From the NCBI RefSeq assembly GCF_004365965.1, contig NZ_SOEB01000019.1, positions 1 to 64,000 of the forward strand: a DNA stretch of 64,000 nt, given 5' to 3'. Positions 1 to 64,000 of this stretch are shown one piece after another. This stretch comes from Rhodovulum visakhapatnamense. GTDB lineage: Bacteria > Pseudomonadota > Alphaproteobacteria > Rhodobacterales > Rhodobacteraceae. The translations under genes and the position numbers were made by a program. Position 1 is the first letter of the stretch. Every line of letters begins with the position of its first letter. The notes under the pieces were generated by a model. The model ran no database searches. It worked only from the letters and a program-made list of their open reading frames with translations, and was not told the DNA's origin.

Positions 1-2
1 AC

Positions 3-95
3 ATAAGATCTCGTGCCAAGCTGGTCTCCATCGCAGATGCCAGCTTGAATCATGCCCTACGCACGAGCGGAATCCCTTTTGTCAACACGACCTAG
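3..95 (+). CDS. C-terminal fragment of an unidentified protein (cut by window start)
   Basis: An open frame enters from the left edge and stops with TAG at 93-95, ten bases before the next gene. It reads about 30 residues ending in GIPFVNTT. I do not recognise the family. It may be the tail of a real gene or an accidental frame, because no start or domain is visible here. Extending the contig leftwards would decide. Confidence 0.25.
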   Translation: MRSRAKLVSIADASLNHALRTSGIPFVNTT

Positions 96-104
96 CCTCA
101 TTCC

Positions 105-992
105 ATGACATATACGCTTTTCATCGGCGACCGGACCTATTCCAGCTGGTCCCTGCGCGGTTGGCTGATGCTGGAAAAATTCGGCCTGCCCCACCGGATC
201 GTCGAGGTAGGGCTTTACACCGGCACCATGCGCCGAGACCTGGCCCCGGCGGCGCCCGCGCATCTGGTGCCCGCGCTTCTGACCCCCGAGGGCGAGCCGC
301 TGGGCGACACGATGGCCATCGCCGAGACCCTGGCCGAACGCCATCGCGGGGCCGGGCTCTGGCCCGAGGACGCGGCCGCGCGGATGCGCGCGCGCTGGCT
401 GGCGGCCGAGATGCATTCGGGCTTTGCCGCGCTGCGGTCGCGCTGTCCGATGGTGCTGTCCCATTCCTATGACGGCTTCCTGCCGCCGCCCGAGGTGCTG
501 GCCGAACTCGACCGCCTGCAGGCGATCTGGGCCGAGGCACATGCCCGGTTCGGCGCCAGCGGGCCCTGGCTTTTCGGGCGCTATTCGCTGGCCGATGCCT
601 TCTACGCCCCGGTCGCGGCAAGGATCGCGGCCTATGGGCTGCCGGTGGGCGATGCCGCCGCCAATTACGTGGCGCAGCATCTGGCGGACCCGGCCTTCCG
701 CCGCTGGCGCGCCGAGGGGCTGACCGTGGGCTACGAGCCCGAGCCCTATGCGATGGATCTGCCGCGCCTGCCCTGGCCCGGCCCCGAACCGGTCGCCGCC
801 CGCGCCGTCGCGTCCGGCCCTTCGGTCAACGCGGCCTGCCCGTTCTCGGGCCAGCCGACGACCCATTTCCTCAAGACGCAAGGTGTGGTGATCGGCTTTT
901 GCAACGCGCGCTGCCGCGACAAGGCCGCGAACGACCCCGAAGCCTTCCCCGAAGTCAGCGCCATTTACCATTCGGTAACCAAGCAGGCGTAG
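105..992 (+). CDS. Glutathione S-transferase family protein with C-terminal cysteine motif
   Basis: 295 residues. The N-terminal thioredoxin-like half (about 1-85) has TYSSWSLRG in the place where GSTs hold their catalytic Ser/Cys, followed by the cis-Pro region LVPALL. Residues 90-205 form the all-helical GST domain. It probably conjugates or reduces substrates with glutathione in the cytoplasm; the substrate is unknown. The family usually ends near residue 215-230, but here about 65 extra residues follow with C245, C266 and C270 in a CPFSG...FCNARC pattern resembling YHS-type metal-binding modules. The ATG at 105 is the first good start. The gene sits just before comM with a 31-base gap. 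Confidence 0.85.
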   Translation: MTYTLFIGDRTYSSWSLRGWLMLEKFGLPHRIVEVGLYTGTMRRDLAPAAPAHLVPALLTPEGEPLGDTMAIAETLAERHRGAGLWPEDAAARMRARWLAAEMHSGFAALRSRCPMVLSHSYDGFLPPPEVLAELDRLQAIWAEAHARFGASGPWLFGRYSLADAFYAPVAARIAAYGLPVGDAAANYVAQHLADPAFRRWRAEGLTVGYEPEPYAMDLPRLPWPGPEPVAARAVASGPSVNAACPFSGQPTTHFLKTQGVVIGFCNARCRDKAANDPEAFPEVSAIYHSVTKQA

Positions 993-1023
993 CCGTTTTC
1001 CGATTCAGACCGGAGAGCGCGAA

Positions 1024-2535
1024 ATGGTGGCCCGGGCCTATACGGTGGCCTTCGACGGCATCGAGGCACAGATCGTCGAGGTGCAATGCGCGGTCGCCCC
1101 CGGGCTTCCCGCCTTTTCAGTGGTGGGCCTTCCCGACAAGGCGGTCAGCGAAGCCCGCGACCGGCTGCGCGCGGCGCTGGCGGCGATGGGCGTGGCGCTG
1201 CCCTCAAAGCGGATCACGGTCAATCTTTCGCCCGCCGATCTGCCCAAGGTGGGCTCGCATTTCGACCTGCCCATCGCGGTGGCGCTGCTGGCCGCGCTCG
1301 AGGTCATCCCCCGCGACATGGCGGAAGGCGTGGTGGCCCTGGGCGAGCTGTCGCTCGACGGGCGGCTGGTGCCGGTGATCGGGGCGCTGCCCGCGGCGAT
1401 GGCCGCCGCCGAAGCCGACCGGGCGCTTCTATGTCCGCGCGCCTGCGGTGCCGAGGCGGCCTGGGTCGGCGCGACCCAGGTGCTGGCCGCGCCCGACCTC
1501 GCCGCGGTGGTGCGCCATTTCACCGGCCAGGCCCCGCTGGCCCCGGCCGAGCCGGGCGAGGTCCAGCCGGACGCGCCGACACCCGATCTGGCCGAGGTCA
1601 AGGGCCAGGAACGGGCCAAGCGCGCGCTCGAGATCGCCGCGGCGGGCCGGCATCACCTGCTTCTGGTCGGCGAGCCCGGCTCGGGCAAGTCGATGCTGGC
1701 GGCGCGGATCCCCAGCCTTCTGCCGCCGCTGTCGCCGACAGAGGCCCTTGAAACCTCGATGATCCACTCGCTGGCGGGGCTGCTGGACGAGGGCGGCATC
1801 TCGCGCCAGCGCCCGTTTCGCGACCCGCATCACACCGCCTCGGTGGCCGCCATCGTCGGCGGCGGGCGCGGCGCCGGACCGGGCGAGATCAGCCTGGCCC
1901 ATAACGGCGTGCTGTTCATGGACGAGTTTCCCGAATTTCCGCGTCAGGTGCTGGACACGCTGCGCCAGCCGATCGAGACCGGTGAAGTCGTGATCGCCCG
2001 CGCCAATGCCCATACCCGCTATCCCTGCCGTTTTTTGCTGGTCGCGGCGGCCAATCCCTGCAAATGCGGCTATCTCGCCGACCCTTCCCGGGCCTGCGCC
2101 CGGGTGCCGCAATGCGGCGCGGACTATCTTGGCCGGATCTCGGGTCCGTTGATGGACCGGTTCGACCTGCGCGTCGAAGTGCCGCCGGTCGCGTTCCGCG
2201 ACCTGGACCTGCCCGCCTCGGGCGAAAGCTCTGCCGCCGTGGCCGCCCGGGTCGCCGCCGCCCGCGCCCGGCAAACCGCGCGTTTCGAGGCGCATCCCCG
2301 GGTGCGCGTGAATGCCGAGGCCGAGGGCGCGCTGCTCGACCAGATCGCGACGCCCGACGCCGAAGGACGCGCGCTGCTTTTACGGGCGGCAGAGCGGTTC
2401 CGGCTGACCGCGCGCGGCTATCACCGCGTTTTGCGCGTCGCCCGGACCATCGCCGATCTCGACGGCGCCCAGCAGGTTGCGCGGCCCCATGTCGCCGAGG
2501 CCGTCGGCTTCCGCTTGGCCGTCGGCGATAGCTAG
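1024..2535 (+). CDS. comM: YifB/ComM-family magnesium-chelatase-like AAA+ ATPase
   Basis: 503 residues, the usual length for the family. Residues 1-170 form the Lon-protease-like S5 fold that starts ComM proteins. A Mg-chelatase AAA+ domain follows, with Walker A GEPGSGKS at 216-223 and a Walker B region GVLFMDEF. The C-terminal part is the Mg-chelatase helical domain. ComM is a hexameric helicase that drives branch migration during natural transformation; other housekeeping roles in non-competent bacteria are unsettled. The start ATG at 1024 follows GGAGAGCG. No competence genes are nearby. Confidence 0.93.
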   Translation: MVARAYTVAFDGIEAQIVEVQCAVAPGLPAFSVVGLPDKAVSEARDRLRAALAAMGVALPSKRITVNLSPADLPKVGSHFDLPIAVALLAALEVIPRDMAEGVVALGELSLDGRLVPVIGALPAAMAAAEADRALLCPRACGAEAAWVGATQVLAAPDLAAVVRHFTGQAPLAPAEPGEVQPDAPTPDLAEVKGQERAKRALEIAAAGRHHLLLVGEPGSGKSMLAARIPSLLPPLSPTEALETSMIHSLAGLLDEGGISRQRPFRDPHHTASVAAIVGGGRGAGPGEISLAHNGVLFMDEFPEFPRQVLDTLRQPIETGEVVIARANAHTRYPCRFLLVAAANPCKCGYLADPSRACARVPQCGADYLGRISGPLMDRFDLRVEVPPVAFRDLDLPASGESSAAVAARVAAARARQTARFEAHPRVRVNAEAEGALLDQIATPDAEGRALLLRAAERFRLTARGYHRVLRVARTIADLDGAQQVARPHVAEAVGFRLAVGDS

Positions 2536-2569
2536 AAGGCTGTCAATGATCGCGCCGAACCTCACGATC

Positions 2570-2633
2570 CCACGATCGTGGCATTTGCAGGAACCCTGCG
2601 GCACCCGGGTTGTTGACCAGGTCGAACCTGCAA
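2570..2633 (+). promoter_or_regulatory. Structured leader before the repeat-protein gene
   Basis: The 120-base gap between comM and the repeat protein holds a perfect 12-base palindrome (CCACGATCGTGG, 2570-2581). Next comes TTGCAGG (2585-2591), which can pair either with CCTGC at 2595-2599 (three-base loop) or with CCTGCAA at 2627-2633, directly before the ribosome-binding site AGGAAGG at 2641-2647. The two pairings exclude each other. This is seen by eye only; a regulatory role is inference. Confidence 0.35.
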
Positions 2634-2655
2634 ACATCGAAGGAAGGATGCCACG

Positions 2656-3108
2656 ATGACCGACAGACATGGCCTCATGACCGATACCCCCACTCCGCTG
2701 TCGAGCCGGTTCGGCTGGCCGCTGCTGAGCAATCGCAAACCCGATGTCGAGTTGGGCAAGGTCCGCGATCACCCACTGTCAGACGCGCTGAACCTGCCAT
2801 TGCTGAGCGAGAGCCAGGGGTCGTCGACCGAGCTGATGACCGACATGCCGACCCCGTTTTCAAGCCGGTTCGGCTGGCCGCTGCTCAGCGGGCGCCGCTC
2901 CGACCTCGAGCTGATGACCGACAATCCGACGCCGTTCTCGGCCGCCCTGGGGCTGCCGCTTCTCAGTGCGAGCGAGACCGATACCGGTGCCGCCCCCAAG
3001 ACCGGCGAGGCCCGCAACATGTCCTGGCGCACGGGCCAAGGCTCCGGTTCGGACGGACCGGTCGCGAAATTCATCCGGCAGATCATCACCGGCGAAGTGC
3101 AGAAATGA
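2656..3108 (+). CDS. Small four-repeat protein of unknown function
   Basis: 150 residues; no family recognised. After MTDRHG there are four imperfect repeats of 26-27 residues beginning at L7, L33, L60 and L86. Each carries P-[LF]-S-x-x-[FL]-[GN]-[WL]-P-L-L-S (ending at S25, S51, S78, S104). Repeats 1, 3 and 4 also begin LMTDxPTP. The linkers are polar and charged, so the chain is probably mostly disordered with short hydrophobic patches. The tail (about 110-150) ends in a possible amphipathic helix, VAKFIRQIITGEVQK. No signal peptide or membrane segment. The ATG at 2656 sits nine bases after AGGAAGG. It is alone between comM and the convergent gshB. Multivalent scaffold or multi-core peptide precursor are both possible; neither is shown. 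Confidence 0.75.
   Translation: MTDRHGLMTDTPTPLSSRFGWPLLSNRKPDVELGKVRDHPLSDALNLPLLSESQGSSTELMTDMPTPFSSRFGWPLLSGRRSDLELMTDNPTPFSAALGLPLLSASETDTGAAPKTGEARNMSWRTGQGSGSDGPVAKFIRQIITGEVQK
2674..2967 (+). repeat. In-gene tandem repeat, unit about 78 bases, four copies
   Basis: Copies start at 2674, 2752, 2833 and 2911, so spacing is 78, 81 and 78 bases. Copies 1 and 3 are close at DNA level, sharing AGCCGGTTCGGCTGGCCGCT; copy 2 has diverged most. All copies keep the reading frame, so this is a coding repeat and not an intergenic array. Confidence 0.8.
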
Positions 3109-3114
3109 CTGGCG

Positions 3115-3142
3115 GTCGAAGCGGGCTCAGGCCCGCTTCGAC
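3115..3142. terminator. Bidirectional hairpin between convergent genes
   Basis: An 11-base-pair perfect stem (GTCGAAGCGGG with CCCGCTTCGAC) closes a six-base loop between the repeat protein and gshB, overlapping the last codons of gshB. There is no T-run on either side. Confidence 0.5.
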
Positions 3143-4068
3143 TCGATGGCGTCCCAGATCCGGGCGGCGATGTTCACCTTGTCGAAGCGCTCCAGTTCCT
3201 GGATGCCGGTGGGCGAGGTCACGTTGATCTCGGTCAGATGATCGCCGATCACGTCGATCCCCACGAAAACCTGACCGGCCTCCTTCAGCGTCGGGCCGAT
3301 GGCGGCACAGATCTCCAGATCGCGGGGCGTAAGATCCGCCCGTTCGGCACGGCCCCCCACATGCATGTTCGACCGGGTTTCGCCCTCGGCCGGAACCCGG
3401 TTGATGGCTCCGACCGGCGCGCCGTCGACCAAAATGACGCGCTTGTCGCCCTTGCGAACCGCAGGCAGGAATTTCTGCGCGATCAGCGGCTCGCGGCTCA
3501 TGCCCGAAAAAAGCTCGTGCAGCGAGGCCAGGTTGCGATCGTCGGGGTCGAGCCGGAAGATCCCCGCCCCGCCATTCCCGTAAAGCGGCTTGAGAATGAT
3601 GTCCCCATGCAGGTCCTTGAAGGCACGCAGAGTTGTCAGATCGCGGGCAATCACAGTCGGCGGAATGAGTTCCGGAAAACGAAGGACCAATAGCTTTTCC
3701 GGGAAATTACGCACCCAGAACGGGTCGTTCACGACGAGGGTAGCAGGCGTCAGATGCTCCAGCAGATGCGTGGTGGTGATGTAGCCCATGTCGAAGGGCG
3801 GGTCCTGCCGCAGCCAGACGACATCGTAGGCGCCAAGATCAACCTCCTGCTCGGGCCCCAGAGTGAAATGATCGCCGCGCACCCGGCGGACCTCCAGCGG
3901 CCAGCCCCGCGCCATGACCCGCCCATCGTTCCAGAAAAGCCGGTCTGGGGTATAGTAGAACAGGCTGTGTCCGCGCGCCTGCGCCTCTTCGGCGATCCTG
4001 AACGTGCTGTCCGCGTCGATATTGACGGCCCCGATCGGGTCCATCTGAATGGCAACCTTGAACGGCAT
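3127..4068 (-). CDS. gshB: Glutathione synthetase
   Basis: 313 residues, standard for GshB. It joins gamma-glutamylcysteine and glycine using ATP, the second step of glutathione synthesis in the cytoplasm. The start [11 protein letters not shown] is typical and lies behind AGGGAG. The pre-ATP-grasp domain covers about 1-120; the ATP-grasp fold follows with [15 protein letters not shown] (ATP-binding loop) and [13 protein letters not shown] near the C-terminus (metal and glycine site). An in-frame extension upstream to 4161 lacks these family features and was not used. It precedes yraN and rsmI in reverse order, a common alphaproteobacterial neighbourhood. Confidence 0.95.
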
Positions 4069-4167
4069 CTGGTGCTCCCTCGCCCGGCCTTCCCCGCCGC
4101 TGCCCCTCGCCCGGGCGCCACGGCGCCCGCTCTGGATGGCCGAGCCGCCGGGGATTTGCAACCGCGC

Positions 4168-4521
4168 TCAGGCGCAGAATGCGTTCTCGAGAATATCGAC
4201 TTCTCCGATCCCGTTCACCAATGCGACATCGAAGCGGATATCGGTGAGTTGCCCCTTCGGCTCGCCAGCCAGAAATTCCTGTGCTGCGGTCATCACCCGA
4301 ACCATCTGCCGCCGCGTGACCCGTTCGGCCGCGCGGGCGAAGCTTCGGCTGGCCTTGACCTCGACGAAGACGAGACCGTCGCCATCCCGCGCGATCAGAT
4401 CGATCTCACCGGCGCCGCCGCGCCAGCGACGCGCCGCAATCGCCATGCCACGCCGTTCGTAACCACGGGCGACACAGTCTTCGGCCGAATATCCCGAATG
4501 ATACGACACAGTTCCGCTCAC
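4168..4521 (-). CDS. yraN: YraN family protein (UPF0102), endonuclease-like fold
   Basis: 117 residues. The core GEIDLIARDGD...VFVEVK carries the conserved E, D and E-x-K residues of the restriction-endonuclease-like fold, so a Mg-dependent nuclease activity is plausible; the biological role is not established. I chose the GTG at 4521 because GGAGGG lies seven bases before it and the protein then begins just after the rsmI stop codon (4538). A longer frame upstream only overlaps rsmI out of frame. Translation coupling with rsmI is likely. Confidence 0.88.
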   Translation of the reverse strand: MSGTVSYHSGYSAEDCVARGYERRGMAIAARRWRGGAGEIDLIARDGDGLVFVEVKASRSFARAAERVTRRQMVRVMTAAQEFLAGEPKGQLTDIRFDVALVNGIGEVDILENAFCA

Positions 4522-4537
4522 AATCCGCCCTCCAGAG

Positions 4538-5398
4538 CTACGCCTTGCCCTCCCGTGCGAGGGCGGCGCGATAGACCTGCCGCCGTGGCAGGTCCAGCGC
4601 CGAGGCAACCTCGGCCACCGCATCCTTGACCGACAGCCGCGCCAGAGCTTCGTCAAGCGCGGCCTCAAGATCTTCAGCCTTTGCCTGGCGCGGCGCGGCT
4701 CGCCCGACCAGCAACACGATCTCTCCCTTGACCTCACGTTCGGCAAAGGTCTGGGCAAGGTCGGCAAGCGTGCCGCGCGAAATCTCTTCGAAGCGCTTGG
4801 TCAGTTCCCGGCAGACCGCAGCCTCGCGATCCGGGCCGAGGGATACCACCATTTCCTCTAACAGTCGGCTAATGCGCCTGGGCGATTCGTAGAACACCAG
4901 CGTCGCCGGCACCAAAGCGAGGTCTTCCAGCATCCGGGCCCGTGCTCCGGCCTGGGCTGGGGGAAACCCGGCAAAGAGCACCCGATCGCTCGGCAGCCCC
5001 GCAACCACCAGTGCCGCCAGCATCGCCGAGGGTCCGGGCGCGGCATGCACGGCAACCCCGGCCGCGATGGCGGCGCGCGCCAGAGGAAAGCCCGGGTCCG
5101 ACACCATCGGCGTGCCCGCCTCGCTGACACAGGCGACCGACTTGCCCGAGGCCGCCATTCCGACCAGGCCATCCCGAACCGAGGGCGCGGAATGGTCGTG
5201 ATAGGCGATCAGTGGCCGGTCGCCCAGCGCGATCCCGTGGATCTGCATCAGATGCCGCGCCGTGCGCGTGTCTTCCGCCGCGAGCACGTCTGCCGAGGCC
5301 AGAATATCCAGCGCCTTCAGTGTGATGTCGCGCGCGGCACCAATGGGCGTCGCGACGAAATAAAGCCCCGCAGGCAGCGGATCACGCAGGATTTCCAA
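4538..5398 (-). CDS. rsmI: 16S rRNA (cytidine(1402)-2'-O)-methyltransferase
   Basis: 286 residues from the proposed TTG at 5398. The core LPAGLYFVATPIGAARDITLKAL opens the tetrapyrrole-methylase fold; SEAGTPMVSDPG and the FYESPRR motif are characteristic. The enzyme uses S-adenosylmethionine to methylate C1402 of 16S rRNA with RsmH. The start is uncertain: no in-frame ATG exists near the conserved core, and the next one upstream (5485) gives 315 residues but overlaps the divergent gene start and has no Shine-Dalgarno. The TTG gives the usual length. Divergent from the LpoA-like gene. Confidence 0.9.
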   Translation of the reverse strand: MEILRDPLPAGLYFVATPIGAARDITLKALDILASADVLAAEDTRTARHLMQIHGIALGDRPLIAYHDHSAPSVRDGLVGMAASGKSVACVSEAGTPMVSDPGFPLARAAIAAGVAVHAAPGPSAMLAALVVAGLPSDRVLFAGFPPAQAGARARMLEDLALVPATLVFYESPRRISRLLEEMVVSLGPDREAAVCRELTKRFEEISRGTLADLAQTFAEREVKGEIVLLVGRAAPRQAKAEDLEAALDEALARLSVKDAVAEVASALDLPRRQVYRAALAREGKA

Positions 5399-5483
5399 GG
5401 ATTCTTTTACCTGTCTGACGTTTACTTGCCCCGCCGATACGCATAGGTTCGCCGCCGAGACCGCCCCAGTGAAGGAGAGCGTC

Positions 5484-6680
5484 ATGATCGCCGTTTTTCG
5501 CGCCTGCCGCAAGCGGTCGGCTCCCGCCTTGACGTCGGCCCTGGCGCCGGTCCTGGGCCTGGCCGCCCTTGCTCTGGTCGCGGCCTGCCAGCCGTCAGGA
5601 CTGGGAGGCGGCCCCTCGATTAACTCATCGAAACCGGTTCCGGTGGCGCTTCTGGTGCCCCACGGGTCGGGAACGCCGGGCGATGAGGTGGTCGCGCGCA
5701 GCCTCGAGAATGCGGCGCGGCTTGCGATTTCCGACCTCAAGGGCGTGCAGATCGACCTTCGCGTCTACAATACCGGTGGCAATCCCGACATCGCCGCGAA
5801 GGTCGCGGCAGAGGCCGCCTCGGACGGGGCCAAGATCATCCTCGGGCCGCTTTATGCCCAGTCGGCCAATGCCGCGGGCCTGGCCGTCGCCCGGCGCGGA
5901 ATCAACGTGCTGAGCTTTTCCAACAATACCCAGATCGCCGGCGGCAACGTCTTTGTGCTGGGACCCACCTTCGAGAATACCGCCGACCGGCTGGCGCGCT
6001 ATGCCGTGGCCCAGGGCCGAAGCCCGGTCATGATCGTGCACGACCCCGACGTAGCGGGCGAGGCCGGGCGGGCGGCCATCGCCTCGGCCGTCGCGCGAAG
6101 CGGCGGCACGGTCGCCGCGACCGGCAGCTACGAGCTGTCGCAGAACGGTGTGGTTCAGGCCGTGCCCGGTCTGGCGCGCAAGGCCCGCGACTCGGGCGCC
6201 TCGGCGGTCTTCTTCACCGCCAGCACCGCAGGCGCGCTGCCCCTTCTGGCGCAGCTCCTGCCGGAAAACCGCGTCGATCCGGCCCAGATCAAGTTCATCG
6301 GGCTGACGCGCTGGGATATTCCGCCCTCGACACTGGCGCTGCCGGGCCTTCAGGGCGGCTGGTTCGCCCTGCCCGATCCGGGCGTTTCGGACCGGTTCGA
6401 ACGGCGCTACATGGCCGCCTATGGCGAGCCCGCCCATCCCGCCGCCGGCCTTGCCTATGACGGCATCGCCGCGATCGGCGCCCTTGCCAGCCAGGGCCGC
6501 AGCGATGCGCTGACGGTGTCCGGGCTGACCCAGCCTTCCGGCTTCGTCGGTGTGAACGGCGTGTTCCGACTGCGCTCCGACGGCACGAACGAGCGGGCCT
6601 TGGCCGTGGCCGAGATCCGCGACAACCAGGTGACCGTGATTGACCCCGCTCCAAGAAGTTTCGGCGGCGCAGGCTTCTAG
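5484..6680 (+). CDS. Penicillin-binding protein activator-like lipoprotein (LpoA/LivJ-type fold)
   Basis: 398 residues. It starts at the ATG six bases after AAGGAG. The N-terminus is a lipoprotein signal with lipobox LVAAC (C35). The rest is a Leu/Ile/Val-binding-type fold (VALLVPHGSG, AKIILGPLYAQSA, VNVLSFSNN), the type I periplasmic-binding fold found in the LpoA domain that activates penicillin-binding proteins. It probably acts in the periplasm on peptidoglycan synthesis; a solute-binding role cannot be excluded from sequence. Its 3' end overlaps the TTG-started glnD by 41 bases. A GTG at 5469 is a possible earlier start. Confidence 0.85.
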   Translation: MIAVFRACRKRSAPALTSALAPVLGLAALALVAACQPSGLGGGPSINSSKPVPVALLVPHGSGTPGDEVVARSLENAARLAISDLKGVQIDLRVYNTGGNPDIAAKVAAEAASDGAKIILGPLYAQSANAAGLAVARRGINVLSFSNNTQIAGGNVFVLGPTFENTADRLARYAVAQGRSPVMIVHDPDVAGEAGRAAIASAVARSGGTVAATGSYELSQNGVVQAVPGLARKARDSGASAVFFTASTAGALPLLAQLLPENRVDPAQIKFIGLTRWDIPPSTLALPGLQGGWFALPDPGVSDRFERRYMAAYGEPAHPAAGLAYDGIAAIGALASQGRSDALTVSGLTQPSGFVGVNGVFRLRSDGTNERALAVAEIRDNQVTVIDPAPRSFGGAGF

Positions 6681-9456
6681 CCCGTCCAGATCCCGCCGCG
6701 CAGACCCGGCGCCGGACAGCCTGATCTGTCCGGCGTCCGACATTTTCGACATGGCCGCCTTCGAGGCCGAACTGACCCGTCTGACCGCCGAGGGGATCGA
6801 CCCCAAGGCGCTGCGCGGCGCCGTGGTGCAGTATCTGACCGAAGCCCGGCAGAAAGGCCGCGAGGTCATCGCCGCAGGCTTCGCCGAACGGCCCTTCGAC
6901 GCGGGTCCGACCGTGCGCGCCTATACCTGGCTGACCGACTGCCTGCTGCGCGCGACGATGAGAGTCTCCTGCGAGATCCTGCATCCGCGCCCCAACCCGA
7001 CCGAGGGCGAACGTCTCGCCGTCTTTTCGGTCGGCGGCTATGGCCGGGGAGAGATGGCGCCGCATTCCGATGTCGATCTGCTGTTCCTCACCCCCTACAA
7101 GCTGACCGCCTGGGCCGAGAGCGTGATCGAATCCATGCTCTACATGCTGTGGGACCTGCGGCTGAAGGTCGGCCATGCCTCGCGCACGGTGAAGGATTGC
7201 GTCCGGCTGGGCCGCGAGGATTACACGATCCGCACGGCCTTGCTGGAAAACCGCTTCCTCGGCGGGCACCAGCCGCTGGACAAGGCCCTGAACACCGCGC
7301 TCTGGGACGATCTCTTCAAGGGCACCGCCGCCGAATTCATCGAGGCCAAGCTGGCCGAACGGTCCGAACGGCTGCGCAAGCAGGGCGGTCAGCGCTACGT
7401 GCTGGAACCCAATGTGAAAGAGGGCAAGGGCGGGCTGCGCGATCTGCAATCGCTGTACTGGATCGCGAAATACGTCTATCGCGTCGACCGCGCCTCGCAA
7501 CTGGTCAAGCTTGGCTTTTTCACCAGCGACGAGTTCACCGGTTTCGTCGAGGCCGAGCGGTTTCTCTGGGCCGTCCGCTGCCATCTGCATCTGATCGCCG
7601 ACCGGGCGATCGACCAGCTGACCTTCGACATGCAGGTCGAGGTGGCGGCGCGGATGGGCTATGCCGACCATGGCGGGCGCCGCGCGGTCGAACATTTCAT
7701 GCAGGATTATTTCCGGCACGCCACCACGGTCGGCGACCTGACCCGGATCTTCCTGACCAAGCTCGAGGCGGCCCATGTCAAGAAGGAACCCGCGCTGATC
7801 GGGCTGTTCCGCCGCCGCCGCAAGGTGCCGAAGGGCTACGAGATCGTGCAGAACCGCATGAACGTCTCGGACCCCAAGGCGTTTCTGGCCGACAAGCTGA
7901 ACCTTCTGAAGATCTTCGAAGAGGCGCTGCGGACCGGCACGCTGCTGCATCCCGACGCGATGCGGCTGATCCAGGCCAACCTGCGGCTGATCGACGACGA
8001 GGTGCGCGCCGACCCCGAGGCCCAGCGGATCTTCCTTGACCTGCTGCTCAAGCACGGCAACCCCGAACGCTCGCTGCGGCGGATGAACGAGCTGGGCGTG
8101 CTGTCCGCCCTGATCCCGGAATTCGAACCCATCGTGGCGATGATGCAGTTCAACGTCTATCACAGCTACACGGTGGACGAGCATACCATTCAGTGCATCT
8201 CGACGCTGGCCCAGATCGAGCGCGGCGAACTGGTCGAGGAACTGCCCATCGCCAGCCGCATCCTGAAGGACGGCGTGAACCGGCGCATCCTGTATGTCGC
8301 GCTGCTGCTGCACGATATCGGCAAGGGCCGGCCCGAGGATCATTCGGTGCTGGGGGCGCAGATCGCGCGCAAGGTGGCGCCGCGGCTGGGGCTGAAGGCC
8401 GAAGAGTGCGAGACCGTCGAATGGCTGGTGCGCTATCACCTGCTGATGTCGGACATGGCGCAAAAGCGCGACCTGTCCGATCCTCGGACGGTGCGCGACT
8501 TCGCCAAGGCGGTGAAGACCCGCAAGCGGCTCGATCTGCTGACGGTTCTGACGGTCTGCGACATCATCGGGGTGGGCCCGGGCACCTGGAACAACTGGAA
8601 GGCCCAGCTGATCCGCAGCCTTTACCGCGAAACCGTGACCGCGCTGGAAGGCGGGCTGGAGGACATCAACCGCGAACGCCGCGAGGCGGAATCGAAACGC
8701 GCGCTGCGCGAGGCGCTGGCGGGCTGGGACGCCAAGGAGCTTCGGCTTGAGACCGGGCGCCATTACGGGCCCTACTGGCAGGGCCTGCCAAGCGGCACCC
8801 ATGTGGTGATGGCCAACCTCTTGCGCGGCATCAGCAATGACGAGATCCGGATCGACCTGGCCGAGGATGCCGACCGCGACGCCACCCGCGTCTGCTTTGC
8901 GCTTTCGGACCATCCGGGGATCTTTTCGCGGCTGGCGGGGGCGCTGGCACTGGTCGGCGCCAATGTCGTCGACGCGCGCACCTATACAACCAAGGACGGC
9001 TACGCCACCGCCGCCTTCTGGGTCCAGGATGCGGACGGGTCGCCCTACGACTCCTCGCGGCTGTCCCGGCTCAGCCAGATGATCGAAAAGACCCTGATGG
9101 GCGAGGTGCGCCCGCGCGAAAAGCTGGCCGACCGCGACAAGGTCAAGAAACGCGAGCGCGGGTTCAAGTTCCCGACCTCGATCACCTTCGACAATGACGG
9201 GTCCGAGATCTACACCATCATCGAGGTCGACACCCGCGACCGGCCGGGGCTGCTGTACGACCTGACCCGGATCTTCGCGACCTCCAACATCTACATCGCC
9301 TCGGCGATGATCGCGACCTATGGCGCGCAGGTGGTCGACAGCTTCTATGTGAAGGACAGTTTCGGGCTGAAGCTCTATTCGAAATCCCGGCAGGACTCGC
9401 TGGAACGCAAGCTGCGCGAGGCCATCGAGAAGGGCACCGAGAGGGCCTATAACTGA
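6640..9456 (+). CDS. glnD: [Protein-PII] uridylyltransferase/uridylyl-removing enzyme
   Basis: 938 residues, normal for GlnD. Residues around 132-150 hold the nucleotidyltransferase motif GGYGRGEMAPHSDVDLLFL with its D-x-D. An HD phosphohydrolase domain has LLLHDIGKGRPEDHS near 555, and two ACT domains lie at about 750 (SDHPGIFSRLAGAL) and 860 (RDRPGLLYDL) for glutamine sensing. It uridylylates or de-uridylylates PII and so reports nitrogen status. The only starts before the conserved ICPASDIFD are TTG 6640 and a CTG; the ATG at 6751 would cut into the family's N-terminus. The stop overlaps the murJ start by one base. Confidence 0.95.
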   Translation: MTPLQEVSAAQASSPSRSRRADPAPDSLICPASDIFDMAAFEAELTRLTAEGIDPKALRGAVVQYLTEARQKGREVIAAGFAERPFDAGPTVRAYTWLTDCLLRATMRVSCEILHPRPNPTEGERLAVFSVGGYGRGEMAPHSDVDLLFLTPYKLTAWAESVIESMLYMLWDLRLKVGHASRTVKDCVRLGREDYTIRTALLENRFLGGHQPLDKALNTALWDDLFKGTAAEFIEAKLAERSERLRKQGGQRYVLEPNVKEGKGGLRDLQSLYWIAKYVYRVDRASQLVKLGFFTSDEFTGFVEAERFLWAVRCHLHLIADRAIDQLTFDMQVEVAARMGYADHGGRRAVEHFMQDYFRHATTVGDLTRIFLTKLEAAHVKKEPALIGLFRRRRKVPKGYEIVQNRMNVSDPKAFLADKLNLLKIFEEALRTGTLLHPDAMRLIQANLRLIDDEVRADPEAQRIFLDLLLKHGNPERSLRRMNELGVLSALIPEFEPIVAMMQFNVYHSYTVDEHTIQCISTLAQIERGELVEELPIASRILKDGVNRRILYVALLLHDIGKGRPEDHSVLGAQIARKVAPRLGLKAEECETVEWLVRYHLLMSDMAQKRDLSDPRTVRDFAKAVKTRKRLDLLTVLTVCDIIGVGPGTWNNWKAQLIRSLYRETVTALEGGLEDINRERREAESKRALREALAGWDAKELRLETGRHYGPYWQGLPSGTHVVMANLLRGISNDEIRIDLAEDADRDATRVCFALSDHPGIFSRLAGALALVGANVVDARTYTTKDGYATAAFWVQDADGSPYDSSRLSRLSQMIEKTLMGEVRPREKLADRDKVKKRERGFKFPTSITFDNDGSEIYTIIEVDTRDRPGLLYDLTRIFATSNIYIASAMIATYGAQVVDSFYVKDSFGLKLYSKSRQDSLERKLREAIEKGTERAYN

Positions 9457-11000
9457 TGCGGCCGATCCGGCTGGTGTCGGGCTTTCTGACCGTCGGCGTC
9501 TGGACCCTGGCAAGCCGCATCCTCGGTTTTGCCCGCGACATCCTCATTGCGGCCTATCTGGGCACCGGGCCGGTGGCCGAGGCGTTTCTGGTGGCCTTCT
9601 CGCTGCCAAACATGTTCCGCCGCTTCTTCGCCGAAGGCGCGTTCAACATGGCCTTCGTGCCGCTCTTCTCGAAAAAGCTGGAACGGGACGAGGGCGCGCT
9701 CGACTTCGCCCGGGACGCTTTCACCGGGCTCGCGACGATCCTGATCGGCTTTACCCTGCTGGCGCAACTGGCGATGCCCGCGCTGGTGCTGGCCATGGCG
9801 GGCGGGTTCGCAGCCGATGAGCGGTTCGATCTGGCGGTGGTCTTTGGCCGCATCGCCTTTCCCTATATCCTCTTCATTTCGCTCGCGGCACTTTTGTCGG
9901 GCGTGCTGAACGCGACCGGCCGCTTCGTCGCCGCGGCCGCGGCACCGGTCCTTCTGAACGTGCTGCTGGTCGGCGCCATGCTGCTGGCCGCCACGATGGG
10001 CTGGCCGGTCGGCGACGCGCTGGTCTGGACGGTGCCGCTGGCCGGGATCGCGCAGATGGCCCTTGTCTGGACCGCCGCCGCGAAGGCCGGGTTCCGGCTG
10101 ACCCTTCGCCGCCCGCGCCTCACGCCCGAGTTGAAGCGGTTGGCCATCATCGCGGCCCCGGCGGCGCTGGCGGGGGGCGTGGTGCAGGTCAACCTGCTGA
10201 TCGGACGGCAGGTCGCCAGCTTCTTCGAGGGCGCGGTGGCCTGGCTGTCCTATGCCGACCGTCTGTACCAGTTGCCGCTGGGCGTGGTCGGCATAGCCAT
10301 CGGCGTCGTGCTGCTGCCGGATCTCTCGCGCCGTCTGGGCGCGGGCGACACGACGGGCGGGCGCGACGCCTTCAACCGCGCGGGCGAATTCGCGCTGGCC
10401 CTGACCGTGCCCGCCGCCGTCGCGCTGGCCACGATCCCCGGCCCCATCGTGGGCGTGCTGTTCAGGCGCGGCGCCTTCGATCAGGCGGATGTCGCGGCCA
10501 CCGCCCTGGCGGTCGCGGTCTATGGCGCGGGGCTGCCGGCTTTCGTGATCCAGAAGGTGCTGCAACCGCTCTTCTTCGCGCGCGAGGATACCCGGCGGCC
10601 GTTCTATTACGCGCTGGGGGCGCTGGCGGTGAATGCGGGCGTCGCGATCGGGCTTGCTCCGGTCTTCGGCTATATCGCGGCGGCCTGGGGCACGACGCTG
10701 GCGGGCTGGGCGATGGTCGCGCTGCTTTGGCACGGGTCGCGCCGCTATGGCGCGGCGGCCGCGATCGACGCGCGCCTCAGGCGCCGGGCCGGGCGGATCG
10801 TGCTGGCTTCGGGGCTGATGGGGGCGCTGCTGTGGGGCGCGGCCCGCGCCGCCCAGCCCTGGCTGGCCGAGGACGGGCTGCGCTATCCGGCGCTGGCCGG
10901 TCTGGTGGCGCTGGGGATCGTTTCGTATTTCGGGCTGGGTCACGCTTTGGGCGCGTTCCGCCTGTCCGAATTCCGCCGGGCGATGCGCCGTCAGCGGTGA
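9456..11000 (+). CDS. murJ: Lipid II flippase MurJ
   Basis: 514 residues, integral inner-membrane protein with about 14 predicted membrane segments. The opening VSGFLTVGVWTLASRILGFARDILIA and the loop FRRFFAEGAFNMAFVPLF are signatures of MurJ/MviN. It flips lipid-linked peptidoglycan precursors across the membrane. The start overlaps the glnD stop (TGATG), indicating translational coupling; glnD-murJ adjacency is common in alphaproteobacteria. Its last ten bases overlap the convergent rhomboid-like gene. Confidence 0.95.
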   Translation: MRPIRLVSGFLTVGVWTLASRILGFARDILIAAYLGTGPVAEAFLVAFSLPNMFRRFFAEGAFNMAFVPLFSKKLERDEGALDFARDAFTGLATILIGFTLLAQLAMPALVLAMAGGFAADERFDLAVVFGRIAFPYILFISLAALLSGVLNATGRFVAAAAAPVLLNVLLVGAMLLAATMGWPVGDALVWTVPLAGIAQMALVWTAAAKAGFRLTLRRPRLTPELKRLAIIAAPAALAGGVVQVNLLIGRQVASFFEGAVAWLSYADRLYQLPLGVVGIAIGVVLLPDLSRRLGAGDTTGGRDAFNRAGEFALALTVPAAVALATIPGPIVGVLFRRGAFDQADVAATALAVAVYGAGLPAFVIQKVLQPLFFAREDTRRPFYYALGALAVNAGVAIGLAPVFGYIAAAWGTTLAGWAMVALLWHGSRRYGAAAAIDARLRRRAGRIVLASGLMGALLWGAARAAQPWLAEDGLRYPALAGLVALGIVSYFGLGHALGAFRLSEFRRAMRRQR

Positions 11001-11677
11001 CGGATCTTCGCCCGGACCCGGGACCAGCCGCCGGGGCTGACCAGGAAGGACAGCACGAACCCGGTGCAGAATCCGGCCAGATCGGCAACCCAGTCCATCG
11101 ACCCGCCGAAAAGCAGGCTGAACAGAAGCTGGATGCCCAGCAGCACCCCGATCAGGGTGAAGGCCCGGTATTGCGTGGCCCCTGTCCCCGCCAGCCGCAC
11201 CCACATCAGGAAAGTGAAGGCGCCGATCAGCCCGTAGACGCCCGGATAGCCGCCGATCAGCGGCACCGGGCTGTCGATCAGAAGCCCATAGGTCGCCGCC
11301 CCGACGATGGCCGCGCCGAAAAAGACCAAAAGCACGGCCCAGGCGCGGAACACCTCGCCCACCATCTTGCCCAGCGCGAGGATGAAGACCACGACGAAGA
11401 CCGCATGGGTCACGCTGCCATGGATGAAGGGATAGGTCACAAAGCGCATCATCTGGTCGGGCGGAAACTGGCCGGTCTTCAGCATCCAGTCGAAGACCTG
11501 CCCCGAGAAGCCGTAATCGCGGATCGCCTCCATCCGCCAGCCGACCGCGCCCGGCCCGCCCGCCAGCCCGCTCTCTCCCAGGCTCAGCACCGCCTCCATC
11601 GCGATCACCGGCAGGGTCAGAAGCCAGACCACCGCGGGCAACGGGTTGATCGGCGGAGCGTTCGGATCGGACTGCAT
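10991..11677 (-). CDS. Rhomboid-family membrane protein lacking catalytic residues
   Basis: 228 residues with six membrane segments. The rhomboid framework is clear: HGSVTHAVF in the second segment and [13 protein letters not shown] in the fourth. However, the nucleophile motif G-x-S-G reads G-Y-P-G, so Ser is replaced by Pro, and the partner His in the last segment (A-H-x-x-G) reads ADLAGF, so His is replaced by Asp. The oxyanion-side Asn of H-x-x-x-x-H-x-x-x-N also appears to be Val. It should not be an active protease and is better called a pseudo-rhomboid. Lies between murJ and trpS; start MQSDPNAPP chosen at ATG 11677. Confidence 0.85.
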
Positions 11678-11756
11678 GCGACACGGGCCTCGGTTGACGC
11701 TGTTCCCCCGCATCGGTAAGCGAGCGAGGCGTGAAATTCCAGACGGAGATGAACCG

Positions 11757-12779
11757 ATGGCCGAGGTGGTCCACACACCGCGAGTCTTTTCCGGCATCCA
11801 GCCCTCGGGCGGGCTGACGCTGGGCAACTACCTGGGCGCGCTCAAGCGCTTTGGCGAGACTCAGGACCGGGGCGACATGCCCACGATCTATTGCATCGTC
11901 GACATGCATGCGATCACCGTCTGGCAAGACCCCGAGAAACTGAACCGCGCCACGCGCGAGCTGACCGCGGGCTTCATCGCCAGCGGCATCGACCCGACCA
12001 AGTCGATCCTGTTCAACCAGTCGGCAGTGCCCGGACATGCCCAGCTGGGCTGGATCTTCAACTGCGTCGCCCGGCTGGGCTGGATGCAGCGCATGACCCA
12101 GTTCAAGGACAAGGCGGGCAAGAATTCAGAGAACGTCTCGCTGGGCCTCTTTGCCTATCCCGCGCTGATGGCGGCCGACATCCTCGTCTATCATGCGACC
12201 CATGTGCCGGTCGGCGAGGACCAGAAACAGCATGTGGAACTGACCCGCGACATCGCGATCAAGTTCAACAACGACTATGGCGTCGACTTCTTCCCGGTGC
12301 CGGAGCCGGTGATCGAGGGGGCCGCCACCCGGGTGATGTCGCTGCGCGACGGCACCAAGAAGATGTCGAAATCCGACCCCTCGGACATGAGCCGGATCAA
12401 CCTGACCGACGATGCCGATGCCATCGCCAAGAAGATCAAGAAGGCCAAGACCGACCCCGAACCCCTGCCCGAAACCCTCGAAGGGCTGGACGGCCGGCCC
12501 GAGGCCCGCAACCTCGTCAACATCTATGCAGCCCTTTCCGGCAAGACTGCGGCCGAGGTCGTGGCCGAGTATGCCGGACAGCCGTTCGGCACCTTCAAGC
12601 CCGCGCTGGCCGATCTGGCGGTGGACCGGCTGTCGCCGATCTCGACCGAGATGAGCCGGTTGATGCAGGACCCGGCCGAAATCGACCGCATCCTCGCCCA
12701 TGGCGCCGAGCAGGCCAACGCCATCGCCGAGCCCATCGTGCGGCGCGCCTATCAGATCGTCGGCATGGTCGGCGCCTGA
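11757..12779 (+). CDS. trpS: Tryptophan--tRNA ligase
   Basis: 340 residues, class I aminoacyl-tRNA synthetase. It begins [18 protein letters not shown], the HIGH-type motif as it appears in TrpRS, and carries KKMSKSDPS (KMSKS loop). It charges tRNA-Trp in the cytoplasm. The ATG at 11757 follows a GGAGA and gives the usual length; an in-frame upstream extension runs into the divergent rhomboid-like gene. Confidence 0.96.
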
Positions 12780-12796
12780 GACACTGCAAAAACGCA

Positions 12797-12822
12797 ATGC
12801 CGCGCGGGTTTCCACGCGGCAT
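12797..12822 (+). terminator. Hairpin after trpS
   Basis: ATGCCGCG pairs with CGCGGCAT around a ten-base loop, 18 bases after the trpS stop. There is no T-run after it, so intrinsic termination is uncertain. Confidence 0.4.
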
Positions 12823-12837
12823 GTGCGACTGACGGGG

Positions 12838-13248
12838 TGTTGTCTTCTCTATCGAAGGTGCCCCATGTCGCAGAAGCTCGCATCGGCCATGTCCATTTGA
12901 AGGTGGCCGATCTGGACCTTGGCATTACCTTCTGTTCGGGCCTGCCTAGGTTCGAGCTGCAAGAGCGCTACGGGTCCGGCTCTGCGTTTGGTTCCGCTCG
13001 CGGCGATCACCACCATATCGGCCTGAACGCCGGGGCCAGGCTTGGCGCGCCCCTGACGCCGGGCAATACCGGGCTTTCTTCACACCACGCCCCTCTATCC
13101 CGGCAGCAAGGGCCTTAGCGTCACGCCGGCCCGGGTGCTGGCCGTCGGCCTCCCGATCGACGGCGCGGCCGGTCACCGGGTCAGCGAGGCCACCTGCCTG
13201 GCCGATCCGGTCCCCATAGGCGAATTCACAAAACGGAAACGGGCCTGA
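12838..13248 (+). pseudogene. Decayed VOC (glyoxalase/dioxygenase-like) protein gene
   Basis: The first frame reads ARIGHVHLKVADLDLG...RFELQERYGSG...HHHIGLNAG, the start of the vicinal-oxygen-chelate superfamily with its metal-site His. After NTGL (about 13075-13080) the homology jumps to another frame, which continues HTTPLYPGSKGLSVTPARVLAVGLPIDGAAGHRVSEA and ends with TGA at 13246-13248. A one- or two-base indel therefore splits the gene. The second half also looks eroded: the expected DPDGNGVEL is DPVPIGEF. No clear ribosome-binding site remains. An inactivated glyoxalase-type enzyme is the best reading. Confidence 0.7.
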
Positions 13249-13388
13249 CACAAAATGGAATCGCTCGCCGCACAGGGTTGGGCGGTCGGGTTCCGCTACG
13301 GTACCGTTTATCCGGGGGCCGCCTCGTCATCCCCAAGTCCGGCGCATCCGCCCGTTGCGCCAGTGCCCGCGGACTGCGAGACCCGATC

Positions 13389-13423
13389 CGCCCCCGGCCG
13401 CCCCGCCGGGGGCGCGTCTTTTT
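13389..13423 (+). terminator. Rho-independent terminator
   Basis: CGCCCCCGGC pairs perfectly with GCCGGGGGCG over a six-base loop and is followed by CGTCTTTTT. It faces right, after the decayed VOC gene and before the aminotransferase. The remaining bases of 13249-13525 hold no convincing gene. Confidence 0.75.
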
Positions 13424-13525
13424 ATGGCCGGCGCGCGCCTGGCCGGATGGTGGCGATGCTCTGCGGTCTGGACGCTCCGGCAGCCCGGGTCTAGGGTGCG
13501 CGACGAATTTCCGAAGAGGTACGCC

Positions 13526-14389
13526 ATGGCCACAGGCACGAATATTCGCACGTATTACAAAGGGACCTGGCACCGGGGCGACATTCCGGTGATGTGCGCC
13601 GCCGATCACGGGTCCTGGCTGGGCACCACGGTCTTCGACGGAGCCCGCTATTTCGAGGGCATCGCCCCCGATCTTCAGGCCCATTGCGACCGGATCAACC
13701 GGTCGGCCGAAGCGCTGATGATCACCCCCACCATCGGCGGCGGCGAGATGGCCGAGATCGTTTGGGAAGGACTGAAGACCTACCCTGCCGATGCCGCCGT
13801 CTATATCCGGCCGATGTACTGGGCGCTTGAGGGCGACTCGCTGGGGGTCGCGCCGAAGCCAGGCGCCACCGGCTTTGCGATCTGCCTCGAGGAAATCCCG
13901 ATGGCCGCACCGGGCAGCGCCACGACGATGACGACGACGCGCTTCCGCCGCCCGACGCTGGATTGTGCCGTGGTCAATGCCAAGGCGGGCTGCCTGTATC
14001 CCAACAACGCGCGGATGCTGGCCGAGGCGCGGGCCAAGGGGTTTGGCAATGCGCTGGTCGCGGATGCGCTGGGCAATGTCGCCGAGACCGCCACCGCGAA
14101 TGTCTTCATCGTCAAGGATGGCGAATTCTTCACGCCCATCGCCAACGGCACCTTCCTCGCCGGGCTGACCCGCAAGCGGCATATCTCGAACCTGACGGCG
14201 GCGGGCTACACCGTGCATGAAACGGTGCTGAGCTTCGAGGATGTGCGCCAGGCGGACGAGGTGTTCCTGTCGGGCAACATGATGAAGGTGACGCCGGTCA
14301 AGGCCTTCGATGATGTGCAGTACGAGCACGGGCCTCTGACCGCGAAGGTGCGCGAGTTGTATTGGGACTGGGCGCATTCGGCCGCCTGA
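13526..14389 (+). CDS. ilvE: Branched-chain-amino-acid aminotransferase family protein (PLP fold type IV)
   Basis: 287 residues, matching IlvE-type enzymes. The PLP-binding Lys is in VVNAKAGCLYP; GNVAETATANVFIVK and FLAGLTRKR are the phosphate and substrate loops of fold type IV aminotransferases. It probably transfers amino groups between 2-oxoglutarate and branched-chain 2-oxo acids in the cytoplasm. D-amino-acid aminotransferase or 4-amino-4-deoxychorismate lyase share the fold and are less likely. The ATG at 13526 follows GAAGAGG. No other ilv genes are adjacent. Confidence 0.85.
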   Translation: MATGTNIRTYYKGTWHRGDIPVMCAADHGSWLGTTVFDGARYFEGIAPDLQAHCDRINRSAEALMITPTIGGGEMAEIVWEGLKTYPADAAVYIRPMYWALEGDSLGVAPKPGATGFAICLEEIPMAAPGSATTMTTTRFRRPTLDCAVVNAKAGCLYPNNARMLAEARAKGFGNALVADALGNVAETATANVFIVKDGEFFTPIANGTFLAGLTRKRHISNLTAAGYTVHETVLSFEDVRQADEVFLSGNMMKVTPVKAFDDVQYEHGPLTAKVRELYWDWAHSAA

Positions 14390-14430
14390 GCCCTGCCCCT
14401 GTGGGAGCGCGCATCTGCGCGGTTTCGCTA

Positions 14431-14457
14431 TGGGTATTTGAGCCAAGAAGAAATCAG
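14431..14457 (+). repeat. Intergenic GGGTATTT...CCAAGAAGAA element, copy 1
   Basis: This stretch, starting TGGGTATTTGAGCCAAGAAG, recurs nearly unchanged at 32244-32271. Both copies lie within about 45 bases downstream of a plus-strand gene's stop codon and share its orientation. I recall similar sequences scattered through Rhodobacterales genomes; their function is not known to me. Confidence 0.55.
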
Positions 14458-14462
14458 CAGGT

Positions 14463-14489
14463 CAGGCCCGCCCTCCGTGGACGGGCCTG
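14463..14489 (+). other. Hairpin presenting a CCCTCC loop
   Basis: CAGGCCCG (14463-14470) pairs with CGGGCCTG (14482-14489). The loop CCCTCCGTGGA exposes CCCTCC, which can pair with the purine tract GGAGGGGGGAG just downstream. It precedes the universal stress protein gene and might be the end of the preceding transcript or a leader structure. Confidence 0.35.
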
Positions 14490-14561
14490 CGGCAGGAGGG
14501 GGGAGTTGCCAGCGCGCGGCCGGTCGGTCATGCTGAGGCGCGGTTCCCGGAGGAGGCCCCG

Positions 14562-15017
14562 ATGCGCAAGTTTCTGGTGGTGCTGGACGACAGCCGCGAA
14601 TGTCTGAACGCGATGCGCTTTGCCGCGCTCCGGGCCGCGAAGACGGGCGGCGGGGTTCAGATCCTGTCGGTGATCGCGCCCGAGGAGTTCAACCACTGGA
14701 TCGGCGTCGGCGATCTGATGCGCGAAGAGGCCCGCGAACGGATCGAGGCGCATTTCGAGGTCTTCGCCAAATGGATGCGCGACCGGCAGGGGATCGACCC
14801 CGAACTGGTGATCCGCGAGGGCGAGGCAGTGCCCGAGATCCTGGCGCAGATCCGGGAGGATTCCGAGATCGGCGTTCTGGTCCTGGGCGCGGGCACCGAC
14901 AGCAAGGGGCCGGGGCCGCTTGTCACCCAGCTGACCCGCGGGGCGGGAAGCCTGCCGATCCCGGTGACGATCGTGCCCGGCGGGCTGTCGAAGGAACGGC
15001 TGGAAGCGGTGTGCTAG
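14562..15017 (+). CDS. Universal stress protein (UspA family)
   Basis: 151 residues forming a single Usp fold. The N-terminal strand RKFLVVLDDSRECLNAMRFA and the loop LGAGTDSKGPGPLVTQL match the nucleotide-binding segments, although the G-x2-G-x9-G(S/T) signature is degenerate, so ATP binding is uncertain. Such proteins help survival under stress by unknown or partner-dependent means. The start follows GGAGGA by eight bases. It stands alone ahead of nfuA, which has its own promoter candidate. Confidence 0.85.
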   Translation: MRKFLVVLDDSRECLNAMRFAALRAAKTGGGVQILSVIAPEEFNHWIGVGDLMREEARERIEAHFEVFAKWMRDRQGIDPELVIREGEAVPEILAQIREDSEIGVLVLGAGTDSKGPGPLVTQLTRGAGSLPIPVTIVPGGLSKERLEAVC

Positions 15018-15073
15018 GCCCCCCTCCGAGGCGCTCCAGAGGCCGCGCGAAGCGGCCCGAAGTTCCGCAAAAG

Positions 15074-15102
15074 TTGACAAATCGGCCTGTCGAGCGCATA
15101 TC
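15074..15102 (+). promoter_or_regulatory. Sigma-70-type promoter for nfuA
   Basis: TTGACA at 15074-15079 and CATATC at 15097-15102 are 17 bases apart, about 27 bases before the nfuA start codon. This fits a housekeeping promoter. Confidence 0.55.
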
Positions 15103-15128
15103 CGAGCGCAAAGCTAAGGAATAGGCAC

Positions 15129-15695
15129 ATGTTTATCCAGACCGAATCCACTCCGAACCCCGCCACGCTGAAGTTCCTGCCCGGCCAGGCGGTGCTGGAG
15201 GCGGGAACGGCGGACTTTCCCTCGGCCGAGACCTCCGGAACCTCGCCGCTTGCGGCACGGATCTTCGGCGTCGAGGGCGTGCGCGGGGTCTTTTTCGGCA
15301 CCGATTTCGTGACCGTGACCAAGGCCGAGACGGTTGACTGGGATCATATCAAGCCCGCGATCCTCGGCGCGATCATGGAACATTTCCAGTCCGGCCAGCC
15401 GGTCATGACCGGCGAGAACGCCGAGGCGGGTCACGCCGAACATGACGGCCCCGATGGCGATATCGTGCGGCAGATCAAGCAGTTGCTCGATACGCGCGTA
15501 CGTCCGGCCGTGGCCCAGGATGGCGGCGACATCACCTTCCACGGCTTCGACCGGGGCGTTGTCTATCTGCACATGCAGGGCGCTTGCGCGGGCTGCCCGT
15601 CCTCGACCCTGACCCTCAAGATGGGCATCGAGAACCTGCTGCGGCACTACATCCCCGAGGTCACCGAGGTCCGTCCGGTCGCCGACGCGATGTGA
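15129..15695 (+). CDS. nfuA: NifU-family Fe-S cluster carrier protein
   Basis: 188 residues. The N-terminal Nfu_N domain starts MFIQTESTPNPATLKFLPG; the C-terminal NifU domain has C153-A-G-C156, the two cysteines that hold a [4Fe-4S] cluster across a dimer. It carries and delivers Fe-S clusters to target enzymes in the cytoplasm. It begins a tight cluster with tsaB and rimI (TGATG overlap at 15693-15697). Confidence 0.93.
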   Translation: MFIQTESTPNPATLKFLPGQAVLEAGTADFPSAETSGTSPLAARIFGVEGVRGVFFGTDFVTVTKAETVDWDHIKPAILGAIMEHFQSGQPVMTGENAEAGHAEHDGPDGDIVRQIKQLLDTRVRPAVAQDGGDITFHGFDRGVVYLHMQGACAGCPSSTLTLKMGIENLLRHYIPEVTEVRPVADAM

Positions 15696-16378
15696 TGGGC
15701 CGCGCCCTCGCACCGATCCTCGGGTTCGACACCTCAGGTCCCTATTGTGCCGCAGCGCTGCTGCGGGACGGTGGTGTCGTGCTGTCCCGGCACCGGGACA
15801 TGGCGCGCGGTCAGGCTGAGGCGCTGATGCCGCTTCTGGGCGAGATGCTGGCCGAGGCCGGGCTGGGCTGGTCCGATCTGGGCGGCATCGGCGTCGGTGT
15901 CGGCCCGGGCAATTTCACCGGCATCCGCGTATCGGTCGCCGCAGCGCGGGGGCTGGCGCTGGCCTCGGGCGTACCGGCCGTGGGCGTCTCGATGTTCGAG
16001 GTGCTGCGCCGCACCCAACCCGACCCGGCCCCCGATCTGCTGAGCCTCGAGGCGCCGCGCGGATTGGCCTATGTTCAGCCGCGATCCGGCGGCGTGCCGG
16101 GTGCGGCCCGGATGATCGCGCCCGACACCCCCGGCGAGGCGGCGACGCTGGACGCCGCGGGCGCCCGTCATGTCACGGGCTTTGCCGCCCGGCAGATCGG
16201 CACCGCACTCGGCATCGGCTGGACCGAGGCCGCGCCCGCCGAGATCGCCCCCCGGATCGCCCGCGCGGCCGCCGAAATTCTCGCGACCGGTGCGCTGCCG
16301 ATGCGTCCGGCGCCGCTTTACGTCCGTCCCGCCGATGCCGCGCCGCCCGCCGATCCGCCGCCGTTGATCCTGCCGTGA
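15695..16378 (+). CDS. tsaB: tRNA threonylcarbamoyladenosine biosynthesis protein TsaB
   Basis: 227 residues with the ASKHA fold: ILGFDTSGPYCAAAL at the N-terminus and VGPGNFTGIRVSVAAARGLAL. TsaB partners TsaD and TsaE to make the t6A modification at A37 of ANN-decoding tRNAs. The ATG overlaps the nfuA stop by one base; the TGA overlaps the next gene in the same way. The adjacent acetyltransferase is the usual TsaB-RimI pairing. Confidence 0.92.
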   Translation: MGRALAPILGFDTSGPYCAAALLRDGGVVLSRHRDMARGQAEALMPLLGEMLAEAGLGWSDLGGIGVGVGPGNFTGIRVSVAAARGLALASGVPAVGVSMFEVLRRTQPDPAPDLLSLEAPRGLAYVQPRSGGVPGAARMIAPDTPGEAATLDAAGARHVTGFAARQIGTALGIGWTEAAPAEIAPRIARAAAEILATGALPMRPAPLYVRPADAAPPADPPPLILP

Positions 16379-16821
16379 TGCCCGATGCAAGCCGGGCCCT
16401 GAGTTCCGGAGCGCTTGCCGATCTGCATGCGCGGTGCTTCACGACGCCCCGTCCCTGGAACGCGTCCGAGTTCGACGACCTGCTGGCCACGCCGGGGACC
16501 TTTCTCTGCGGCGACGCGCGAGGGTTCTCCATGGGCCGCGTCGCTGTCGGCGAGGCCGAGCTTCTGACCATTGCGGTCGCCCCCGAATGCCGACGGACGG
16601 GCCTCGGCCGCGCTAGGCTGGACGCGTTCGAGGCCGAAGCGCGCGCCCGCGGCGCGCAGGAAGCCTTTCTGGAGGTCGCGGTCGACAATGCGGCGGCCTG
16701 CGCGCTTTACACGGGCGCGGGGTTTGTGCTGGCCGGGCGGCGGCCGCGCTATTACGGTACGCCCGACGGCCGCCGCATCGACGCTTTGGTGATGCGCAAG
16801 GCCCTGTCGGCCAAGTCCTAA
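16378..16821 (+). CDS. rimI: GNAT-family N-acetyltransferase, RimI-like
   Basis: 147 residues. The acetyl-CoA loop is seen as RRTGLGRARL, with EVAVDNAAACALYTGAGF as the following conserved strand and helix. RimI acetylates the N-terminal alanine of ribosomal protein S18, but small GNAT proteins next to tsaB can have other substrates. A GTG three bases earlier is a possible start; the ATG giving a TGATG overlap is preferred. Confidence 0.85.
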   Translation: MPDASRALSSGALADLHARCFTTPRPWNASEFDDLLATPGTFLCGDARGFSMGRVAVGEAELLTIAVAPECRRTGLGRARLDAFEAEARARGAQEAFLEVAVDNAAACALYTGAGFVLAGRRPRYYGTPDGRRIDALVMRKALSAKS

Positions 16822-16828
16822 AATCCGG

Positions 16829-16858
16829 TTGACGCTCGCCCCGGCGGACGGCCTTAAT
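16829..16858 (+). promoter_or_regulatory. Promoter candidate for the nucleoside importer operon
   Basis: TTGACG at 16829-16834 and CTTAAT at about 16853-16858, 18 bases apart, lie about 75 bases before the BMP gene. The fit to a sigma-70 promoter is fair. Confidence 0.4.
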
Positions 16859-16932
16859 CGGGGCGGGCAAACGGCCTCCCCGGGCGCGCAGGATCGCCCC
16901 CGAGGCCGGCCAACCAACCGGGAGAAATCTGG

Positions 16933-17922
16933 ATGACGAACACGCAGAAGGTTCTGGGCGCCGCGGCCGTTCTGGCGCTGGCCGGAGGCACCGCGCTGGC
17001 CGACCCGGCCCTGATCTACGATCTTGGCGGCAAGTACGACAAATCCTTCAACGAGGCGGCGTTTACCGGCGCGGAACGCTGGAAGGCGGAAACCGGCGGC
17101 ACCTATCGCGAGATCGAACTGCAATCCGAAGCCCAGCGCGAACAGGCGCTGCGCCGCTTTGCCGAGGCCGGGCTGAACCCGATCGCGATGACCGGCTTTG
17201 CCTTCAAGTCGGTTCTGGAAGAGGTCGCGGCCGATTATCCCGACACGAAATTCGAGATCATCGACGATCTGGTCGATGCGCCCAACGTGCGCTCGATTGT
17301 CTTTTCCGAACATGAGGGCAGCTATCTCGTTGGAATGATGGCCGCCATGGCGTCAAAATCGAACACCGTGGGGTTCGTCGGCGGCATGGACATCCCGCTG
17401 ATTCGGAAATTCGCCTGCGGCTATGCCCAGGGCGCGAAGGCGGTCGACCCCGAGACGACGGTTCTGCAGAACATGACCGGCACCACCGCCGAGGCCTGGG
17501 CCGATCCGGTCAAGGGCAGCGAACTGGCCCGGGCCCAGATCGGCCAGGGGGCCGACGTGATCTTTGCCGCTGCGGGCACCACCGGGCTTGGGGTGCTGCA
17601 GGCCGCGGCCGATGAGGGGATCCTGTCGATCGGGGTCGACAGCAACCAGAACCACCTGCATCCGGGGCAGGTTCTGACCTCGATGGTCAAGGGCGTCGAT
17701 GTCGCCGTCTACAGCGCGTTCAAGGCGGGCGACGCGCTGGAAACCGGCATGTTCCGGCTGGGGCTGGCCGAGGACGGCGTCGGCTATGCGATGGACGACA
17801 ACAACAAGGATCTGGTGACGCCGGACATGATCGACGCGGTCGAAGCCGCCAAGGCCAGGATCATTTCGGGCGAGATCGAGGTGCATGACTACATGTCCGA
17901 CAATACCTGCCCGGTGAAGTGA
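16933..17922 (+). CDS. BMP-family ABC transporter substrate-binding protein (nucleoside/purine type)
   Basis: 329 residues. A Sec signal peptide (about 1-23, ending TALA) precedes LIYDLGGKYDKSFNEAAFTGAE, the hallmark start of BMP/PnrA proteins, followed by EVAADYPDTKFEIIDD and GTTGLGVLQAA. Members bind purine nucleosides in the periplasm. Unlike many relatives it has no lipobox, so it should be soluble. GGGAG lies just before the ATG. It is first in a four-gene operon with its ATPase and two permeases. Confidence 0.9.
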   Translation: MTNTQKVLGAAAVLALAGGTALADPALIYDLGGKYDKSFNEAAFTGAERWKAETGGTYREIELQSEAQREQALRRFAEAGLNPIAMTGFAFKSVLEEVAADYPDTKFEIIDDLVDAPNVRSIVFSEHEGSYLVGMMAAMASKSNTVGFVGGMDIPLIRKFACGYAQGAKAVDPETTVLQNMTGTTAEAWADPVKGSELARAQIGQGADVIFAAAGTTGLGVLQAAADEGILSIGVDSNQNHLHPGQVLTSMVKGVDVAVYSAFKAGDALETGMFRLGLAEDGVGYAMDDNNKDLVTPDMIDAVEAAKARIISGEIEVHDYMSDNTCPVK

Positions 17923-19487
17923 CCGGCATGGCGGCGGACGCCGGGACCGGCACATCATCGGCCCCGGCCATAGAATTGCGGTGCATTTCCAAGGCGTTCG
18001 GGCCGGTCCGGGCGAACCGCGACATTTCGCTTGTGGTGCGGCGCGGCACGATCCACGGCATCGTCGGCGAGAACGGCGCGGGTAAGTCGACGCTGATGTC
18101 GATCCTTTACGGCTTCTACAAGGCCGATGCCGGCGAGATCCTGATCGGCGGGCGCCCGGTCCAGATCGGCGACAGCCAGGACGCGATCCGCGCGGGCATC
18201 GGCATGGTGTTCCAGCATTTCAAGCTGGTCGAGCCCTTCACCGTGCTGGAAAACGTGATCCTGGGCACCGAGGACGGGGCACTTCTGAAACCCTCGCTGG
18301 CCAAGGCGCGCGGCACACTGCGCCAGCTGGCGGCCGACTACGAGCTTGAGGTCGACCCCGACGCGCGGATCGAGGATCTGGGGGTCGGCATGCGCCAGCG
18401 GGTCGAGATCCTGAAGGCGCTGTATCGGCAGGCGGATATCCTGATCCTCGACGAACCGACCGGAGTGCTGACGCCCGCCGAGGCCGATCACCTGTTCCGG
18501 ATATTGGAAAACCTCAAGTCTCAGGGCAAGACAATCATCCTCATCACCCACAAGCTGCGCGAGATCATGGCCGCGACCGATACGGTTTCTGTCATGCGGC
18601 GCGGGGAGATGACCGCCACCTTGCGGACCGCCGACACCAGCCCCGCCGAGCTGGCCGAGCTGATGGTCGGGCGAAAGGTCTTGTTGCGAATAGACAAGTC
18701 TCCGGCACGGCCGGGCCGCAGGGTGCTGGAGATCGAAAAGCTCTGCGTCACCGATGCGCAGGGCATCGCCCGGCTGTCCGACGTGTCGCTGAGCGTCCGG
18801 GCAGGCGAGATCCTCGGTATTGCCGGGGTGGCCGGAAACGGCCAGTCGCATCTTCTGGAGGTGCTGGGCGGCATGCGGCCCGCGACCGGCCATGTCCGGA
18901 TCGACGGCAAGGAGCTTGACCTGTCGGGGCCAGGCTGCGACGGGCGGTCGCGCCGCGCGGCAGGCATCGCCCATGTGCCCGAGGACCGGCAGCGCGAGGG
19001 GCTGATCATGCCCTTCCATGCCTGGGAGGATTCGGTCTTCGGCTATCACTCCGACCCCGCTCTGCAGAGCGCGCCGGGCCTGATGGACAATGCCCGCATC
19101 CGCAGCCGTGCCGGGGACCAGATGGCGCGGTTCGACGTGCGCCCGCCCAATCCCGATCTGGCAGCACAAAGCTTTTCCGGCGGGAACCAGCAAAAGCTGG
19201 TGCTAGCGCGCGAAATCGAACGCAATCCCGATCTGTTGCTGGTCGGTCAGCCGACCCGCGGCGTCGATATCGGCGCCATCGAGTTCATCCACCGCCGCAT
19301 CCTCGAGTTGCGCGACGCGGGCAAGGCGGTGCTGCTGGTCAGCGTCGAGCTGGACGAGATCCTGGGCCTTTCGGACCGGATCGCGGTCATGTGCGGCGGG
19401 CGGATCATGGGCGAGCGGCTGGCCTCGGACACCGACGAGACCGAACTGGGCCTGATGATGGCCGGAATGAAGGGAAAGGCCGCCTGA
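17919..19487 (+). CDS. Nucleoside ABC transporter ATP-binding protein (two ABC modules)
   Basis: 522 residues with duplicated ABC domains, as in sugar and nucleoside importers. The first module has Walker [10 protein letters not shown] (near 50) and [14 protein letters not shown]; the second has the degenerate loop GVAGNGQSH, signature [13 protein letters not shown] and QPTRGVD where DEPTRG is normal. This second-module degeneracy is usual for nucleoside-type ATPases. The GTG at 17919 gives a four-base overlap with the preceding stop; an ATG at 17928 is an alternative. Confidence 0.92.
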
Positions 19488-19488
19488 G

Positions 19489-20583
19489 ATGAGCCAGATG
19501 CCGAAATGGGCCGATCTGGTCCTCATTCCGCTGATCAGCCTCATCGTGGCGGCGCTGCTGTCGGCGCTGGTGATCCTCGGGATAGGCGAGGACCCCGTCG
19601 CGGCCGTCAAGATGATGGTCACCGGCGCGCTCGGCTCGACCTATGCCTGGGGCTACACGCTTTACTACGCGACCAATTTCATCTTCACCGGGCTTGCGGT
19701 CGCGGTGGCCTTCCATGCGCGGCTGTTCAATATCGGCGGCGAGGGGCAGGCGACGCTGGGCGGGCTGGGCGTGGCGCTGGTCTGCCTTGCGCTGCCCTGG
19801 CCGCATTGGGCGCTGGCACTGCCGGTGGCCGCCCTTGGCGCAGCACTGTTCGGCGCCGCCTGGGCCGCCATTCCGGCCTGGCTCCAGGCCAGGCGCGGCA
19901 GCCATATCGTCATCACCACGATCATGTTCAACTTCATCGCGGCCTCGCTGCTGAACTATCTGCTGGTCAACGTGCTGCGCCCGACGGGATCGATGGACCC
20001 CTCGACCGCGCGGTTCGCAGACGGCACCCATCTGCCCACGCTGCATGACCTGCTGGCCCCCCTTGGCATCGCCTTCTCGAAAGCCGTGCCCGCCAATATC
20101 AGCTTTCTGCTGGCGCTGGCGGCCTGTGTCGCGGTCTGGATGCTGATCTGGCGAAGCCGCCTTGGCTATGAAATCCGCGCGCTCGGCCATTCCGAACCGG
20201 CCGCGATCTATGCCGGTATCCGGCCCGTGCGCACGGTGATGTGGGCGATGCTGATCTCGGGCGCGCTGGCCGGGCTGATGGCCGTCAATACCGTGATGGG
20301 CGAGGCCGAGCGGCTGGTGCTGAACTCGGTCGAGGGGGCGGGCTTCATCGGCATCGCCGTCGCGCTGATGGGGCGCAACCACCCCGCGGGCGTCTTTCTC
20401 GCCGCCATCCTCTTCGGCTTTCTTTACCAGGGCGGGGCCGAACTGGCGCTTTGGACCGACATCCCGCGCGAGCTGATCGTGGTGATCCAGGCACTGGTGA
20501 TCCTGTTTACCGGCGCGCTCGACAACATGGTGCGGATGCCGCTGGAGCGGCTGTTCCTTTCGCTCCGGAAAGGGCGCGCGTGA
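19489..20583 (+). CDS. Nucleoside ABC transporter permease 1
   Basis: 364 residues, about nine membrane segments, BPD_transp_2 family. [19 protein letters not shown] and the coupling region [19 protein letters not shown] are typical. It pairs with the next gene to form the channel. The start is two bases after the ATPase stop, and its own stop overlaps the next ATG (TGATG). Confidence 0.92.
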
Positions 20584-21548
20584 TGGATTTTCCGACGCTG
20601 CTGCAGGTGCTCGATTCCACCGTCCGGCTGGCCACGCCGCTGTTGCTGGCCTGCCTCGCAGGGCTCTTTTCCGAACGCTCGGGCATCTACGACATCGGGC
20701 TCGAGGGCAAGATGCTGGCCGCGGCCTTCTGTTCGGCCGCGACCGCGGCGGTGACCGGCTCGGTCTGGCTGGGCTTGCTGGCCGGGATCGGCGGGTCCAT
20801 GGCTCTGGCCGGGCTGCACGGGCTTTCGGCCATCACCTTCCGGGGCAATCAGCTGATTTCGGGGGTCGCCATCAACTTTCTGGCGGCGGGGCTGACGGTG
20901 GTGCTGGCCCAGGACTGGTTTCATCAGGGCGGGCGCACGCCCTCGCTGCTGGGCGGCGCGCGGTTCGAGGCCATTGCCCTGCCCTTCGCCGAGACGCTGC
21001 GCCCGGTTCCGGTGCTGGGCCCGGTCTATGCCGAGCTGATCTCGGGCCATACGCTGCTGGTCTATGTCGCAGCCCTGCTGGTTCCGGCCAGCTGGTGGGT
21101 GCTGTACCGGACGCGCTTCGGGCTGCGGCTGCGCGCGGTCGGCGAAAACCCCGAGGCGGTCGATACGGCAGGCGTCTCGGTCCAGGCCACGCGCTATGCG
21201 GCGGTGGCGATCTGCGGGCTTCTCTGCGGGCTGGCGGGGGCCTATCTGGCGACCGCGCTGCAGGCGGGCTTTTCCAGGGACATGACCGCCGGGCGGGGTT
21301 ATATCGCGCTGGCAGCCCTGATCTTTGCGAAATGGCGGCCGTGGCAGGCACTGGGCGCGACGCTTCTTTTCGGGCTGCTGCAGGCCGTGGCCCTGCGCTA
21401 TCAGAATATCGAGCTTGGCGGGGTCGGCCTGCCGGTGCAGGTGATGGATGCGCTGCCCTATATCCTGACCGTGGTGATCCTTGCGGGCTTTGTCGGGCGG
21501 GCGATCCCTCCCCGTGCCGGGGGCGAGCCCTATGTGAAAGAGCGGTAA
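20583..21548 (+). CDS. Nucleoside ABC transporter permease 2
   Basis: 321 residues, BPD_transp_2 family, about nine membrane segments. GIYDIGLEGKMLAAAF and GLRLRAVGENPEAVDTAGV match the second permease of BMP-type nucleoside systems. It ends the operon. A longer in-frame reading upstream lies inside the first permease gene and was rejected. Confidence 0.92.
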   Translation: MDFPTLLQVLDSTVRLATPLLLACLAGLFSERSGIYDIGLEGKMLAAAFCSAATAAVTGSVWLGLLAGIGGSMALAGLHGLSAITFRGNQLISGVAINFLAAGLTVVLAQDWFHQGGRTPSLLGGARFEAIALPFAETLRPVPVLGPVYAELISGHTLLVYVAALLVPASWWVLYRTRFGLRLRAVGENPEAVDTAGVSVQATRYAAVAICGLLCGLAGAYLATALQAGFSRDMTAGRGYIALAALIFAKWRPWQALGATLLFGLLQAVALRYQNIELGGVGLPVQVMDALPYILTVVILAGFVGRAIPPRAGGEPYVKER

Positions 21549-21611
21549 AATCTGACCCCGCCGGGCTGCGCATCCTTGCCAGGACCGGGAGAGGCGCTTT
21601 AGGGACCGGTC

Positions 21612-22523
21612 ATGCAGATCTACCTACCCATCGCCGAGGTTTCCGTGAACGCCTTCGTCCTTCTGGGCCTGGGCGGGATCGTCGGCATCCTGTCGGGGAT
21701 GTTCGGCGTCGGCGGGGGGTTCCTGCTGACGCCGCTGCTGTTCTTCATCGGCATCCCCCCGGCGGTCGCGGTTGCGACCCAGGCGGCGCAGATCGTCGCC
21801 TCGTCGATCTCGGGCGTGCTGGCGCATTTCCGGCGCAAGACCGTCGATCTGCGCATGGGAACGGTGCTGCTGGCGGGCGGCATGTGCGGCGCGGTGCTGG
21901 GGGTCTGGATCTTTAACCTGATGCGCGGCATCGGCCAGGTCGATCTGCTGGTCAAGCTGTGCTACGTGGTCTTTCTGGGCGTGATCGGCGCCTTGATGTT
22001 CGTCGAAAGCCTGGCCGCCATCAACCGCACCCGCAAGGGCGTCGTGCGCAAGCGCAAGCAGCGGACCTGGTTCGACGCCCTGCCCTTCAAGATGAAGTTC
22101 CGCACCTCGGGGCTGTATCTCTCGGCGATCCCGCCGCTGATCGCGGGCGCCTTCGTGGGTGTGCTGTCCGCGATCATGGGGGTCGGCGGCGGGTTCATCA
22201 TGGTGCCTGCGATGATCTACCTGCTGGGCATGCCGACCAAGGTGGTGATCGGCACCTCGCTGTTCCAGATCATCTTCGTCAGCGGTTTTACGACGATCCT
22301 GCATGCCACAACCAACCACACCGTCGATCTGGGGCTGGCGCTGCTGTTGCTGATCGGGGGCGTCGTCGGGGCCCAGATCGGCACCGGAATCGGGCTGAGG
22401 ATGAAGGCCGAACAGTTGCGCATCTGGCTCGCGATCCTGGTGCTCGCGGTCTGCGGCAAGCTGGCGCTCGATCTGCTGATCGAACCGGCCGAGCTTTATT
22501 CGATTGCCGAAAGGGTGCGCTGA
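21612..22523 (+). CDS. TSUP-family (TauE/SafE) anion permease
   Basis: 303 residues, eight or so membrane segments in two related halves, each with GVGGGF (GMFGVGGGFLLTP and AIMGVGGGFIMVP). The loop between halves is basic (RKGVVRKRKQ), so it is probably cytoplasmic. TSUP proteins move sulfite, sulfoacetate or other small organosulfur anions across the inner membrane; the substrate here is unknown. Its stop overlaps the next gene by one base, a pairing common in Rhodobacterales. Confidence 0.88.
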   Translation: MQIYLPIAEVSVNAFVLLGLGGIVGILSGMFGVGGGFLLTPLLFFIGIPPAVAVATQAAQIVASSISGVLAHFRRKTVDLRMGTVLLAGGMCGAVLGVWIFNLMRGIGQVDLLVKLCYVVFLGVIGALMFVESLAAINRTRKGVVRKRKQRTWFDALPFKMKFRTSGLYLSAIPPLIAGAFVGVLSAIMGVGGGFIMVPAMIYLLGMPTKVVIGTSLFQIIFVSGFTTILHATTNHTVDLGLALLLLIGGVVGAQIGTGIGLRMKAEQLRIWLAILVLAVCGKLALDLLIEPAELYSIAERVR

Positions 22524-23281
22524 TGGCCTGGCGTCTGATCGTCGTGCTGTTGCTGGCCGCCCTGCCCGCCCGGGCCGAGCAGGTGGTGGCCGGTCTCAGC
22601 CAGACCCGGGTGTCGATCACCACCAATTTCGCGGGCTCCGAGATCCTGATCTTCGGCGCGGTCAAGCGCGACGCCCCCGCCCCCGCAGGCCCCCCGCTCG
22701 AGGTGGTGGTCACCGTCGCCGGGCCCTCGGCCCCCGCCACCGTGCGCAAGAAGGACCGTCGCGTCGGGATCTGGGTCAATACCGAATCCGTCCGGATCGC
22801 GGCAGCACCCAGCTTCTATGCAGTGGCGACGACCGCGCCGCTGGATCAGGCGCTGTCCCAGACCGAGGACCTGCGCCACAAGGTGTCGATCCCGCGCGCG
22901 ATCCGGTCGGTGGGTGTCACCGAAGAGGCCCCCGAGGCGCAAAGCTTCATCGACGCGCTGATCCGCATCCGGTCCGAGACCGGGCTTTATCAGGAACTGC
23001 CCGGCGCGGTCGAGCTGGACGAACAGACCCTGTTCCGCACCTCGATCGCGCTGCCCTCGAACCTGACCGAGGGCGACTATGCCACCCGGATCTTCCTGAC
23101 CCGGGGCGGTGACGTGGTGGACGCCTTCGAGACCACCATCGGCGTGCACAAGGTCGGGCTGGAACGCTGGACTTACCTGCTGGCCCACGAGCATCCGCTG
23201 GCCTATGCGATCCTGTCGCTCGGCATCGCCATCGCCGCGGGCTGGGGCGCCTCGGCCGCGTTCCGGATGATGAAAAGCTGA
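22523..23281 (+). CDS. TIGR02186-family protein (signal peptide plus one C-terminal membrane segment)
   Basis: 252 residues. A signal peptide (1-19, ending PARA) is followed by an Ig-like periplasmic region (about 20-215) and a membrane segment near the C-terminus (AYAILSLGIAIAAGWGAS). Matches the alphaproteobacterial family TIGR02186, of unknown function, in which the gene usually follows a TSUP permease. Translational coupling (TGATG) suggests it helps that permease, perhaps as a periplasmic accessory. Convergent with the SDR gene with no gap. Confidence 0.85.
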   Translation: MAWRLIVVLLLAALPARAEQVVAGLSQTRVSITTNFAGSEILIFGAVKRDAPAPAGPPLEVVVTVAGPSAPATVRKKDRRVGIWVNTESVRIAAAPSFYAVATTAPLDQALSQTEDLRHKVSIPRAIRSVGVTEEAPEAQSFIDALIRIRSETGLYQELPGAVELDEQTLFRTSIALPSNLTEGDYATRIFLTRGGDVVDAFETTIGVHKVGLERWTYLLAHEHPLAYAILSLGIAIAAGWGASAAFRMMKS

Positions 23282-24016
23282 TCAGCCGCGCCCGATATAG
23301 GGCATCGTCGTCGCCATCACCGTCATGAACTGAACATTGGCCTCGGGCGGCAGGTCGGCCATGTGCAGGACCGAGCGCGCGGCATGGGCGACATCCATCG
23401 TGGGCTGCACCGGCCGTCCTTCGGCCCGCGCGCGGTCGGTCAGATCCTCGACCAGCGCGGTGCGGGCATTGCCGATGTCGATCTGCCCGCAGGCGATCCC
23501 GAAAGGCCGCCCGTCGAGGCTGAGCGTCTTGGTCAGCCCGGTCACCGCATGTTTGGTGGTGGTGTAGCAGACCGAGCCCTCGCGCGGGACATGGGCCGAG
23601 AGCGAGCCGTTATTGACGATCCGCCCGCCCTGCGGGTCCTGCGCCCGCATCCGCGCGAAGGCCGCGCGCGCGGCCAGGAACATGCCGCCGACATTGACGG
23701 CCAGCACCTGCGCCCAGGCAGCCGGATCGATGTCGTCGATCGAACCCGAGGGGCCGAAGGTGCCGGCATTGTTGAACAGCACGTCCAGCCGCCCGGCCCA
23801 GACCATGAAGGCGTCGAAGGCGGTCTCGACCTCCCCGGCATCGGTCACGTCGGCAGGCAACGCCAGCGCACCCTCGTGTCCCGCCGCGATCTGATCCAGC
23901 AGATCGGCGCGGCGGGCCAGCAGCCCGACCCGCCAGCCATGGTCCAGAAACAGCTCGGCCGTGGCGCGGCCGATGCCGCTGCTGGCGCCGGTGATCAGGA
24001 TCGTCCTTGCGGTCAT
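23282..24016 (-). CDS. SDR-family oxidoreductase
   Basis: 244 residues, classical short-chain dehydrogenase. Cofactor motif TGASSGIG at 9-16, NNAG at 82-85, catalytic Ser near 138-140, and Y151-x3-K155. The substrate is not predictable. The ATG overlaps the stop of the helicase gene upstream by four bases (ATGA), so the two are co-transcribed although no shared function is evident. Confidence 0.9.
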   Translation of the reverse strand: MTARTILITGASSGIGRATAELFLDHGWRVGLLARRADLLDQIAAGHEGALALPADVTDAGEVETAFDAFMVWAGRLDVLFNNAGTFGPSGSIDDIDPAAWAQVLAVNVGGMFLAARAAFARMRAQDPQGGRIVNNGSLSAHVPREGSVCYTTTKHAVTGLTKTLSLDGRPFGIACGQIDIGNARTALVEDLTDRARAEGRPVQPTMDVAHAARSVLHMADLPPEANVQFMTVMATTMPYIGRG

Positions 24017-25545
24017 GGGCGCGCCTCCTCGGCGGTCAGGGTCAGGGGGGCGGGCGCGGCCACCAGATCGTCGGCGGTCAGCGCCCGGGTCGGCCGCGCA
24101 AGCCGGTAGCGCGTGACCCAAAGCAGGCGCTCTTCGGCGCGGGTGATCGCGACATAGGCCAGCCGCTTCCAGAGCGGCTGGCCCGCCTCGACCCGACCCG
24201 CCCGGGCGGCCGCGTAAAGATCGGGGGCAAAGACCTGCACCGCGGGCCATTGCGAGCCCTGCGCCTTGTGGATCGTCACCGCCGCCCCGTGCAGGAAGGC
24301 CGCGCCCATGGTGGCGGCATAGGGGATGAAGGGTTCCTCCTCGTCCGGCAGCTCGATCTTGACGATCGAGGCCACCGACAGCCGCGGGTCCTCGGCGCCG
24401 ACCACATGCATGATCGAAAAGCCCGGCTTTCGCCCCGGCCCCACATAGATCACCTGCGCGCCCTTGATCAGCCCGCGCGCCTCGAGGTCGATCCGTTTCT
24501 TGCGGTGCTTCAGCGGCAGTTCGATCCCGTCGCAGATCAGCGGCTCGCCCGGCAAAAGCGCGTCCTCGGGCGCGCCCTGAGCCTGGCGGAAGGCGTTGAT
24601 CAGCCGGATGCGGGTGGCATTGCGCCAGACCAGCACCGGCGAGCGCGCCATCAGGTCGGAATCGACGCGGGGCGCCAGCTCGACCCGGGGGTCACGGGCG
24701 GCGGCCTGTTCGACCATCCGCTCGAACCGCTCGAAATCGACCTCGGGGTCGGCCAGCGCATGGGCCAGATCGAGGATCGGGTTGTCGTCCTGCTGGCGGT
24801 GGATGCGCTGCAGTTCCAGCGTCTGCGGCCCGGCCAGACGGTCGAACACCATCTTGCCCGACTGGTTGACCGGCGCAAGCTGCGCCGGATCACCGAAGAG
24901 GACGAGCGCGGGGAAAAGTTCGCGCAGGTCGTCGAACTGGCGTTCGTCGAGCATCGAGGCCTCGTCGACGAACCCGATGTCAAGCGGGTCTTCGCGCCGC
25001 TTCCAGCCCTTGATGAAATCGCTGCCCTTGAGCCCCGCCGCCGCCAGCGCCCCCGGCACCGAGGGCACCGCGGCATAGAAGGCCTGCGCCCGGTCGAGCG
25101 CGGCTTCGGTCAGCCCCTCGATCTCGGGGCGGTCGCCCTCGCCGGTCAGCCATTCGGCGATCTTCTCGTATTCGGGGTCGTAGACGGGCGTATAAATGAT
25201 GCGGTGGATCGTGGTCGCGGGTACGCCGCGCTGGCGCAGCACGCTGGCGGCCTTGTTGGTCGGCGCCAGAACCGCCAGCGTCCGGCGGTCCTTGCGGCGC
25301 TTGCCCTCATAATCGCCCGAGACGATCTCGACCCCCGCCTCGACCGCGGCGCGCACCAGTTCCGCCAGCAGCAGCGTCTTGCCCGATCCGGCCTTGCCGG
25401 TGACCGCCAGAACGCCGGTCTTGCCCTCGCTCCGGGCGCAGAGGGTTGCGTCATCGAGATCGACGCCAAAGCCGCGCAGCATCCCTGCCACGCGGTCATG
25501 GGCTTCGGCCTGGTCCTCGGAAAAGCGCAGCGCGGGCACGGTCAT
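24013..25545 (-). CDS. ATP-dependent RecD-like DNA helicase (SF1)
   Basis: 510 residues. Walker A GKAGSGKT at 50-57, motif II VDEAS, a GDPAQLAPV motif III, and a UvrD-C2 segment AAVTIHKAQGSQWPAVQVF with a final VAITRAEERLLWVTR. This is the layout of stand-alone RecD-like helicases found in Rhodobacterales. It likely unwinds DNA during repair or replication. First gene of a two-gene unit with the SDR. Confidence 0.88.
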   Translation of the reverse strand: MTVPALRFSEDQAEAHDRVAGMLRGFGVDLDDATLCARSEGKTGVLAVTGKAGSGKTLLLAELVRAAVEAGVEIVSGDYEGKRRKDRRTLAVLAPTNKAASVLRQRGVPATTIHRIIYTPVYDPEYEKIAEWLTGEGDRPEIEGLTEAALDRAQAFYAAVPSVPGALAAAGLKGSDFIKGWKRREDPLDIGFVDEASMLDERQFDDLRELFPALVLFGDPAQLAPVNQSGKMVFDRLAGPQTLELQRIHRQQDDNPILDLAHALADPEVDFERFERMVEQAAARDPRVELAPRVDSDLMARSPVLVWRNATRIRLINAFRQAQGAPEDALLPGEPLICDGIELPLKHRKKRIDLEARGLIKGAQVIYVGPGRKPGFSIMHVVGAEDPRLSVASIVKIELPDEEEPFIPYAATMGAAFLHGAAVTIHKAQGSQWPAVQVFAPDLYAAARAGRVEAGQPLWKRLAYVAITRAEERLLWVTRYRLARPTRALTADDLVAAPAPLTLTAEEARP

Positions 25546-25586
25546 GGGCGCAGCCTACAGGCCGCGCCCGTCCGGTGCCAGCGCGT

Positions 25587-26228
25587 TCAGGCGACGGCGA
25601 GTTCCCGTTGCACCGGGGTCGGCGCCGAGAACGAGGCGCGGAACCAGTCCAGCGAGGTCTCGCGCCCGATGCCGAGGCGCGCCAGGGTGCGGGGCCAGGC
25701 GGCCTCCTGCATTTCCCACAGGCCCACGCCGATGCGGTCGCGCCCCTGGCCCGAAGTGCCGATCACGTTGGGTTCGACGCCCATCAGCCGGTAGATCCGT
25801 TCCATCCGCGGGTCGAAGACAGCGACGAAATGCTCGACCGCGAACTGGGCCATCACCTCGCCCGCGCCCAGCACCAGCCCGGCCGAAACCTCGCGGTCGG
25901 CATCGGGGGCCAGACAGAAGCGCGTGCATTCCCAGATCAGCGGGCTTTCGATGCGCGCGCCGCCGGTCGCATGCAGGAAGTGTTCGTTCACCATCGTCCG
26001 CCCGGTCGTGGGAAGGAACCGCATCGATCCGCCATGGCGTCCGTCGGGTTGCTCCCAGATCACGTAAAGCGGGTTCAGAGCGTCATACTGGTCGCGCTCT
26101 TCGCCCCTGTCATTGACGCTGACAGCCCAGCCGAGACGGTCGTGGAACTGAAGCGCGCGGTCCCTGAACATGGTGTCGCGCAGAAGCGGGAACTTGTGAA
26201 GGTCGACACCGTAGATGTAACGCAGCAT
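25587..26228 (-). CDS. luxI: Acyl-homoserine-lactone synthase (LuxI family)
   Basis: 213 residues. It joins S-adenosylmethionine and an acyl-ACP or acyl-CoA to make the quorum-sensing signal. All the usual LuxI residues are present: R24, F28, W34, D46, D49, R70, E100 and R103. The start MLRYIYGVDL follows GAGGG. It lies downstream of luxR on the same strand, with a dyad operator candidate 48 bases before the start codon. Acyl-chain length cannot be read from sequence. Confidence 0.93.
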   Translation of the reverse strand: MLRYIYGVDLHKFPLLRDTMFRDRALQFHDRLGWAVSVNDRGEERDQYDALNPLYVIWEQPDGRHGGSMRFLPTTGRTMVNEHFLHATGGARIESPLIWECTRFCLAPDADREVSAGLVLGAGEVMAQFAVEHFVAVFDPRMERIYRLMGVEPNVIGTSGQGRDRIGVGLWEMQEAAWPRTLARLGIGRETSLDWFRASFSAPTPVQRELAVA

Positions 26229-26275
26229 GTTTGGTAGCCCTCTGCCGATCACTTGATGGGCTCAGGCTACGGAGA

Positions 26276-26302
26276 GCTTGGTTACCAGCGCGCTAACCAA
26301 GC
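26276..26302 (-). promoter_or_regulatory. lux-box-like dyad upstream of luxI
   Basis: GCTTGGTTA (26276-26284) and TAACCAAGC (26294-26302) form a perfect nine-base inverted repeat with a nine-base spacer, 48 bases before the luxI ATG. Its core GTTA-N9-TAAC recurs upstream of the luxR unit at 27296-27312. A LuxR-type dimer binding site is the natural reading. Confidence 0.65.
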
Positions 26303-26355
26303 GCCCTCTAACGCCACGTCATGGGGATATTTCTTTTCCTAACAGATAGTTAAGC

Positions 26356-27084
26356 CTAGACTACGATCAGGCCGGCACTCAGCGCGCGGGCCACCGCATG
26401 GGTCGTGTTCAGGGCTCCGAGCTTGTGGCGGGCGGTCTCGACATAGACCCGCAGCGTGTGTTCGGAGATCGACAGTTCCTGCGCGGCCTGGGCCCGGCTC
26501 ATGCCCTTGGCCAGAAGGGTCATGGCGCTGAGTTCGCGCGGGGACAGGGCAGCCCGCGGGGCAGGATCGGCCGCTTGTTCTAATTCCAGCGCCTTCTTGT
26601 TGAAGTCATGGGCGATCAGGATCAGGTCGCGAAGATTGAGTTGCTTGAACATGTCCCAGGATACATCTGAACAACTGTCGTTCACGGTGAAGAGCGCGAA
26701 CTGCCCCTTGGGTCCATGCAACGGGATCGACACTCCCTGATTGCCAAGTCCGTGGGCGATGGCGTCTTCGAGGAAGGCTCGTGAGGCTTTGGTGGACCAG
26801 TCGAGCTCTTTCCAGTCGACCGGATGGAAGCGGCTGTAGCAGCCGAAGATCACCGGATCGATCATCAGGTAGTCGCGGTCGAGATAGCGGTCGACCCATT
26901 CGGTCGAGTAGGTGCCGGCGCCGTAGCGTTCGCCGACGCTGTTTACCCAGTGGTAGACGACGTGGAAGACGCCGTAGCGGTCGCGCAGGTCTTCGGTGGC
27001 ACGATACAGGTCCTCAAGCGTCGTTGCCCGTTGCAGCCGGTCGAGGAACGATTCTAAGCCGCCTTGCATCACATGAATCTGCAT
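26356..27084 (-). CDS. luxR: LuxR-family autoinducer-binding transcriptional regulator
   Basis: 242 residues. The autoinducer-binding domain (about 15-165) keeps W63, Y67, D76-P77 and W91 at the spacing of LuxR/TraR. The C-terminal HTH (about 178-238) reads SRAQAAQELSISEHTLRVYVETARHKL. It should bind the signal made by the downstream luxI and control its promoter. Its start lies inside a short upstream ORF (27014-27274), suggesting translational coupling. Confidence 0.93.
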   Translation of the reverse strand: MQIHVMQGGLESFLDRLQRATTLEDLYRATEDLRDRYGVFHVVYHWVNSVGERYGAGTYSTEWVDRYLDRDYLMIDPVIFGCYSRFHPVDWKELDWSTKASRAFLEDAIAHGLGNQGVSIPLHGPKGQFALFTVNDSCSDVSWDMFKQLNLRDLILIAHDFNKKALELEQAADPAPRAALSPRELSAMTLLAKGMSRAQAAQELSISEHTLRVYVETARHKLGALNTTHAVARALSAGLIVV

Positions 27085-27274
27085 CGCCCCACGTCGTCAC
27101 AGACGACGCTCTTTCCCCAACCTGAGCCCGCGCACGGCCTGCCTCGAGGGACGAGATCTCGACAGCTGCCAGAGCCTGGCAGGTGAGGAGCTCCTCGGAC
27201 AGAGCGGTCAACCCATTCTTTCTCGCATAGTTCTTGAGGTCGCCAAGAATGTCGATCAGCCACTCGTGCTTCAT
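27014..27274 (-). CDS. Short ORF overlapping the start of luxR
   Basis: 86 residues with a coherent first half, MKHEWLIDILGDLKNYARKN then GLTALSEELLTCQALAAVEI, that looks like a small helical protein. The tail after about residue 50 is low in complexity, and the last 71 bases overlap luxR in another frame. GGGAC precedes its ATG. I think I recall similar short ORFs before luxR in Rhodobacterales, but could not check. It may be a real small protein or a translated leader for luxR. Confidence 0.5.
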   Translation of the reverse strand: MKHEWLIDILGDLKNYARKNGLTALSEELLTCQALAAVEISSLEAGRARAQVGERASSVTTWGDADSCDARRLRIVPRPAATGNDA

Positions 27275-27295
27275 GATCGTTGTCCCGTCCTAGTG

Positions 27296-27312
27296 GTTAA
27301 TGAAACGTTAAC
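27296..27312 (-). promoter_or_regulatory. Second GTTA-N9-TAAC dyad, upstream of the luxR unit
   Basis: GTTA (27296-27299) and TAAC (27309-27312) flank nine bases (also GTTAA-N7-TTAAC), 22 bases before the start of the short ORF. The core matches the site before luxI in sequence and spacing, as expected for autoregulation by LuxR. Confidence 0.5.
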
Positions 27313-27356
27313 ATAAGTCTAGCACAGGACAAAAAACGCCGAAATTCGCGAATTCT

Positions 27357-27472
27357 CCCTCCCCAGAAATGGGGAGGGGGCGAAAATGCAAGCTCTTGAT
27401 TTCCAGTCGGAGGAGAAGCGATTCGCATCCAGACGGCGGATTCGCGAAGGACACACGCTATGCGTGTGTCCT
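27357..27472. terminator. Two hairpins between ccr and the luxR unit
   Basis: The 225 bases 27275-27499 hold no gene. CCCTCCCC (27357-27364) pairs with GGGGAGGG (27371-27378). AGGACACACGC (27448-27458) pairs with GCGTGTGTCCT (27462-27472) around a three-base loop. Reading leftwards, the second is the first structure met after ccr; the other is followed, after a further palindrome AATTCGCGAATT (27343-27354), by a run of six Ts. They probably separate ccr from the quorum-sensing unit. Confidence 0.5.
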
Positions 27473-27499
27473 CCAATAAACCACACCCTTAGGGTAGAA

Positions 27500-28792
27500 T
27501 CAAGCGGCGGGACCCGCGTCCAGAACGTCGGCGAAAGTCCGCAGACCGGTGCGGGGGGCCTGCACCAGAACCGCCATGTTGCCCGGCTTGTGCTCGTTAC
27601 GGAGCATCTTCAGATGCGCCTGCGGGATCTCGTTCCAAGGGAAGACCTCGGACATGCAGGGGTCGATCCGGCGCTGCACCATCAGCCGGTTCGCCGCGGC
27701 CGCCTGCTTGAGATGGGCGAAGTGGCTGCCCTGGATGCGCTTCTGGTGCATCCAGACATAGCGGGCATCCATGGTCAGGTTGAAGCCGCTGGTGCCCGCG
27801 CAGATCACCACCATGCCGCCGCGCTTGACCACGAAGGTCGAGACCGGGAAGGTCGCCTCGCCGGGATGCTCGAACACCATGTCGACATTGACGCCCTTGC
27901 CGGTGATGTCCCAGATCGCCTTGCCGAACTTGCGGACCTCGCCGAACCACTCCTTGTATTCGGGCGTGTTGACCTTGGGCAGCTGGCCCCAGCACTTGAA
28001 GTCCTTGCGGTTGATCACGCCCTTGGCACCCAGATCCATGACGAAGTCGCGCTTGGACTCCTCCGAGATCACGCCGATGGCATTGGCGCCCGCGGTGTTG
28101 ATCAGCTGGATCGCGAAGGACCCGAGCCCCCCCGAGGCGCCCCAGACCAGCACGTTCTGGCCGGGTTTCAGTTCATGCGGATGGTGACCGAACAGCATCC
28201 GGTAGGCGGTCGCCAGGGTCAGCGTGTAACAGGCCGACTCCTCCCAGGTCAGGTGCCGCGGCCGTTCCAGCAATTGCTGCGCCTGCACACGGGTGAACTG
28301 GGCAAAGGACCCGTCCGGGGTCTCGTAGCCCCAGATCCGCTGGCTGGGCGAGAACATCGGATCGCCGCCATTGCATTCCTCGTCGTCGCCGTCGTCCTGG
28401 TTGCAGTGGATCACGACCTCGTCGCCCACTTTCCAGGTCTTCACCGCCGAGCCGACCGCCCAGACGATGCCCGAGGCGTCCGAACCCGCGATGTGATAGG
28501 GCGCCTTGTGGCCATCGAAGGGCGAGACGGGGATGCCGAGGCCCGCCCAGATGCCGTTGTAGTTGACGCCCGCCGCCATCACCAGGACCAGCACCTCGTG
28601 GCTGTCGATGGCGGGCGTTTCGACCACCTCGACCTGGAACGACTTGTCGGGCTCGCCATGGCGGTCGCGCCGGATCGCCCAAGCGTACATCTTCGGCGGA
28701 ACGTAGCCCAGCGGGGGCATCTCGCCGATTTCGTAAAGTTCCTTCTCGGGCGCCTCATAGGGCGCGATCCCGGGATTCTGATCAAGGGCCAT
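27500..28792 (-). CDS. ccr: Crotonyl-CoA carboxylase/reductase
   Basis: 430 residues, the expected length. A medium-chain-reductase fold enzyme that reduces crotonyl-CoA with NADPH and fixes CO2 to give (2S)-ethylmalonyl-CoA, the key step of the ethylmalonyl-CoA pathway. Typical stretches are GIWAGLGIPVSPF, CNQDDGDDEECNGGDPMFSP and the nucleotide loop VLVWGASGGLGSFAIQL. The ATG at 28792 follows GAGGAGG; a TTG-started extension to 28885 is not supported. ecm lies 690 bases away on the opposite strand. Confidence 0.97.
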   Translation of the reverse strand: MALDQNPGIAPYEAPEKELYEIGEMPPLGYVPPKMYAWAIRRDRHGEPDKSFQVEVVETPAIDSHEVLVLVMAAGVNYNGIWAGLGIPVSPFDGHKAPYHIAGSDASGIVWAVGSAVKTWKVGDEVVIHCNQDDGDDEECNGGDPMFSPSQRIWGYETPDGSFAQFTRVQAQQLLERPRHLTWEESACYTLTLATAYRMLFGHHPHELKPGQNVLVWGASGGLGSFAIQLINTAGANAIGVISEESKRDFVMDLGAKGVINRKDFKCWGQLPKVNTPEYKEWFGEVRKFGKAIWDITGKGVNVDMVFEHPGEATFPVSTFVVKRGGMVVICAGTSGFNLTMDARYVWMHQKRIQGSHFAHLKQAAAANRLMVQRRIDPCMSEVFPWNEIPQAHLKMLRNEHKPGNMAVLVQAPRTGLRTFADVLDAGPAA

Positions 28793-28923
28793 GGCTGCCT
28801 CCTCAAGAAATGCTGCGCCGCAGAGTCGCGCTATTCCCGAGGAAATACGGTCCGCCGCGAAACATTGCAACCCGAGGTGAGCCAATCTTGAAACTTTATG
28901 TCCAAGAGAAAGGGGGCGGCGGC

Positions 28924-29256
28924 CTAGTTGTAGGTGAAGGTGCCGATCTCGCAGACATTCACGCGCGGTTCGACCAGTTCGTCGCCATCCTCAAAGACGG
29001 CGCGGAAGTCGAACAGGCAATAGCCGGACCCGTCATGGAAATTGATCATCACCGACTGGCCCGAATAGAGGATATCCGGCCCAAGGATATCCTCTTCCCA
29101 GCTACTGGCGCCCGTGTTCGATCCGTAGAATTCCACCAGCGCGAAGCCGGTGTTGTTGACGATCCTGACGTGGCGGTCGAGCGCGAAGGCGGGACTCGCG
29201 ACAGATGCGGCGACGGCCACGGCAAGCACAGGAGAGAAAGGGCTGCGAACTGACAT
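28924..29256 (-). CDS. Small secreted protein of unknown function
   Basis: 110 residues. A signal peptide (1-25, ending PAFA) precedes a compact domain starting LDRHVRIVNNTGFALVEFYG. Two cysteines (in GYCLFDF and VNVCEIG) could form a disulfide. I recall this as a conserved uncharacterised family in Rhodobacterales. Lies between ccr and ecm, facing ccr; no link to the pathway is evident. Confidence 0.75.
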   Translation of the reverse strand: MSVRSPFSPVLAVAVAASVASPAFALDRHVRIVNNTGFALVEFYGSNTGASSWEEDILGPDILYSGQSVMINFHDGSGYCLFDFRAVFEDGDELVEPRVNVCEIGTFTYN

Positions 29257-29392
29257 TGGCGCCTCCGCAAGGATACAGGATCACGCCGCATACCATCGCA
29301 ACGTGTGCCACACCGTCGCCGCGATTCTGGGCCATTGAAGGGAGAAAACGGGGCAAAAGCCGCGATTGACGTCGATGCCGCGCCGCGGCGAA

Positions 29393-29422
29393 TTGACAGC
29401 GACAGATTCTTTCTTCTATCTG
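29393..29422 (+). promoter_or_regulatory. Promoter of ecm
   Basis: TTGACA at 29393-29398 and TATCTG at 29417-29422 (or CTATCT one base earlier) are 17-18 bases apart and 60 bases before the ecm ATG. AACATTGTTAC at 29435-29445 follows; a near copy (AACATTGCAAC, 28861-28871) lies upstream of ccr. Confidence 0.55.
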
Positions 29423-29482
29423 CATTTGTATCGCAACATTGTTACGGTCACGGCAGTCAGTCACCAGCCCAGGGAGGTCCGT

Positions 29483-31462
29483 ATGCCCAACGACACTCAA
29501 ACTCCGGTCCGCGATCGGCCCTGGCTCTTCCGCACCTATGCGGGCCATTCGACCGCCGCGGCCTCGAACGCGCTTTACCGCGCCAACCTCGCCAAGGGAC
29601 AGACCGGGCTGTCCGTGGCCTTCGACCTGCCGACCCAGACCGGCTATGACAGCGATCACGAACTGGCGCGCGGCGAGGTCGGCAAGGTCGGCGTGCCGAT
29701 CGACCATCTGGGCGACATGCGGACGCTGTTCGACCGCATCCCGCTGGAACAGATGAACACCTCGATGACCATCAACGCGCCCGCGCCCTGGCTGCTGGCG
29801 CTTTATATCGCCGTGGCCGAGGAACAGGGCGCCGATGTGTCCAAGCTGCAGGGCACGGTGCAGAACGACCTGATCAAGGAATATCTGAGCCGCGGCACCT
29901 ATATCTGCCCGCCGAAGCCCAGCCTTCGGATGATCACCGATGTCGCGGCCTATACGCTTGAGCATCTGCCGAAATGGAACCCGATGAACGTCTGTTCCTA
30001 CCATCTGCAGGAAGCGGGCGCGACGCCGGAACAGGAGCTGTCCTATGCGCTGGCGACCGCGACCGCGGTGCTCGACGATCTGCGCGGGAAGGTGGCGCCC
30101 GAGGACTTCCCGGGCATGGTCGGACGGATCTCGTTCTTCGTGAATGCGGGCATCCGCTTCGTCACCGAGATGTGCAAGATGCGCGCCTTCGTCGAGCTCT
30201 GGGACGAGATCTGCCAGGACCGATACGGCGTCGAGGACCCCAAGCACCGGCGCTTCCGCTACGGGGTGCAGGTCAACAGCCTCGGCCTGACCGAGCAGCA
30301 GCCCGAAAACAACGTCTACCGCATCCTGATCGAGATGCTGGCGGTGACGCTGTCGAAGACCGCCCGCGCCCGCGCCGTGCAGCTTCCGGCCTGGAACGAG
30401 GCGCTGGGTCTGCCGCGCCCCTTCGACCAGCAATGGTCGATCCGGATGCAACAGATCCTGGCCTACGAGACGGACCTTCTGGAATACGAGGACCTCTTCG
30501 AGGGCAACCCCGCCGTCACCGCGAAAGTGGAAGAGCTGAAGCGGAATGCCCGGGCGGAACTGGCGCAGATCGACGCGATGGGCGGCGCGGTCGCCGCGAT
30601 CGAGCACATGAAATCGCGGCTCGTCGAAAGCAATTCCGACCGCATCGGCCGGGTCGAGACCGGCGCAACGGTGGTGGTCGGCGTGAACCGCTGGACCGAG
30701 GGCGAGCCTTCGCCTCTGACCTCGGGCGAGGATGCGATCATGGTGGTCGATCCCAGCGTCGAGGCCGACCAGATCGCCCGGCTGGCCGCCTGGCGCGACA
30801 GCCGCGACAGCGCGGCGGTCGAGGCAGCGCTGGCCGCGCTCCGCGAGGCGGCTGCGACGGGCCGGAACATCATGCCGCCGTCGATTGCCGCAGCCAGGGC
30901 GGGGGCCACGACCGGCGAATGGGGCGACGTGATGCGCGCGGTCTTCGGCCAGTATCGCGGCCCCACGGGCGTCTCGAAAAGCCCCTCGAACCGCACCGAG
31001 GGGCTCGACGAGATCCGGGCCGAGGTCGATGCGCTGGCCGGACGGCTCGGGCGGCGGCCGAAGTTTCTGGTCGGCAAGCCCGGTCTCGACGGCCATTCGA
31101 ACGGCGCCGAACAGATCGCGGCGCGCGCCCGCGATTGCGGCATGGACATCTCTTACGAGGGCATCCGGCTCACGCCTTCGGAAATCGTGGAAGCGGCCAA
31201 GGCCGAGCGGGTCGACATCGTCGGGCTCTCGATCCTGTCGGGCAGCCATATTCCGCTGATGGAAAGCCTGATGCGGCTGATGAAAGAGCACGATCTGACC
31301 CATATTCCGGTGGTGGTGGGCGGCATCATCCCCGAGGAGGACGCAAGGCGACTGCGCGCGATGGGCGTGGCCAAGGTCTACACGCCGAAGGATTTCGAAC
31401 TGAACCGGATCATGTTCGACGTGGTCGGGCTGATCTCGCCCGAACGGGTGGCGGCCGAATAG
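29483..31462 (+). CDS. ecm: Ethylmalonyl-CoA mutase, coenzyme B12-dependent
   Basis: 659 residues. The N-terminal (beta/alpha)8 mutase domain opens WLFRTYAGHSTAAASNALYR and has AFDLPTQTGYDSDH. The C-terminal B12 domain carries the D-x-H-x-x-G signature in GLDGHSNGAEQ. It converts (2R)-ethylmalonyl-CoA to methylsuccinyl-CoA. The length and single-chain form fit Ecm, though methylmalonyl-CoA mutases are close relatives. The ATG at 29483 follows GGGAGG. Divergent from ccr. Confidence 0.94.
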   Translation: MPNDTQTPVRDRPWLFRTYAGHSTAAASNALYRANLAKGQTGLSVAFDLPTQTGYDSDHELARGEVGKVGVPIDHLGDMRTLFDRIPLEQMNTSMTINAPAPWLLALYIAVAEEQGADVSKLQGTVQNDLIKEYLSRGTYICPPKPSLRMITDVAAYTLEHLPKWNPMNVCSYHLQEAGATPEQELSYALATATAVLDDLRGKVAPEDFPGMVGRISFFVNAGIRFVTEMCKMRAFVELWDEICQDRYGVEDPKHRRFRYGVQVNSLGLTEQQPENNVYRILIEMLAVTLSKTARARAVQLPAWNEALGLPRPFDQQWSIRMQQILAYETDLLEYEDLFEGNPAVTAKVEELKRNARAELAQIDAMGGAVAAIEHMKSRLVESNSDRIGRVETGATVVVGVNRWTEGEPSPLTSGEDAIMVVDPSVEADQIARLAAWRDSRDSAAVEAALAALREAAATGRNIMPPSIAAARAGATTGEWGDVMRAVFGQYRGPTGVSKSPSNRTEGLDEIRAEVDALAGRLGRRPKFLVGKPGLDGHSNGAEQIAARARDCGMDISYEGIRLTPSEIVEAAKAERVDIVGLSILSGSHIPLMESLMRLMKEHDLTHIPVVVGGIIPEEDARRLRAMGVAKVYTPKDFELNRIMFDVVGLISPERVAAE

Positions 31463-31504
31463 CCAGCGGCTATAACGGGGGTCTCAGCGGTTGAGGAGAC
31501 CCCC

Positions 31505-32209
31505 ATGAGCCTTCATATCGGCGCGCAACCCGGCGAGATCGCCGAGACTGTCCTGCTGCCCGGCGACCCGCTGCGGGCGGAATGGGCGGCCAAGACATTT
31601 CTGGACGATCCGGTCTGCATCAACCGGGTGCGCGGCATGCTGGGCTTTACCGGGTTCTGGCGCGGCCACCGGGTCACGATCCATGGCAGCGGCATGGGGA
31701 TGCCCTCGCTGTCGATCTATGCCAACGAGCTGATCCGCGAGCATGGCGCAAAGACGCTGATCCGGATCGGATCGGCCGGCGCGATGCAGGAGCAGGTCGC
31801 GCTGCGCGACATCGTGCTGGCGATGACCAGCTCGACCCTCTCGACGCCCTCGCGCGGCACTTTCCGCGAGCTGAATTTCGCCCCTTGCGCCGATTTCGGG
31901 CTGCTGGCGGCGGCGCACGGGGCGGCGCTGGCCAAGGGCGCCCGGACCCATGTCGGCGGCATCTATTCGGCCGATGTCTTCTATGACGAGCGTCCCGACC
32001 TGAACGCCGAGCTGACCCGGCACGGCGTTCTGGCGGTCGAGATGGAAGCGGCCGAGCTGTACATCCTGGCCGCACGGCACGGGGCGCGGGCGCTGGCGGT
32101 GTTGACGGTGTCGGACCATCTGCTGACCGGGGCGGCGCTTTCGCCCGAGGAACGCCAGACAGGGTTCGCCGAGATGGTCGAGATCGCGCTGGAGGCCGCG
32201 TTTTCCTGA
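31505..32209 (+). CDS. deoD: Purine-nucleoside phosphorylase
   Basis: 234 residues, hexameric NP-I family. [21 protein letters not shown] is the phosphate-binding start, and [20 protein letters not shown] holds the ribose-contacting EMEAAE motif. It phosphorolyses purine (deoxy)nucleosides to base and (deoxy)ribose-1-phosphate, fitting nucleosides delivered by an importer such as that at 16.9-21.5 kb. GAGGAG precedes the ATG. Confidence 0.93.
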
Positions 32210-32243
32210 CCCGGAGTCGGGGCAACCGGCGGGCGTTGCGGCT

Positions 32244-32271
32244 TGGGTATTTGGGCCAAGAAGAAGATCAG
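32244..32271 (+). repeat. Intergenic GGGTATTT...CCAAGAAGAA element, copy 2
   Basis: Starts TGGGTATTTGGGCCAAGAAG, 35 bases after the deoD stop, and runs into the stop codon of the convergent DUF1989 gene. Nearly identical to copy 1 at 14431-14457 and oriented like the gene before it. Confidence 0.55.
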
Positions 32272-33137
32272 AGCCCATGCGAGCGGTCGTAGGGCGCAGG
32301 CGTGGGCGGGGTCCAGCCGCCGAGCGCGCCCCCATCAAGCACAGCCGCGGCCGGGGCGAAGATCTCGGCGCCCAGCGGATGGCAGCGCGCTTGGTCCGTC
32401 GAGTTGCCGGTGCAATCGCCCCAGGGACAGGCGCTGAGCGCACAAAGCAGGTCGATCTCGGCGAAGAGGTCGAGATGGTCGCCCGGGCGGACCGGGCTGG
32501 CCTTGGTGAAATAGCGGTGGGTGTCGCGGGTGAAGCCCGTGCACATGAAGACGTTCAGCACGTCATGGACAAGGGGTTCGGCCGCGGCCGGGGCGAGGCC
32601 GGTTTCGGCGACGAGCGCCCGGATCAGGTTCGAATGGCAGCAACGGTGGAAGGGGGCGCCGCCAAGCCGGGCATTGGTATAGGGATCGCAGCGGGTGCCG
32701 ATCACGTCATGGACCCCCGCGCCATCTGCGTCAAAACCGTACCAGCCGAGGCTGTCGGCGATGACGGTCGCCATCGGGCGCAGATGCGGGAAGCTCGACC
32801 AGAGCCGGTCCCCGGTGCCGACATGCGTGCCGTGCAGCGCGCGCGTCTTGCCGGAATAGAACCGCTCGGACAGGTCATGGGCGTTCCAGAGGTTCAGATC
32901 GCCGACCTGAGGCCCCTCGATGCAGGAAATCCGCAGCACATGGCCTGCCGGAACGCGGAAGGCCCGGGCGTCGCGGGCGGGGATCTCGAGCCGTTCGACC
33001 GGAGTCATGCCGGCCCTTAGCGCCGCATATAGCGCCATGGGCGGCGCGGGCAGGCTTTCGGGCGGGTAACAGACGACAGGGGCGGCGGACCGGCGCTCGG
33101 CGGCATCGGCGGGCTCGGGAAGAGGATCGGTCGGCAT
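32268..33137 (-). CDS. DUF1989 (urea carboxylase-associated) family protein
   Basis: 289 residues. The domain, from about 50, has ISCIEGPQVGDLNLWNA, the conserved HRCCHSN and CPWGDCTGNS with candidate metal-binding Cys and His. Relatives next to urea or guanidine carboxylases are subunits of carboxyguanidine deiminase; lone copies like this one are uncharacterised. It starts at ATG 33137 behind AAGGAG, ten bases after the permease gene, so the two form one unit. No carboxylase gene is in the window. Confidence 0.8.
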   Translation of the reverse strand: MPTDPLPEPADAAERRSAAPVVCYPPESLPAPPMALYAALRAGMTPVERLEIPARDARAFRVPAGHVLRISCIEGPQVGDLNLWNAHDLSERFYSGKTRALHGTHVGTGDRLWSSFPHLRPMATVIADSLGWYGFDADGAGVHDVIGTRCDPYTNARLGGAPFHRCCHSNLIRALVAETGLAPAAAEPLVHDVLNVFMCTGFTRDTHRYFTKASPVRPGDHLDLFAEIDLLCALSACPWGDCTGNSTDQARCHPLGAEIFAPAAAVLDGGALGGWTPPTPAPYDRSHGL

Positions 33138-33147
33138 CGGGGGCTCC

Positions 33148-34341
33148 TTATTCAACCGGGCGGCCGAGCACCGCGATGACAAGCCCCAGCCCGCCCAGGG
33201 CGGCAAAGCCAACAGCGCGGCCGCCCTGCCCCGCCGAGCGCGCGGCCAGCGCCGCGATCGCGGCTTCCAGCGCATAGTAGAGCGCGAAGGCCCGCGAGGC
33301 ATAGGAGATGATCGCGAAGACATCCGCCGTCCAGGTCAGCCCGATGCCCGCCGCAACCAGAACCGCATAGGCCGCGCGGTTGCCGATAAGGCCCTTCGAG
33401 CGTTCCGCGACCAGCCCGCCCGCGCCGGTCGTGTCGGCGACCGAGGCGCTGAACTGCGCGGCCAGCGCCGCCACCGTCAGCACCAGCGGCAGAAGCGGCG
33501 AAACCGCCGACGTCATGTCGATGATCGCGGTGTCGTCGAGCGCGCCCTTGCCCGGCGCAAAGCACAGCACCAGGAGCGTGACATAGACGAGATAGATCGC
33601 GGTCGAGACATATTGCGCGCCCCGCATCGAGCGGATCCTGAGATCGGCGTCATATTCGGCGCCAAGATAGCGCGAGGTCTCGAAGCCCTGAACCGTCACG
33701 ATCAGCCCGAAGAACAGCGTCAGCGCGGCCCAGGGGCTCACGCTGGCGGGCGTCAGCACCGGGCCGGTCGTGGCGGCCGTCTCGCCGAAGAAAAGCCCGA
33801 GCCCGACCAGAAGCCCGCAGATCGCCGCGAGGTTCAGGCTGACCGCGTATTTCTCAAGCCCCTCCAGCGCCTTGAACCCTTTGGTGAGGCCGGTCGTGAG
33901 GATCAGCAGGAACACCGTCGTGGTCACCGCCCGCGCGGCCAGCGGCGTATCGAAGGGGGTCAGGCGGACCGCGAAGGCGCCCAGAAGATTCAGGTAATAG
34001 GCGACCGAGATGACGTAGGAAAAGGCCAGCGTCCAGCCTGCCGCCGTTTCGGCCAGGGCGCCGAGGCGACCCGGCGGGCTGCCATGCGCGCCCGCGGCGA
34101 TGCTGTAGCGGATCGCGCCGCCGAAGCCGAAGGCGATCAGGGCCAGAAGCGCCATCGCGGCGGGGGACCAGATGCCGAGGCTCTGGTTCAGGATCGGCCC
34201 CAGCACCAGAAAGCCCGAGCCGATGATCGAGGCAAGCGGCGTCACCATCGCCCGCCAGAACCGCCAGCGCCGCATCGGCGGCGACAGGATCAGAAGAAGT
34301 CCTGCCGCCGCCGTGCCGAAGATCAGGACATCGCGCAGCAC
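33148..34341 (-). CDS. APC-like membrane transporter, substrate unknown
   Basis: 397 residues, about 11-12 hydrophobic segments. ASIIGSGFLVLGPIL resembles the unwound first helix of amino acid-polyamine-organocation carriers, and FGLIVTVQGFETSRYLG fits the sixth. It probably exchanges or imports an amino acid or nitrogen compound handled by the DUF1989 partner. The start (GTG 34341) has no clear ribosome-binding site and lies ten bases after the sdhB stop, so read-through from sdhB is possible. Confidence 0.7.
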   Translation of the reverse strand: MLRDVLIFGTAAAGLLLILSPPMRRWRFWRAMVTPLASIIGSGFLVLGPILNQSLGIWSPAAMALLALIAFGFGGAIRYSIAAGAHGSPPGRLGALAETAAGWTLAFSYVISVAYYLNLLGAFAVRLTPFDTPLAARAVTTTVFLLILTTGLTKGFKALEGLEKYAVSLNLAAICGLLVGLGLFFGETAATTGPVLTPASVSPWAALTLFFGLIVTVQGFETSRYLGAEYDADLRIRSMRGAQYVSTAIYLVYVTLLVLCFAPGKGALDDTAIIDMTSAVSPLLPLVLTVAALAAQFSASVADTTGAGGLVAERSKGLIGNRAAYAVLVAAGIGLTWTADVFAIISYASRAFALYYALEAAIAALAARSAGQGGRAVGFAALGGLGLVIAVLGRPVE

Positions 34342-34351
34342 CGGGCGCGCG

Positions 34352-35131
34352 TCAGACCGTCCGCTCGACCATCATCTTCTTGATCGAGGCGATGGCCTTG
34401 GCCGGGTTCAGCCCCTTGGGACAGGTCTTGGTGCAGTTCATGATGGTGTGGCAGCGGTAAAGCTTGAACGGATCTTCCAGCGAATCCAGCCGCTCGCCAG
34501 TGGCCTCGTCGCGGCTGTCGATGATCCAGCGATAGGCATGCAGAAGGGCTGCCGGGCCCAGATACTTGTCGCCGTTCCACCAGTAGGACGGGCAGGAGGT
34601 CGAACAGCTGGCGCACATGATGCACTCGTACAGCCCGTCGAGCTTCTTGCGGTCCTCGATCGACTGCCGCCATTCCTTGGCAGGCGTGTTCGACTTGGTT
34701 TCGAGCCAGGGCATGACGCTGGCGTGCTGGGCATAGAAATGGGTGAGGTCCGGCACCAGATCCTTGACCACAGGCATGTGCGGCAGCGGGTAGATCTTCA
34801 CGTCGCCCTTGATCTCGTCCATGCCACGGGTGCAGGCCAGCGTGTTGACCCCGTCGATATTCATCGCGCAGGACCCGCAGATGCCTTCGCGGCAGGACCG
34901 GCGGAAGGTCAGGGTCGGGTCGATCTCGTTCTTGATCTTGATCAGCGCGTCGAGAATCATCGGGCCGCAGGTGTCGAGATCGACGAAATAGGTGTCGACC
35001 CGCGGGTTCTCGCCGGTATCCGGGTCCCAGCGGTAGATCCGGAAGGTGCGGATATTGGTGGCACCCTGCGGCTTCGGCCAGGTCTTGCCGGTCTTCACGA
35101 CCGAATTCTTGGGAAGCGTGAGTTCAACCAT
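34352..35131 (-). CDS. sdhB: Succinate dehydrogenase iron-sulfur subunit
   Basis: 259 residues. The [2Fe-2S] cysteines are C80, C85, C88 and C100 ([13 protein letters not shown]...TLAC). The C-terminal ferredoxin domain has [13 protein letters not shown] and [17 protein letters not shown] for the [4Fe-4S] and [3Fe-4S] clusters. It passes electrons from SdhA to the membrane quinone site. Last sdh gene, 173 bases after sdhA. Confidence 0.97.
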
Positions 35132-35221
35132 GGGTTCAACCTTTCTTGGCTAGACGCACAGGCGTTCGGTCTGGGGACCGCCGCGCCGGGCAACGGGCGC
35201 AGGGCGGCCAACACGGGGCAT

Positions 35222-35243
35222 GGGGGCCCGAGCCTTGGCCCCC
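35222..35243 (-). other. Hairpin in the sdhA-sdhB gap
   Basis: GGGGGCC (35222-35228) pairs with GGCCCCC (35237-35243) over an eight-base loop. A second possible stem lies nearer sdhA (TCGGGCCG with CGGCCCGA). The 173-base gap holds no gene larger than about 23 codons. The structures may set the sdhA:sdhB transcript ratio. Confidence 0.35.
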
Positions 35244-35304
35244 GAACGCCGGATCGCGTCGGGCCGCACCGTCGGCGGAAGGCTCGGCCCGACCATTCCC
35301 CGGC

Positions 35305-37110
35305 TCAGTAGACGCGCGCCTTGGGCGCGATCTTCTTCAGGTCGATGCCGCCATCCTCGGTGCGGGTCAGCGGGTCCAGATGCACCGGCCGGTAGGTCAG
35401 ATCGACCGACGCGCCCTCGACGCGCGACAGCGAGTGCTTGCGCCAGTTGGCATCGTCGCGGTCGGGATAGTCCTCATGGGCATGGGCGCCGCGGCTTTCC
35501 TTGCGCGCCTCGGCCGCGACGACGGTCGCGAGAGCGTTCGGCATCAGGTTGGTCAGCTCCAGCGTTTCCATCAGGTCCGAGTTCCAGATCATCGACCGGT
35601 CCGACACCTTGATGTCGCCCAGCTTGCCCGCGACCGCGGTCATCTTCTCGACACCGTCGGCCAGCGACTTGTCGGTCCGGAAGACGGCCGCATCGGCCTG
35701 CATCGTCTTCTGCATTTCCAGCCGCAATTCGGCCGTCGTGACCGTGCCGTTCGCGTGACGCAGCCCGTCCATCCGGCCCAGCGCCTTGTCGATCGCGGCC
35801 TTCGACGGCAGCGGCACCGCGGTCGAGGGATCGACGATCTGCCCCGCGCGGATCGCGGCCGCCCGGCCGAAGACCACGAGGTCGATCAGCGAGTTCGACC
35901 CGAGCCGGTTCGCGCCATGGACCGAGGCGCAACCCGCCTCGCCCACCGCCATCAGGCCCGGCGCCACGCGGTCGGGATCTCCCTCGGCCGGGTTCAGCAC
36001 CTCGCCCCAGTAGTTCGTGGGAATGCCGCCCATGTTGTAATGCACGGTCGGCAGAACCGGGATCGGCTCCTTGGTGACATCGACGCCCGCGAAGATCTTG
36101 GCGCTTTCGGAAATGCCCGGCAGGCGCTCGGCGAGCGTCTCGGGCGGCAGGTGGCTGAGGTTCAGGTGGATATGGTCCTTGTTCGCGCCCACACCCCGGC
36201 CCTCGCGGATCTCGATGGTCATGCAGCGCGACACGACATCGCGCGAGGCCAGATCCTTGTAGGTCGGCGCGTAGCGTTCCATGAACCGCTCGCCTTCCGC
36301 GTTGGTCAGATAGCCGCCCTCGCCGCGCGCGCCCTCGGTGATCAGGCAGCCCGATCCGTAGATGCCGGTCGGGTGGAACTGCACGAACTCCATGTCCTGC
36401 AAAGGCAGACCGGCCCGCGCGACCATGCCGCCGCCATCGCCGGTGCAGGTATGCGCCGAGGTGGCCGAGAAATAGGCGCGCCCGTAGCCGCCGGTCGCCA
36501 GCACCACCATCTTGGCGGCAAAGACATGCAGCGTGCCGTCATCGAGCTTCCAGGCCAGCACCCCCTGGCACTGCCCGTCCTCGGACATCAGAAGGTCGAT
36601 GGCGAAGTATTCGATGAAGAACTCGGCCTTTTCCTTGAGGCTCTGGCCGTACAGCGTGTGCAGGATCGCATGGCCGGTGCGGTCGGCCGCGGCACAGGTG
36701 CGCTGCACCGGCGGGCCTTCGCCGAATTCGGTCGTATGGCCGCCGAAGGGACGCTGATAGATCTTGCCCGCCTCGGTGCGCGAGAAGGGCACGCCGTAAT
36801 GTTCCAGTTCATAGACCGCCTTGGGCGCCTCGCGGACGAGGTATTCCATCGCGTCGGTATCGCCCAGCCAGTCCGACCCCTTCACGGTGTCGTACATGTG
36901 CCATTGCCAGTTGTCGGGCCCCATGTTGCCCAGGCTTGCGGCGATGCCGCCCTGGGCTGCCACCGTATGCGACCGGGTCGGGAAGACCTTGGTCACGCAG
37001 GCGGTGCGGAGGCCCTGTTCGGCCATGCCCAGCGTGGCGCGCAGACCGGCGCCGCCAGCCCCCACAACCACCACGTCATAGTCATGCGTCTCGTATTCGT
37101 AAGCGGCCAT
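35305..37110 (-). CDS. sdhA: Succinate dehydrogenase flavoprotein subunit
   Basis: 601 residues. The FAD-binding start [20 protein letters not shown] and [11 protein letters not shown], holding the His that links FAD covalently, are clear; [19 protein letters not shown] is the second flavin motif. It oxidises succinate to fumarate on the cytoplasmic face of the inner membrane, linking the TCA cycle to ubiquinone. Confidence 0.98.
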
Positions 37111-37131
37111 GAACCCTGCTCTCCGTTAGCT

Positions 37132-37503
37132 TCAGATCGCGATCCGGACGATCGCGTAAAGGCCCGCCGCTATCACCAGGTAGCTCAGGCAGATCACGGT
37201 CCACAGCATGACCTTGCGGGTCATGCCGCCCCAGTAGTCCTCGATCATCATCTGCGCGCCGCGGCGGAAATGCAGCATGCCGGCCGCGATGGTCAGACCA
37301 ACGATCACCGCAGGGAACGGCTGCGACAGGGTGGCGACGACCTCTTCATAGGGCGCGCCCAGCGAGGTCCCGAGGATGAAGACGAAGAACGGGATCAGAA
37401 GGGTCAGACCGACGCCGCTGACATTCATGTACCAGTGGTGTTCGGTGCCTGCCTTCGACGCGCCTAGCCCTTCGGCACGCTTTCGGTCGGTGAGATAGCG
37501 CAT
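37132..37503 (-). CDS. sdhD: Succinate dehydrogenase membrane anchor subunit
   Basis: 123 residues with three membrane segments. MLHFRRGAQMMIEDY carries the His expected to ligate heme b. With SdhC it binds heme and ubiquinone. The ATG at 37503 follows AAGGAGG, 14 bases after the sdhC stop. Confidence 0.93.
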   Translation of the reverse strand: MRYLTDRKRAEGLGASKAGTEHHWYMNVSGVGLTLLIPFFVFILGTSLGAPYEEVVATLSQPFPAVIVGLTIAAGMLHFRRGAQMMIEDYWGGMTRKVMLWTVICLSYLVIAAGLYAIVRIAI

Positions 37504-37517
37504 GTCGCGGGCCTCCT

Positions 37518-37910
37518 TCAGAAGATCCACAGGGTGAGGACGGTCAGGACGGTCAGCACACCGGACCCGAAAATGACGATCCAGCCCAGCTTTTCGGCGG
37601 TCTCGAGTTCAAGCCCGTAGCCGTTGTCCCAGATGACGTGACGGATCCCTGCCAGCGTATGATACCAGAGCGCCCAGAGCGAGCCGAACATCACCAGATT
37701 GCCCAGCCACGAGGTCAGCACCCAGTCCGCGCGGGCGAAGGCTTCGGGTCCGGCACCGGCGGCGATCAGCCACCACACGATCAGCACCGCGCCGACGATA
37801 AGCGCATTGCCGGTCACGCGGGTAAAGATCGACGTCACCGACGTGATCTGCGGGCGGTAGATCTGAAGATGGGGGGAAAGCGGGCGGTTTCCCCGTTCGA
37901 TGTCAGCCAT
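37518..37910 (-). CDS. sdhC: Succinate dehydrogenase cytochrome b556 subunit
   Basis: 130 residues, three membrane segments. RPLSPHLQIYRPQITSVTSI is the family's first signature, and HTLAGIRHVIWD holds the heme-ligating His. First gene of sdhCDAB. The ATG at 37910 follows GAGAGGGA. The 160 bases upstream contain the paired GTGATCACGG sites. Confidence 0.95.
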   Translation of the reverse strand: MADIERGNRPLSPHLQIYRPQITSVTSIFTRVTGNALIVGAVLIVWWLIAAGAGPEAFARADWVLTSWLGNLVMFGSLWALWYHTLAGIRHVIWDNGYGLELETAEKLGWIVIFGSGVLTVLTVLTLWIF

Positions 37911-38034
37911 GGGGTCCCTCTCGTGCTGGGGGTCTGCTGTGGGGCGATGTGATACCGGAATTTGAGGCGGAGTCACGGTGTGAACACTGAATTGCGCACG
38001 TTTTTCCGCTGCACCCGCGAAAAAAATGATGTTT

Positions 38035-38065
38035 GTGATCACGGCTTGACAGGTCGTGATCACGG
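38035..38065. promoter_or_regulatory. Two GTGATCACGG sites 21 bases apart
   Basis: GTGATCACGG occurs at 38035-38044 and 38056-38065; each contains the palindrome GTGATCAC. The spacing of 21 bases is two helical turns, so proteins bound at both would sit on one face. TTGACA (plus strand) lies between them. They are 125 bases upstream of sdhC and just after the gene ending at 38074. Confidence 0.6.
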
Positions 38066-38073
38066 TTTCAGAT

Positions 38074-38599
38074 CTATTCCTTGTGATCCGGCAGGCAAAG
38101 CCAGCGAAAGCGGTACCCGACGCTTGGCACCTGCCGCACCAGCAGCAGCCGACAGATGTCGGTCCCGCTTTCGTAGCCGAGGAGCTTGCCGCCCCCAGCC
38201 GCAAAACCTTTCCATCGAAGGCCGGATCGGCATCCCCCAAGCCCCCCGCAGAACCGCCAGCAGGATGACGCGGCTGTCGCTGGCCTCGACCTGCCGGGTC
38301 TCGAGCACGGGCAGATCGAAGATGCCGAAGCTTCCGTGGGCGACCACGGCGGTCGCGTCGTCCGGCGGCCGCGCCGCCACCCGCGCCGCCTCGGTCACAA
38401 TGGCCGCGCGTGCCGCAGCGTCGGTCGTATCGCCGACGATCCGGTCCATGCCGTCGGCGATCCGGGTCAGTCGGGCCAAGGCCCCTTCGGTCGCCCGGGG
38501 CAGCGGGTCGTTCAGGACGGTGGAGAAGCCCAAGGCCGCAAGGCCCGCCGTCGCGGCGCTGCCGACAGAGGTTCCGATCGAAACAAGCCTGTGCAACAT
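38074..38599 (-). pseudogene. Disrupted gene of unknown function between mch and sdhC
   Basis: From ATG 38599 the frame reads about 115 residues with good codon use (MLHRLVSIGTSVGSAATAGL ... ILLAVLRGAWG). Coding character then moves to a second frame (LGDADPAFDGKVLRL) and a third (GGGKLLGYESGTDICRLLLV, ending RFRWLCLPDHKE at 38074). The switches coincide with C-runs on the given strand at 38234-38247 and 38192-38196. It is either a decayed gene or an intact gene with two homopolymer sequencing errors. The start resembles a signal or membrane segment. No family recognised. Confidence 0.6.
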
Positions 38600-38661
38600 C
38601 CGCGCAAATGAAAACGAGGGCCCGAAGACCCTCGCATCCTGGCACGAACCGGCCCTCTTCC

Positions 38662-39696
38662 CTAGACCGGCATCAGCGCCCAGTAATCGAGATCCAGCAG
38701 CACCTCGGGCCGGTACTTGCCCTCCTCGCCGCGCAGCGCGCCGGGCACGCCGCCCGCCTTGACCGCCACCAGCCGCAGCCGGATCGCGCCGACGCCCGGT
38801 GCCGACGTCTCGGCCTTGTCCAGCACCTCGGACCAGGCGCGGACCGTATCGCCCGCGAAACACGGGTTGGCATGGGCACCGCCGTTCAGCCCGACGATCA
38901 TCTGCGCATTGGCCAGTCCGTTGAAGGACAGCGCGCGGGCCAGGCTGATGATATGACCGCCATAGATCAGCCGCCGGCCATCTTCGCGGAAAGTGGCGTC
39001 GAAATGCACCTTGGCGGTGTTCTGCCAGAGCCGGGTGGCCTGCATGTGCTCGGCCTCCTCGACGGTCACGCCGTCGACATGGTCGATCACCTCGCCGATC
39101 TCGTAATCGGCCATCCGGTGCGGCTCGCCCGCCAGGATGAAATCGTAGCCGGTGAAATCGAGCCCCTCGGGCACCACCAGATCGCTTGCCGCCACGGCCT
39201 TGGCGAGGTCGGGCACGACCGTTTCGGGCGCGGGGGCCCCCTGGTCGCGCTTGCGCACCATCACCCAGCGCACATAGTCGAGCACCAGCTCGTCGCGCTG
39301 GTTCAGCCCCCGGGTCCGCACCCAGACCACGCCCGACTTGCCGTTCGAGTTCTGCTTGAGCCCGATCACCTCGGATTGCGACCGAAGCGTATCGCCCGCC
39401 CGCACGGGACGGTGCCAGCGCCCCTCGGCATAGCCCAGATTGGCCACCGCGTTCAGCGAGATATCGGGCACCGTCTTGCCGAAGACCGTATGGAACGCGA
39501 TCAGATCGTCCAGCGGGGCCGCGCCCAGACCGCAGGCGGCCGCGAAGGCATCCGAGGAACAAAGCGCATGCCGCGCCGGATACAGCGCGTGATACAGCGC
39601 GCGCTCGCCCCCCGACAGGGTGCGCGGCACGGCATGGGCGATCACCTGCCCCACCGCGTAATCCTCGAAGAAACGGCCCGGATTGGTCTTGGCCAT
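38662..39696 (-). CDS. mch: Mesaconyl-CoA hydratase (MaoC-like)
   Basis: 344 residues with two hot-dog (MaoC) domains; the catalytic-type loop is seen in FHTVFGKTVPDISLNAVANL. It hydrates mesaconyl-C1-CoA to beta-methylmalyl-CoA in the ethylmalonyl-CoA pathway. Start MAKTNPGRFFEDYAVGQVI is characteristic. Last gene of mcl2-nnrU-DUF1737-mch, three bases after the preceding stop. Confidence 0.93.
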   Translation of the reverse strand: MAKTNPGRFFEDYAVGQVIAHAVPRTLSGGERALYHALYPARHALCSSDAFAAACGLGAAPLDDLIAFHTVFGKTVPDISLNAVANLGYAEGRWHRPVRAGDTLRSQSEVIGLKQNSNGKSGVVWVRTRGLNQRDELVLDYVRWVMVRKRDQGAPAPETVVPDLAKAVAASDLVVPEGLDFTGYDFILAGEPHRMADYEIGEVIDHVDGVTVEEAEHMQATRLWQNTAKVHFDATFREDGRRLIYGGHIISLARALSFNGLANAQMIVGLNGGAHANPCFAGDTVRAWSEVLDKAETSAPGVGAIRLRLVAVKAGGVPGALRGEEGKYRPEVLLDLDYWALMPV

Positions 39697-39699
39697 GGC

Positions 39700-39903
39700 T
39701 CAGAGTTCTCCCAGTTTCAGGTCGGGGGCGCACTCGCCCTCGACATCCTTCACAACCGCCTGGGCACAGCGCATCTTGCCGGTCGCAGGGTCATGCGCAT
39801 AGGCGGGCGAGCCGTAAAGCGCCCAGCCCTGCGCCAGAGCCGCCGTCACCTTGTGGCAGAAGGCCGGGGTATCCTCCTCGGTCAGCAGGCGGTAGGCTTG
39901 CAT
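39700..39903 (-). CDS. DUF1737 domain protein
   Basis: 67 residues: MQAYRLLTEEDTPAFCHKV followed by LAQGWALYGSP, the pattern of DUF1737. Function unknown. Its ATG overlaps the nnrU stop by one base, and mch follows three bases after its stop, so it is part of the mcl2-mch operon. Confidence 0.8.
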   Translation of the reverse strand: MQAYRLLTEEDTPAFCHKVTAALAQGWALYGSPAYAHDPATGKMRCAQAVVKDVEGECAPDLKLGEL

Positions 39904-40469
39904 CACGACGCCATCGGCAGCGGCATCACGCCCGCCCAGATGTGCAGAAGGATGATGACGACATAAAGCGCGACCGCGATCCCCGCGAGCCGCAGGTCGC
40001 CTTTCAGCGAGCCGCCGGTATAGCGGGTGACACCCTTCTCGGTCTTGTTGATCAGCACGATCTCGGCCACAGCCCAGGCGCAGAGCCCGCCGAACAGGAC
40101 GATCGAGGCAAGGTCCCAGTTCACCAGCAGATGCGCCACCGCCCAGGTGATGAAGCCGTACAGCATCGGGTGGCGGAACCATTGCCGCGCATGGCTTTTC
40201 GAGCTGCCGACCCCGAAGAGCGCGACCGCGCCCAGCATCAGCGTGTTGTTCACGTGGATCAGCCAGGACGGCCCGGCAAAGCGCTGCGGCAGCCCGGCGG
40301 ACTGGTAGCCGATCACCATCAGCACGACCGACACCACCAGCGGCACCGCGAACAGCGCCTTCGACGCCATGCCCAGCTTGTCGTCCAGCATCGCGCGGAC
40401 GCCCGGGAAGAGCCGCTTGAAGAGATGCGCAAAGCTCCAGAGAGCCACGCCGAGGATAAGAAGAAACAT
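39903..40469 (-). CDS. NnrU-family membrane protein
   Basis: 188 residues, about five or six membrane segments, with RHPMLYGFITWAVAHLLVN and a final hydrophobic stretch as in NnrU. NnrU was linked to nitric-oxide-related growth in denitrifiers; here there are no denitrification genes. Start and stop overlap both neighbours by one base (TGATG). Confidence 0.85.
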   Translation of the reverse strand: MFLLILGVALWSFAHLFKRLFPGVRAMLDDKLGMASKALFAVPLVVSVVLMVIGYQSAGLPQRFAGPSWLIHVNNTLMLGAVALFGVGSSKSHARQWFRHPMLYGFITWAVAHLLVNWDLASIVLFGGLCAWAVAEIVLINKTEKGVTRYTGGSLKGDLRLAGIAVALYVVIILLHIWAGVMPLPMAS

Positions 40470-41326
40470 CAGACCGCCTCCAGTTCTGCAATCGCGGCCG
40501 CCTTGGCCAGCGTCTCTCTGGCCGTAACGATATGCAGGTTCTCGACAATGCGGCCATCCACCACGGCGACACCCTGCCCGGCGCGCTCGGCCTCCTCGAA
40601 GGCGGCGATCTGGCGGCGGGCCAGGTCGATCTCGGACTCGGTGGGCGCGAAGGCGGCATTGGCGATGGCCACCTGCGCCGGATGGATCAGGGTCTTGCCG
40701 TCAAAGCCCAGATCGCGGCCCTGATCGCATTCGGCCTTCAGCCCGGCCTCGTCCTTGAAGGCGTTGTAGACCCCGTCGACCGCGACGATGCCATGGGCGC
40801 GCGCGGCCAGCAGGCAATGGGTCAGGCTCGCGGTCAGCGCCAGCCGGTCGGGCCGGAACCGGCAGCCCAGCTCCTTGGCCAGGTCGTTGGTGCCCATCAC
40901 GAAGCCTTCAAGCCGCGGATGCGCGGCCAGCGCGGCGGCGTTCAGGATGCCCCTGGGCGTCTCCATCATCGCCCAAAGCGGCACATCCGGGATCGCGGCC
41001 GCCAGATCGTCCAGTTGGGCCGTGGTCTCGACCTTCGGCAGCAGCACCGCATCGGCCCCCGCTCCGGCAATGGCCGCGACGTCGTCCCGGCCCCAGGGCG
41101 TGTCGAAGCCGTTCACCCGCACGATCTTGAACCGGCCGCCATAACCGCCCGCCCTTAGCGTCTCGGCCAGCAGCGTCCGCGCCGCGGGCTTCTCCTCGAC
41201 CGCGACGGCGTCCTCGAGATCGAAGATGATCGCGTCGACCGGCAGGCCCCGCGCCTTGTCAAGCGCGCGGTCCTTGGAACCGGGAATGTACAGCACCGAA
41301 CGGAAGGGGCGGGCGCGCGGGTCCAT
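40469..41326 (-). CDS. mcl2: (3S)-malyl-CoA thioesterase (CitE-like)
   Basis: 285 residues, HpcH/HpaI aldolase (CitE) superfamily. RSVLYIPGSKDRALDKA, IFDLEDAV, ETPRGILNA and GKTLIHPAQV are present. In R. sphaeroides the 285-residue paralogue next to mch is Mcl2, which hydrolyses (3S)-malyl-CoA to malate and CoA; the longer Mcl1 does the lyase step. Length and position favour Mcl2. The ATG at 41326 follows GGAGGA. First gene of its operon. Confidence 0.88.
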   Translation of the reverse strand: MDPRARPFRSVLYIPGSKDRALDKARGLPVDAIIFDLEDAVAVEEKPAARTLLAETLRAGGYGGRFKIVRVNGFDTPWGRDDVAAIAGAGADAVLLPKVETTAQLDDLAAAIPDVPLWAMMETPRGILNAAALAAHPRLEGFVMGTNDLAKELGCRFRPDRLALTASLTHCLLAARAHGIVAVDGVYNAFKDEAGLKAECDQGRDLGFDGKTLIHPAQVAIANAAFAPTESEIDLARRQIAAFEEAERAGQGVAVVDGRIVENLHIVTARETLAKAAAIAELEAV

Positions 41327-41350
41327 TGATTCTCCTCCGGAGTCATTTTG

Positions 41351-41399
41351 TTGCGCAAACCAACACGGCAGAGTCAGAAGGCGCAACCCTTTTTGCGCC
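41351..41399. promoter_or_regulatory. TTGCGC-type inverted repeats upstream of mcl2
   Basis: The mcl2 upstream region holds the palindrome TTGCGCAA (41351-41358) and the inverted repeat GGCGCAA-N6-TTGCGCC (41380-41399), sharing the core GCGCAA. A further TGCGCAAG lies near 41461, before the divergent secreted-protein gene. Operator function is inferred. Confidence 0.35.
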
Positions 41400-41519
41400 G
41401 CGCCGCAGAAAATGCAACGCGCGCCCCGCTAGGGCGGCCTTGGCGAAGCTCACGCAATCCTGTGCGCAAGCTAGTGTTTCCGTCCGTCCCAGCCCCAGCT
41501 TCCGCGAAAGGAGCCCGCC

Positions 41520-41885
41520 ATGCGCGCCCCCCTGCCCCTTTGCCGTCCCCTGTCCGGCCGCCCCGCACTTGCACTGGCGGCGGCACTGGTCGTCTGGCCC
41601 GTGCTTGCCCTGCCCGTACCGGCCGGGGCGCAAACCCAAGTTCAGTCCCAGGCCCAGCGCCAGTGCGGCCCGCGCGAGGGCATCCTGTCCCAGCTGCGCG
41701 ACCGCTATGGCGAGTCGCGTCAGGCGATGGGGCTGGCCGCCAACAATGCGGTGGTCGAGGTCTTCGCCAATACCCAGACCGGCACCTGGACCGTCACCGG
41801 CACCTTTGCCAACGGCCTGACCTGCCTGATCGCCAGCGGCGGGTCCTTCGAGACGCTGGACGAGCCGTCGGGCCAGGGGCTTTAG
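41520..41885 (+). CDS. Small secreted protein, conserved in Rhodobacterales
   Basis: 121 residues. A long signal peptide (cleavage likely after PAGA, about residue 37) precedes QRQCGPREGILSQLRDRYGESRQAMGLAANNAVVEVFAN and GLTCLIASGGSFETLDEP. The two cysteines (in QCGP and TCLI) may pair. I recall this domain from many Rhodobacterales without a known function. AAGGAG lies eight bases before the ATG. Convergent with the TSUP gene. Confidence 0.75.
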   Translation: MRAPLPLCRPLSGRPALALAAALVVWPVLALPVPAGAQTQVQSQAQRQCGPREGILSQLRDRYGESRQAMGLAANNAVVEVFANTQTGTWTVTGTFANGLTCLIASGGSFETLDEPSGQGL

Positions 41886-41895
41886 GCGCGGCGCC

Positions 41896-42651
41896 TCAGG
41901 TCAGCCCGTCCCACAGAAGCTTCGCCCCGGTCAGCGTCAGCGCGACATAGGTGATGCCGAAGAACCAGCGCTCCGGCACCAGCCGGTGCGCCCGCACCCC
42001 CAGCCAGACGCCCAGGATAGCGACCGGCGCCAGCAGCAGCACCGCCAACCAAGTGTCGGGAGTGAAGATGCCGAGAAAGGCATAGGGGCCGAATTTAAGC
42101 AGGTTGATCGCCCAGAAGACCAGCACCGTGGTCGCCTGAAACGTGGTCTTGTCCAGCCGCTGCGACAGCAGATAGACGGCGACCGGCGGCCCTCCGGCAT
42201 GGCTGACGAAGCTGGTGAACCCGGCCACGGCACCTGAAATCGCCCCGGCAGGCCGCCCGAAGGGCTTTTCCCGCGCCGGGATCAGCTTCATCCTGACCGC
42301 CAGCTGAAAGCCCACGAAGCCAAGCGCCACCAGCCCGATCAGCACCCGGAAGACATCCGGGTCGGTCAGATGGAACACCGCCGCCGCCAGCGCAATGCCC
42401 GGCACCGCCCCCAGGATCAGCACCCGCGCCGCCCCCCCGCCCCAGCGCCGCCAGTAGGGCCGGAGCGCGGTCACGTCCATCAGCATCAGAAGCGGCAGCG
42501 TCACCCCCAGCGCCACCGCCGGGCCCAGAATCACGACCATCACCGCCGAACCGGCGAAGGCCACCCCGCCGCCGAAGCCGCCTTTCGAGAGGCCCGCGAA
42601 CAGGATGGCCGGGATCGTGACGGCAAAGAAGAACGGATCGAAGTCGATCAC
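41896..42651 (-). CDS. TSUP-family (TauE/SafE) permease
   Basis: 251 residues, about eight membrane segments; GLSKGGFGGGVAFAG is the glycine-rich motif of the family and SHAGGPPVAVYLL its counterpart in the second half. The substrate is probably a small anion, perhaps an organosulfonate or sulfite. I chose the GTG at 42651, which has GGAGG eight bases upstream; the longer frame to 42834 runs up to the mdh start. Not closely similar to the TSUP protein at 21.6 kb. Confidence 0.85.
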   Translation of the reverse strand: MIDFDPFFFAVTIPAILFAGLSKGGFGGGVAFAGSAVMVVILGPAVALGVTLPLLMLMDVTALRPYWRRWGGGAARVLILGAVPGIALAAAVFHLTDPDVFRVLIGLVALGFVGFQLAVRMKLIPAREKPFGRPAGAISGAVAGFTSFVSHAGGPPVAVYLLSQRLDKTTFQATTVLVFWAINLLKFGPYAFLGIFTPDTWLAVLLLAPVAILGVWLGVRAHRLVPERWFFGITYVALTLTGAKLLWDGLT

Positions 42652-42801
42652 TTCAGGGACCTCCGGGCGTCGGAACAGGCACGAACGGGTCTTGTCCGCC
42701 CGTCTTGCCCGCCGGTCTAGCCCATCGGCGCGCCCGGCGGAACCGTCTGGACAGGTCTGCTGCATTGCGGCAGCCTTGCGCCGAAGGCGCCAAAGGACTA
42801 G

Positions 42802-44656
<1,855 letters not shown>

Positions 44657-44753
44657 CCTGATCCCGGCCCACCGGTCGGCCAATCTGCGCACAGCCCCTG
44701 TGAGCTGCTGGCCAGTCGCGTCCGCCGCCCCGGCCCCCATTTTTCCGCAAGAC

Positions 44754-44791
44754 GCCGGGCCGGGGCGCGCACACACGCGCCCCGGCCCGGC
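44754..44791 (+). terminator. Very strong GC hairpin after the glycosyltransferase gene
   Basis: A perfect 16-base-pair stem (GCCGGGCCGGGGCGCG with its complement) closes the loop CACACA. There is no T-run on either side, so it may protect 3' ends or act with Rho. The 308 bases between glycosyltransferase and pirin (44657-44964) otherwise show no convincing gene. Confidence 0.5.
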
Positions 44792-44964
44792 AAGCGTGCT
44801 CGGGTTGCCAACCGAACGTCCCTTCGCCCGGACAGTCCGGCATATCTGTCATGCACCGCCCAACCCTCCGCCCCCCCCTTGGCCAGGTGCCAGAGGGCAT
44901 TCCGCCTGCGCCTCGGCTCCATGTCCGCCAAGCCCTTGTCCTACAAGCGGAAAGGAGCCCCCAG

Positions 44965-45672
44965 ATGCCGATCCTGATCCATGAGAACATGAGCCGCGGC
45001 CGCACCCGGACGGGCTGGCTCGACGCCTTTCACAGCTTTTCCTTCGGCGGGTTCCACGACCCGGCCCGGATGGGCTTCGGTCGGCTCCGCGTGTTGAACG
45101 AGGACCGGATCGTCCCCGGCGCGGGCTTCCCCACCCATGACCATGCCGATATCGACATCCTGACGCTGGTGCTGGTGCTGGTGCTGTCGGGCCGGGTCCG
45201 CCATGCCGACAGCCTTGGCAACCGTTTCGAGATCGGACCGGGCGAACTGCAGCTGATGCGCGCGGGCCGGGGCGTCACGCATTCCGACCCGAACCCCTCG
45301 CCCGACGATCCTGTCCATCTGCTGCAGATCTGGCTGATCCCTGACCGCACCGGCGGCACGCCCTCCTACCGGCGCATCGCCCGGCCCGAGGCCCGGACCG
45401 AGCCGGTCCTGCTGGCCGCAGGCAGCCATGGCGGGGCGCCGCTGGACCTGGGGGCCGACAGCCGGGTGCTGTTCGCCCGCCCCGCGGCCGGGACCGGGAC
45501 CCGGCTCGAAGTCGCCCCCGGTCGCAAGGTCTTCGTGCACCTGGTGGAGGGGCTCGCCGCCATCGAGGACGAACGGCTCGTGGCAGGCGACGGGCTGCAG
45601 CTTGCGGATACGCCGCCGCCGCTGACCTGGCGGACAGACGGCGCGATCCTGATCTTCGACATGGCCCCCTGA
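44965..45672 (+). CDS. Pirin-family protein with an expanded N-terminal barrel strand
   Basis: 235 residues, bicupin. The metal site of pirins is H-x-H plus H-x-E; here H58 and H60 are present and the second pair reads H106-S-D108, so Glu is replaced by Asp. The strand after the first pair is IDILTLVLVLVLSGRV, four residues longer than usual, encoded by a CTGGTG tandem repeat. Some pirins are quercetin dioxygenases; a role in redox sensing is also known. The ATG at 44965 follows AAAGGAG. Confidence 0.85.
   Translation: MPILIHENMSRGRTRTGWLDAFHSFSFGGFHDPARMGFGRLRVLNEDRIVPGAGFPTHDHADIDILTLVLVLVLSGRVRHADSLGNRFEIGPGELQLMRAGRGVTHSDPNPSPDDPVHLLQIWLIPDRTGGTPSYRRIARPEARTEPVLLAAGSHGGAPLDLGADSRVLFARPAAGTGTRLEVAPGRKVFVHLVEGLAAIEDERLVAGDGLQLADTPPPLTWRTDGAILIFDMAP
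45166..45186 (+). repeat. CTGGTG hexamer repeat inside the pirin gene
   Basis: Three tandem CTGGTG units plus a CTG encode L-V repeats. Units of six bases can be gained or lost without changing frame. Confidence 0.7.
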
Positions 45673-45680
45673 AAGGGGGC
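45664..45680 (+). terminator. Hairpin over the pirin stop codon
   Basis: GCCCCCT pairs with AGGGGGC around GAA, with the stop codon inside the structure. It lacks a T-run. Confidence 0.4.
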
Positions 45681-45736
45681 AGGTCCAGGCCGCGCCTCTC
45701 TGGGCGACCCGAGATCGCTCGGAGTTTCGGAAACCT

Positions 45737-45762
45737 CGTCTTAAGTGTCGCAGGCTAAGACG
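45737..45762 (+). promoter_or_regulatory. Inverted repeat upstream of the chemoreceptor gene
   Basis: CGTCTTA (45737-45743) and TAAGACG (45756-45762) form a perfect seven-base inverted repeat with a 12-base spacer, 60 bases before the receptor ATG. Placement fits an operator; the protein that would bind it is unknown. Confidence 0.4.
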
Positions 45763-45821
45763 GTCGCCGACAGCACCGCGGCAGAAACGCCGCGAGCGCC
45801 TCGCACCGCGAAGGACCGGAA

Positions 45822-48629
45822 ATGACCTCGAACGCCGAAGCCGCGCAAGACGCCCCTGATTTCGCCACCGCCCTGGCCCAGGCCCTTGGCGCGCAGATCC
45901 TCAACGATGCCTATGTGCTGAGCTTCGACATGGAGACGCGGTGCCTGGTCGCGGCCAGCGACGCCACGGTGTTCCTTCTGGACCTGTCCGAGGACGCGCT
46001 GGAGGTGAACGATTTCGCCAGCCTCGTCGCCGTCCCCGGCCAGACCTCGGATGATCTCTGGGACCGCGCCGTCGCCGGGACCGAGCCGGTCTGGTCCGGC
46101 CGCTTCATCGGCTGCCGGTCGGGCAGCACCCATGCGATGCAGATGCGCAGCGTGGTCGTGGTCTGCGCCGATGGCAGCCTCCGGCTTTCGGTCATCGGCC
46201 ATCCCGCGCCCGAATCGGCGGCGGACCAGGCCGGGCGCTGGTCGCCGCTCGAGGCCGCCGTTGGCCTGATCGCCTTCGATGCCGGCGGCACCGTGATCGA
46301 GGTCAACGACCGCGCTGCGGCGCTTCTGGGCCAGACCGGCGCCGCGCTGGCCGGGCGGCCGCATCGCGACCTCTGGCCCGACGCCGCAACGGACGCCCCC
46401 GGCTATGACGGTTTCTGGGCCCGGCTGCGCCAGGGTCAGATCGTCGAGGGGCGCCATCCCCACCGCACCGGAACGGGCGGCACCGTCTGGCTGCGCTCGG
46501 CCTATGTTCCGGTCCGCGCCGCCAATGGCGCGGTCGACCGGGTGCTGCAATGCCTGCTGGACGTCGATGCCGATGCCCGGACCGCCCGGGCAGAACGTGA
46601 AATCGCGACGCTGTGCGAAACCGGGCTCGCCACCGCGCGCTACGATGCCGAGGGGCATCTGACCCAGGCCTCGGCCCCGATGTGCGCGCTTCTGGGGCAG
46701 GAGGCCGAAGGCCTTGTCGGCAAGCACATGCGCCGTCTGGTCTCAAACGGCTTCTCGCGTGGCAAGCCCTTTGCCGAAGCCTGGGCCGCGCTCGGCCGGG
46801 GCGAGCGCGTGGCACTCGACATCCCGCACACCGTCCGCGGCCAGGACACGGCCTGGACGCGGTCGCAGCTGCTGCCCCTGACCGATTCCGAGGGCGGATT
46901 CGCCGGAGCCTTCGAGATCGCAGTCGACATCACCCATGAAAAGCAGGATCTCGACCGGCTCGGCGCCCGTCAGGCTGCGCTCGACAGCCGCATCGCCATG
47001 GCCGAATTCCGCCCCGACGGCACGCTGATCGAGGCCAGCACCGGGTTCTGCAAGCTGCTGGGGATTGCAGCCTCCGATCTCGACTCGCGCAGCCACAAAA
47101 GCTTTGTGCCGTCCGACTGTGCCGACTCGCGCCGCCATGACGACTTCTGGGACCGTATCCTGCGCGGCGAGCCGGTTTCCGGCACCGTCCGGCGGCACGG
47201 CCCCGACGGACGCGCAGTCTGGCTGTCGTCTTGCTATCTGCCGCTGACCGACGCCGATGACGGCGAGGTGCGGTCGGTGCTCTTCATCGGCCATGACGTG
47301 ACCGAAGCCCGTCAGGCCGAGGCCGAAGCCGAGGGCAAGCTGCACGCGCTCGACCGCGCGATGATGGTTGTCGAATACGATCTGACCGGCCGCATCCTTT
47401 CCGCCAACGGCACTTTCCTCGACACTTTGGGCCACCGGATCGAGGATATCCGCGGTCGTGGCCTTGGTCTTTTCCTCGACCAGGACCGCGTGAAAGACGG
47501 CGCGGACAGCCGGTTCTGGGAGGATCTGCGCGAACGCGACGGGTTCAAGGGCGAGGTTCTCTGGGTCGATGCCGACGGGCGCGAGGTCTGGCTTCAGACC
47601 GTTTTCCATCCGGTCGCCGACCCCGACGGTCGCCCCGGGCGGGTGGTCCAGATCGCCGTCGACATCACCGCGGCGAAACGCCGGACGCTTGATCTCGAGG
47701 GCAGATGGCAGGCCGCGCTGAACCATCAGGCGGTGGTCGAATTCGACCCCGAGGGCAAGATCCTTCAGGCCAACGAGGGGTTCCTGCGGCTGGTCGGGCA
47801 TTCGCTCCGCGAAGTGGCAGGCCAGTCGCACAGTTCGTTCTGTGCGGGCGACTACATCCGCTCGACCGCCTATACCGATTTCTGGATGGCGCTGCGCAAG
47901 GACGAGCCGCAATCGGGCCGCTATCACCATATCGCCCGCTTCGACCGCGACCTCTTCCTGCTGGCCCACTACACGCCACTGAAGAACTGCCGCGGCGAGG
48001 TCGAGCGGGTGGTCATGTGCGGCTACGACATCTCGGCTCAGGTCGCGCTGGAAACCGCCACCGCCGCCCAGGCCCGTGCTCTGGCCGAAGAAATCGAAAG
48101 CCTGCGCAAGGTCAACGACACCCTGCGCGACGATGCCGACCTGCTGACCCGCACCAACGAAAAGCTGCAAGACAGCGCCCAGAACGGGGACCGTCTGCTC
48201 GACGGCGCGCTTACCGAGATGCGCACCGCCCGCGAAGCCGCCGACAAGGTCACCGGGATTGTCGATCTGGTGGGCGACATCGCGGTCCAGACGAACCTGC
48301 TGGCCTTCAACGCGGCCATCGAGGCGGCGCGGGCCGGGGAACACGGGGCGGGGTTCTCGATCGTGGCTGACGAGGTGCGCAAGCTCGCCGAGCGCAATGG
48401 CGAAGCCGCACGCGAGATTTCCCGGCATATCGAACGCGCCAATGAAAGCATCCTGCGCTCGGCCTCAGGCACCGAACAGACACTGGAACGGATCCGCGCC
48501 ATCGGCAGCATGGCCCAAGAGGCCATCGGCGGGCTCACCCAGATGGCGGCCCATGCCGGGGCAGGCGAATCCGCCGCCGCCTCCCTGTCGCGTCTGGCCG
48601 GAGAACTCGGCCAGGCCGCCGCAGAATGA
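45822..48629 (+). CDS. Soluble multi-PAS methyl-accepting chemotaxis protein
   Basis: 935 residues, no membrane segment. About six PAS-like repeats fill residues 20-755; four of the last five open with close variants of one phrase ([45 protein letters not shown]), so they arose by duplication. A coiled region (about 750-810) leads into a short signalling domain with the hairpin tip [20 protein letters not shown] and [19 protein letters not shown]. It should sense an internal cue, perhaps redox or small ligands, and signal to CheA through CheW. Its stop overlaps the CheW-repeat gene by four bases. No cheA, cheY or cheR is nearby. Confidence 0.9.
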
Positions 48630-50218
48630 CCGAGACCGCGCCCGTCCCCGACAGCGCCCCCGACCGCGAGGCGACCTATGCGCTGATGGAGGTGGGCGGC
48701 GGGGTGATCGGCATCGACATAGCGCATCTGTCCGAGGTCTATCCGATCGACGCGCTTTCGCCGCTTCTGGTGGCGCATCCGGCGCTGATGGGCGCGATCC
48801 GCCTGCGCGGCCATATCATTCCGCTGGTCGATCCGCGGGCGGTCTCGGGGATCGGCCCGGTGGGCGACGCTCCCGGCATCGCCGCGATCCTGGCCCGGGG
48901 CGACCGCGTCGTCGCGCTGGCGGTGAACGCGGTTTCGGGCCTCGCCCGGCTCAGACGCGACGACGTGCAGGGGCTTGCCTCGGGCGATACCGCGGCGCCC
49001 TTCTTCGTGGGGGGCTTCTTTCATGGCGGCAAGCTGGTGAACGTCGTCGACCCCGCAGCGATCTTCGCTCTGGGCGGCCTGCCCACCGCCACCCGGTTCC
49101 GACGCGACGAAGGCGACCGCGGCGCGACCGGCGAGGGGCGCGCCTATCTGACCTTCCGGGCGGGGGGCGCCACCTTCGCCGCCCCGGCGGTCGAGGTGCA
49201 TCGCACGCTTCCGCGCCAGGACATCGAACGCAACGCCCTGACAGGCGGCGACTGCCTTGGATCGGTCACCGTGAACGGGCTGCGCATCCCGGTGCTGGAC
49301 GCCCCCGGCATCCTCGGGCTCGGCGCCGCGCGCGAGCGGCCCAACCCCGAAATCGTCGTCTTCAGCTTTTCGGGCGACCGGCTGATCGGCCTCGCGGTCG
49401 ATGTCATCAGCAACATCGCAACCTTGCGCCAGAAGGATCTGCACGCGGCACCTGCGCTTCTGGGCGGCGGTGCCGGCAGTATCGGCGCCGTTGCCGTCGC
49501 CTCGGACGGCGCGCAGACCTACGTGATAAGGGTCGAGCGCCTGCGCGAGATGAAGGGGCTGCAGGCCATCGCCGAGATGTCGGCGCCGGTGGCACCGCAG
49601 GCCACCCGGCCAGGTCCGCCGGCCTCTGGGTCCGCGGCCGACACGGCGCCGTCGGACCAACATGACACCCTCGAACCCGCGCCGGATACCGGCCCCTTGG
49701 ACGAGACCGGGATAGCGGCTGAAACGGCGCCAGAAACCGACGTGCTCCCCTCGCCCGACGCCCTGTTCCGCGACCGGCGCCGCTATCTGATCTTCCAGGC
49801 CGGAACCGCCCATGCCGCCCCGATCGAATCGATTGCACGCATCATCGAGCCGCCAGCCACGATCACGCCGATCGCCCATCCGTTCCCCGGTGTTCTCGGC
49901 TTCTTCCCGGTCGACGGGGCGACCACCACCCTCGTCTGCCTGTCGCGTTTTCTGGGTGCAGGAGCACCGCGCAAGGGACAGCATCAAAGGGTGCTGCTGG
50001 TCGGATCGGGCGACCGCCGCATCGGCTTTCTGGTGCCCTCGGTCGAGGGGATCGAGGCTGCGACCTGGCGCGCGCTCAACACCGCCGCTGCCCCGTTCCG
50101 CGAACAGATGGTCAGCCTCGGGCGGGGCGCCGATCTTCGGGTCCTGCCCTGCCTCGACATCTGCCGACTGGCCGTCGACATCGCCGAACGGTTTCACGAC
50201 CACAACGTCTACGCCTGA
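48626..50218 (+). CDS. Triple CheW-domain protein
   Basis: 530 residues with three CheW-like domains at about 15-155, 168-310 and 385-520. Each shows the pattern of a short hydrophobic strand, a region like [16 protein letters not shown], and a later ALAVNAVSG- or GFLVPSVEG-type segment. An acidic, Pro-rich linker (about 325-385) separates the third. CheW couples receptors to CheA; three in a row could build or cap a receptor array. It overlaps the multi-PAS receptor by four bases (ATGA) and is convergent with sbcC. Confidence 0.85.
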
Positions 50219-50243
50219 CGCGGACGGGGCCGCCTGGCGGGGT

Positions 50244-53200
50244 TCATACCGGTCCGCGCGTCTCGATCCGGCTGCCGGCAGGGTCCTTGCGCACATAGAA
50301 CCCGTTCGGGATCGCCTCCTGGACCAGCGGCACATGCGAGATCAGGCCGACCGCGCGGGTGCGCCCGACCAGCGCGCCCAAGGCCTGCAGCACCCGGTCG
50401 AGCGTTCCGGCACCATTTTCGGTATCGAGACTGCCGAAGCCCTCGTCGATGAAGATCGTGTCAAGCCGGACTTTTCCGCTGGCGGTTTCCACCACATCGG
50501 CCAGCCCCAGCGCCAGCGCCAGCGCAGCGATGAAGGTCTCGCCGCCCGAGAGCGTCGCGGTCGGCCGCGCCTTGCCGGTAAAGAGATCGAAGATCTGCAA
50601 CCCCAGACCGCGTCGCCCGCGCCCGCCGCCTTCGGTCTCGCGTTCCAGCCGGTAGCGCCCGGCGCTCATCGGCACCAGCCGCCGGTTGGCCGCGGCCAGC
50701 ACACGGTCGAACATCGCACCGATGGCATGGGTCTCGAGGTCGAGCCCCTGCGGATTGCGCCCGTCGAACAGCGCGGCCAGCGACCGAAGCGGCCCGGAAG
50801 CGGTCTCTTCCGCCTCGAGCCGTCGCAGCGTTTCAGCCAGATCGCCCCGAAGCGCGGCCAGATGATCGCGGGCATGTCCTGCCCCGGACCGCCGCTCGGT
50901 CGCCGCCGACAGCCGCGCCTCGCCCGCCTCCAGCGCCGCGCGCAACGCTTCCAGATCCGGCCGGTCGCGGCCCGCGATCGCCTCTGCCGTGGCGCGGGCC
51001 CGTTCTTCTGCGACCGCCAGTGCGCGGCCATGGGCCTCGACCGCCGCTCGGTCTTCATCGAGCCGGGCGATGGCGGGCTTCAGCTCCGCCAGATCCGCCG
51101 CCGACAACCCGGTTTCGGCCAGCCGCCCGGCAAAGGCCTGCCGCGCGGCCTCGTGCCGGGCCCGCGCCTCGGCCATCGCGCGCACCGCCGCTTCATGCGC
51201 AGCCCGCGCCGCCAACACCGCCTCGCGGCTGTCGGCTGCCGCCTGAACCGCCGAGGCGCGGGCCGCCTCGCGCGCCGCCAGTGCCGCTTTCCGGGCCCCG
51301 AGCGCCGCGCTCAGCGCCGGTTCGCTGCGAAGCGCCTGGGGGACCGGCGCCAGCATCGCCTCGATCCGCGCGGATTCGCGCAGCGCCACCGCCTCGCGCT
51401 CGGCGATGGCGTCGCGGCACCGGTCGCGCGCGGTTTCGGCCGCCGCCACCGCCGCATCGAGCCGCGCCAGAAGGCCCTCGGCCACGGCGATTTCGGTCTC
51501 GGCCCCAAGCGCGGCAAGTCCCTCATGGGTCGCCCTGATCCGATCCTTCAGGGTGGCCGCATCGGTCCGGGGCCGGTCGAGCCCCGCCAGCCGTTCCTGC
51601 CGGTCGGCCAGCACACCGCGTTCCGAGGCCAGCGTGCGCTCGGCCTCGCGCAGCACCCGGTCGGCCTCGTCCCAGGCGGCGCGCACGGCCTTCAGCACCG
51701 CCTCGGGTCCGGACGGATCGCCCGCGCCGGCCGCAGCGGGCGCCGGATGGTCGATCGCGCCGCAAACCGGACAGGGCGCGCCGGGCCGCAAGCCGGCCGC
51801 AAGCTGCACCGCCTGAGCCTGTGCCAGACGGCGCTCGGCACCGGTCAGGTCGTCGCGCGCGGCCCGGGCCCGGCGCGCCGCCGCCTCCTGCGCCGCCGCC
51901 AGCCGGGCCACGGCCTCGGTCGAGTCGGCCACGTCGCGCTGCGCCGCCTCGACCGCACGCGCGGCTTTCATCTCGGCCTCGAGCGCCTGCAACCGGGCGG
52001 TCAGAAGCTCGCGATTGGCCGATGTCTGCCGCGCCGCCTGCACCGCCTCGGCCGCCTTGCCGCGTTGCGCCATGCGCTGGGTCAGGGCGCCCTGCGCGGC
52101 GACAAGCTCGCCCCGCGCCGCCTCGGCCAGTGCGCGCGCCTCCTGCGCCCGGCGCTGCAGACCGGCCGCAGCGGCCTGCGTCTCGGCATGGCGGGCCAGC
52201 GTTTCTACCTCGCGGCGGAGCGTCTCGGTCTCGGGCGCCCGGGCGGCTTCGGCCTCGGCCCGAACGGCGGCGCGCTTCGCGGCGGCTTCGGCAACCTCAA
52301 GCCGCGCTTCTGCGGCATCCATCCGCGCGGCCGCCGCCTGCGTCTCTCGCGCAGCCTCGGCCACCCGCGCCTCGATATCGACCAGCAGCCGCGCGCGGTC
52401 GGCGCGGCGGACCTGCGCGGCCAGCTCGGCCATCGCGGGCCCGGCCTCGCGTATCCCGGCCAGAGCCTGGTCTGCCGCCGCCGCCGCCAGAAACCGCGCC
52501 TCGGTCTGTTCTGCCGTGCTCAGCCCCGCACGTGCCGCCACCGCCTCGCGCGCTGCCGCCGCCTCGGCGGTCCGGGCCTCGGCCAGCCGCGCCTCGGCCG
52601 CGGCAAGACCGGTCTCGAGCGCCTGCATCCCGTCGAAACCCTCGGCCGCAAGCCGTCCCTCGCAGACCGCGCGCGCCTCGCGAAGGGTGCGCTCCAGCAT
52701 TTCGGCCTCGGCCTTCATCGCCTGCGCCAGCCGCCGGTAGAGCGACACATCGAAAAGCTCGCGCAGGATCTCCAGCCGCTCGCGGGTGCGCGCGGCAAGG
52801 AAGGTCTCGAACCGGCCCTGGGGCAGCAGCACGATCTGGCGGAACTGCCCGGGCCCATAGCCCAGAAGCCCGGTCACCGCCGCCGCGACCGCGCCCACCT
52901 TCTTTTCGGCCAGCACCTTGCCGCGCCCCTCGGGTCCGATCCGGTCGAGCGCGAGCCCCGTCGCGTCGAAAAGATAGGCCTCGTGCGGGTCGCGGGTTTC
53001 GCCGCTGCCGCGGGTCTTGGGGCGCGCCTGGTCGGGACGGCGCAGGAGCACATAGCGCCGCTCGCCCAGATCGAAGACGAATTCGACCTCGGTCGGCATG
53101 TCGGGATCGGCATGATCGGCCCTCAGCGAGGGCGCGTCCTGTTCGGCCCGCGCCGCCTCGCCGAACAGCGCGAAGGTCATCGCGCTGAAGATCGTCGACT

Positions 53201-53321
53201 TGCCCGACCCGGTCTGGCCGTAGATCCCGAACAGCCCCGCCGCCACGGCGGCCCGGAAATCGACCACCTCGCGGCCGGGAAACGGACCGAAGGCCTGCAG
53301 GGTCAGGCGAACCGGCCTCAT
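50244..53321 (-). CDS. sbcC: Exonuclease subunit SbcC (Rad50-like ATPase)
   Basis: 1025 residues. Walker A YGQTGSGKSTIFSAM is near 35; the middle is a long Ala/Arg/Glu-rich coiled coil with the zinc hook CPVC at about 515; signature TLSGGETFIAALALALGLAD and IDEGFGSLD close the ATPase head. With SbcD it cleaves hairpins and protein-blocked DNA ends. The start overlaps the sbcD stop by four bases. Confidence 0.95.
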   Translation of the reverse strand: MRPVRLTLQAFGPFPGREVVDFRAAVAAGLFGIYGQTGSGKSTIFSAMTFALFGEAARAEQDAPSLRADHADPDMPTEVEFVFDLGERRYVLLRRPDQARPKTRGSGETRDPHEAYLFDATGLALDRIGPEGRGKVLAEKKVGAVAAAVTGLLGYGPGQFRQIVLLPQGRFETFLAARTRERLEILRELFDVSLYRRLAQAMKAEAEMLERTLREARAVCEGRLAAEGFDGMQALETGLAAAEARLAEARTAEAAAAREAVAARAGLSTAEQTEARFLAAAAADQALAGIREAGPAMAELAAQVRRADRARLLVDIEARVAEAARETQAAAARMDAAEARLEVAEAAAKRAAVRAEAEAARAPETETLRREVETLARHAETQAAAAGLQRRAQEARALAEAARGELVAAQGALTQRMAQRGKAAEAVQAARQTSANRELLTARLQALEAEMKAARAVEAAQRDVADSTEAVARLAAAQEAAARRARAARDDLTGAERRLAQAQAVQLAAGLRPGAPCPVCGAIDHPAPAAAGAGDPSGPEAVLKAVRAAWDEADRVLREAERTLASERGVLADRQERLAGLDRPRTDAATLKDRIRATHEGLAALGAETEIAVAEGLLARLDAAVAAAETARDRCRDAIAEREAVALRESARIEAMLAPVPQALRSEPALSAALGARKAALAAREAARASAVQAAADSREAVLAARAAHEAAVRAMAEARARHEAARQAFAGRLAETGLSAADLAELKPAIARLDEDRAAVEAHGRALAVAEERARATAEAIAGRDRPDLEALRAALEAGEARLSAATERRSGAGHARDHLAALRGDLAETLRRLEAEETASGPLRSLAALFDGRNPQGLDLETHAIGAMFDRVLAAANRRLVPMSAGRYRLERETEGGGRGRRGLGLQIFDLFTGKARPTATLSGGETFIAALALALGLADVVETASGKVRLDTIFIDEGFGSLDTENGAGTLDRVLQALGALVGRTRAVGLISHVPLVQEAIPNGFYVRKDPAGSRIETRGPV

Positions 53322-54460
53322 GCCCCCTCCTCGCGGCCACGCAGCCCGTCGAGCGTCGCGACGATGGCCGCCAGTTCGGCCGCGTCCGGCCCCTCGCCGC
53401 GCAGCTGGGTCAGGAAATCGCCGATCACCGCCAGCGGATCGTCAAGCGCCACGGGCGCCCCGCCCAGCGCCTTGACCTCGGGCGCCTGCATCTCGCGGGC
53501 ATAGGCCAGATCGCAGGCATTGGGAAAGACCGCGCGCAGCCGCCGCATCGCGTCGATCACCGGCGCCTCGTCGGTCAGGACGACGCGCAGGAAATCCTCC
53601 GTGGGCGGCAGGTGCAAAAGATCGGCATGGCGCCCCTCGATCACCCGGACGCCCCGGATCGGCCGGAACGGGATTGGCGCAATCCGGACCTCTCCGGCGC
53701 CGCCGATCTCGACCAGGCTCATGGATTTCTCTTCGCCCGCCTCGTCGAACCCGAAGGCCAGCGGCGCCCCGGCATAGCGGATCCCGGCGCGGCCCGCCGA
53801 TTGCGGGCGGTGAAGATGGCCCAGCGCCACGTACTGGGCGCCATCGAAAAGCTCGGCCCCGACCGTCTCGACACCGCCGATCCGTGCCAGCGGCCGTTCC
53901 GCATCGCTGACCGCAGCCCCGGCGACGGTGCCATGCGCGACGATGACCCAGCGCGCGCCCTCGGGCAGCGCAGCCCGGGCGGCGGCGATCTGGGCGCGCA
54001 TCACATCCTCGGGCGAGGCGAGGCTTTCGTCGCCGAAAGCCTCGCGCGCGGCATATTCCCAGGCGAAGGGCAGCGCCGAGATCGCCACAGCGCCATGCGC
54101 ATCCTCGAGGATCAGCGGCGGTTCCTCGGCCGCGACCGTGCCCCGGATCAGCGCGCGCGCGGTGTCGGTCATCACTGACATCGCCTCGATCCGGTCGCCG
54201 GAATCGTGATTTCCCGCGATCATCACCACCGCCGCGCCGGTTTCGGCCCGGATCCGGGCCAGGAAGGCGTTGAACTGGCGCACCGCGCTGGCGGACGGGG
54301 CCGCGCGGTCGAAGACATCGCCCGCGATCACCAGCGCGTCTACCTCATGGGCCGCCACCGCCGCCGCGATCTGGTCCAGCACGGCGTCATGGTCGGGCTC
54401 CAGCGAAATGCCGTTGAACTGGCGTCCAAGATGCAGGTCGGCGGTGTGGAGAAGTCGCAT
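53318..54460 (-). CDS. sbcD: Exonuclease subunit SbcD (Mre11-like nuclease)
   Basis: 380 residues. Metallophosphoesterase motifs: LHTADLHLGRQFNG at the start, VIAGDVFDRA, IAGNHDSGDR and ALGHLHRPQ. It is the Mn-dependent nuclease of the SbcCD complex. Start MRLLHTADLH at 54460; a seven-residue in-frame extension is less likely. Confidence 0.95.
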   Translation of the reverse strand: MRLLHTADLHLGRQFNGISLEPDHDAVLDQIAAAVAAHEVDALVIAGDVFDRAAPSASAVRQFNAFLARIRAETGAAVVMIAGNHDSGDRIEAMSVMTDTARALIRGTVAAEEPPLILEDAHGAVAISALPFAWEYAAREAFGDESLASPEDVMRAQIAAARAALPEGARWVIVAHGTVAGAAVSDAERPLARIGGVETVGAELFDGAQYVALGHLHRPQSAGRAGIRYAGAPLAFGFDEAGEEKSMSLVEIGGAGEVRIAPIPFRPIRGVRVIEGRHADLLHLPPTEDFLRVVLTDEAPVIDAMRRLRAVFPNACDLAYAREMQAPEVKALGGAPVALDDPLAVIGDFLTQLRGEGPDAAELAAIVATLDGLRGREEGA

Positions 54461-54533
54461 GCCGGCAATCCGTTCCGCCAATCGGGACAGAAGTCTAGGT
54501 GTAGAAGCGAAGGCCGGTCAAGCGGGCGCCAGC

Positions 54534-54710
54534 TCAGCGCATGAAGCGCGCGGCCTCGATCCAGTCGACCATGGCCATGTCGATCTGGCGCAGGATCTCG
54601 GCGGCGCGGTCGGGCTCGTTGCGGTTTTCCAGCGCGTCCAGCGCCATATGCAACGCCCGGTGCATCTGTTGCACCCCGTCGATCGCCTCGCGGCTGGCCA
54701 CAGGTTTCAT
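54534..54710 (-). CDS. 58-residue helical protein of unknown function
   Basis: MKPVASREAIDGVQQMHRAL begins a chain that looks fully helical and ends MVDWIEAARFMR. AGGAG lies eight bases before the ATG, and codon use resembles its neighbours. No signal peptide or cysteines. It stands between the PHP gene and sbcD, all on the minus strand. I do not recognise the family; the length and helix pattern suggest a small oligomeric or partner-binding protein. Confidence 0.65.
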   Translation of the reverse strand: MKPVASREAIDGVQQMHRALHMALDALENRNEPDRAAEILRQIDMAMVDWIEAARFMR

Positions 54711-54791
54711 GCCCGCTCCTGTCTTGTCTCCGGTCCCGAAGGGCAGAGATGGACCGGAACCCCGGTCCGAGGCAAGGCCGGAGGCAAGGGT

Positions 54792-55709
54792 TCAGCGCCA
54801 GATCGGGTTCGACCAGGCCCGCCGCCCCGCCGCGTCGATCGCCGTCACCCGCAGCCAGGGCGAACCGGCGCACCGCCCAAGCGGCACCCGCGCCCGGGTC
54901 ATCGCGGCCCCGTGGCAGGCCACCGCAGCCGAGCCCCGGCCCTGGACGATCACCGTCGAGACCGCCGAGCATGCCACCTCGACCGCCGCGCCATCCAGCG
55001 CGACCCCGCGCAGCTCGGGCCCCTGGGTCGCATAGAACCGCCCGGCCTTCAGCGCGGCCAGAAGCGGCTCGGGCGCGTTCTCTTCGGCCTTGACCATGAC
55101 CCAGCCGCCGAAATGGTCGGGCTCGGTGAAATGCGCGTCGTCGGTGGCGATCAGGCTCAGCCGCCGGCCCTCGGTCAGCAGCAGATCGGCGATGCCGAAG
55201 CCGTCGGCCCGGTCGCTGCCGACGGCGCAGCCGTGATTGTAGACCTCGACCGCATGGGCGGCCTCGATCCCGCGTGCATCGGCCAGCGTCAGCCCCGACC
55301 ATTGCGGGTGGGCGATGGCCACGAATGCCCCGGCCGCGGCGGCCCGGGCGGCGATGGCGGCGCCGGTTTCCTGACCCTCGGCAGGGGCGAAATCGGGCGC
55401 GTGGCCCGGCGCGAAATCGGCGGGCAGCCCCACGGCCAGGATATGCCAGAGCTCGCCATTGGCCATCGCACCCGAATGCAGTTCGGCCCCCAGAAGGGTG
55501 GTGAAGCCTGCGCCCCGGAACGGACGGGTGTCGGCCACCGGATATCCGTAGAGCCCGATGAAATGATCGGTCAGCGCAATGAAATCGTAGCCTTGCGCGG
55601 CATAGCGGCGACAGACCTCGGCGGGCGGCAGCACCCCGTCCGAAAGCGTGGAATGGGTGTGCAGGTTGCCGCGAAAGAACCGCCCGGGCGCGGTGAAGGC
55701 ATCGGTCAT
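54792..55709 (-). CDS. PHP-domain phosphoesterase
   Basis: 305 residues. PHP metal motifs: GNLHTHSTLSDG at 14-25, IALTDHF, LLGAELHSG and VAIAHPQW, with TDDAHF later. Such domains use a trinuclear metal site to hydrolyse phosphoesters; the substrate is unknown. A small beta-rich tail follows (about 225-305). The ATG overlaps the stop of the ABC permease by four bases, so it is the last gene of the importer operon and may act on the imported compound. Confidence 0.85.
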   Translation of the reverse strand: MTDAFTAPGRFFRGNLHTHSTLSDGVLPPAEVCRRYAAQGYDFIALTDHFIGLYGYPVADTRPFRGAGFTTLLGAELHSGAMANGELWHILAVGLPADFAPGHAPDFAPAEGQETGAAIAARAAAAGAFVAIAHPQWSGLTLADARGIEAAHAVEVYNHGCAVGSDRADGFGIADLLLTEGRRLSLIATDDAHFTEPDHFGGWVMVKAEENAPEPLLAALKAGRFYATQGPELRGVALDGAAVEVACSAVSTVIVQGRGSAAVACHGAAMTRARVPLGRCAGSPWLRVTAIDAAGRRAWSNPIWR

Positions 55710-56509
55710 GTCGCTTGCTCCGCCGCGCGCCGCTCGTGCGCCTTCAGCGCCGCCCAGGCCAGCGCGAAGGCGACGGTGGCCAGAATGAACAGGATCCCCA
55801 GCGCATTGATCGCGGGCGAGAGCCCGAAGCGCATGCGCGAGCCGATCTCGGTCACCAGGGTGTGTTCGCCGCCGATGGCGAACATGGTGGTGTTGTAGTT
55901 CTCGAAGCTCTGCAGGAAGGCGATGACGGCGGCGGTCAGGATCGTCGGGCGCAGGAACGGCAGGGTGATCCGGCGAAACGCCTGGAAGGGCGTCGCCCCA
56001 AGATCAAGCGCCGCCTCTTCCAGCGCCCCGTCCTGACGTTGCAGCCGGGCCATGAACATCAGCATGGTATAGGAGGCGATGAAGGTGGTCTGGGCAAGGA
56101 TCGCGGTGAACAGCCCGGCCGAGACGTCGAGCCCGCGCCAGAAGATCACGGTCGAGATCCCCAGGATGATGCCGGGCGTCAGGAGCGGCGAGACCATAGC
56201 GGTGTAAAGCACCCCCGCCGCCCGGCTGCCGAGCCGCCCCAGCAGCAGCGCCCCGGCCAGCCCCATCGGCAAAGCCAGCGCGATCACCGCGCCGGCGATC
56301 AGCACCGAATTGGCCAGACCCGACCACATCCGTCGGTCCTGCCAGAGCTCGGTGAACCAGTGCAGGGTAAAGCCCTTCCAGACCGTGACCGAGGGCGGCG
56401 AATAGTCGTTGAAGCCCGCCGCCACCATGATCGCGAGCGGCAGGAACATGTAGAGGAAGAAGACCCCCATATAGATCCGCAGAAGAAGGCCGCTGCCGGT
56501 TCGCGTCAT
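55706..56509 (-). CDS. ABC transporter permease, PotC type
   Basis: 267 residues, about six membrane segments. The coupling loop ALEEAALDLGATPFQAFRRITLPF is the EAA motif. It pairs with the upstream permease. Overlaps of four bases with both neighbours show a tightly coupled operon. Family members import polyamines, opines or related cations. Confidence 0.9.
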   Translation of the reverse strand: MTRTGSGLLLRIYMGVFFLYMFLPLAIMVAAGFNDYSPPSVTVWKGFTLHWFTELWQDRRMWSGLANSVLIAGAVIALALPMGLAGALLLGRLGSRAAGVLYTAMVSPLLTPGIILGISTVIFWRGLDVSAGLFTAILAQTTFIASYTMLMFMARLQRQDGALEEAALDLGATPFQAFRRITLPFLRPTILTAAVIAFLQSFENYNTTMFAIGGEHTLVTEIGSRMRFGLSPAINALGILFILATVAFALAWAALKAHERRAAEQAT

Positions 56510-57541
56510 TTCGCGATGTCCCTCAGCCGGACCTTCAGCAGGCGCATCATCAGGAAGACGAAGCCGGTGCAGACCGCCAGCAGGCTGACCGCATAGGCCG
56601 CGCCCACGTTCCAGTCGGACGCCTGGAAGAAGCGGTTGTAGACAAGCTGCGCGAACCAGGGCGCCGCGGTGCCGCGGGTCATGATATAGGGCACCGAATA
56701 GGACCCGGCCGACAGCATGAAGGTCATGATGCAGCCGACCGCGATGCCGGGCCGCGCATGGGGCAGCACGATGCGGCGGTGGATCTGCCAGGTCTTCGCG
56801 CCCAGGTCGCGCGCCGCCTCGATCTGGTTCATGTCCAGCGTTTCCAGCACGTTATAAAGCGGGAAGACCATGAACAGGATATAGGCATAGACCATCGCCA
56901 CGAAGACGCCCGACCCGCTTTCGAGAAACGGCACCGGGCCGATTCCCAGCAGCCCCAGCGCCGCGTTGAGCGGCCCGCCATAATTCAGGATCATCTGCCA
57001 GGCAAAGACCCTGAGCAACTCGTTGATGGCATAGGGGATGACGAGGGCCAGCATGATCAGCGCAGCCCGGCGCGGCGGTTCCAGCTTGGCGATGGCGAAG
57101 GCGATCGGATAGCAGACCGCGAAGGCGATGGCCGTGACCGCCAGCGCGGCCAGGATCGTCTTGGCGAAGATCCGCAGATGCGCCTGGCCCATCTGGGCGT
57201 AGTTCGTCAGGGTCCAGGTCCTGACCGGGGTGCTTTCCCGGGTCTCCAGATCGGCGATCTCTGCCGCAACGGCCGCGCGCTCGGCGTCGATCTGCGCGAG
57301 CTTCGCGTCGGTCGCGGACGGCGTGCTGAGCGTCCGTGCCGCCGCGCGATCGAGCGCCAGCATGTCGAGCCGGTTGTAAAGCCGGTCGATCTGCACCGAC
57401 AGCTCGTCCGCGCCCGCCGGGCGGTCCATCTTCCACAGCGACTGCTCGATCATGATGACCTGCGGCGCGGCGATCAGGCCCAGCACCCAGATCCCGGTCA
57501 AAAGCACGATCAGCGCCGCCAGCGGCGCGCCGAAGCTGCGC

Positions 57542-57555
<14 letters not shown>
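56506..57555 (-). CDS. ABC transporter permease, PotB type, with periplasmic insertion
   Basis: 349 residues. The EAA loop QIEAARDLGAKTWQIHRRIVLPH and six main membrane segments follow the PotB plan. Between the first segment and the rest, residues about 40-110 form a charged, Ala-rich stretch (SVQIDRLYNRLDMLALDRAA and KLAQIDAERAAVAAEIADLE) that looks like a coiled-coil hairpin on the periplasmic side; this makes the protein longer than E. coli PotB (about 285). Confidence 0.88.
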
Positions 57556-58645
<1,090 letters not shown>

Positions 58646-58704
58646 GCAGGGTCGGTCCGCGTGAAAGGGCGCGGGAGGATCGCCCCCCGCGCCTGGCCTG
58701 TGGA

Positions 58705-59835
58705 TCAGGCGTTGGTCAGCTTTTCGACATATTCCTCGCGCACCGCCGAGAACCACGGCGTGAACATCGGCCACCACCAGAGATTGTCGATGGCATCGCC
58801 CGGATAGGCATAGGCGAAGGCTTCCTTGTTGGCATCGCTCAGATGCTCGGCGGCGCCCATGGCGGCCGAGTTGTAGCCGGTGGCATTCGCGAACATGCCG
58901 CCCACTTCGGGCGTCAGCAGGAAGTTGAGGAATTCATAGGCCTGCTCGACGTTCTCGGCGCCCGACGGGATCGCGGCGGTGTCCATCCAGGCCAGCGCAC
59001 CTTCCTTCGGCGCGCCATAGCGCCATTTCGGATCGGTATCGGTATGCAGCTTGATGCCGGTCGTGTCCCAGGTCTGGCCGATGGTGCAGCCGCCATCGGT
59101 GAAGGCCGAGGTCGCCTCGGTCGCGTTGTTCCAGAACGCGCCGATATTGCTTTTGTGCGCCTTCACGAACTCGATGCAGGCATCGAAGATGCGGCGATTG
59201 TCGGCCTCGGTCTTGTAGACGTCCATGCCGCGGTTCGAGGGCAGCTCGCCGATGGCGTCGAGGTAGATCGCAAGGCTCGTCAGCACCGATTTCTGCCGCA
59301 TCGCCACCTTGCCCGCCAGCCCGTCGGCCCAGAGATGGCCATAGGACAGCTCGCCCGGCGCGATGTCGAGGGCGCTCGAATCCCAGGTGATGCCCTCGGT
59401 GCCCCAGTCGAAGGGCACCAGATAGCGCTTGCCGCGATGGGCCGCGCCCAGTTCCAGCGAGGACCGCCACAACGCGGGCTGGATGCGTTCGACCTTCAGC
59501 CGGCTTTCGTCGATCTCGGCCAGCAGGCCGCCCTCGTCATAGTTCGGGCGGGTGTCGATCGACGGAAACAGGATGTCGAAGCCCTTGCCGCCCGCGGCGC
59601 GCAGCTTCGAGGCGGCTTCTTCGTTCGAACCGTAGGTCGAGACGTTGACCTTGATGCCGGTGGCGTCGGTGAAGGCGGCCGGGATCTCGCCGTTCTGGAA
59701 GTAGTCGCCCCAGGCAAAGACATTGACCTCGCCCGACGAGGCCAGCGCGCGGCGCGCGATCAGGGGCGCTGCCAGCGCGGCGGCGCCGGTCGCCAGAACG
59801 GCGCGGCGCGAGAGAGGAAGAACCGTCGATTTCAT
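58705..59835 (-). CDS. Periplasmic substrate-binding protein, PotD/PotF type, Tat-exported
   Basis: 376 residues. The N-terminus has S-R10-R11-A-V-L followed by a hydrophobic stretch and ALAS, a twin-arginine signal, unusual for this family. The mature part starts EVNVFAWGDYFQNGEIPAAF, the polyamine-binding-protein opening. The ligand (putrescine, spermidine, opine or another amine) cannot be fixed from sequence. AGGAG precedes the ATG. First gene of a five-gene operon ending with the PHP gene. Confidence 0.88.
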   Translation of the reverse strand: MKSTVLPLSRRAVLATGAAALAAPLIARRALASSGEVNVFAWGDYFQNGEIPAAFTDATGIKVNVSTYGSNEEAASKLRAAGGKGFDILFPSIDTRPNYDEGGLLAEIDESRLKVERIQPALWRSSLELGAAHRGKRYLVPFDWGTEGITWDSSALDIAPGELSYGHLWADGLAGKVAMRQKSVLTSLAIYLDAIGELPSNRGMDVYKTEADNRRIFDACIEFVKAHKSNIGAFWNNATEATSAFTDGGCTIGQTWDTTGIKLHTDTDPKWRYGAPKEGALAWMDTAAIPSGAENVEQAYEFLNFLLTPEVGGMFANATGYNSAAMGAAEHLSDANKEAFAYAYPGDAIDNLWWWPMFTPWFSAVREEYVEKLTNA

Positions 59836-59998
59836 GTCGTATCTCCTGACAGGTCGCGGAAGGCGGCCGCGCAACCCGCGGCCGGTTGCGACGCCGTTAA
59901 CCGCTGCATGTGACAGGCATATGTCGTCCGGCCCGGGACGGCTGCGGCACCGGAACGCGGCAAGTGCGCTCCGGCACCGCCTTCTTCGCCCCTGGCGT

Positions 59999-60030
59999 GC
60001 GGCGCGGCGGAGGGGGGACCGCCGCGCCGC
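59999..60030 (-). terminator. Strong hairpin after the sigma-factor operon
   Basis: GCGGCGCGGCGG pairs with CCGCCGCGCCGC (12 base pairs) three bases beyond the last gene of the minus-strand sigma-factor unit. No T-run follows. The bases 59836-59998 hold no evident gene. Confidence 0.5.
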
Positions 60031-60032
60031 GC

Positions 60033-60446
60033 TCAGTTCAGGGGCGCGCCGGATGCCCGCGCGCCAAGCGCGTCGAGCACCGTTTCCTGGGTCAGATCGA
60101 GCAGCGCATTGAGGTCGCGGCGAAAGCCGCGCATCGCCTCTTCGGTCGCGGCGCGGTCGAAGGGCTCGGCCGCGCCCCGCGCCACGACCTCGGCCCGCGC
60201 CGCCACCGCCGCCGCAAGCGCCGGGTCGATCCGGTCGCGCCGCGCCTCCAGCGCGCGGCGCAGGTCGCGGCGGATCTCGGCCGGGAAGACCACGCTTTGC
60301 GCAGCCGCGGCCTCGCCCAGCAGTGCCGTCTTGACCCGCTGCAGTTTCAGCGCCCCACCCAGCGCCACGGCATTGCCCAGAAGCGACAGCGCCAGTACCG
60401 CGACCAGCGCGACCCGTCCGGCGGACATGCCCCGAACTCTTGCCAT
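60033..60446 (-). CDS. CnrX/ZraP-like periplasmic sensor-type protein
   Basis: 137 residues: one N-terminal membrane anchor (about 10-32) and a helical, Ala/Arg-rich periplasmic part with ALEARRDRIDPALAAAVAAR and FRRDLNALLDLTQETVL, the helical-hairpin pattern of CnrX/ZraP-like proteins. Unlike metal-binding members it contains no His and no Cys, so classic metal sensing is unlikely. GGAGGG precedes the ATG, which overlaps the preceding stop by one base. Placement after a sigma factor and membrane protein resembles the CnrYXH system. Confidence 0.75.
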   Translation of the reverse strand: MARVRGMSAGRVALVAVLALSLLGNAVALGGALKLQRVKTALLGEAAAAQSVVFPAEIRRDLRRALEARRDRIDPALAAAVAARAEVVARGAAEPFDRAATEEAMRGFRRDLNALLDLTQETVLDALGARASGAPLN

Positions 60447-60778
60447 CAGAACCCTCCGATCCCGGCCGAAAGATCGCCGAGCAGCGCCCAGAGGATCAGC
60501 TCTTCGCCGCTGGCCCCGGGCAGCAGCGCATATCCCAGAGCTGCCGCCGCCAGCAACAGCCCGCCGAAGCCCGCCGCCCAGGGCAGCGGCTCGGACAGCA
60601 CCTCGCCCGCGCCCGGCCCCCGGGCCGGGGGCTCGGCCAGCCGGCTCAGCACCGCGCGCGACAGCTCGGCGGTGTCCTCGTCCTCCGGCCGGGCCAGAAG
60701 CCGGGCCAGATCGCTGTCGAACCGGGCAGGGTCCGGGCGGGCCGGTTCGGCCTCGGGGCGTTCGGGATTGCGGGTCAT
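60446..60778 (-). CDS. Short membrane protein, probable anti-sigma factor
   Basis: 110 residues. An acidic/arginine-rich cytoplasmic part (1-65, with LARLLARPEDEDTAELSRAV) is followed by two hydrophobic segments (about 68-88 and 93-110). The N-terminal helix could hold the sigma factor, as CnrY does. It overlaps the sigma gene by four bases and the CnrX-like gene by one. Assignment rests on context; sequence similarity to known anti-sigma factors is weak. Confidence 0.65.
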   Translation of the reverse strand: MTRNPERPEAEPARPDPARFDSDLARLLARPEDEDTAELSRAVLSRLAEPPARGPGAGEVLSEPLPWAAGFGGLLLAAAALGYALLPGASGEELILWALLGDLSAGIGGF

Positions 60779-61335
60779 CTGTGGTCCTCCCTGTCGACTG
60801 TCGCCCGCAACGCGGCGCGGGCCCGTACCAGAAGCTGTTCGGCCGCCCCGGCGCTGATGCCGAGCGTCCGCGCGATTTCGGCGGTGCCGAGCTCCCCCGC
60901 GGCACGCAGCAGGATGGCCTGGCGCTGGCGCGCGGGCAGCGCCCGGATCGCGGCCCGAACCCGGGCCAGACGCTGGCGCGCCGCGACCGTGGCCTCGGCG
61001 CCCGGTGCCTCGTCCTCGGGTTCGGCGACGGCGTCGATCCCGACGAACCGCCGGAACCGGCCGCGCCGGTTGCGGTCGATGCAGATCCGCAGCGCGATCC
61101 GGTACAGCCAGGCCGCGACGCTGCCCCGGCCCGGATCGTACAGCCCGGCGCGGTGCCAGGCCCGCAGGAACACCTCCTGGGTCACGTCTTCCGCCTCCGA
61201 TCCGACCGTCAGCGCCTGCGCGGCATAGCGCCGGAGCCCCGGTCCGAACAGCGTCACCAGCCGGGCCAGCGCGCCGCGCTCGCCCCGGGCCAGCGCCGCC
61301 ATCAGCGCCTCTGCCTCGTCCTGCCGCGGGTCCAT
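60775..61335 (-). CDS. ECF-type RNA polymerase sigma factor
   Basis: 186 residues. Region 2 reads EDVTQEVFLRAWHRAGLYDP and region 4 LPARQRQAILLRAAGELGTAEIARTLGISAGAAEQLLVRA. No sigma regions 1 or 3, as in ECF factors. It probably responds through the coupled membrane and periplasmic proteins. The ATG at 61335 has no strong Shine-Dalgarno; a long upstream extension of the frame is not supported. Confidence 0.9.
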   Translation of the reverse strand: MDPRQDEAEALMAALARGERGALARLVTLFGPGLRRYAAQALTVGSEAEDVTQEVFLRAWHRAGLYDPGRGSVAAWLYRIALRICIDRNRRGRFRRFVGIDAVAEPEDEAPGAEATVAARQRLARVRAAIRALPARQRQAILLRAAGELGTAEIARTLGISAGAAEQLLVRARAALRATVDREDHR

Positions 61336-61391
61336 GCCCGGCTGCCACCGGCCCCCGATGCGGCGGATCGCGCCGCACCGGAACGCCACCC

Positions 61392-61697
61392 CTACCGCGA
61401 CACGGTCACGGTGCGGGACTGGCCGCGGGTCTGACCGTTCGGCCCGGTCCGATCGACCGTGGTGGTCGAGCTTCCAGGCTCGGAGGTCCGGAACCGGGTC
61501 TTCGAGCCGGTCTGTCCGTTCGCCCCGGTCGCGGTTGTGGTTGTTTCGCAATTGGCCGCGCCATTGCCGCGCAGACAGGTGCGGTCCTTGCTGAGGGTAG
61601 CGCCATTGGCGCCCGTCACAGTGACGCTTTGGCCAAGCGCGGGCAGCGCCACGCCAAGCGGCAGGGTCAGGGCAAGAACAAGGGTCAGGGATCGCAT
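61392..61697 (-). CDS. Small secreted Thr/Gly-rich repeat protein
   Basis: 101 residues. Signal peptide (1-23) then three imperfect repeats of about 28 residues built on TG[AP]NG[AQ]T (T28, T57, T84). Cysteines at 41 and 50 may pair. The first six residues MRSLTL and 17 bases of DNA are shared with the EF-hand gene next to it. Lies directly upstream of the sigma gene on the same strand. Function unknown. Confidence 0.65.
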   Translation of the reverse strand: MRSLTLVLALTLPLGVALPALGQSVTVTGANGATLSKDRTCLRGNGAANCETTTTATGANGQTGSKTRFRTSEPGSSTTTVDRTGPNGQTRGQSRTVTVSR

Positions 61698-61726
61698 GGG
61701 ATGTCTCCTTTCCGGTCAGTCGGGGA

Positions 61727-62116
61727 TCAACCGCGGCCGCGCGACAGCGCCCGGGTCAGGCGGGCCAGTTCGTCGCCGGACAGCACGCCGTCGCCATTGC
61801 GGTCGAGCTTGCCGAAGGCGCGACCGGCGGCCACGAACTCGGCCTCGGTGACAACGCCGTCGCCATTGGTGTCGCGGCTCATCGCCCGGCCGCCGTCGCC
61901 ACGGCCCTTGTCCGCGCCAGACAGCTCGGCCGCGTCGAGCCGGCCATCGCCATTGCCGTCAAGCCGGGCAAAAGCCTCTTTCTGCAGCGTTTCGAACTCG
62001 GTACGCGACAGGGCGCCATCGCCGTTCCGGTCGTAAGCGGCCAGCAGATCGGATTGCGCCAGGGCCGGGGCGGCAAGGCCTGCGGCACAGACCGCCGCCA
62101 GGGTCAGGGATCGCAT
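61727..62116 (-). CDS. Secreted four-EF-hand protein
   Basis: 129 residues. Signal peptide (1-20, ending ALA). Four canonical 12-residue calcium loops: D29-E40, D53-E64, D82-E93 and D105-E116, each D-x-N-G-D-G with Glu at position 12. It should bind calcium in the periplasm or outside the cell. AAGGAG precedes the ATG. First gene of the minus-strand run that leads into the sigma-factor unit. Confidence 0.88.
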   Translation of the reverse strand: MRSLTLAAVCAAGLAAPALAQSDLLAAYDRNGDGALSRTEFETLQKEAFARLDGNGDGRLDAAELSGADKGRGDGGRAMSRDTNGDGVVTEAEFVAAGRAFGKLDRNGDGVLSGDELARLTRALSRGRG

Positions 62117-62288
62117 CGGGGTCTCCTTCGATTGCGTCGATACCTTCCAATACGCAGGCCGCGCGCCCTTCCTACGCGCCGGCCCGGTTTTTTCCGAAGG
62201 TCGGCTCCCGGACCGGCACTCGGCGGGCTCTCGCCCGGCAGGCCCGGTCCCGGCCAACCCCAACTATCCCTGGAGTTCGGAGGATCGG

Positions 62289-62313
62289 AAAACAGTCCGG
62301 GGGGACTGTTTTT
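62289..62313. terminator. Rho-independent terminator (works in both directions)
   Basis: AAAACAGTCC (62289-62298) pairs with GGACTGTTTT (62303-62312) over GGGG, followed by T. A-rich on one side and T-rich on the other, so it can end transcripts from either side. Just ahead of the transposase remnant. Confidence 0.7.
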
Positions 62314-62330
62314 CCCGGGCGGCGGACAGG

Positions 62331-62605
62331 TCGAACGGATGCACCGCACGATCAGGGAGGGTGAAGCGGATCAGGCGAGGCGCCAGTGGCGCGTCTTCCC
62401 GCTGAACGTCAATCGGGACCATCACGACAGCCACGACCAGCTCCGCCCCCACCTCGCGGACTTGATGGCAGCTTACAACTTCGCGCGCCGCCTCAAGACC
62501 ATCGACGGGCTCACGCCCTGCGAATACATCTGCAGGATCCGGACATCAGAGCCGGACAGATTCATCTTGAACCCGATCCACGAGATGCCGGGACCGAACA
62601 TCTAG
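62331..62605 (+). pseudogene. IS481-family transposase remnant (C-terminal part)
   Basis: The frame ending at 62605 reads QVERMHRTIRE, then about 20 unrelated residues, then HDSHDQLRPHLADLMAAYNF and LKTIDGLTPCEYICRIRTSE with FILNPIHEMPGPNI. This matches the end of IS481-type integrase-core transposases, with an insertion or scrambled stretch after TIRE. The catalytic DDE core upstream is missing, and no terminal inverted repeats were seen. A dead fragment. Confidence 0.8.
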
Positions 62606-62669
62606 GCGCGGCCCTGCGGCCCGGCTATCCAGAGGCAAACAGGAACGCACCGCGCGGGAGGCCCGGACC

Positions 62670-63890
62670 ATGACCATCGCAAGACGCCCGTTTTTGCTGG
62701 GCCTCGCCGCCATGGCCCTTTCGGCCTGCAATGTTGGCCCCGGCCCCGGAACGGCGCCCCGCGCGGTCGCCAATCCCGCCTTCGACGCCTGGCGCCGCAG
62801 CTTTCGGCCGCGGGCGGCGGCGGCGGGCATTTCAGCGGCCACGCTCGACCGGGCGCTGGGTCGCGCGGGCTTTCTGCCCGAGGTGATCGAGAAGGACCGC
62901 AACCAGACCGAATTCACCCGCAGCCTCGAGGATTACCTGGCCATCGCCGCCTCGGACGAGCGGGTCGCGACCGGCCGGGCCATGCTGGCCCGCCATGCCC
63001 GACGTCTTGCCGCGATCGAGGCGCGCTATGGCGTCGAGGCGCCGGTGGTGGCCGCGATCTGGGGGCTCGAAAGCCGCTATGGCGCGCGGCGCGGCGACAT
63101 TCCCGTGGTCTCGGCGCTGGCGACGCTGGCCTTCGACGGGCGCCGGGGCCGGTTCTTCGAGGGGCAGCTGATCGCCGCGCTGAAGATCCTCGACCGGGGC
63201 GACATCACCCCCGCCCGGATGACCGGCAGCTGGGCGGGCGCGATGGGTCACACGCAGTTCATCCCGACCTCGTATCTGGCCTATGCGGTCGATTTCGACG
63301 GCGACGGGCGGCGCGACATCTGGTCGGAGGACCCGACCGACGCGCTGGCCTCGACCGCCGCCTATCTGCAGCGGTCGGGCTGGCACCACGGCCAGCCCTG
63401 GGGGACCGAGGTGCGCCTGCCCGAAACGCTCGACCTGGCCCGGACCGGGCGTGGGCGGACGCAGGAGGCCAGCGCCTGGTCGGCCCTGGGCGTGACGCGG
63501 GCTGATGGCCGACCGCTGCCCCGCGCGGGCGCCACCGCGATCCTGGCCCCGGCCGGGCGGCAAGGTCCGGCCTTTGCGCTGTTTCCCAATTTCGAGGTGA
63601 TCCTGCGCTACAACAACGCGGTCACTTACGGCATCGGCATCGGCCATCTGTCCGACCGGCTGGCGGGCGGCCCGCCTCTGTCGAAAGCCTTCCCGCCCGA
63701 TGCGACCGGCATGACGCTGGAAGACCGCAAGGATCTGCAACGGCGCCTGACCGCCGCCGGGTTCGACACCGAAGGCACCGACGGGGTGATCGGCCCGAAG
63801 ACCGAGGAGGCGATCCGGAGCTACCAGGCGCGCCAAGGGCTGCCGGTCAGCGGCATCCCCTCGCCCGCGCTTCTGGCGCGGCTCCGCTAG
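62670..63890 (+). CDS. Lytic murein transglycosylase (MltB family) with peptidoglycan-binding domain
   Basis: 406 residues. Lipoprotein signal with lipobox LSAC (C20); the ARRPFLLGL start also resembles a Tat motif. The transglycosylase domain has IWGLESRYGARRGD with the catalytic Glu, and SWAGAMGHTQFIPTSYL. Residues about 345-406 form a PG_binding_1 domain (DRKDLQRRLTAAGFDTEG). It cleaves peptidoglycan to 1,6-anhydromuropeptides, from the outer-membrane inner leaflet or periplasm. Confidence 0.93.
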   Translation: MTIARRPFLLGLAAMALSACNVGPGPGTAPRAVANPAFDAWRRSFRPRAAAAGISAATLDRALGRAGFLPEVIEKDRNQTEFTRSLEDYLAIAASDERVATGRAMLARHARRLAAIEARYGVEAPVVAAIWGLESRYGARRGDIPVVSALATLAFDGRRGRFFEGQLIAALKILDRGDITPARMTGSWAGAMGHTQFIPTSYLAYAVDFDGDGRRDIWSEDPTDALASTAAYLQRSGWHHGQPWGTEVRLPETLDLARTGRGRTQEASAWSALGVTRADGRPLPRAGATAILAPAGRQGPAFALFPNFEVILRYNNAVTYGIGIGHLSDRLAGGPPLSKAFPPDATGMTLEDRKDLQRRLTAAGFDTEGTDGVIGPKTEEAIRSYQARQGLPVSGIPSPALLARLR

Positions 63891-63899
63891 ACGCGGAAA

Positions 63900-63921
63900 C
63901 GCCCGGCCAGAGGGCCGGGCG
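63900..63921. terminator. Hairpin between convergent genes at the right edge
   Basis: CGCCCGGCC pairs with GGCCGGGCG around AGAG, ten bases after the transglycosylase stop. No T-run. Confidence 0.5.
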
Positions 63922-63958
63922 CCTCACCGTCGCGCCGGAACACCGGGCACTCGTCACG

Positions 63959-64000
63959 TCACTCCTTGCGGCGCTCGGTGATCTCGAGATCGGCGTTCAG
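63959..64000 (-). CDS. C-terminal end of an unidentified gene (cut by window end)
   Basis: A minus-strand frame entering from the right edge ends with TGA at 63961-63959 and reads LNADLEITERRKE. Too short to identify. Its convergent placement after the hairpin supports a real gene. Confidence 0.4.
   Translation of the reverse strand: MNADLEITERRKE

Follow-up and report, generated by a model that had tools for sequence, protein, structure and literature searches.

Repeat proteins of Rhodovulum, related to proteins encoded with the LH2 genes, as probable antenna accessories

Analyzing a 64,000-nucleotide stretch of Rhodovulum visakhapatnamense DNA (the window), we found that a four-repeat protein encoded near its start (2656..3108, + strand; 150 aa plus stop, ATG start) belongs to group A of a Rhodovulum repeat family. 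Since the family's relatives are encoded with LH2, this apparently unfolded protein is probably an antenna accessory that would grip a ring-shaped complex several times. We consider it very likely that the family as a whole is linked to the antenna. LH2, a textbook pigment-protein complex in which alpha-beta pairs form a ring, has mostly been described with the alpha and beta subunits alone. An earlier note, made from the DNA letters without database searches, had called the protein an orphan of no family. The first part was mistaken, as its own genome holds three further family places and all 16 genomes of the genus match, and the second is superseded, the window protein being one of several genus groups related to puc-linked proteins.

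Results

The window gene is flanked by comM and gshB, and the puc genes are not adjacent to it. Upstream lies a gene for a ComM-like Mg-chelatase-type ATPase (1024..2535, + strand; Pfam PF01078), which we take to be ComM, and downstream, in convergent orientation, that for glutathione synthetase (GshB; 3127..4161, − strand; Pfam PF02955/PF02951). A probable ribosome-binding site, AGGAAGGA (2641..2648, + strand), is found 7 nt 5' of the ATG, in agreement with the strong site claimed earlier. By eye, a putative inverted repeat, TTTGCAGG...CCTGCAAA, is also present 5' of the gene (2584-2591 / 2627-2634). The window protein has no match among plasmids and phages, and searches of Pfam, NCBIfam, and PDB place it in no family; the best Pfam match, herpes UL56 at E 0.034, fell below the cut-off, and the best PDB match had an E value of 0.76.

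The four repeat cores, all on the + strand, are PLSSRFGWPLLS (residues 14-25; 2695..2730), PLSDALNLPLLS (residues 40-51; 2773..2808), PFSSRFGWPLLS (residues 67-78; 2854..2889), and PFSAALGLPLLS (residues 93-104; 2932..2967). They share the form P-[LF]-S-...-P-L-L-S and are spaced by 26, 27, and 26 residues. Compared pairwise with BLOSUM62, the four units reach a total score of 283, against a mean of -70 (sd 20) and a maximum of 24 for 2000 shuffles of the protein, each scored in its best register, so the 26-27-residue repeats that had been noticed in these 150 residues are far above chance. AlphaFold2 gives a mean pLDDT of 50.7, which agrees with the suspected disordered chain, and places the longest helix at the C terminus (residues 135-145), where a hydrophobic moment of 0.65 (residues 134-144) bears out the suggestion that this helix is amphipathic. 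The C-terminal tail (3058..3105, + strand) thus combines a predicted amphipathic helix and a conserved ending, as judged from alignments, AlphaFold2, and the hydrophobic moment. An orthologue with five repeats (L008), predicted from its single sequence with no alignment, has a pLDDT of 46.4 and a helix at its C terminus. By these predictions, the window protein is apparently unfolded.

Family genes are present in 16/16 Rhodovulum genomes, with two to four genes each when matched stretches of one gene are merged, and named orthologues occur in Rhodovulum kholense, marinum, bhavnagarense, robiginosum, steppense, imhoffii, and tesquicola. Forty homologues were gathered by motif pattern, meaning that the motif is present in them by choice, and with the window protein they provide 120 units, 111 of them distinct. 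These pattern-matched units are spaced by 26 residues in 46/79 intervals and by 27 in 23/79 (69/79 together). Their core, T-P-[FL]-S-x2-[ML]-[GN]-W-P-L-L-S, is well conserved and the linker, V-E-L-x-T, partly so, with values of 0.72 for L and 0.67 for T at two positions. The Ser of P-x-S, one per core, is found in all 111 distinct units, the collecting pattern having demanded S or V there. The motif on which the earlier reading hung is kept in homologues. Among 18 close orthologue pairs, dN/dS ranges from 0.10 to 0.48 in 17 and the remaining pair is identical; the window gene's own pair (with L110) has a dN/dS of 0.47, the second weakest constraint. Such purifying selection in the sequences points to family ORFs that are both translated and constrained.

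Using tail, N terminus, and neighbours, we assigned the genes to groups A to D; the script-made gene calls at the fetched loci, on which some of the neighbours rest, include false and missed ORFs. Group A, that of the window protein, is found in 10/16 genomes at varied loci, with a tail ending near FIRQIITGEVQK and three to five repeats, which agrees with the varied copy number thought likely to be informative. Group B is found in 14/16 genomes and has a similar tail; an ending like F[IFLM]R-x-[IV]-x-[TS]GE-x-[QE]K is common to groups A and B and absent from C and D. According to the script gene calls, group B has a 156-179-aa ORF on one side in 12/14 loci (L070 7985-8464, − strand, and equivalents), and the gene on its other side is TetR-like in 11/14. 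In the window's own genome, Pfam gives no match for the former at E <= 1e-5 and identifies the latter as TetR. An upstream block, located within 200 nt 5' of the start (L070, L112, and 12 more loci), is kept in 14/14 group B genes: GACGCGGCGAAAA-N2-CA[CT]CTTG, then CAT-N2-T about 18 nt on. This presumably resembles a heat-shock-type (RpoH) promoter. The leader before the ATG is conserved as well (GAAGCCAA...TTGGTGGA...AGGTGGA) and may be regulatory. Three group B proteins (L078, L087, and L094) carry an extra N-terminal array of ten-residue repeats (such as TNPQVETKTF), which resembles the unit's linker half with the hydrophobic patch missing.

Group C has no tail, and its puc-linked copies start with M-x(1,3)-Y-[IFP]-W-D. 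Group D mostly has two degenerate units, with four good ones in L099 of genome G005, and adjoins HAD-hydrolase genes in several species and lies near a RuBisCO gene in some. A role as a Rubisco/Calvin-cycle linker, suggested by these neighbours, was dropped because groups A to C are not beside such genes.

The group C gene is divergent from pucB in 15/16 Rhodovulum genomes, with 384-649 nt between the matched stretches; in the exception, G004, a C-like copy and pucB are on different contigs. At one locus (L100), the divergence from pucB is kept although the gene beyond group C, by script gene calls, differs from ndk. Pfam confirmed pucB and pucA (LHC) and pucC (PUCC) at the locus of the window's own genome, and the puc genes of other genomes were named by pucB similarity search or by eye. 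A TGT-N12-ACA box, which we take to be the PpsR/CrtJ consensus, lies within 450 nt upstream in 13/14 group C genes, with 15 boxes found compared to 0.9 expected. No such box was seen upstream of groups A and B, where only 0.36 and 0.52 were expected. Neither the window gene nor the rest of groups A and B adjoins puc genes.

Outside Rhodovulum, many puc loci encode a protein for which the searched libraries offer no family name and which we label PucX. Its N-terminal domain (MTTIITRLY...), roughly 100 residues long, is followed by a C-terminal tail of repeated motifs. By one pattern, PucX is found downstream of pucBAC in 43/58 puc loci of other genera, some of the PucX-less loci being cut by contig ends, and one more (L186) was added by eye. 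Among 394 Rhodobacteraceae genomes, 48 have PucX, 56 have pucB, and 46 have both (Fisher 1.3e-47, with genomes treated as independent), and of the 52 PucX places, 46 follow pucB on its strand at a distance of 1.5-3.5 kb. Two genomes (G073 and G141) have PucX without pucB, and 10/56 have pucB without PucX, including two of Rhodovulum, the match to pucB being weak in one (G023); PucX is thus not needed for LH2 in general. Searches of Pfam and NCBIfam with three PucX proteins and of PDB with one gave nothing convincing (best Pfam E 0.016, below the cut-off), and one PucX searched against plasmids had no match.

Eleven long PucX proteins of Rhodobacteraceae are 342-353 aa in length and have a period of 25 residues, with MAN[WF]PIPL[IL]SRRKP repeats of the type MANFPIPLISRRKPFTGSIFPRHAR. 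By pattern, 4/11 have eight units plus a terminal one, which is near the nine units of nonameric LH2, and the other seven have fewer, their units being varied. In shorter PucX proteins, the units are less numerous and less uniform (MSRMFWPTPLL is one example). By eye, the fifth repeat of long PucX (such as L175, L183, and L211) is recurrently exceptional (WPF[PH]L[IL]NG...), and this exception suggests a fixed register along the array. In two puc loci of other genera (L208 and L174), the script gene calls give an LH2 alpha with C-terminal extensions of 326 and 136 aa.

A class-wide search with the PucX domain matched 21/385 genomes. Eleven further loci were read, comprising eight of these 21 matches, the PucX loci of G141 and G073, and a G798 locus matched by gamma (see below). 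The repeat-bearing PucX among them, from families other than Rhodobacteraceae, are in or beside puc genes in 7/7 cases, with genes named by eye, and four loci are without repeats (G751, G073, G798, and G141, where the frame seems broken). PucX of other families have motifs of Rhodovulum type, for example NPTPFSSLFKIPLLSKK in G502, where PucX is divergent from pucBAC as group C is; DDPTPLSSRLGMTVL in G731, where it sits among puc genes; and NPAPLSSMFGLQLLS in G652, where it follows pucB and pucA.

The relatedness of the two repeat modules was seen in profile searches. A first profile (A1) matched the window's own genome alone among 295, suggesting a genus-only family, and a wider one (A2) overturned this. 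Outside the genus, profile A2 had weak matches in 13 genomes of 394, and in two of these the match adjoined pucB; eight of the other 11 were read and looked like chance. When a Rhodovulum profile was run against 5695 ORFs, the top 27 were all PucX (best E 4e-14), and 34 of the 52 labelled PucX ranked within the top 52. Against the first set (4741 ORFs, 44 of them PucX), the top 20 were 20/20 PucX, compared to 1/20 with the reversed profile and 0-2/20 with column-shuffled profiles (40 trials). The reciprocal search with a PucX profile found the Rhodovulum family with a best E value of 7e-10 and 34 labelled members in the top 40, against 0 with the reversed profile. Six PucX tails from other families matched the Rhodovulum profile at E 5e-14 to 7e-6, whereas the best of 1200 shuffled tails reached 0.017. 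The repeat module of Rhodovulum is thus related to that of PucX by reciprocal searches, and some PucX tails, that of G502 for one, have an almost identical motif. However, the N-terminal domain of PucX is absent from Rhodovulum, with 0/16 genomes matching at E <= 0.001 (best 0.054), and hence the Rhodovulum family is related to PucX by the repeat and is not itself PucX.

Comparison with known LH2 components

In Rhodopseudomonas palustris, the gamma subunit of LH2 has six repeats and runs as an extended ribbon, close to the cytoplasmic side, around six of the nine alpha-beta pairs; the Ser of each repeat ligates a bacteriochlorophyll, and the study reports gamma from no genus other than Rhodopseudomonas (PMC9618040). 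Like the family described here, gamma is small and repetitive, and a repeat of either contains a single Ser and a single P-L-[IL]; in Rps. palustris, gamma is an extended chain bound to LH2. It differs in having a period of 16 and six repeats (EYKGHSGHPLI), compared to 26-27 residues and three to five repeats of another sequence in Rhodovulum, and for this reason we do not file the window family as a gamma subunit. Direct homology to gamma was looked for and not demonstrated: the Rhodovulum and PucX unit profiles had no match to gamma above shuffles, none of the six PucX tails ranked gamma above all of its shuffles (the best placed it second), and profile A1 did not find gamma in PDB. In the opposite direction, a search of 17 genomes with the gamma sequence had the G652 PucX as its best match (E 0.0065). 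The same protein came first among the 5695 ORFs (E 0.0013); its locus, L235, had entered that set because gamma matched it, after an earlier match to the PucX profile. Five of the top 20 gamma matches among the 5695 ORFs are PucX, compared to 0-3 for 60 shuffled gammas, and a gamma-unit profile has only two PucX in its top 20, with a non-PucX first. The gamma ribbon (PDB 7zcu chain S) is the best working model for the Rhodovulum family, and homology is suggestive only.

Other LH2-linked proteins were compared by gene position. PucE is a 14-kDa LH2 component of R. capsulatus. PucX is like PucD and PucE of Rhodobacter in its gene position after pucC; the pucBACDE cluster is named in PMC9231093. 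A repeat ribbon on LH2 has one experimental precedent, gamma, and the open-access literature searched (mostly titles, with some passages) has no description of the Rhodovulum repeat family or of PucX.

Discussion

Each repeat of about 26 residues consists of an extended polar linker and a short hydrophobic patch (PTP[FL]S-x2-[FM]-x-WPLLS). The unfolded chain would run along the cytoplasmic edge of the alpha-beta ring of the antenna, as the gamma ribbon does on Rps. palustris LH2, with about one repeat per alpha-beta subunit. The constant Ser and Trp of each patch would contact the subunits or a bacteriochlorophyll, and the amphipathic helix at the C terminus would anchor the chain end to the membrane. 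By analogy with gamma, we regard such docking of an extended repeat chain on an antenna ring as having an even chance of being right. The idea of a disordered multivalent scaffold, put forward in the earlier note, is favored by the low pLDDT, the near-constant spacing, and the relatives tied to genes of the LH2 ring, and its docking part goes beyond these observations: we infer the binding to LH2, the ratio of one repeat per subunit, the pigment contact, and a partner shared by the window copy and group C. Because the window gene is not near puc, we consider it somewhat doubtful that its product serves LH2 and not another antenna ring, and give this less weight than the docking itself. A wider proposal, in which gamma-type LH2 ribbons are not confined to Rhodopseudomonas and form a broad alphaproteobacterial family of modular repeat number, is tentative and falls somewhat short of an even chance. 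In this view, the long forms, with eight repeats and a terminal motif, could girdle the whole nine-unit ring, and Rhodovulum would have split the repeats off into several separately controlled isoforms, the window protein included, that girdle part of it.

The strongest rival is that groups A and B, including the window protein, were recruited to another partner, such as the LH1 ring or a stress-related complex, and that group C alone serves LH2. The tail common to A and B and absent from C and D would fit this, as would the position of both groups away from puc and the different type of the conserved block upstream of group B; however, groups A, B, and C have repeats alike in kind and spacing, and we think such a recruitment unlikely, if a serious contender.

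Less probable still is that the proteins are LH2 assembly factors, with repeats that transiently hold nascent alpha and beta or PucC and remain outside the finished ring. The position of PucX after pucC, or between pucB/pucA and pucC, is compatible with this, and its N-terminal domain fits a working factor better than a purely structural ribbon. On the other hand, the repeat spacing is near-constant and the 11 long PucX differ little in length, which suggests that the partner is a fixed multimer. That same near-constant length is left unexplained if the chain is instead a membrane organizer, cross-linking neighbouring LH2 (or LH1) rings and so packing or curving the antenna domain. Multivalency, disorder, the amphipathic C-terminal helix, and the several paralogues per genome would all suit such a role, but the helix is absent from groups C and D, and we rank it a little below assembly. 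Finally, the suggestion that short peptides are cut from the repeats is not supported, and we consider it very improbable: tandem cores with polar linkers would suit a precursor, yet no leader and no processing, maturation, or export gene was recognized among the ORFs at 1-12 kb of the window (by eye, with the two neighbours by Pfam), the neighbours differ among groups, the linkers are themselves partly conserved, and the related genes are linked to puc and encode an additional N-terminal domain.

If the preferred reading of these proteins as antenna accessories that grip a ring is true, many LH2 complexes would gain a component, given 46/56 pucB-bearing Rhodobacteraceae and seven genomes of other families, and part of the spectral variety of LH2 might be explained. 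The family would also offer a natural system for comparing repeat number with ring size, and nameless proteins of phototrophs would acquire a concrete, testable role.
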